This document shows positions 1-21,104 of a stretch of 21,104 bases of DNA, piece after piece. This stretch comes from a virus. The notes below the pieces were generated by a model. The model saw nothing but the letters and a program-made list of their open reading frames with translations. It had not been told where the DNA came from and searched no databases. How positions within the stretch are numbered: position 1 is the first letter of the stretch; each line of letters starts with the position of its first letter. The position numbers were made by a program, and so were the translations under genes. Location: positions 1 to 21,104 of IMG/VR virus record IMGVR_UViG_3300009194_000057. One strand, 5' to 3'.

Positions 1-191
1 CAGGTCGAGCCGGTTCTGGGGTTGGATCCGCTGATGTGGGTGCGGTTGCCGTAGCGCTGGATGTTGTAGCTGTTGCCGCTCTGGGCGTCGTAGCAGTGCT
101 GGAACGAGCCGCTGCCGGTGCAGGCAGCCTGGGCGGAGAGTGACAGCAGGGCAGCCGTGAGGCCGCCTGCAAGGGCGATTGCGATCTTCAT
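1..191 (-). CDS. small secreted protein, 3' end cut by the window edge
   Basis: The reading frame starts at ATG 191-189 on the minus strand and runs off the left edge after about 63 codons. The N-terminus begins MKIAIALAGG and continues through a hydrophobic stretch to SLSAQA followed by ACTGSG, which is a classic Sec signal peptide with an AxA-type cleavage site near residue 22-23. The visible mature part is small, polar and rich in Ser, Gly, Asn and Tyr, with two cysteines (CTGS...HCYD). A Shine-Dalgarno-like AGGGA lies a few bases upstream of the ATG. It sits downstream of the repressor on the same strand, the usual place for lysogeny-expressed accessory (moron) genes. I do not recognise a characterised family; an exported host-surface or periplasmic function is only inferred. 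Confidence 0.72.
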   Translation of the reverse strand, partial: MKIAIALAGGLTAALLSLSAQAACTGSGSFQHCYDAQSGNSYNIQRYGNRTHISGSNPRTGST

Positions 192-260
192 AGTCAGTTC
201 CCTGATGGTGCGTTTCCGGCCGCTCTGATGGCAAGCCTGGTACTCAGGGTAGCATCCGAA

Positions 261-944
261 TCAGACTTCGGTGCCGGCGAAGATGACGGTTCCGACGATC
301 TCGCAGTTGCCGTTGATCGGGACGTATTTCTCCGGCCAGTTGGGGTTCATGGCCTTGAGCATCTTCTGATCGCCGTCCTCGATGTATTGCTTGAACGTGG
401 CCTTGTCCTGATCCACCAGCTTGGCGACGACCTTCTTGCCGCTGATCGCCGGCACCTCCGGATCGACGAAGATGATGCTGCCCTGGGGGAACGTCGGGGC
501 CATTGAGTCGCCCTCGACGCGCAGGGCAAAGGTGTGCTCGCTGCACTCGACCGGGCAGGGCCAGTGCTTCACCTCCGTCAGATCCAGGCCTTCGAGGCTC
601 TCCATGTCCGTCCAGGCCCCGGCCTGCACCCAGGAGATCTCCGGTACCGCACGGATGCGGCTGGTGACCGGAGAGACGTTGGCTTTCCCGCTGGGATTCA
701 GTTCGTAGACGTTGCCGCGATCCCTGACGTCAGCGATCAACCCCGGGTCCACACCGTATTCCAGCCATTCCGCCGTCACGCCCAGCGTGCGCGCGATTGC
801 AGACAGCTTTCGCGAACTCTTGGCCTGCCCGCTTTCCAGCTTCTGATAGGCGGCCTGAGAGATGCCGGACATCCGCGCCACTTCCTGCTGCGTCAGCCCG
901 TGTTCCCGCCGCTTTGCGATGAGTCGATTCCGGAGAGTGTTCAT
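261..944 (-). CDS. CI/LexA-like phage repressor with S24 self-cleavage domain
   Basis: Counted from the ATG at 944 the protein has 227 residues. Residues about 18-38 form a helix-turn-helix (LTQQEVARMSGISQAAYQKL). A C-terminal peptidase S24 domain follows. It shows an Ala-Gly cleavage site in VQAGAW (about 108-109), the catalytic serine in GDSMAP (about 147) and the lysine in ATFKQ (about 185). Such repressors maintain lysogeny and are inactivated by RecA-stimulated autoproteolysis. The frame is open upstream to an ATG at 980, but the downstream ATG begins the typical MNTLRNRLIAKRREHG start, and a candidate -10 lies so close to it that the mRNA may be leaderless, as for lambda cI. It is divergent from a Cro-like gene with shared operators between them. 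Confidence 0.93.
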   Translation of the reverse strand: MNTLRNRLIAKRREHGLTQQEVARMSGISQAAYQKLESGQAKSSRKLSAIARTLGVTAEWLEYGVDPGLIADVRDRGNVYELNPSGKANVSPVTSRIRAVPEISWVQAGAWTDMESLEGLDLTEVKHWPCPVECSEHTFALRVEGDSMAPTFPQGSIIFVDPEVPAISGKKVVAKLVDQDKATFKQYIEDGDQKMLKAMNPNWPEKYVPINGNCEIVGTVIFAGTEV

Positions 945-951
945 ATCCGGA

Positions 952-980
952 AAGCTACAACCGAGGTTGTACATTGACAA
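952..980 (-). promoter_or_regulatory. candidate leftward promoter for the repressor, possibly leaderless
   Basis: On the minus strand TTGTCA (980-975) is followed after 17 bp by TAGCTT (957-952). The predicted start falls at about 945, next to the repressor ATG at 944, giving a transcript with almost no leader. Operator 1 lies inside the spacer and -10. The -10 is weak (3 of 6), so this is a tentative call. Confidence 0.4.
956..971. promoter_or_regulatory. operator 1 of the lysis-lysogeny switch
   Basis: TACAACCGAGGTTGTA is a palindrome with 7-bp arms and a 2-bp centre, lying in the 86-bp gap between the divergent repressor and Cro-like genes. It is just upstream of the rightward -35 and over the start region of the repressor transcript. 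A second copy of the same arms lies at 1003-1018. Binding by the repressor or the Cro-like protein is inferred from position. Confidence 0.8.
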
Positions 981-1003
981 ATCACCTTGGAAGTAATTAG
1001 ATT
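974..1003 (+). promoter_or_regulatory. rightward early promoter (PR-like)
   Basis: A perfect -35 hexamer TTGACA (974-979) is followed after 18 bp by TAGATT (998-1003, 4 of 6 consensus bases). The predicted start near 1010 falls inside operator 2. It would drive the Cro-like gene and the replication operon. Confidence 0.65.
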
Positions 1004-1018
1004 ACAACCTATGTTGTT
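1003..1018. promoter_or_regulatory. operator 2 of the lysis-lysogeny switch
   Basis: TACAACCTATGTTGTT repeats the operator 1 half-site exactly on the left and with two changes on the right. It overlaps the candidate rightward -10 and transcription start, where a bound repressor would block the Cro-like gene. Confidence 0.75.
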
Positions 1019-1030
1019 TGAGGGCTTGTT

Positions 1031-1288
1031 ATGACCACAAAGGTGATAATGCCGAGCATGGCGAAGCAGAAGAGGCTGATCGCGAAGGCGATCAAGCTCC
1101 TCGGCAATCGGCAGACGTCGATGGCCGACGCCCTTGAGTGCTCCCAGACGATGGTCTGGAAGCTCCTGAATGGTCATGCCCGCGTATCCATCCGCATGGC
1201 TCGCAAGATTCACCGCGCCACCCACGGCGAATGCGCTGAATACGAGCTGCGGCCCGACTTCTTCGAGCGGCCCACCGAGGCCGCTTGA
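1031..1288 (+). CDS. Cro/YdaS-like helix-turn-helix regulator
   Basis: This 85-aa protein is divergent from the repressor and first in the rightward operon, the position of Cro. Residues about 28-50 (TSMADALECSQTMVWKLLNG) form a helix-turn-helix of the YdaS/Cro type. The C-terminal ATHGECAEYELRPDFFE matches the tail of YdaS-like proteins, in which the LRPD.F motif is characteristic. GAGGG at 1020-1024 is a well-spaced ribosome binding site for the ATG at 1031. The likely role is binding the same operators to shut off the repressor and commit to lytic growth. Assignment to the family is by motif; the partner operators are inferred. Confidence 0.82.
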   Translation: MTTKVIMPSMAKQKRLIAKAIKLLGNRQTSMADALECSQTMVWKLLNGHARVSIRMARKIHRATHGECAEYELRPDFFERPTEAA

Positions 1289-1345
1289 AGCACCGAAGCC
1301 GCTCGTGAGAGCCGCGACCATCGCAACCAGCAGTAGGGGATCAAC

Positions 1346-1672
1346 ATGGATCGCTATCTCTCCGATGACCGTCGTCGCAAGCCGGAAGGCGAGCACCTCG
1401 ACCAGGTGGTGAAAGTGCGCTTCACCGAGGGCGAGCTGGAGGAACTCCAGGCCGCAGCGACGATGCAGACCGGCGGGCGACTTGCGCCCTATCTCCACGA
1501 CCTCGTCATGGAGGCGCACGAGATCCGCCAGAAACGCCACGCCCAGTTGCTCGATGACCTGGCCAACGGCAATCCGCTGAGTGACGAAAGCCGCGAGGCG
1601 GCAACGATGATGCTCCAGCGAATGGCCGAGCACGGACTCATGCGAAGCGTGGCTCAACAGCTGACGGCCTGA
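1346..1672 (+). CDS. small early protein, possible ribbon-helix-helix fold
   Basis: The 108-aa protein follows the Cro-like gene by 57 bp. Its segment VVKVRFTEGELEELQAAA followed by helices (residues about 21-60) resembles the strand-helix-helix of ribbon-helix-helix proteins and MobC-like accessory proteins, but no decisive motif is visible. The rest is charged and helical. AGGGGA upstream of the ATG serves as ribosome binding site. Its place between Cro and the replication initiator matches the CII-type regulator position in lambdoid phages, so an early regulatory role is possible. Function is unassigned. Confidence 0.7.
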   Translation: MDRYLSDDRRRKPEGEHLDQVVKVRFTEGELEELQAAATMQTGGRLAPYLHDLVMEAHEIRQKRHAQLLDDLANGNPLSDESREAATMMLQRMAEHGLMRSVAQQLTA

Positions 1673-1692
1673 CAGGGCCTTGGGAGGAAAGT

Positions 1693-1902
1693 GTGTTCGA
1701 TCGACAGATGGCTCAGGTCGCGCTCGAGCGAATGGACCCGGCGATACGATCGCTGGCTGAGGCCCAGGCAAAAGCGAGAGGGGTATCGGCGATCGATGCG
1801 GTGCTCGAAGCCGGCCTGCGGGTAGCCAGCGAGCAGACAGGAGAGGCGCTCTATGCGCTGAAACGCAGTCAGTCACGTCCGCAACTGCGGGCCGTCCAGT
1901 AA
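1693..1902 (+). CDS. small helical protein of unknown function, GTG start
   Basis: The 69-aa frame starts at GTG 1693, preceded by a strong GGGAGGA at 1682-1688; no ATG offers a better start. The sequence (AIRSLAEAQAKARGVSAIDAVLEAGLRVAS) is alpha-helical and resembles the antitoxin-like or ribbon-helix-helix accessory proteins common in early phage operons, but no family can be named with certainty. It is co-directional with its neighbours, 20 bp after the previous gene and 12 bp before a GC-rich hairpin. Confidence 0.65.
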   Translation: MFDRQMAQVALERMDPAIRSLAEAQAKARGVSAIDAVLEAGLRVASEQTGEALYALKRSQSRPQLRAVQ

Positions 1903-1914
1903 CCGGAAACGAGA

Positions 1915-1952
1915 AAGCCCCGGCGGGCTGTGGGGGCCATGTGCCGGGGCTT
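1915..1952 (+). terminator. GC-rich hairpin before the replication genes
   Basis: AAGCCCCGG (1915-1923) pairs perfectly with CCGGGGCTT (1944-1952) across a 20-base loop. Only two T residues follow, so it may be a weak terminator or attenuator. It ends just before the ribosome binding site of the initiator gene. The 3' half, CATGTGCCGGGGCTT, recurs at 8645-8659. Confidence 0.5.
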
Positions 1953-1967
1953 GCAGAGGATTTCAGT

Positions 1968-2882
1968 ATGACAAACGTTGCCGAGCTTGACCAGTACCGT
2001 GCGCGCCGAGAGGGCGCCCAATCGTCAGGCCCTGATAGTTCTCAGGGGCCTGCAAGGAGTCCGCAGGTGGAGGATGGGTTCACTCGCATCGCGAACGAGC
2101 TTTTCAGCGCGCTCATCCAGGCGCCGATGACGGATCGAGAGCGCCGTGTGGCACTGGCTGTCGTCCGCCTGACCTATGGCTGGAACAAGAAGGCCGACCG
2201 CATTGCAGACAGCCAACTGTCCGAGATCGCCGGCATGCCGCGCCAGAAGGTCAACAAGGTCAAGCAGCAGCTCATCGCCAAGAAGATCATCAAGTCGGAG
2301 GGTAGCGGTCACGGCATCCTCTCGATCAACAAGCACTTCGATCAGTGGGATTTCGGGGCCAAACATACCCCGATCCAAAAGGGTGACAAAAGGGGTGACA
2401 CTGTCACCCACGAGGGTGACAAAGTTTGTACCCCACGGGGGTGCACACCAAAGACAGAAGACATGAATACTCTCTCTAACGAGAGAGAGCGTATCGGCGA
2501 GCCGACACGCGATGCGTCCGTCGGTGATAAACCGAAGTCCAAGACCCTGCCCGACTGCCCGCACAACGAGATCCTCGACCTGTGGGCCGAGGTCATGCCC
2601 GACAAGCGTCAGCCCGCCAAGAACCTTTGGCAAGGCACCGAGCGTGCCCGCCACCTGGCCGCCCGTTGGAAAGCCGGATTCAGCATCAAGCACGAGCGCA
2701 CCGGCGAACCCCTGTACACCACCCGCGAGGAAGGCATCGCGTGGTGGGGCCGGTTCTTCCAGTTCCTGCGCAAGTCCGAGTTCCTGATGAGCGACCACCG
2801 CTGGTTCGGCCTGCAGTGGGTCGTGAAGCGCGAGAACTTCGTCAAGATCATGGAGCTGGCCTACCACGGGGGTAACGCATGA
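1968..2882 (+). CDS. phage replication initiator, lambda O-like N-terminal domain
   Basis: The 304-aa protein has the phage replication protein O N-terminal winged-helix domain at residues about 35-125, recognisable by GFTRIANELFSAL, the MTDRERRVALAVVRLTYGWNK core and a DSQLSEIAGM recognition segment. A hydrophilic linker follows, then a C-terminal region likely to load the helicase. ATG 1968 is preferred over an in-frame GTG at 1941 because AGAGGA lies seven bases upstream and the GTG lies inside a hairpin. The linker is encoded by repeated GGGTGACA units, resembling lambda, where the origin lies inside O. The stop overlaps the helicase start (ATGA), consistent with an initiator plus helicase pair. 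Confidence 0.88.
   Translation: MTNVAELDQYRARREGAQSSGPDSSQGPARSPQVEDGFTRIANELFSALIQAPMTDRERRVALAVVRLTYGWNKKADRIADSQLSEIAGMPRQKVNKVKQQLIAKKIIKSEGSGHGILSINKHFDQWDFGAKHTPIQKGDKRGDTVTHEGDKVCTPRGCTPKTEDMNTLSNERERIGEPTRDASVGDKPKSKTLPDCPHNEILDLWAEVMPDKRQPAKNLWQGTERARHLAARWKAGFSIKHERTGEPLYTTREEGIAWWGRFFQFLRKSEFLMSDHRWFGLQWVVKRENFVKIMELAYHGGNA
2381..2421. repeat. candidate replication origin iterons inside the initiator gene
   Basis: GGGTGACA occurs at 2381-2388, 2393-2400 and 2414-2421, with an inverted copy TGTCACCC at 2402-2409. Four copies in 41 bp fall in the low-complexity linker of the O-like gene, the same place as the lambda ori iterons. A hairpin at 2470-2489 follows. Origin function is inferred. 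Confidence 0.6.
2470..2489. repeat. CT/GA hairpin beside the iterons
   Basis: CTCTCTCT (2470-2477) and AGAGAGAG (2482-2489) form an 8-bp stem with a 4-base loop. The polypurine/polypyrimidine character and the position about 50 bp after the iterons suggest part of the origin, but this could be chance codon use (TLSNERE). Confidence 0.45.
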
Positions 2883-4261
2883 GCCTGTTTTCGCACGAAG
2901 CCGAGCAGAGCGTCATCGGTGCCTGCCTGCTCGAGAACCGCCTGATCGACAAGGTCTCCGACGTACTGGGTCACGCTGACTTCGCCTCCCTGGAGCACGC
3001 CGTGATCTGGTCGGCTATGACCCGCGTCCGCAACGCCGGCGAGGCGGTGGACATCATCTCCGTCTCCGAGCGCCTCGAGAGCGACCGGACGGATCAGGAG
3101 GTCGGCGGGCTGGCCTACCTCGCCGAGATCGCCAAGAACACGCCCAGCGCGGCCAATGCGCTGACCTACGCCGGCATCGTTGCCGATCTCGCCGCTCGCC
3201 GCCGGCTGCTGGAGTCCCTGACCGCCATCGAGGAGATGACCCGGGACAAGCAGCAGGCGCTGATGACGATCGTGGATGACGCCCAGGGGCGCCTGGCCAA
3301 GCTGATCCGCGCCGATGCCGACCAGGCGGGCCCGATGAGCGCCGACCTGGCCGACATGATCGATGAGATCGACCGCAAGTGGAACGGCGAGGAGGAGGCC
3401 ATGGGCCTGTCCTTCGGCCTGACCGACCTCGACGCTAGGACCATGGGCATGCACCCCGGCCAGCTGATTCTCGTCGGCGGCCGCCCGGCGATGGGCAAGA
3501 CCGCCTTCGCCCTGAACATCCTGCGCGCCTGCTGCGTGCGCGATCGCCGCCCGGCCGTGGTGTTCTCGATGGAGATGGACCGCCGGGCCCTGCGTAACCG
3601 CATGGCCGCTGCTATCGGCAACCTGCCGCTGCGCGCCATCCGCGACCCGAAGAGCTGCATGACGGACGAGCTGTGGCCGAAGCTCACCGACTCGGTCAAC
3701 TCGCTCAAGGATGCGCCGCTGATCGTCGATGACCGCGCCGGCATGTCGCCCAACCAGATCCGCGGTGCCGCCAAGCGCTGGCGTGACCACTACGGCGACC
3801 TGGGCATCGTGGTCGTGGACTACCTGCAGCTGATGCGCCCGGACGGCAAGCACAACTCCCGGGAGCAGGAGGTGGCCGAGGCCAGCCGGACCATGAAGCT
3901 GATGGCCAAGGAGCTGGGCTGCCCGGTGGTGGCGCTCTCGCAGCTCAATCGCAGCCTCGAGCAGCGCAGCGACAAGCGCCCGCAGATGTCCGACCTGCGT
4001 GAATCCGGCGCCTTGGAGCAGGACGCCGACCTGATCCTGTTCCTGTACCGGGACGAGGTCTACCACCCGAACAACGAGGCGACCCGCGGCATCGCCGAGA
4101 TCATCCTCGGCAAGCAGCGCGAGGGCGAGCTGGGCACCGTCTACGCCAGCTCCCAGCTGGGCAATGCGCGCTTCGCCGACCTGGACGCCGAGACGATTCG
4201 CAACCTGCGCAACCCCGAGCCAGCGGCCCCGGCCCCGCGCTCAGCCATGGCGGAGTTCTGA
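2879..4261 (+). CDS. dnaB: DnaB-family replicative helicase
   Basis: The 460-aa protein has full DnaB architecture: an N-terminal helical domain (residues 1-100, beginning with the conserved HEAEQSVIGACLL), a linker, and a RecA-like ATPase. Walker A is GGRPAMGKT at 200-208. The Walker B strand is IVVVDYLQLM, followed by the DnaB signature LSQLNR...KRP..SDLRESGALEQDAD. It unwinds DNA at the phage fork and is probably loaded by the upstream O-like protein, making a separate lambda-P loader unnecessary; none is seen. It overlaps the initiator by 4 nt. The length matches bacterial DnaB, so it appears intact. Position and phage neighbours mark it as the phage copy. Confidence 0.96.
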   Translation: MSLFSHEAEQSVIGACLLENRLIDKVSDVLGHADFASLEHAVIWSAMTRVRNAGEAVDIISVSERLESDRTDQEVGGLAYLAEIAKNTPSAANALTYAGIVADLAARRRLLESLTAIEEMTRDKQQALMTIVDDAQGRLAKLIRADADQAGPMSADLADMIDEIDRKWNGEEEAMGLSFGLTDLDARTMGMHPGQLILVGGRPAMGKTAFALNILRACCVRDRRPAVVFSMEMDRRALRNRMAAAIGNLPLRAIRDPKSCMTDELWPKLTDSVNSLKDAPLIVDDRAGMSPNQIRGAAKRWRDHYGDLGIVVVDYLQLMRPDGKHNSREQEVAEASRTMKLMAKELGCPVVALSQLNRSLEQRSDKRPQMSDLRESGALEQDADLILFLYRDEVYHPNNEATRGIAEIILGKQREGELGTVYASSQLGNARFADLDAETIRNLRNPEPAAPAPRSAMAEF

Positions 4262-4262
4262 C

Positions 4263-4478
4263 ATGACGACCTCGATCGATACCGTGCTGACCTCGCGCGA
4301 GATCGCGCACCTCGAGCGCCGCGGCATCCGGCCGGAGCGCTTCTATCCGTCAACCGGCGAACTGCTGGTCTGGGTGAACGGCGAGCCCTACGGCCTGAGC
4401 CTGCACCGCGTGAAGCAGATGGCCCGGCCGACACTCATCGACCGCGTTCGCGATTGGATTGGAGGGATTGCCGCATGA
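4263..4478 (+). CDS. small protein of unknown function
   Basis: The ATG at 4263 comes one base after the helicase stop, and GGAG about 8 bases upstream serves it. The 71-aa product (MTTSIDTVLTSREIAHLERR...VWVNGEPYGLSLHRVKQ) is basic with a short beta-rich centre. It ends in DWIGGIAA, a C-terminus imposed by the ribosome binding site and start of the next gene. It opens the run of overlapping small genes in the nin-like region. No family is recognised. Confidence 0.72.
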   Translation: MTTSIDTVLTSREIAHLERRGIRPERFYPSTGELLVWVNGEPYGLSLHRVKQMARPTLIDRVRDWIGGIAA

Positions 4479-4579
4479 CCAGCAACCTGCAGTGCCTGGC
4501 GATCATCGCCGGCAGCCATGTCGCCATTCTCGCCATCACGGCGTGCATGTGGGCTATCGCGAATGGAGGTGTGGCATGA
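4475..4579 (+). CDS. 34-aa single-pass membrane micro-protein
   Basis: The frame begins with an ATGA overlap to the preceding stop and ends with an ATGA overlap to the next gene. The product, MTSNLQCLAIIAGSHVAILA and on to NGGVA, is almost wholly one hydrophobic helix (residues about 6-28). GGAGGGA lies about 9 bases upstream of the ATG. The perfect fit between neighbours on both sides is the main support. A role cannot be assigned from sequence; small membrane proteins of this kind are common in phage operons and may act on the host membrane. Confidence 0.6.
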   Translation: MTSNLQCLAIIAGSHVAILAITACMWAIANGGVA

Positions 4580-4878
4580 CCACCGTCACCCAACTCACCC
4601 CGCGCTCCCGCCAGCGCCTGAACAACGCCGAGTGCCAGCTGGGCCGGGTCTATCTCGTCATGCGCGACGCCACGTACTGGCTCCAGCTCCACGAGATCGG
4701 CGACATCATCCTCGACCGCTTCAACCGGATGGACAGCCATGCAGCGATCAGCGCCCGGCTCCGCGACCTGCGGGCCATGGGATTCACGGTCGCCCGGCGT
4801 GACGTGAAAGGGCCGGGCAATACGAGGCCCTGCGAGTACCGGCTGTTCGAGGGGCATGACGAGGGAGGTGCGGCATGA
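4576..4878 (+). CDS. small winged-helix-like protein
   Basis: The 100-aa product starts at ATG 4576 with GGAGGT upstream. Its pattern YWLQLHEIGDIILDRFNRMDSHAAISARLRDLRAMGF is that of a winged helix: a helical scaffold, a recognition helix containing AAISARLRDL, and a wing leading to the basic RRDVKGPGNTRPCEYRLF. It probably binds DNA. A related layout (short winged-helix-like protein) recurs in the gene at 5353. Both ends overlap neighbours by 4 nt. No named family is assigned. Confidence 0.72.
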   Translation: MTTVTQLTPRSRQRLNNAECQLGRVYLVMRDATYWLQLHEIGDIILDRFNRMDSHAAISARLRDLRAMGFTVARRDVKGPGNTRPCEYRLFEGHDEGGAA

Positions 4879-5177
4879 AGATCAATCCATGGACCCATGA
4901 CGACTCGTTGACCCTGGCGGAACTGAAGGTCCAGGGGCTCACGCATGCCGAGTGCGCCCAGGCGATGGGGCGCTCACGCCCGACGATTTACCGGTACTGG
5001 AAGCACCGGGACGTCATGAACGAAGCGCGCCGGCTGCGCGCGGATGACATCCCCGAGGTCTACTACGAGGGCGTGGCCGCCTACCCCAGCCGGGAGTGCC
5101 CGTATCCCGAGTCGCGTATCCGCAATTACTGCTGGTGGTGGGCCGGGTGGAATGACTGCGAGCGGGGTGTGGCATGA
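4875..5177 (+). CDS. HTH domain fused to a ribosome-modulation-factor-like domain
   Basis: The 100-aa protein has two parts. Residues 1-45 carry a helix-turn-helix (LTLAELKVQGLTHAECAQAM and RSRPTIYRYWKHR) like those of resolvases and phage regulators. Residues about 63-98 (YYEGVAAYPSRECPYPES, then WWWAGWNDCERG) match the RMF fold pattern: an EG..A segment, then CPYP, then a W..GW motif before acidic residues. RMF inactivates 70S ribosomes as dimers; Rmf/CrpP-like proteins occur on phages and plasmids. The fusion suggests a small regulator touching both nucleic acid and ribosomes, which is inference. It overlaps both neighbours by 4 nt. Confidence 0.7.
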   Translation: MKINPWTHDDSLTLAELKVQGLTHAECAQAMGRSRPTIYRYWKHRDVMNEARRLRADDIPEVYYEGVAAYPSRECPYPESRIRNYCWWWAGWNDCERGVA

Positions 5178-5356
5178 AAGCGATCCGCATCACCACCCTC
5201 GTCCTGCTGATCGGCCTCGCCATCTACACCGCCACAGCCCTGGTGCTGTGGCAGCCCTGCCCAGCTGATTGGTCGTCACGCTCGCAAGCCGGGAGCGTCA
5301 CTGTTTGGACCACCGTGGCGCTGTTCGCCGCTGTCATCGGAGGTATGGAGTCTTGA
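5174..5356 (+). CDS. 60-aa two-helix membrane protein
   Basis: The product starts at an ATGA overlap with the preceding stop. It has two hydrophobic segments, residues about 6-26 (ITTLVLLIGLAIYTATALVL) and 44-57 (VWTTVALFAAVIGG), joined by a short polar loop containing CPADWSSRS. The short hairpin topology resembles small holins or accessory inner-membrane proteins, but its place among nin-type early genes makes a lysis role unlikely. It ends GGMES, again shaped by the next ribosome binding site. Function is unknown. Confidence 0.65.
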   Translation: MKAIRITTLVLLIGLAIYTATALVLWQPCPADWSSRSQAGSVTVWTTVALFAAVIGGMES

Positions 5357-5607
5357 GCAACGTCACGTATATCGGCTACGCAGAGTTCGACCTGCCCATG
5401 GAAGTGCTGGGCGTGCTGATGCGCCATGCCGAGCCGACCGCCGCAGAGATCGCGCACGACATTGAGATGAGCCATCAGCGCCGGTTTGCCGCCGAGGAGA
5501 TCGTCGATGCCATCCATCGGCTGCTGCAACTCGGCTACCGGGTGCTGGCCCACAACGACCCGGATGGCGTGCGGTATGAGCTGGTTACGGGAGGGAGTGC
5601 GGCATGA
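5353..5607 (+). CDS. small winged-helix-like protein, TTG start
   Basis: The frame has no ATG near its upstream neighbour; TTG 5353 forms a TTGA overlap with the preceding stop and has GGAGGT (5339-5344) and GGAG (5347-5350) upstream, so TTG is the best start, giving 84 aa. The sequence MEVLGVLMRHAEPTAAEIAHDIEMSHQRRFAAEEIVDAIHRLLQLGYRVLA reads as a winged helix-turn-helix, followed by a beta wing (YELV). It resembles the product at 4576 in size and layout. Probable DNA-binding protein, unassigned. Confidence 0.7.
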   Translation: MSNVTYIGYAEFDLPMEVLGVLMRHAEPTAAEIAHDIEMSHQRRFAAEEIVDAIHRLLQLGYRVLAHNDPDGVRYELVTGGSAA

Positions 5608-6077
5608 GTAAGGAGCTAGTCATCCCCGTCAACGTGCCGGCTGATTACGTGCCAGCCATTGAGCGGACAAAGGCGGCAGCTACAAAAGGCGTCCAGGGTG
5701 GGCGCCCCTTCGAGATCGCTCTGCGCTACCCGACCCGAGAGCAGATCCAGAACGCGAAGTTCCACGCCATGATCGGCGACATCCACCGCCAGTGCTTCCG
5801 GGGCTACTCGTTCGACGGCGTGAAGGCGGTACTTGTGAATCAGTTTGCGAGGGAAATGGATGAAGCTGGCACCCCATTGGCCAGCCCGGGCGAGAAGGTC
5901 TGGGACTGGCAGAGTCAGGAGCCGGTCTATGTCCGCCCATCCACGACCAAGTTCCGAAAGCCCGAGGCAGCTGCCTTCATCGAGTTCCTGTATGCGGCCG
6001 GCACGGATCTCGATGTGACATGGAGCAAGAAGGCGCTGGCGATCTATGACGAGTACAAGGAGGCGAAGGCGGCATGA
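5604..6077 (+). CDS. ninB: NinB-family recombination mediator (lambda Orf-like)
   Basis: The 157-aa product matches NinB/Orf: NAKFHAMIGDIHRQ near residues 51-64, then AVLVNQFARE, then RPSTTKFRKPEAAAFIEFLY near residues 112-131. Lambda Orf binds single-stranded DNA and SSB and replaces RecFOR in phage recombination. Length is close to the family norm. It overlaps its neighbours on both sides by 4 nt within the nin-like operon and lies just before DUF968 and PD-(D/E)XK nucleases, forming a recombination cluster. Confidence 0.92.
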   Translation: MSKELVIPVNVPADYVPAIERTKAAATKGVQGGRPFEIALRYPTREQIQNAKFHAMIGDIHRQCFRGYSFDGVKAVLVNQFAREMDEAGTPLASPGEKVWDWQSQEPVYVRPSTTKFRKPEAAAFIEFLYAAGTDLDVTWSKKALAIYDEYKEAKAA

Positions 6078-6517
6078 AGAGAACTGCACTGAAACGTCGC
6101 ACCCAGATTCGCGCCAAAACACCTCTTTCTGCAAAGCGCCCCGTGCAGAAAGCTTGCAGAAAGCCTAAGAGAGCCGTGCAGAAAGAGAGCCGGTTCCGCA
6201 GCGAGCGCTATCTGGCGTTCGTGCGCAGCCTGCCTTGCAGCGTGTGCGGCGCTCCGGCTGATTCAGCGCACCACATCATCGCCATGTACAACCTGTCCGG
6301 CATGGGCCTGAAAGCGCCGGATTCTTTCGTCATGCCAGTGTGTGACGGGCCGGTCGGATGCCACGCCCGCATTCATGCCGAACCCGAGCTGCAACGCCTG
6401 CAACCGTGGTGGCTGACGGACACGATCAATCGCGGGCTCGACCAGTTCACCGACGAGCCGATAGTCGGGGCGCTATGTGAGGCGCTGGAATTCATCGCAG
6501 AGCGGGAGGCGGAATGA
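6074..6517 (+). CDS. DUF968-like HNH-type putative nuclease
   Basis: The 147-aa protein has a very basic N-terminus (KRTALKRRTQIRAK and repeats of VQK) and then a DUF968-like zinc/HNH core: RYLAFVRSLPCSVCG, SAHHI, GMGLKAPDSFVMPVC, and CHARIHAE. The Cys-Cys pair, the His-His pair and the final H..IH fit a His-Cys metal-finger nuclease. DUF968 proteins sit at the lambda nin/Rap position and are thought to act in phage recombination. The N-terminal coding region contains four 9-bp repeat copies. It overlaps NinB and the next gene by 4 nt. Confidence 0.82.
   Translation: MKRTALKRRTQIRAKTPLSAKRPVQKACRKPKRAVQKESRFRSERYLAFVRSLPCSVCGAPADSAHHIIAMYNLSGMGLKAPDSFVMPVCDGPVGCHARIHAEPELQRLQPWWLTDTINRGLDQFTDEPIVGALCEALEFIAEREAE
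6125..6185. repeat. four copies of a 9-bp repeat
   Basis: TGCAGAAAG occurs at 6144-6152, 6155-6163 and 6177-6185, with an exact inverted copy CTTTCTGCA at 6125-6133. The inverted copy and first direct copy can form a 9-bp stem. They encode the basic VQK.CRKPKRAVQK segment of the DUF968-like protein. Protein or RNA recognition is possible but unproven. Confidence 0.6.
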
Positions 6518-6657
6518 TCGACAAGCTGCTTTTAGTCCTGGCCGGCGCTGCCCTGTGCCAATCGTTCTGGGGCGTGGTGATCACCGGCAACTGGGCGGGC
6601 GCGGCTGTGATGGTGCCGCTCTCGGTTCTGGCAATCGTTATTGCGGGAGGCGCGTGA
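6514..6657 (+). CDS. 47-aa membrane micro-protein
   Basis: The frame opens with an ATGA overlap to the preceding stop and shares its final A with the next ATG. The product has two hydrophobic segments, residues about 4-23 (KLLLVLAGAALCQSFWGVVI) and 28-46 (AGAAVMVPLSVLAIVIAGGA), separated by a short TGNW turn. GGGAGG precedes the start. It is the third small membrane protein in the nin-like operon. No function can be assigned. Confidence 0.62.
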   Translation: MIDKLLLVLAGAALCQSFWGVVITGNWAGAAVMVPLSVLAIVIAGGA

Positions 6658-6872
6658 TGATCATGGTAAGCGGACCGGCTGCGCGGCGGCTGGCGAGGGC
6701 GGCGGCCGAGCATGACGCGGCAAGGCTCGCCTACATCCATGCTGACGTTGGCGAGGATCAGGCTGCGTGCGCTCGTCTGGATGACGCGAAGGTCGAGAAG
6801 GACGCCGCTTCTGATGCTGTCGCCGCAGAGCTGATCGAGGCTGGCTACCACGAGATGGAGGGTGACGACTAA
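6657..6872 (+). CDS. small helical protein of unknown function
   Basis: The start at ATG 6657 overlaps the preceding TGA by one base, and GGGAGG lies upstream at about 6645-6650. The 71-aa product is Ala-rich and helical with alternating acidic and basic residues (EDQAACARLDDAKVEKDAASDAVAAELIEAGYHEMEGDD), which suggests a short coiled coil. It ends in a TAATG overlap with the nuclease gene. No family recognised. Confidence 0.65.
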   Translation: MIMVSGPAARRLARAAAEHDAARLAYIHADVGEDQAACARLDDAKVEKDAASDAVAAELIEAGYHEMEGDD

Positions 6873-7372
6873 TGGGCAAGACCTCCCGTACCAAGGGCGC
6901 CAAGGGCGAGCTGCAACTGGCCGCCCTGCTCAACGAGCGCATGGGCCTCTCCCTAACTCGCCGCCTCACCCAGTACCAGTCAGGCGGACATGACCTCGAC
7001 GGCTGGGATGGCGTCCACATCGAGAGCAAGCGCAACAAGACCGCCACTCAAGGCCAGATCGCCGGCTGGTGGCAGCAGACCCTGGAGCAATGCCCCGGTG
7101 GCGAGACGCCTGTGCTGGCCTACCGGGCAGATCGTCAGGACTGGCGGTTCGTCATCCGTCCCAGCGACTGGTCCGGGCCTACTCACGAGCCTATCGAGGT
7201 GACGATTGACGGGTTCGTTGAGTGGGTCAGGCATGGGCGGCAACTCCTCATTCAGTTCGGTGGCATGAATCTCTGCCCGGACTGCGGCAATAAGCGCTGC
7301 CCGAAGGCGACAGATCACCGGAACGCCTGCACCGGCAGCAATGAGCCAGGTCAGGCGGGGAGTCGGTACTGA
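6872..7372 (+). CDS. PD-(D/E)XK nuclease, Holliday-junction resolvase-like, with C-terminal metal finger
   Basis: The 166-aa protein shows the PD-(D/E)XK plan: helix with E13 (KGAKGELQLAALL), the acidic segment GGHDLDGWDGVHIESKR with D41/D43 and the E51-x-K53 pair, then conserved strands. The pattern resembles archaeal Hjc-like and phage resolvase-type nucleases. A C-terminal tail (CPDCG..RCPKATDHRNAC, about 134-152) has four Cys and one His and probably binds zinc. In lambda the same operon position holds Rap, a Holliday-junction nuclease, so resolution of recombination or replication intermediates is likely, though the exact substrate is inferred. It begins in a TAATG overlap. Confidence 0.82.
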   Translation: MGKTSRTKGAKGELQLAALLNERMGLSLTRRLTQYQSGGHDLDGWDGVHIESKRNKTATQGQIAGWWQQTLEQCPGGETPVLAYRADRQDWRFVIRPSDWSGPTHEPIEVTIDGFVEWVRHGRQLLIQFGGMNLCPDCGNKRCPKATDHRNACTGSNEPGQAGSRY

Positions 7373-7437
7373 TGAGCGAGCCAGCAGAGAAGCCCCGCGA
7401 TGCGCGATACCGGAACCAGCCGAGGCCGCAACGATGA
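7372..7437 (+). CDS. 21-aa micro-ORF linking two nin-region genes
   Basis: The frame encodes MSEPAEKPRDARYRNQPRPQ plus a final R. Its start shares a base with the nuclease stop (TGATG) and its stop shares the ATGA of the next start, so it fills the gap exactly. It is highly polar and probably unstructured. It may be a translated coupling peptide rather than a functional protein; the fit is the only support. Confidence 0.4.
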   Translation: MSEPAEKPRDARYRNQPRPQR

Positions 7438-7643
7438 CCTACGGCGTCCGCCCCGAGGGCATGACAGATGCTGACTGGACGCTGGAGTGCCAGGCCAGAA
7501 TGGTCGTCCGGCTTATGCTGGAAGTGCCCAAGGGGCAGCGAGAGGGAATCTTCCGGGAGTGGGAAGGGCGACTACCCGGGGTGACGCGGGAACGCGTCAG
7601 AGAGGCGCTCAGGCAACAAACGGCAACAGCAGGCAACATTTAA
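7434..7643 (+). CDS. small nin-region protein of unknown function
   Basis: ATG 7434 overlaps the micro-ORF stop and gives 69 aa. An in-frame ATG at 7341 lies within the nuclease gene and has no good ribosome binding site, so the short form is preferred. The product (ADWTLECQARMVVRLMLEVPKGQREGIFREWEGRLPGVTRERVREALRQQ) is helical and of a type seen often in gammaproteobacterial phages between the nin genes and the late regulator. It is the last member of the overlapping operon. Function unknown. Confidence 0.7.
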   Translation: MTYGVRPEGMTDADWTLECQARMVVRLMLEVPKGQREGIFREWEGRLPGVTRERVREALRQQTATAGNI

Positions 7644-7663
7644 GGCAACGCGAGGATAACAGC

Positions 7664-8281
7664 ATGCGATACGGGTCAGCGCGCCAGATGATCTTCGAAG
7701 CGTACCGCACGGGCGGCAATAGCGTCCTCGCCGGAGCGATCCAGAAAGCCCGATGGGGCGTGGACGTCCAGCTGAGCAACCGGAACAACAACGATTGGTG
7801 CATCGTGCACGGCCTCGAGGCTGGGGCGGTGATCAGCGCGGTAGAGAGTCAGGCGCCACACCTTCGGTCGCTCGCGCTCTACCTATTCGGGCCGTTCACA
7901 CGAGACGAACTGGCCGAGGACCGCGAGACGGTGCAAATCGCACTGTACCGCAAGCTGCTGTCCGATGGAGTGCGACTACCAGGGCAGGGGAAAGGGCTGC
8001 CCACAGCCGAGCAACTCGAGACCCTGCGCTATCTGTGCGCCGCGGCGATCTATCACCACGGCGAGATCACCTGGCCGTACCGTCGGCAGGGGCTGGCAAC
8101 TCCGCGGACGGTGCAGGCGTGGCTGGCGGACGAGTGCGGCATCGATATTGAGGTGAGGTTCTGGACCCGCACCGACCGCGCCACTTGGGGCGCGGTCTGG
8201 GAGCGGCTGCTTAGAGTGCTGGATAGCTGGGAGGGCGAATGCCTGGCGCCGGTGGCGGCGCTGGTGCCGATGGCGGCTTAG
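7664..8281 (+). CDS. protein at the late-antiterminator (Q) position, unassigned
   Basis: ATG 7664 has GAGGA at 7652-7656, giving 205 aa; upstream extensions lie in the previous gene. The sequence begins MRYGSARQMIFEAYRTGG and has helical segments such as FTRDELAEDRETVQIALYRKLL and a segment LETLRYLCAAAIYHHGEITWPYR. No Cys-rich finger of the classic lambda Q kind is visible. Lambda-like synteny places Q between the nin genes and the lysis genes, so this is the best candidate for the late regulator, but that is inferred from position only. I do not recognise the family. Confidence 0.72.
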   Translation: MRYGSARQMIFEAYRTGGNSVLAGAIQKARWGVDVQLSNRNNNDWCIVHGLEAGAVISAVESQAPHLRSLALYLFGPFTRDELAEDRETVQIALYRKLLSDGVRLPGQGKGLPTAEQLETLRYLCAAAIYHHGEITWPYRRQGLATPRTVQAWLADECGIDIEVRFWTRTDRATWGAVWERLLRVLDSWEGECLAPVAALVPMAA

Positions 8282-8334
8282 ACGAAAGGATAATGAAATT
8301 CTTTCTTGCGTGGTGATACCAAGGGTGCTACCTT
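8281..8334 (+). promoter_or_regulatory. repeated promoter unit, copy 1
   Basis: The box GACGAAAGGATAA (8281-8293) is followed by a T-rich stretch, TTGCGT (8306-8311), a 17-bp spacer and TACCTT (8329-8334). The same arrangement recurs at 9061-9114. It begins right after the stop of the preceding gene and drives the gene at 8383. A shared regulator binding the 13-bp box, or an UP-like role, is inferred. Confidence 0.6.
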
Positions 8335-8382
8335 TAATCATGTGAGGCGAGCGAAGCCTACAATCGAAAACAGGAGCTGAAA

Positions 8383-8628
8383 ATGTATAACGACGACACA
8401 ATCGAAAAGACCCTTTATGCCGTATTTGCTGACGGTACCTACTGGGGGAGCTGGTCTGCTGATACGCCTGAAGCGGCGACGCAAATGGCGGCAGACGAGA
8501 TCGGTACGAATGGAGATACCGAAGGCTTTATCGCCTTTGAAGTCACCCCGGATGAACGAGAGCAGGTCGATCGCTGGTGGGAAGAGGGTGCCGATGCCGC
8601 GACTATTCCCAAGTGTGTCGAGCACTAA
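8383..8628 (+). CDS. small acidic accessory protein
   Basis: The 81-aa product starts at ATG 8383 with AGGAG nine bases upstream. It is strongly acidic with a beta-rich N-terminus (YAVFADGTYWGSWSADTPEAATQMAADEIG), then a helical tail ending EEGADAATIPKCVEH. It lies alone between promoter unit 1 and a GC-rich terminator-like hairpin, so it looks like a monocistronic accessory unit. Small acidic proteins of this kind are frequent in phage accessory blocks and some mimic DNA, but there is no direct evidence here. Confidence 0.7.
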   Translation: MYNDDTIEKTLYAVFADGTYWGSWSADTPEAATQMAADEIGTNGDTEGFIAFEVTPDEREQVDRWWEEGADAATIPKCVEH

Positions 8629-8636
8629 AACCCGTC

Positions 8637-8660
8637 GCCCCGGTCATGTGCCGGGGCTTT
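8637..8660 (+). terminator. terminator-like hairpin after the first accessory gene
   Basis: GCCCCGG (8637-8643) and CCGGGGC (8651-8657) form a perfect 7-bp stem with a 7-base loop, followed by TTT. The 3' half repeats the hairpin at 1915-1952. It separates the gene at 8383 from the next one, probably allowing partial read-through. Confidence 0.65.
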
Positions 8661-8676
8661 GCACTGGAGATACGCA

Positions 8677-9030
8677 ATGACCGATACAGCCCGCAACAAA
8701 AAACGCCCGAGCATCTATCTGAGCCCGCCATTGGAGCGTGTCGTCGATAATCTGCGTCGAGGGCAAAGCCTGAGCGCCCGCCTGGCCGAGATCGCCGAGC
8801 GCTATCAACTGGTGTGCAGCAAGCCGCCGGAGCTCACAGACGACGAGCGTCAGTTGCTGGGCAATACGCTGTCCGGCTCATTCATCGAACCGCTGTTGAT
8901 CAAGCACCTGGATGCCGAGCTCGAAGACAGCGATGCCGGCGACACTTCGGCGCTGCGGGATCTCGCCGCTAAGATTCGCGAGATGAGCTATGCCGAGCGC
9001 GTGGCATTAATCGAGTCGATTGGGTTCTAA
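8677..9030 (+). CDS. accessory protein, helical, possible DNA-binding N-terminus
   Basis: ATG 8677 has GGAG about eight bases upstream and gives 117 aa; an in-frame ATG at 8659 lies in the hairpin. The N-terminus KKRPSIYLSPPLERVVDNLRRGQSLSARLAEIAERYQ looks like a strand followed by two helices, as in ribbon-helix-helix regulators, and the remainder is acidic and helical. It has no obvious promoter of its own apart from read-through of the hairpin at 8637. It could be a small regulator of the accessory block; the family is not recognised with confidence. Confidence 0.7.
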   Translation: MTDTARNKKRPSIYLSPPLERVVDNLRRGQSLSARLAEIAERYQLVCSKPPELTDDERQLLGNTLSGSFIEPLLIKHLDAELEDSDAGDTSALRDLAAKIREMSYAERVALIESIGF

Positions 9031-9060
9031 GCGTCTTCGCTGAAACGCGGTTGCCACCTA

Positions 9061-9114
9061 GACGAAAGGATAAGTAATTTATTCCTTGCATTGTTCGTAA
9101 TCGCGAACTAAGAT
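9061..9114 (+). promoter_or_regulatory. repeated promoter unit, copy 2
   Basis: GACGAAAGGATAA (9061-9073) is followed by TTGCAT (9086-9091), 17 bp and TAAGAT (9109-9114), the same plan as at 8281. The spacer contains the inverted repeat GTTCG...CGAAC (9093-9108), a possible operator. It drives the gene at 9170. Confidence 0.62.
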
Positions 9115-9169
9115 TCGAATTACAGGGTTCGAGATCGGCTCGACCCGGCTCTACAGAGAGATCGACATC

Positions 9170-9454
9170 ATGACTACCTACCTCAGCAACGCCATTGCCA
9201 ACGCCACCTCACTCGAGCAAGTCGTCGAGTACGTCAACGAAGGCACCTGCGAAGGCATGGAGGGCATCGAGTTCACATCCGACATGCTCGCCGGTCAGTA
9301 TGCCTGGCAGGCTGCGAAAGACGCGGATGATGGCGAGATCACCGAATACCATATCGAGGGTCAGCTTGAGTATCTGCGCGATGCCGGCGGCGTGTTCAAC
9401 GGACAGAACGCAATTGCCCACGGCATGAAGATCGTCGCAGCCGATTCTGAATAA
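9170..9454 (+). CDS. small acidic accessory protein
   Basis: The 94-aa product is acidic (DMLAGQYAWQAAKDADDGEITEYHIEGQLEYLRDAGG) and predicted helical. Its start at ATG 9170 is preceded by AGAGAG. It is the second gene expressed from a GACGAAAGGATAA-type promoter and, like the gene at 8383, is followed closely by a GC-rich hairpin. The two proteins share acidity and size but not obvious sequence. Function unknown; expression with the gene at 8383 is inferred from the shared promoter. Confidence 0.7.
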   Translation: MTTYLSNAIANATSLEQVVEYVNEGTCEGMEGIEFTSDMLAGQYAWQAAKDADDGEITEYHIEGQLEYLRDAGGVFNGQNAIAHGMKIVAADSE

Positions 9455-9470
9455 CCCCGCGCACTATCCT

Positions 9471-9491
9471 GCCCCGGCCCAGCGCTGGGGC
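9471..9491 (+). terminator. GC-rich hairpin between accessory genes
   Basis: GCCCCGGC pairs with GCTGGGGC (one G-T wobble), an 8-bp stem with a 5-base loop, followed by CTTCTGTTG. The T tract is poor, so termination would be partial. The next ribosome binding site follows within 15 bases. Confidence 0.5.
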
Positions 9492-9508
9492 CTTCTGTTG
9501 GAGCTGAT

Positions 9509-9889
9509 ATGAACGGGAAAGAACTCCAGGCGCTGCGCAAGTTCTGCATGCTGGACGTGCGTGAAGCCGCCGAAGTTATCGGCAAGGTATCGCCGCGCAG
9601 CTGGCAATACTGGGAAGCCGGACGCAGCTCGGTGCCGGAGGACGTGGAAGACCTGATGAACGGCATCATGACCATGCGGCAGGAGCTGCTCGCGCGCCTC
9701 GAGAGTGAAGCATGGGAACATAGCGACGACCCTCAGGATGAGCATGGAGATCGCCTACCCGTGCCTTTCTACGCAACGCATGAGGAGTACGCGAAAGCGC
9801 ATCCCGAGCAGGGTGGCGTTATTGCGTGGCGCTGCCATCAGTCGGTTGTCTCAGAGCTGTATGCCAATCACCTGGTGACGCTTACCTGA
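9509..9889 (+). CDS. YdiL/DUF1870-like helix-turn-helix protein
   Basis: The 126-aa protein has an N-terminal helix-turn-helix-like region (MNGKELQALRKFCMLDVREA, then SPRSWQYWEAGRSSVPEDVED) and a C-terminal domain whose FYATHEEYAKAHPEQGG...WRCHQSVVSELYANHL matches the Escherichia coli YdiL pattern (a DLTAFQ...YPDG...W..YQSVAAELYA layout). Family membership is recalled, not searched. The start at ATG 9509 has GGAG about ten bases upstream. It is the last gene before the candidate late promoter and terminator, so it could regulate the accessory block or late genes; that is inference. Confidence 0.8.
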   Translation: MNGKELQALRKFCMLDVREAAEVIGKVSPRSWQYWEAGRSSVPEDVEDLMNGIMTMRQELLARLESEAWEHSDDPQDEHGDRLPVPFYATHEEYAKAHPEQGGVIAWRCHQSVVSELYANHLVTLT

Positions 9890-9893
9890 CTGC

Positions 9894-9922
9894 TTGCCAC
9901 CTGCATCATTTTCGCTTACGCT
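9894..9922 (+). promoter_or_regulatory. candidate late promoter upstream of the lysis genes
   Basis: TTGCCA (9894-9899, 5 of 6) is followed after 17 bp by TACGCT (9917-9922, 3 of 6). A strong terminator follows at 9943, so the transcript would be only some tens of bases unless antiterminated, as at lambda pR'. The -10 is weak and the call is tentative. Confidence 0.42.
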
Positions 9923-9942
9923 GCCAACATGATCGGATACTA

Positions 9943-9973
9943 CGCCCTGGCATTTGCCGGGGCGTTTTCGTTT
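9943..9973 (+). terminator. Rho-independent terminator before the lysis genes
   Basis: CGCCCTGGC (9943-9951) and GCCGGGGCG (9956-9964) form a 9-bp stem with one wobble and an ATTT loop, followed by TTTTCGTTT. This is the clearest intrinsic terminator in the window and would block late transcription without an antiterminator. Confidence 0.82.
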
Positions 9974-10029
9974 CCGCTCCACGCATCCCAAGGCCCTGCC
10001 ATCCCCTGGCGGGACCTTCTTGTTTCTCC

Positions 10030-10045
10030 CACGCCGTGAGGCGCC
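10030..10045 (+). repeat. 16-bp repeat, copy 1
   Basis: CACGCCGTGAGGCGCC is identical to the copies at 11875-11890 and 11912-11927. This copy lies just before the endolysin ribosome binding site. Confidence 0.75.
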
Positions 10046-10054
10046 GGAGGCCTT

Positions 10055-10657
10055 ATGCCCCGCATCACCCCCGAGAAGTCCGGTAGCCGCAACCTGTGCG
10101 CCTTCCTCGACATGATCGCCTATGCCGAGATCGGCGCGCGCATGCTTAACGACAGCGACGACGGCTACAACGTCCTGGTTGGCTCGCTGCCCGGCAAGAT
10201 GCAGCTGTTCGACAGCTATTCCGATCATCCGCGCAAGGTGATTCAGGTCAGCGCCAACCTGCGCTCGTCTGCTGCCGGTCGCTACCAGATCCTCAGTCGC
10301 TTCTGGGACCACTACAAACGGCAGCTCGACCTGCCCGATTTCGGGCCGGTGAGCCAGGACCGCTACGCCATCCAGCAGATCCGCGAGCAGCGTGCTCTGG
10401 ATGACGTGCACGCCGGACGCTTCGACCGGGCCGTGGGCAAGGTGGCCAACATCTGGGCGAGCATGCCCGGCGCCGGCTATGGGCAGCACGAGCGCAAGCT
10501 CGACGAGCTTCGCCAGGCCTATATCGATGCCGGTGGCCGATTCGAGGGCGATACCGAGGAGCCGGCGCAAGACACAGAGCGCCCCGGCCAGCTGGATCGC
10601 ATTGAAGCCAAGGTGGATCAGCTGATTGCCCTGCAGCTGCGTGACGGAGGTGCCTGA
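10055..10657 (+). CDS. lambda R-type endolysin (GH104 lytic transglycosylase)
   Basis: The 200-aa enzyme closely follows lambda R: FLDMIAYAE with the catalytic glutamate E25, FDSYSDHPRKVIQV, SSAAGRYQILSRFWDHYKRQLDLPDF, QDRYAIQQIREQRAL, and NIWASMPGAGYGQHERKLDELR. It cleaves the glycan strands of peptidoglycan with formation of 1,6-anhydromuramic acid. There is no signal peptide, so release depends on a holin. Compared with lambda R (158 aa) it carries about 40 extra C-terminal residues (EEPAQDTERPGQLDRIEAKVDQLIALQL), a likely short coiled coil. GGAGG lies five bases upstream of ATG 10055. It overlaps the next gene (TGATG). Confidence 0.95.
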   Translation: MPRITPEKSGSRNLCAFLDMIAYAEIGARMLNDSDDGYNVLVGSLPGKMQLFDSYSDHPRKVIQVSANLRSSAAGRYQILSRFWDHYKRQLDLPDFGPVSQDRYAIQQIREQRALDDVHAGRFDRAVGKVANIWASMPGAGYGQHERKLDELRQAYIDAGGRFEGDTEEPAQDTERPGQLDRIEAKVDQLIALQLRDGGA

Positions 10658-10962
10658 TGGCTGCCGAGGAGCGCAACGTGAAACCGTCAGTCTTCGAGCG
10701 CCATATGCAGACCGGAATTCAAATCCTGCTGGTGGCGCTGATCATGTGGGCCGGGACCGAGCTGGTGAAGCTGGGCCAGCAGTCGATGGTCCTGGAAGAG
10801 CGCCTGACCAGTCAGGGGGCGCTGCTCAACGAGCTGCGCGCCGAGCTGCGGGAGTGGGGCGACCTCTACTATCGCCGCTCCGATGCCCAGCGCGACCTGG
10901 ATGACATCGAGAACCGTATCGACAGCCTGGACAGCCGCGTGTCGGCACTGGAGGGCAGGTAA
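10657..10962 (+). CDS. membrane-anchored coiled-coil lysis protein, spanin- or holin-like
   Basis: The 101-aa product has one transmembrane helix at residues about 20-38 (GIQILLVALIMWAGTELV) and a long hydrophilic coiled coil (MVLEERLTSQGALLNELRAELREW...DLDDIENRIDSLDSRVSALEGR). An N-terminal membrane anchor plus coiled coil is the layout of an i-spanin, but small phage accessory holins also look like this. No lipoprotein partner (o-spanin) is found overlapping or near it. It lies between endolysin and holin with one-base overlaps on both sides, which supports a lysis role. Confidence 0.72.
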   Translation: MAAEERNVKPSVFERHMQTGIQILLVALIMWAGTELVKLGQQSMVLEERLTSQGALLNELRAELREWGDLYYRRSDAQRDLDDIENRIDSLDSRVSALEGR

Positions 10963-11513
10963 TGGAGTGGCGTGATGTCGCAGAGACCGTGGGCAAGATC
11001 GCGCCGGCTGCTGGCGGTGCCCTTGGTGGTCCAGCGGGTGCTGCAGTTGGTGGTCTCCTCGCTCGTGCTCTGGGTGTGGCAGAGCAGCCAGAAGCGGTGG
11101 CGCAGGCGGTGCAGGCAGACCCCGAGGCGGCCGAGCGCCTCAAGCGCCTCGACCAGGAGCACGAACGGGAGATCCTGAGCCTGACCCTGCAGGCCGAGAC
11201 TACCCGGATGACCGCGATCAACAAGACGATGCGCGCCGAGCTGGGCAGCGACTCGGCATGGCGCGCCGGCTGGCGGCCGTTCAACGGTTGGATGCTGGCA
11301 CTCAGCCTGGCCGCAGTGAACTTTGGCCTGGTTGCCGTGGTGCTGCGTGACCCGACGCAGCTGGCCCAGGTGGTGGACGTGCTGATCTGGTCCGTGGTCG
11401 CCCAGGGCGCCGTGCAGGGCGTGAACATCAAGCAGCGCTCCAACGACAAGGCTCGCCAGCTGGGGCAGGTCCCCGGCGGCTTCATGGACCTGGTCAAGGG
11501 CATCCGCAAGTAA
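10962..11513 (+). CDS. GTA-type 3TM holin
   Basis: The 183-aa product matches the 3TM holin family described for gene transfer agents: TVGKIAPAAGGALGGPAGAAVGGLLARALGV near the N-terminus, a charged helical segment (DPEAAERLKRLDQEHEREI), then an amphipathic region with WRAGWRPFNGWMLALSLAAVNFGLVAVVL and VVDVLIWSVVAQGAVQGVNI as transmembrane helices. Holins permeabilise the inner membrane to release endolysin. It starts in a TAATG overlap with the coiled-coil gene. Annotation is by family recollection and topology. Confidence 0.85.
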   Translation: MEWRDVAETVGKIAPAAGGALGGPAGAAVGGLLARALGVAEQPEAVAQAVQADPEAAERLKRLDQEHEREILSLTLQAETTRMTAINKTMRAELGSDSAWRAGWRPFNGWMLALSLAAVNFGLVAVVLRDPTQLAQVVDVLIWSVVAQGAVQGVNIKQRSNDKARQLGQVPGGFMDLVKGIRK

Positions 11514-11527
11514 CCGAGGCTACTCCC

Positions 11528-11851
11528 ATGAGCGAAGTGTTCATCCACGCCGACGACTCGCCCCATCATGCCAAGCCCGAGGACGCCATCCCGCGCTACC
11601 AGAGCCACAAGGTGGTCAGGGCGCTGAAGATCGGCGTGATCCTCGAGACCGACCTCGATAGCGGCATCATGGTATTCGAGCCTGAGGACCAGACGCTGGG
11701 AATAGAGCGTGTCGAGACCCGCCCGGGCTGGCTGGATCGCTACGCCCCCGATCTTGGGGCCGATGATCTTGGTTACTGGGTCCAGTACGAAGATGGCTTC
11801 TCGTCCTGGTCGCCAACCGAAGCATTCGAGAGCGGCTATAGCCGCATCTGA
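11528..11851 (+). CDS. small late protein of unknown function
   Basis: The 107-aa acidic product has a conserved-looking body (YQSHKVVRALKIGVILETDL and DDLGYWVQYEDGFSSWSPTEAF) of a type widely seen in phages near lysis genes. No catalytic motif is visible. The start at ATG 11528 has GAGG about ten bases upstream. It ends in the 14-bp palindrome GCGGCTATAGCCGC, which may belong to the adjacent packaging region rather than to the protein's own function. Confidence 0.75.
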   Translation: MSEVFIHADDSPHHAKPEDAIPRYQSHKVVRALKIGVILETDLDSGIMVFEPEDQTLGIERVETRPGWLDRYAPDLGADDLGYWVQYEDGFSSWSPTEAFESGYSRI

Positions 11852-11874
11852 CCGAATCCCCGAGGGGATAGGGC

Positions 11875-11890
11875 CACGCCGTGAGGCGCC
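11875..11890 (+). repeat. 16-bp repeat, copy 2
   Basis: CACGCCGTGAGGCGCC, identical to the copies at 10030 and 11912. It lies in the gap upstream of the small-terminase candidate. Confidence 0.8.
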
Positions 11891-11911
11891 GCCCGCCTTT
11901 TCAACCCGCGG

Positions 11912-11927
11912 CACGCCGTGAGGCGCC
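11912..11927 (+). repeat. 16-bp repeat, copy 3
   Basis: CACGCCGTGAGGCGCC, 37 bp after copy 2, about 3.5 turns of DNA. A degenerate relative follows at 11951-11962. Confidence 0.8.
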
Positions 11928-11974
11928 CGCACCCTACAACGGAGACGCCGCCCGTGAGGGCCGCGTAGACGACC

Positions 11975-12556
11975 ATGGCACACCGATACGACTGGGAGGC
12001 GATCGAGCTCGACTACCGCACCGGCCGATACAGCCTCGCGCAACTGTCCGAACGCCACGGCCCCAACCGAGCCTCGATCAGCAAGAAGGCGACCCGGGAG
12101 GGCTGGGCCAAGGATCTGACCGCGCCGGTGGCGCAGCGGACCCGCGAGAAGCTCAGCCGGCCGGAATCCGCGCCGCTCGACCTGCCAGAATCTGACGTGA
12201 TCGAGCAGGTGGCGAGCGAGAACGCCGACATTGCGCGTGGCCATCGTCGCCTGCTGGGCAACTACCGCAAGATTGCCGACCGGTTCATCACCCAGCTCGG
12301 CGACCAACTCGACCGCGGCAAGCGAGAAGTGCAGCTCGCCAACGGCGACGTCATGGAGATCGATCTCGACCTCGAGTACATCGGCAAGTGCATGGGCCAC
12401 GGCACCCAGGCGCTGGAGCGGGTCATCAAGATGGAGCGTCAGAGCTACCGGCTGGATGCCGAGGAGGGCGACGAGCCGCCGGAGCGCAACCTGAGTGACG
12501 ACGAGATCGAACAGCGCATCGAGGCGCTGCAGCGGAAGGCGGGGCGGAATGCGTGA
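11975..12556 (+). CDS. terminase small subunit candidate
   Basis: The 193-aa protein starts with a helix-turn-helix (YDWEAIELDYRTGRYSLAQL, then SERHGPNRASISKKATREGW, residues 5-45), a pattern typical of phage small terminases that recognise cos or pac DNA. A helical oligomerisation region (VIEQVASENADIARGHRRLLGNYRKIADRF) and an acidic tail (EEGDEPPERNLSDDEIEQRI) follow. It directly precedes the ATPase half of the large terminase and overlaps its GTG start by 4 nt. The ribosome binding site is poor, with GAGGG about 14 bases upstream. Function is inferred from the motif and from synteny. Confidence 0.82.
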   Translation: MAHRYDWEAIELDYRTGRYSLAQLSERHGPNRASISKKATREGWAKDLTAPVAQRTREKLSRPESAPLDLPESDVIEQVASENADIARGHRRLLGNYRKIADRFITQLGDQLDRGKREVQLANGDVMEIDLDLEYIGKCMGHGTQALERVIKMERQSYRLDAEEGDEPPERNLSDDEIEQRIEALQRKAGRNA

Positions 12557-14220
12557 CGCTCACCACCGCCGAGAAGCGCGCCTACCTGGCGCTGCTTGAA
12601 GAGCAGGAGCGCCGCCGCCGCTACAACCTGATCGACCAGCTATTCCCCGAAGACGGCACCCTCAGCCGCCACAACTACGCCAAGCACCTCGAGTTCTTCC
12701 GCGCCGGGGCTATCCACAAGGAACGGCTGTTCATGGCCGGCAACCGTTGCGTCACGCCATGGACATTCATTGAAACGGCGTCTGGTTCGGCCCGCGCCGC
12801 AGAAGCGCTGTTCGGCTGTGCTGGTAATCTTCGGGCGTGGGCTGATGGATCTGAACGTGATGTTCGACCTGTAGACGCACACCTGGTGGGCATTGAGCCA
12901 GCGTTTCGCGTGGTTCTGGACAGCGGTCGGTTTTTCGATTGCTCCCGTAAGCACCGGGTATTGACCGACGAGGGGTGGCTTTCTCTCGACCAGTTAGTGT
13001 CGCGCGCAGATGGTCTGCATTGGTCGCATACAGCTGGAGGTTATCAGGCCAGTTGTGTCGCGGGTGGTTATCTCGATGATCGACCACTTCCTCCGTGGTC
13101 AGATAGCGCCCAAGGACAACTTCCATCACCAAGCGGTGCTCGAACACATAGCCGCTTGGCGCTTTCGCGTGAGGATGCAGAGGCGCGAACACCTCGACAT
13201 ATCCGTGTTTGTCAACGCGGCGGCCACCCCGCCAGCTTTGATGACCGTCACCGTGTCGAGGCCCTGTCCGAGCCGTTTTCAGCTGCAGCGACCGACAGCG
13301 ACGTTCTACCGCTGACCTGGACACACCGAGCGTTTCGGCAGCTTGCGCTTGCGTCAGATGCTCAACCTCAATCAGGTGGCGAAGCTCGACATCATCAAGC
13401 CGCTTCGCATGTAGACGGCCTGCCGGGTTCGCTATTCCACGTCGCCGCAGGTAGGCCTGCAGGGATGCCCGGGTCAGACCCAGAGAATCAGCGATCCGAT
13501 AGGTCGGCTCGCCTGTTTCAATGCGTTGACGTATTTCCGGGAAGTGCTGGTCGATTGGGGATTTTCTACCCATCACGTATTCCTCGACTGGTAGGTGGAG
13601 AAACAATAGCGGCAATAGTTCCCATTGGTTTCCAGCCAATAATAGACGCTCATGTTCCCGGCCTCAACAACTACCGGGCAGCGGGCGTCTATCACCACAA
13701 CTGCGGGAAAACCATCGCTGGCGGCGCTGAAATCGCCTACCACATGACTGGCCGCTACCCAGAGTGGTGGGAAGGCAGGCGGTTTGACCGCCCGATCAAC
13801 GCCCTGGCCGCCGGGGACACCAGCCAGACCACGCGCGACATCATCCAGAAGAAGCTGCTGGGAGGGCTGTGGGATACCGAGGAGTTCGGCACCGGCCTGA
13901 TCCCCCGTGCGCTGCTGGGCAAGCCGACGCCTGCCCGGGGCGTGGCCAATCTCTACGAGGAAATCAGCGTAAAGCACGCCTCCGGCGGCTGGTCCCGGCT
14001 GATGCTTCGCAGCTACGACCAGGGCCGGCGCATCTTCCAGGGCACCGAGCAGGACGTGGTGTGGCTGGACGAAGAAGTCCCGAAGGACGTCTATGACGAG
14101 GCGCTGATCCGCACCATGACGACCCACGGCATCGTGATCATGACGTTCACGCCGCTCTCGGGCCTGACCGAGCTGGTGGTGTCGTTCCTCGAGTCGAAAC
14201 ACGAACAGGAGTCGGTATGA
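12553..14220 (+). CDS. large terminase, ATPase half, interrupted by intein 1
   Basis: The 555-residue precursor begins at GTG 12553 (GTGA overlap). The N-extein is residues 1-65, ending in MAGNR; intein 1 is residues 66-383; the C-extein starts CGKTIAGGAE at 384. Splicing would rebuild the Walker A motif GNRCGKT and yield a 237-aa ATPase. Walker B is VVWLDEE (502-508) and the coupling motif TFTPLSG follows. The chain ends at the point where other phage terminases pass into the nuclease domain; that half is a separate gene at 14501, with a 95-aa gene between. Without splicing the ATPase should be inactive, because the intein sits inside the nucleotide-binding loop. Confidence 0.92.
   Translation: MTLTTAEKRAYLALLEEQERRRRYNLIDQLFPEDGTLSRHNYAKHLEFFRAGAIHKERLFMAGNRCVTPWTFIETASGSARAAEALFGCAGNLRAWADGSERDVRPVDAHLVGIEPAFRVVLDSGRFFDCSRKHRVLTDEGWLSLDQLVSRADGLHWSHTAGGYQASCVAGGYLDDRPLPPWSDSAQGQLPSPSGARTHSRLALSREDAEARTPRHIRVCQRGGHPASFDDRHRVEALSEPFSAAATDSDVLPLTWTHRAFRQLALASDAQPQSGGEARHHQAASHVDGLPGSLFHVAAGRPAGMPGSDPENQRSDRSARLFQCVDVFPGSAGRLGIFYPSRIPRLVGGETIAAIVPIGFQPIIDAHVPGLNNYRAAGVYHHNCGKTIAGGAEIAYHMTGRYPEWWEGRRFDRPINALAAGDTSQTTRDIIQKKLLGGLWDTEEFGTGLIPRALLGKPTPARGVANLYEEISVKHASGGWSRLMLRSYDQGRRIFQGTEQDVVWLDEEVPKDVYDEALIRTMTTHGIVIMTFTPLSGLTELVVSFLESKHEQESV
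12767..13573 (-). CDS. HNH homing endonuclease nested antisense inside intein 1
   Basis: Read on the minus strand, ATG 13573-13571 with GAGGA eight bases upstream opens a 268-aa frame. Residues about 23-42 and 75-94 are two helix-turn-helix motifs (YRIADSLGLTRASLQAYLRR and QAQAAETLGVSRSAVERRC). Residues about 141-192 are an HNH_3-type nuclease: GYVFEHRLVMEVVLGRYLTT, then EEVVDHRDNHPRHNWPDNLQ. The HNH core maps to 12998-13153, just after intein block B. The last 75 residues lie antisense to blocks A and B and look like read-through tail. An upstream ATG at 13639 is in frame but poorly placed. It probably cuts intein-free terminase alleles to promote homing; target and activity are inferred. 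Confidence 0.9.
   Translation of the reverse strand: MGRKSPIDQHFPEIRQRIETGEPTYRIADSLGLTRASLQAYLRRRGIANPAGRLHAKRLDDVELRHLIEVEHLTQAQAAETLGVSRSAVERRCRSLQLKTARTGPRHGDGHQSWRGGRRVDKHGYVEVFAPLHPHAKAPSGYVFEHRLVMEVVLGRYLTTEEVVDHRDNHPRHNWPDNLQLYATNADHLRATLTGREKATPRRSIPGAYGSNRKTDRCPEPRETLAQCPPGVRLQVEHHVQIHQPTPEDYQHSRTALLRRGPNQTPFQ
13639..13667 (-). promoter_or_regulatory. promoter for the antisense HNH gene inside intein 1
   Basis: On the minus strand TTGAGG (13667-13662) is followed after 17 bp by TATTAT (13644-13639, 5 of 6). The start would fall near 13632, about 58 bases before the HNH ATG. The promoter is embedded in the plus-strand code for intein block F. Confidence 0.6.
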
Positions 14221-14504
14221 CCGCCCATCCCATCCCCGCCGATGTCGGCGCTGCGATCGCCGAAGGCCTGGCCGAGATCCAGCGCGACGCCAAGCGTGCA
14301 ATCTCCCGCATCGAGATGCCGCCGGCCTCTGCCGCCTACGTGGGCCGCACCACCAGCATGGCCAAGCGCCTCGCCGATACCGTGCGTGCCCGAGGCATCC
14401 AGTCCGGCACGCTGGCCCTGCGCATCGCCCGTCAGGTGGACCCGCACATCAGGCCCGGGCAGCGCATGGTGATCGCCGGGGCCGAGTTCACGGTGGCCGA
14501 ATGA
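14217..14504 (+). CDS. 95-aa protein splitting the two terminase halves
   Basis: The frame begins in an ATGA overlap with the ATPase half and ends in an ATGA overlap with the nuclease half. The product is Ala- and Arg-rich and helical (DVGAAIAEGLAEIQRDAKRA, then YVGRTTSMAKRLADTVRARG) with a C-terminal IRPGQRMVIAGAEFTVAE. No family is recognised, and it shows no intein or endonuclease motif. Tight coupling suggests it is made in equal amounts with both terminase parts and could bridge or regulate them. It is unusual because large terminases are normally one continuous chain across this point. Confidence 0.8.
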   Translation: MTAHPIPADVGAAIAEGLAEIQRDAKRAISRIEMPPASAAYVGRTTSMAKRLADTVRARGIQSGTLALRIARQVDPHIRPGQRMVIAGAEFTVAE

Positions 14505-16186
14505 GCCGCTATGTCGTGCAAGCCGGTTGGCGAGACGCCCCACACCTCAGCCAGCAGGACATCGACGACATGAGCCGCTCGATCTCGCCGCATCAGCTCA
14601 AGGCGCGCATGGACGGCACGCCCACCCTGGGCGCCGGGGCCATCTACCCGGTGCCGGAGGAGGACATCGTCGTCGAACCGTTCCAGATTCCCGAGTGGTG
14701 GCCGCGGCTGTATGGCCTCGACGTCGGCTGGAACAAGACCGCCGCCATCTGGGGCGCGCTGGACCGCGACACCGACACGCTCTACCTGAACAGCGAGCAC
14801 TACCGGGGCCAGGCCGAGGCCGCCGTGCACGCCAAGGCAATAAGGATGCGCGGCGAGTGGATGCCCGGCGTCATCGACTCTGCCGCCCGGGGCCGCAGTC
14901 AGGTGGACGGCAAGAGCCTGTTTTCGCTGTACGAGGACGAGGGGCTGCACCTGCACAACGCCAACAAGGCCGTCGAGGCCGGGTTGATGGCGGTGCTCGA
15001 GCGGCTCAGTACCGGCCGGCTCAAGGTGTTCTCCACCCTGCAGCACTGGCTCGGCGAATACCGCCTGTACCGGCGCGACGAGAAGGGCCGCGTCGTGAAG
15101 GAAAACGACCACTGCCTGCACCCCGATACGCAAGTCATCACCCGGCAGGGGAGACAACGTATTTCTGACCTCGTTGGGTCAACTGGCGAGGTATTGACGC
15201 AGGGTGGGCGATGGACTTCGTATCGGAACTGCCGGATGACAGCGCGAAACGAGAAGGTCGTTACTGTGTCGTTCGAGGACGGGAGCCGGGTGACTTGCAC
15301 GCCAGATCATCGCTTCTTGACGCCTGATGGGTGGGTGGAGGCGCGCGATATGGCTGGCCTGGAATGCTATAATGCAGTAACGCAAAGCATCCATGAGAGC
15401 CAGCCATGCAAGTCACCATCATCTCCGACACCATCCAAGAGTTTGAAGGGCGGCGTTATTACCTGTGCGGCGCTTATTTCCAGAGCGATGGTGTCCGGCT
15501 ACACCGCCAGGTATGGGAGCGCGCGAATGGAAAAGTGGTGCCGGAGGGTTTCCATGTACACCACAAGGATCATGACCGCAGCAACAACCAGCCGGGCAAT
15601 CTCGAGCTGGTGTCAGCGTCTGACCACATGCGGCACCACCATGAAGGGCATGATCGGGGCGTTCCTGCAGAGGCAATCGAGGCTGCCAGGGCTTGGCATG
15701 GCAGTGACGCCGGGCGCGACTGGCATCGCCAGCATTACGAGCGAACCAAGGGCAAGCTCCACGTGCGCCGATCCTTCGTCTGTGAGCAGTGCGGCACCGA
15801 GTTCACGGCTCTGGATCGAGGCATCAACAGGTTCTGCTCCAATAGCTGCAAGACCAAATGGCGGAAAGAGGCGGGGCTGGATGACGAGGTTCGTCAGTGC
15901 GTTGAGTGCAAGGCGGAGTTCACGGCCAACAAGTATTCCCGCAAGCAAACATGCAGCCGCAAGTGCGGTGGTGCGCTGTCTGGGCGTAAGCGACGCCGGG
16001 AGGAGTGATGTCTACTGCCTGACGGTGCCTGAAACGGCCGCCTTTGCCGTGGAAGGCGGCGTGGTTGTTCACAACTGCATGGACGCCACCCGTTATCTGG
16101 TCATGGGGCTGCAGCACGCCACCACGCGACCCATCGAACGCCATGCCACATCGGCCCGCCCGGGCGATCTGACGACAGGATACTGA
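14501..16186 (+). CDS. large terminase, nuclease half, interrupted by intein 2
   Basis: The 561-residue precursor begins MSRYVVQAGWRDAPHLSQQD, the segment that usually follows the ATPase domain of phage large terminases. The RNase H-like nuclease shows motif I at LYGLDVGWNKTAAIWG (D74), motif II at GVIDSAARG (D126) and motif III at ENDH|CMDATRYLVM (D203 and D528), split by intein 2 (residues 205-525). The spliced product has 240 residues. It cuts the concatemer at the start or end of packaging. Together with the ATPase half (237 aa spliced) the total, about 477 aa, is a normal terminase length. The start overlaps the 95-aa gene by 4 nt. Confidence 0.92.
   Translation: MSRYVVQAGWRDAPHLSQQDIDDMSRSISPHQLKARMDGTPTLGAGAIYPVPEEDIVVEPFQIPEWWPRLYGLDVGWNKTAAIWGALDRDTDTLYLNSEHYRGQAEAAVHAKAIRMRGEWMPGVIDSAARGRSQVDGKSLFSLYEDEGLHLHNANKAVEAGLMAVLERLSTGRLKVFSTLQHWLGEYRLYRRDEKGRVVKENDHCLHPDTQVITRQGRQRISDLVGSTGEVLTQGGRWTSYRNCRMTARNEKVVTVSFEDGSRVTCTPDHRFLTPDGWVEARDMAGLECYNAVTQSIHESQPCKSPSSPTPSKSLKGGVITCAALISRAMVSGYTARYGSARMEKWCRRVSMYTTRIMTAATTSRAISSWCQRLTTCGTTMKGMIGAFLQRQSRLPGLGMAVTPGATGIASITSEPRASSTCADPSSVSSAAPSSRLWIEASTGSAPIAARPNGGKRRGWMTRFVSALSARRSSRPTSIPASKHAAASAVVRCLGVSDAGRSDVYCLTVPETAAFAVEGGVVVHNCMDATRYLVMGLQHATTRPIERHATSARPGDLTTGY
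15365..15373 (+). promoter_or_regulatory. extended -10 promoter for the nested HNH gene of intein 2
   Basis: TGCTATAAT contains a perfect TATAAT and the TG extension one base upstream. The -35 region (GCGATA near 15345) is poor, as is usual for extended -10 promoters. The start would fall near 15380, about 26 bases before the HNH ATG at 15406. It is encoded within the intein frame. Confidence 0.65.
15406..16008 (+). CDS. HNH endonuclease with tandem metal fingers, nested out of frame in intein 2
   Basis: The 200-aa protein is in a different frame from the surrounding intein. Residues 31-75 form an HNH_3-like nuclease: RLHRQVWERANGKVVPEG, then FHVHHKDHDRSNNQPGNLEL (H33, H52-H53, N60-N61, N65) and a later H74. 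Two metal fingers of the same spacing follow: CxxC-x14-CxxxC at 126-148 and 165-187, which probably add DNA binding. The tail is very basic (RKRRREE). It starts at ATG 15406, 33 bases after a perfect extended -10, and its TGA (16006-16008) abuts intein block F. The likely role is homing of intein 2 by cutting intein-free alleles; its target is not shown. Confidence 0.93.
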   Translation: MQVTIISDTIQEFEGRRYYLCGAYFQSDGVRLHRQVWERANGKVVPEGFHVHHKDHDRSNNQPGNLELVSASDHMRHHHEGHDRGVPAEAIEAARAWHGSDAGRDWHRQHYERTKGKLHVRRSFVCEQCGTEFTALDRGINRFCSNSCKTKWRKEAGLDDEVRQCVECKAEFTANKYSRKQTCSRKCGGALSGRKRRREE

Positions 16187-16187
16187 G

Positions 16188-18323
16188 ATGCACGACGACG
16201 CGACTGTCGAGATGACAGACGACATCGAGGCGCAGGAAGCCGAGCGCCAGGCGCTTGAGGAGAAGCTCTCCGGCCTCGGCGGCAAGCTTCAGAACCTCGC
16301 CCAGGAGCAGGTCGCCAAGCGGCAGATGGTCGAGCAGCGCTGGTTGGAGGATCTGCGCCAGTACCACGGCGAGTACACCGCCGACGAGAAGTCGCGGATG
16401 CAGGCCAACGGCAGCTCGCAGGTCTACGTCAACATCACCCGCAACAAGACCCGCGCCGGGCAGTCCCGCCTGGCCGACATGCTACTGCCCAACGATGACC
16501 GCAACTGGGGCATCAAGCCCACCCCCGAGCCGCAGATGTCCGCACTGGGCACGGATGACGACCCCGAGGAACAGCGCGAGAAGGCCGACGACGCCGCCCG
16601 GGGCATGCAGCGCGCCATCGAGGACGATTTCACCGAGGCCCGCTACAACTCGAAGATGCGCGACATCATCGGCGACGTGGCGCAGCTCGGCACCGGCATC
16701 GTCAAGGGGCCGATCGTCGTCAACCGTCAGCGCCGCGCCTGGCGTCGCGATCCGGAATCCGGCTATCCGGTGCTGGAGATCGTTGACGAGTTCCGCGCCG
16801 GCCTCGAGCGTGTCGATCCCTGGGACTTCTTCCCCGACATGAGCTCGGCCAGCATGGAAGAGGCCGAGTTCGTCTTCGAGCGCAAGCTGCTCAACAAGAA
16901 GCAGCTGCGCGAACTGGCCAACCTGCCCGGCGTGATCGACGGTCAGCTTCGCAAGGTCCTCGAGATGGACAGCGAGGGCCACAAGATCAGCCAGGATTAC
17001 CGCGACCAGATCCGCGCCATCACCGGCGTGGACACCGTCACCAACAAGGGGCGCTGGGAGCTGTGGGAATACTGGGGCCCGCTCGACAAGGACGAGCTGC
17101 GCGCCTGTGGCTGCGAGGTCGAGGACGACCCGCTGACCGAGTACAACGGCTGCGTGCTGTTCGTCGGCGAGCATGTCATCAAAGCGGCGATCAACCCGCT
17201 GGACAGCGGCGATCTGCCGTACAGCGTGTCGAACTGGGAGGAGGACAACTCCTCGATCTTCGGCTTCGGCATCCCGTACCTGATGCGCGACCCGCAGAAG
17301 GTGGCGGCCAGCGCCTGGCGGATGATCATGGACAACGCCGGGCTGACCGCCGGGCCCCAGGTCGTGGTCAACCGCAAGGCTGTGAAGCCGGTTGACGGCG
17401 ACTGGAGGCTGTCACCGCGCAAGGTGTGGGAATACACCGGCGACGGTCCCATCAACGGCGCCTTCTACGCCTACAACATCACCTCGAACCAGGGCGATCT
17501 GTCCAGCATCTTCCAGGCCGCCCAGCAGCTCGCCGACACCCAGACCAACCTGCCGATCATCCTCCAGGGCGAAGGCGTCAGCGGCGGCCCCGGCTCGCAG
17601 ACCGCGACCGGCATGCAGATGCTGATGAACAACTCCAACATCGTGCTGCGCAGCGCGGTGAAGAGCTTCGACGACGGCATCACCGAGCCGCTCGTGCGCC
17701 GGTTCTACGACTGGCACATGGCCTATGACGAGAACGACGAGCACAAGGGCGATTTTAGCGTCGTCGCCCGCGGCTCCAGCGTGCTGATCGCCCGGCAGGA
17801 ACAGCAGGACAAGCTGCTCGCCCTGGCCCAGGTCGCCGCCAGCAATCCCGAGTTCGCCCGCTCCACCGAGTGGCAGGGCCTGTACCGCGAAATCGTGCGC
17901 TCGATGTCCGTGCCCGCCGAGAACGTACTCAAGGACGAAGAGACGGTCGAGCAGGAAGCCGAGCAGCAGGGCCAGCAGATGCCACCGGAACTGCAGCTCA
18001 AGATGGCCGAGCAGCAGCTCAAGCAAGAGCAGTTCCAGTTCGAGCAGCAGAAGACCCAGTGGGAATTCCAGCTCAAGCAGCGGGAGCAGCAGTTCGACCA
18101 GCAGTACAAGGCCGCCGAGCTCGAGCAGGAGCGCGAGATCAAGCTGGCCGACCTGGCCCTCAAGCGCGAGATGACCCTCGAGCAGCTCAAGGTCAAGCTC
18201 GGCATCGAGACGGCCAATATCCAGACCGAGCGCGAGACCACCGCCGCCAACCTGCTCGACAGCCAGAACCGCCGGCAGGCGAAGGAACAGAACATGGGCA
18301 TGGGGTACGACAGCTATGGCTGA
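16188..18323 (+). CDS. portal protein
   Basis: The 711-aa protein follows the terminase. It has the features of large podovirus-type portals: an N-terminal helical region, a body with VDPWDFFPDMSSASMEEAEF, SIFGFGIPYLMRDPQKVAAS, and a segment ILQGEGVSGGPGSQTATGMQ typical of this family. The C-terminal 130 residues are Gln/Glu-rich coiled coil (QLKMAEQQLKQEQFQFEQQK and on). Portal dodecamers form the DNA entry ring and dock the terminase. The start at ATG 16188 comes one base after the terminase stop, with AGGA upstream. The last codons overlap the next gene by 8 nt. Confidence 0.9.
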   Translation: MHDDATVEMTDDIEAQEAERQALEEKLSGLGGKLQNLAQEQVAKRQMVEQRWLEDLRQYHGEYTADEKSRMQANGSSQVYVNITRNKTRAGQSRLADMLLPNDDRNWGIKPTPEPQMSALGTDDDPEEQREKADDAARGMQRAIEDDFTEARYNSKMRDIIGDVAQLGTGIVKGPIVVNRQRRAWRRDPESGYPVLEIVDEFRAGLERVDPWDFFPDMSSASMEEAEFVFERKLLNKKQLRELANLPGVIDGQLRKVLEMDSEGHKISQDYRDQIRAITGVDTVTNKGRWELWEYWGPLDKDELRACGCEVEDDPLTEYNGCVLFVGEHVIKAAINPLDSGDLPYSVSNWEEDNSSIFGFGIPYLMRDPQKVAASAWRMIMDNAGLTAGPQVVVNRKAVKPVDGDWRLSPRKVWEYTGDGPINGAFYAYNITSNQGDLSSIFQAAQQLADTQTNLPIILQGEGVSGGPGSQTATGMQMLMNNSNIVLRSAVKSFDDGITEPLVRRFYDWHMAYDENDEHKGDFSVVARGSSVLIARQEQQDKLLALAQVAASNPEFARSTEWQGLYREIVRSMSVPAENVLKDEETVEQEAEQQGQQMPPELQLKMAEQQLKQEQFQFEQQKTQWEFQLKQREQQFDQQYKAAELEQEREIKLADLALKREMTLEQLKVKLGIETANIQTERETTAANLLDSQNRRQAKEQNMGMGYDSYG

Positions 18324-18516
18324 CATCGATCGCCACAGCGCCACCTGGCGCGCCCTCGAGGCCGAGCTGCACAAGCGCCGTCAGGACGCCCTCGACGCCC
18401 TGATCGCCGGCGGCGGCAACGACGACAAGCGCCGCGGCGAGATCGGGCTGATCGACGAGCTGCTCGAACTGGGCAAGGCCAACGACGAGCCACCTCCGCC
18501 ACCCGTCACCTACTGA
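18316..18516 (+). CDS. small helical protein after the portal
   Basis: The 66-aa frame starts inside the portal end (8-nt overlap). The product is helical and charged (DRHSATWRALEAELHKRRQD, then DKRRGEIGLIDELLELGKAN) and ends in a proline run DEPPPPPVTY. Small proteins of this kind lie between portal and scaffold in many podovirus-like genomes; the job is unknown. A terminator-like hairpin follows at once. Confidence 0.75.
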   Translation: MADIDRHSATWRALEAELHKRRQDALDALIAGGGNDDKRRGEIGLIDELLELGKANDEPPPPPVTY

Positions 18517-18525
18517 TTCCACCAC

Positions 18526-18549
18526 AGGCCTGCCATCGTGCGGGCCTTT
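18526..18549 (+). terminator. terminator-like hairpin between portal and scaffold genes
   Basis: AGGCCTGC (18526-18533) and GCGGGCCT (18540-18547) form an 8-bp stem with one wobble and a 6-base loop, followed by TTCT. It may set the ratio of portal to scaffold and capsid transcripts. Confidence 0.62.
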
Positions 18550-18579
18550 CTGTAACGAGCCGATCGGGAGATCCGCTAC

Positions 18580-19551
18580 ATGGCACATGAAGCCGCCAAC
18601 ACGGCCCCTGGAGACCAGGCGCCGGACGAGACGCAGGACAAAGCCACCGACGACTTCGAGTCGCACTTCGCCAGCTTTGCCAGTGGGAATGCCGAGGAGA
18701 CGCCGCCGGAAGAACCGGCCGCCGAGTCCGAGCAGCCCGAGAGCGAAGCCGGGGAAGAGCAGGGCGGCCAGCCCAGGGAAGAGGGGCAGAGCGAACCGCC
18801 CGCCGAGGAACCGGAGCTGACCGAGCGCGAGAAGGAGCTACAGGCCCAACTCGAGCGCCTCCAGCAGAGCGAGGCCAGCCAGCGCGGCCGTGTCGGCGCG
18901 CTCCAACGCCAGATCAACGAATTCAAGCGGCAGCAGCAGGCCCCTCAATCGAGCGGCCAGCCGTCTGCCAGTCAATCCACCCAGCAACCCGCCGGGCAGT
19001 CTCAGCAGGAACGTGACCAGAAACAGGCCATCGCCGAAGAGGCAGGCAGCGAAGACTGGGAAGCGTTCAAGCAGGACTTCCCCGACATCGCCAATGCGCT
19101 CGACGCCCGCTTTGCCGAACTGAGCCGGCTGGAAGAGCGCGTCAATCAGCGGATCAGCTCTGTCGAGCAATCCGTGCAGCCCATGCAGGAGCAGGCCCAT
19201 CAGCAGTACCTCGCCGATCAGATGCGCGCCCTCGAGGCCCGCCACTCGGATTGGCAGGAGGTCGTGAATGCGCCCGCGTTTCAGGAGTGGCTGCAGCAAC
19301 AGCCTCAGTGGGTTCAGGACCAGATGGAGTCCGATAACGCCGACGATGCGTCCGCGCTGCTCGACTTCTACAAGGCCACGTCCCAGCAGGCTGGCAGCGA
19401 CGATCGTGCCGCCGCCCAACAGGCGGAGCGCGAGAAGCGCAATCAGCGACTGGCCAACGCGCAAACCCCGACCCGCCGCGGTCCTGCGCAACGCCAGGCC
19501 GTCCCCGACGAGTTCGAGGCGGCATTCAACCACTACGCGAAAAAACGCTAA
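18580..19551 (+). CDS. scaffolding-type head assembly protein
   Basis: The 323-aa protein is strongly acidic at the N-terminus (EETPPEEPAAESEQPESEAG), then coiled coil (LTEREKELQAQLERLQQSEA), Gln-rich in the centre (APQSSGQPSASQSTQQPAGQ), helical, and basic at the C-terminus (RNQRLANAQTPTRRGPAQRQ, then FNHYAKKR). An acidic, elongated, helical protein with a basic C-terminal capsid-binding tail directly before the major capsid gene is the hallmark of phage scaffolds. GGGAG precedes ATG 18580. No protease domain is visible, so it probably exits intact or is recycled. Confidence 0.82.
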   Translation: MAHEAANTAPGDQAPDETQDKATDDFESHFASFASGNAEETPPEEPAAESEQPESEAGEEQGGQPREEGQSEPPAEEPELTEREKELQAQLERLQQSEASQRGRVGALQRQINEFKRQQQAPQSSGQPSASQSTQQPAGQSQQERDQKQAIAEEAGSEDWEAFKQDFPDIANALDARFAELSRLEERVNQRISSVEQSVQPMQEQAHQQYLADQMRALEARHSDWQEVVNAPAFQEWLQQQPQWVQDQMESDNADDASALLDFYKATSQQAGSDDRAAAQQAEREKRNQRLANAQTPTRRGPAQRQAVPDEFEAAFNHYAKKR

Positions 19552-19570
19552 GACCGAGAGGTACTGAGCA

Positions 19571-20563
19571 ATGGCAACGACCACTTACGGCGACATCTCC
19601 CAGCGTACTGCCGCCTGGGCCGCCGCCCAGATGCTGTCCCACGCCGAGCCCATCCTGGTGCTCTCCAAGTTCGGCCAGTCCAAGCCGCTGCCGAAGAACA
19701 AGGCCGACACGGTCAAGTTCCGCCGGCCGATCCCGTTCCCTGCGCTGACTACGCCGCTGACCGAGGGCGTCACTCCGACGGCTCGCCAGATGGCCTACGA
19801 AGACGTCACCGTCACCATCAAGCAGTGGGGTGACGTGGTCGAGATCACCGACCAGGTGGCCGACTTGGCCGAGGATCCGGTCCTGTCCGATGCCTCAACC
19901 CTGTGTGGCGAGCAGGCCGCCGAGACCATCGAGCTGCAGACCTGGGGCGCGCTCCGTGCCGGCACCAATGTCTTCTACTCGACCGGCTCCAGCCGTGCAG
20001 CAGTGGCGGACAAGATCAGCTTGGCAAAGCAGCGCGCTATCACTCGCTCGCTCAAGGGCAACCGGGCCAAAAAGGTCACCAGCATGGTGTCGGCCTCGCC
20101 GAACTATTCAACCGAGCCGGTGGACGCGGCCTACATCGCATTCGCCCACACCGATCTCGAGGCGGACATCCGCGACATGGTCGGCTTTACCCCGACCGAG
20201 AAGTACGGCTCGATGAAGGCGCTGCCGCACGAGATCGGCAAGGTAGAGGACGTGCGCTACATCCTCAGCCCGGTGCTGACCAAGTGGGAGGATGCCGGCG
20301 CTACAACGTCCACCATGATCTCCACCAGCGGCACCAATGCCGACGTCTACCCGGTGGTCTACGTGGGCAAGGAGTTCTACGGCCTGATCCCGCTCAAGGG
20401 CGCGAATTCCATGCAGCCCATGGTGCTCAACCCCAACAGCCCGCGCGGCGGCGACCCGCTGGGCCAGCGCGGCACGGTCGGCTGGAAGTCCTACTTCGTG
20501 GCCAAGATCCTCAACGAGGGGTGGGGCGCCCGCCTCGAGTGCGCCGCCAGCGACCTGGCGTAA
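19571..20563 (+). CDS. major capsid protein, N4-gp56 family
   Basis: The 330-aa product matches the N4-gp56 major capsid family: an N-terminal segment AAAQMLSHAEPILVLSKFGQ, KADTVKFRRPIPFP, TPLTEGVTPTARQMAYEDVT, IKQWGDVVEITDQVADLAED, HTDLEADIRDMVGFTPTEKY, and a C-terminal LGQRGTVGWKSYFVAKILNE. It has the HK97-type fold and builds the head shell. It follows the scaffold by 19 bp, with GAGAGG upstream of the ATG. A strong terminator lies after it. Full length, no sign of cleavage. Confidence 0.95.
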   Translation: MATTTYGDISQRTAAWAAAQMLSHAEPILVLSKFGQSKPLPKNKADTVKFRRPIPFPALTTPLTEGVTPTARQMAYEDVTVTIKQWGDVVEITDQVADLAEDPVLSDASTLCGEQAAETIELQTWGALRAGTNVFYSTGSSRAAVADKISLAKQRAITRSLKGNRAKKVTSMVSASPNYSTEPVDAAYIAFAHTDLEADIRDMVGFTPTEKYGSMKALPHEIGKVEDVRYILSPVLTKWEDAGATTSTMISTSGTNADVYPVVYVGKEFYGLIPLKGANSMQPMVLNPNSPRGGDPLGQRGTVGWKSYFVAKILNEGWGARLECAASDLA

Positions 20564-20579
20564 CCCGCCACCTGACCGA

Positions 20580-20602
20580 AGCCCGCCACCCGGCGGGCTT
20601 TT
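20580..20602 (+). terminator. Rho-independent terminator after the capsid gene
   Basis: GCCCGCC (20581-20587) and GGCGGGC (20592-20598) form a perfect 7-bp stem with an ACCC loop and are followed by TTTT. It lies 17 bp after the capsid stop and would reduce transcription of the downstream tail-connector genes. Confidence 0.82.
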
Positions 20603-20632
20603 CCGTTTCTGACATGCCGTGAGGTATCTCCC

Positions 20633-21040
20633 GTGAGCGACATCAACACCGCCGACATGACCCGTGACGATCTGGAAACCACCGCCAACGACCTGGGCGT
20701 GCAATTCCAGAAGAACACCGGCGACGACACCCTGCGCAAGCGTATCGACGAGGCACTGGGCAATCCCGCGCAGCCGGCTGCTGAGAGCCACCCGGCAGCA
20801 CCGGGCGAAGGGAAAAACGAGAAGCGCTACAAGGTCATCATTCAGACCAGCGACCAGGACCAGCAGCCGGTCCCCGTCTTCGTCAACGGCCGCTCCTACG
20901 TGATCAAGCGCGGCGAAGAAGTCACCGTGCCGGCCTCCGTGGTCGAGGTGCTCAACAACGCTGTCCAGCACGTCTATGACCCGAGCACGATGAAAGAGCG
21001 CACGGTGCTCGCCTACCCCTTCCAGGCACGCGAGGCCTGA
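20633..21040 (+). CDS. structural protein with LEM/HeH-like N-terminus
   Basis: The 135-aa frame starts at GTG 20633, preceded by GAGGT at 20621-20625. Residues about 8-45 (MTRDDLETTANDLGVQFQ, then NTGDDTLRKRIDEALG) are a helix-extended-loop-helix (LEM/HeH-like) module. After a Pro/Ala linker a beta-rich domain follows (YKVIIQTSDQDQQPVPVFVN and RSYVIKRGEEVTVPASVVEV). Proteins of this kind are often encoded just after N4-gp56-type capsid genes and may be head decoration or head-tail factors. Precise function is not assigned. Confidence 0.8.
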   Translation: MSDINTADMTRDDLETTANDLGVQFQKNTGDDTLRKRIDEALGNPAQPAAESHPAAPGEGKNEKRYKVIIQTSDQDQQPVPVFVNGRSYVIKRGEEVTVPASVVEVLNNAVQHVYDPSTMKERTVLAYPFQAREA

Positions 21041-21043
21041 TCC

Positions 21044-21104
21044 ATGACGTTCCTCGAGCTCTGCCAGCGGCTGCGCCAAGAGGTGGGCGCGGCCGGTACC
21101 GGCC
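21044..21104 (+). CDS. probable head-tail connector or adaptor, 5' end only
   Basis: ATG 21044 begins MTFLELCQRLRQEVGAAGTG before the window ends. This N-terminus (MTFLELxQRLRQEVG) is characteristic of phage adaptor/connector proteins encoded after the capsid and LEM-type genes. Only 20 codons are visible, so the rest cannot be judged. Confidence 0.65.
   Translation, partial: MTFLELCQRLRQEVGAAGTG

Follow-up and report, generated by a model that had tools for sequence, protein, structure and literature searches.

To our knowledge, inteins have been described as carrying the nuclease as part of the precursor protein. Canonical mobile inteins, such as those found in mycobacteriophage terminases (PMC5050341), host an in-frame homing endonuclease domain. 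The element analyzed here shares with them the splicing-domain fold, the insertion in a terminase ATPase and, plausibly, the logic of homing, but its nuclease is a separate gene located on the opposite strand, outside the precursor. Being separate and on the other strand, this gene needs a promoter and a ribosome site of its own. The ShiLan domain, and similar out-of-frame HNH inserts in actinophage methylases (PMC11855218), also feature a mobile insert in which an HNH gene overlaps a host frame that remains open. In these, however, the HNH gene is on the sense strand, and there is neither a splicing domain nor a detectable ribosome site, whereas in the present case an intein is associated with an antisense HNH gene. 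Antisense homing endonuclease genes are known in nuclear rDNA group I introns, among which Didymium L2066 and S956-2 (PMC9548176). These are likewise homing genes set antisense in a self-splicing element, and have there their own transcript; they differ in that the element is an RNA intron inserted in a non-coding rRNA gene, the nuclease is of the His-Cys box type, and the host is a eukaryote. Since the rRNA gene is non-coding, the host strand need not stay open. Fractured genes, in which a free-standing nuclease gene lies between the halves of a split intein, were reportedly described by Dassa et al. in 2009. Common to the two cases is the association of a free-standing nuclease gene with an intein, but those split inteins are said to be distributed in two genes, and the intein described here is one continuous frame running through the nuclease gene.

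No antisense nuclease gene within an intein was found in the literature searched, as the preliminary description of this DNA had maintained; the exception may be a preprint on actinobacteriophage inteins (doi 10.1101/2025.01.02.630785), which refers to a 'non-canonical architecture' and may describe related frame overlaps. We interpret the locus as a mobile intein, the homing endonuclease of which is the product of a separate HNH gene running antisense within the intein, and assign to this reading a probability of about 0.88. In its working the element resembles a mobile intein from which the nuclease has been detached and, unlike in canonical inteins, this nuclease is not in frame. It is also likely, at a somewhat lower level of confidence, that the locus represents a widespread and undescribed class of phage inteins, marked by a free-standing antisense HNH gene whose promoter and ribosome site are located within the splicing half, by several hundred bases coding on both strands, which selection keeps open in one antisense phase, and by a related sense-strand design in the same window.

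The terminase gene and its intein

The window is the whole stretch of DNA analyzed, corresponding to positions 1-21,104 of the 21,104-base virus record IMGVR_UViG_3300009194_000057. Profile matches identified in it genes for a replicative helicase, a terminase, a portal and a major capsid protein of the N4-gp56 family. The ATPase half of the terminase large subunit is encoded by a 555-aa ORF (12553-14220, + strand) comprising N-extein, intein and C-extein, and matching both Pfam Terminase_6N (E 1.3e-16) and phrog_31467 (E 1.7e-65). A 95-aa ORF (14217-14504) separates it from the nuclease half (14501-16186), overlapping each neighbouring terminase half by four bases (ATGA); all three ORFs are on the + strand. 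In several related loci the ATPase half ends ~170-180 residues past the intein, while in others, L077 and L088 among them, the terminase is continuous.

The intein is 318 aa long (12748-13701, + strand), and lies between the R and the C of the Walker A motif (GNR|CGKT). Site and coordinates had been given in the preliminary description, and both were confirmed by reading of the ORF and by the extein sequence, MAGNR|CGKT. The frame is stop-free from Cys1 (12748) to Asn318 (13701). The N-terminal splicing half (12748-13017, + strand) includes Cys1, block A, and block B with the tract S-R-K-H; the C-terminal splicing half (13576-13701, + strand), recognized also by dN/dS and Foldseek, includes block F (QPIIDAHVP..NNYRAAG) and block G (YHHN). 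The intervening linker (13018-13572, + strand) is disordered in the intein frame, and hosts on the opposite strand the body of the HNH gene. Cys1, the block-B His, the terminal HHN and Cys+1, all noticed earlier, are indeed there. The terminal splicing residues C1, H317, N318 and C+1 are found in aligned homologues as well, and the alignment columns corresponding to S66-R-K-H69 in block B and QPIIDAHVP..NNY in block F are invariant. The larger pattern C1, T6, S/T66-x-x-H69, D300, H317, N318 is also present.

In the AF2 model of the intein frame both ends are folded, residues 1-80 forming a block with pLDDT of about 70-85, and residues 87-271 are mostly disordered (pLDDT mostly <50). The intein blocks, for which a profile search had been suggested, are borne out by the residue pattern and by Foldseek, which pairs the window intein with DnaB, DnaE and RecA mini-inteins (probability 1.0, best E 6.6e-06). 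Curated profiles match weakly: intein-bearing NCBIfam models were hit at E 1e-4, and no Pfam intein model was matched by this intein. In sequence and in fold the insert has the features of an intein, and both motifs and fold suggest that it is spliced.

The earlier claim that the intein has no in-frame endonuclease holds, as no nuclease domain was matched in the linker by Pfam search. The canonical layout, with a nuclease in the linker, was consequently rejected, the linker being disordered and the HNH domain antisense. A group I or group II intron was also rejected, because the Rfam search of the window gave no match. An assembly error is countered by a second IMG/VR contig, identical over 11,665 bases though perhaps from the same sample, and by the finding of the same layout in homologues from many other samples.

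The antisense HNH gene

The 268-aa ORF (13573-12767, - strand) reported in the preliminary description was confirmed, and ORF reading, PHROG matches, alignment, selection and AF2 concur in defining it as a putative HTH-HTH-HNH endonuclease gene. PHROG HNH families match the minus-strand protein strongly (best phrog_20891, E 8.8e-21). The original label HNH_3 stands in part. Six of the eight aligned members match this Pfam family at E up to 0.01 (best 3e-6), but the window protein, matched at residues 146-181 (E 1.1e-3, 19.0 bits), falls below the gathering score of 24.8.

Two helix-turn-helix units are predicted, in agreement with the earlier reading. The first (residues 8-44; 13442-13552, - strand) corresponds to AF2 helices in a block with pLDDT 74-90, the second (residues 61-95; 13289-13393, - strand) is supported by several Pfam HTH models and by AF2. 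The HNH domain (residues 118-190; 13004-13222, - strand) was delimited by alignment, HNH_3 and PHROG HNH matches. Its catalytic stretch, from E145-H146 to N178, maps at about 13040-13141, close to the interval 12998-13153 formerly assigned to the HNH core. Residues E145, H146, R147, H166, D168, N169, N174 and N178 are invariant in the alignment of eight HNH homologues. The AF2 model of the whole protein is moderate (pLDDT 67.6), and comparison of the fold to the PDB yielded neither a significant match nor a solved relative. The antisense protein has the motif features of HNH nucleases, and would be expected to cleave DNA.

Coordinates support the early notion that the HNH gene covers almost the whole intein, to be refined as follows. 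The HNH body falls within the linker, and true dual coding with the N-terminal splicing half is confined to a C-terminal tail of ~70 aa (12770-12985, - strand), where a sliding phase test showed no free wobble position among four homologues. Loci L036 and L037 host a divergent member, in which the HNH ORF lacks the first helix-turn-helix; as this ORF ends before the N-terminal splicing half, the dual-coded tail is missing.

Coding and selection on the two strands

Variable columns were sorted by codon phase in the window intein and in three close homologues, each 954 nt long. Their distribution in the linker is 56/123/46 (p 7e-11), with an excess at third positions of the HNH frame; for the C-terminal splicing half the counts are 16/11/30, and here third positions of the intein frame are in excess. 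The dN/dS values follow the same scheme. In the linker they are 0.11-0.21 for the HNH frame versus about 2 for the intein frame, and in the C-terminal splicing half 0.04-0.25 for the intein frame. The intein frame dominates also in the N-terminal splicing half (0.18-0.26 between close pairs), where, over the HNH tail, no free wobble position is left in either frame between distant pairs of the four homologues. The flip of frame in dN/dS was seen again in PHS3-like and MGPVG-like lineages. Conservation of both frames, which had been predicted, was thus found by dN/dS and phase in three lineages in total.

Synonymous reshuffling of the HNH codons of the window leaves the intein frame open in 0.5% of trials; values range from 0.02 to 7% in the lineage of the window, and from 0 to 6% in other lineages. 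The host frame is nevertheless open in all the 29 nested inteins tested against shuffling. All nested homologues are free of stops in one and the same antisense phase, in which seven free-standing HNH relatives contain 4-17 stops.

GC-rich genes often have long ORFs on the opposite strand, and many such ORFs are found in the window. Both facts count for the view that the minus-strand ORF results from codon bias in a real intein encoded on the other strand, its likeness to HNH proteins being due to chance. Such a view is hardly credible in light of the match to the HNH family (E 8.8e-21), of the wobble position and dN/dS of the linker, which follow the HNH frame, and of conservation of the ORF in about 100 distinct inteins. 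Frame-specific selection and codon shuffles rule out a chance antisense ORF. Both frames code and are under selection. The intein-frame linker is proposed to be the HNH gene read in reverse, with selection acting on it mainly against stops.

Expression signals of the HNH gene

A Shine-Dalgarno sequence, GAGGA (13581-13585, - strand), is located 7 nt upstream of the HNH ATG. In most of 22 loci the sequence at the HNH start beats most random nearby positions (Fisher p 1.7e-10, shared ancestry ignored), and several loci of the PHS3 lineage feature the motif TAGGAGG. Further upstream, inside the C-terminal splicing half, the sigma-70 consensus scan identified the promoter-like sequence TTGAGG-17-TATTAT (13639-13667, - strand), which ends 65 bases before the HNH start codon. 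This is the only sigma-70-like site in the interval 12400-16300, where 0.6 are expected by chance, and in the lineage of the window the site taken alone is near chance (p about 0.07). In the PHS3 lineage a near-consensus TTGACA-17-[GA]ATAAT is found at -60 in 5/5 loci.

Conservation of the promoter site in the window lineage is partly due to the QPIID motif encoded by the other strand, two residues of which face the -10 box. The second of these residues is specified by an xTA codon in 17/24 inteins, against 155/728 of the I/L/V codons in the rest of the splicing halves (p 3e-7, shared ancestry ignored). Where this residue is Ile, the codon is ATA in 11/11 cases, against 32/283 Ile codons in the extein, a comparison also made ignoring ancestry.

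Antisense coding is shown by selection and the initiation signals by statistics, and together they make it plausible that the strand is transcribed and the HNH gene translated. Shine-Dalgarno and promoter-like signals similarly argue for the earlier suggestion that the nuclease is expressed separately from the terminase and at another time. In this selfish element the two parts are encoded by separate genes, one on each strand, so that dose and timing of the nuclease can differ from those of the packaging enzyme.

Distribution among phages

Scanning with the intein alignment retrieved 28 loci. The antisense HNH ORF was found in the same phase in all the 26 examined (about 23 distinct), with HMM E values of 1e-76 to 1e-155, and in none of the 26 is the minus-strand frame broken while the intein is intact. 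Once scans with HNH sequences and alignments were added, the nested set reached 102 distinct inteins in 170 fetched loci. Clustering of these on their last 230 residues gave 92 groups at 90% identity and 60 at 50%. The HNH-first counts are biased towards nested cases, because HNH was the query, and the intein-first scan is fairer. A scan for the PHS3 type reported 236 relatives, 80 of which were kept; all the distinct ones among those 80 (61/61) are nested.

Nearly all the host genes are terminases interrupted at the P-loop, and all nested cases are in one antisense phase. In L117 an antisense HNH gene (about 3935-4735) is found within an intein located at the P-loop of a RecD-like helicase. 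One further nested case, L124, was identified by a scan of genome contigs in a Gammaproteobacteria MAG. Cultured carriers are the Pseudoalteromonas phage PHS3 and eight Pectobacterium/Dickeya phages, denominated Ymer, Abuela, Sabo, Koroua, Amona, Taid, Pappous and Setonix. The nested arrangement was read directly in the sequences of PHS3 and Ymer; the remaining seven phages match Ymer across the whole terminase at 91-100% DNA identity. Terminases of Klebsiella and Escherichia phages align to that of Ymer in two pieces or downstream only, leaving the intein uncovered. The plasmid search gave only partial matches, in four records. In tblastn searches with these HNH proteins the actinophage matches were partial, mostly to annotated HNH genes, and none was recognized as nested. 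The HNH tree is too weakly supported to count the origins of the nested layout.

Genome annotation goes wrong at such overlapping loci. In PHS3 (KX912252.1, 17336-19314) the terminase is annotated short and the HNH gene is kept, while in Ymer (OP748252.2, 2451-4715) the terminase is reported as 'hypothetical protein' and the HNH gene is missed; both are errors caused by the overlap. With about a hundred distinct elements, nature offers here an extensive collection of protein genes that overlap in antisense, in which the constraint on each frame is measurable, and the cultured phages make the association of intein and antisense HNH gene directly testable.

Occupied and empty sites

Among 75 distinct terminases of this type, 28 are occupied and 47 are empty. 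The residue following the site (+1) is always C, S or T in the former, mostly V, I or L in the latter. The constancy of C/S/T weighs against the idea that the antisense HNH gene is real but the insert does not splice and the terminase tolerates it, a proposal made for the ShiLan domain, whose inserts are thought to stay in the protein (PMC11855218). The insert breaks the P-loop of an essential ATPase; homologues moreover carry the complete set of splicing residues, and the intein frame of the C-terminal half shows strong purifying selection. Retention of the insert in the protein is very improbable.

The extein of the occupied locus L004 is 97% identical in protein to the empty terminase L008. 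At the DNA level, 14/42 mismatches are found in the first bases downstream of the site, and about 31/468 over the next bases; the latter count was taken from window counts, excluding the stretch past base 510, where the two sequences diverge altogether. The +1 codon is TGC in L004, as in the window analyzed here, and GTA in L008. Such a clustering of mismatches close to the insertion site would be expected if homing was accompanied by co-conversion; together with the empty alleles, and with a splice-permissive +1 residue only in the occupied ones, it supports homing. Alleles come and go, and the arrangement is conserved.

Nearly exclusive residence in terminases, and the published statement that certain HNH proteins of phages assist the terminase in packaging (PMC11855218), would also fit a real and expressed antisense HNH protein that assists packaging, the intein serving as a passive shelter rather than as partner in homing. 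Yet close relatives, with terminases 77-97% identical, do without the insert, the L117 case sits in a RecD-like helicase, and both the two helix-turn-helix units and the tract resembling co-conversion fit homing better. A packaging role is accordingly held to be unlikely, though less so than a non-splicing insert.

According to the homing interpretation, the sense transcript of the terminase gene would be translated into a precursor, in which the two splicing halves fold around the disordered linker. As motifs and fold suggest, excision of the intein would join GNR to CGKT and restore the Walker A motif. On the antisense strand, the initiation signals hosted in the C-terminal splicing half may drive synthesis of the free-standing HTH-HTH-HNH protein. 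This would recognize and cut the P-loop codons where they are uninterrupted, in a terminase gene lacking the intein, and repair templated by the occupied copy would insert the intein, the HNH gene and a short flanking tract. One stretch of DNA would make in this way two proteins that together could spread the insert without harming the host gene.

A second intein with a sense nested HNH gene

The nuclease-half terminase gene of the window hosts a second intein (15113-16075, + strand), in which an HNH ORF is nested in another frame of the same strand (15406-16008, + strand; HNH_3 E 3e-17, phrog_15471 E 1.4e-54). As in the first intein, HNH is separately encoded inside the intein and the host frame is kept open; the two differ in strand, HNH family, which is phrog_15471 in intein 2, and insertion site. 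About 30 bases before the sense HNH ORF, an extended -10-like sequence, TGCTATAAT (15365-15373, + strand), was noticed by eye; it is not reported by the consensus scan, which requires a -35.

In seven loci related to intein 2 (L242, L243, L245-L249) the host frame is open across the HNH gene. It is not open in two free-standing relatives of the intein-2 HNH, and the shuffle test is weaker than in the antisense case. L243 features a terminase frame of 1175 aa containing apparently two inteins, the second of which carries the sense nested HNH gene.
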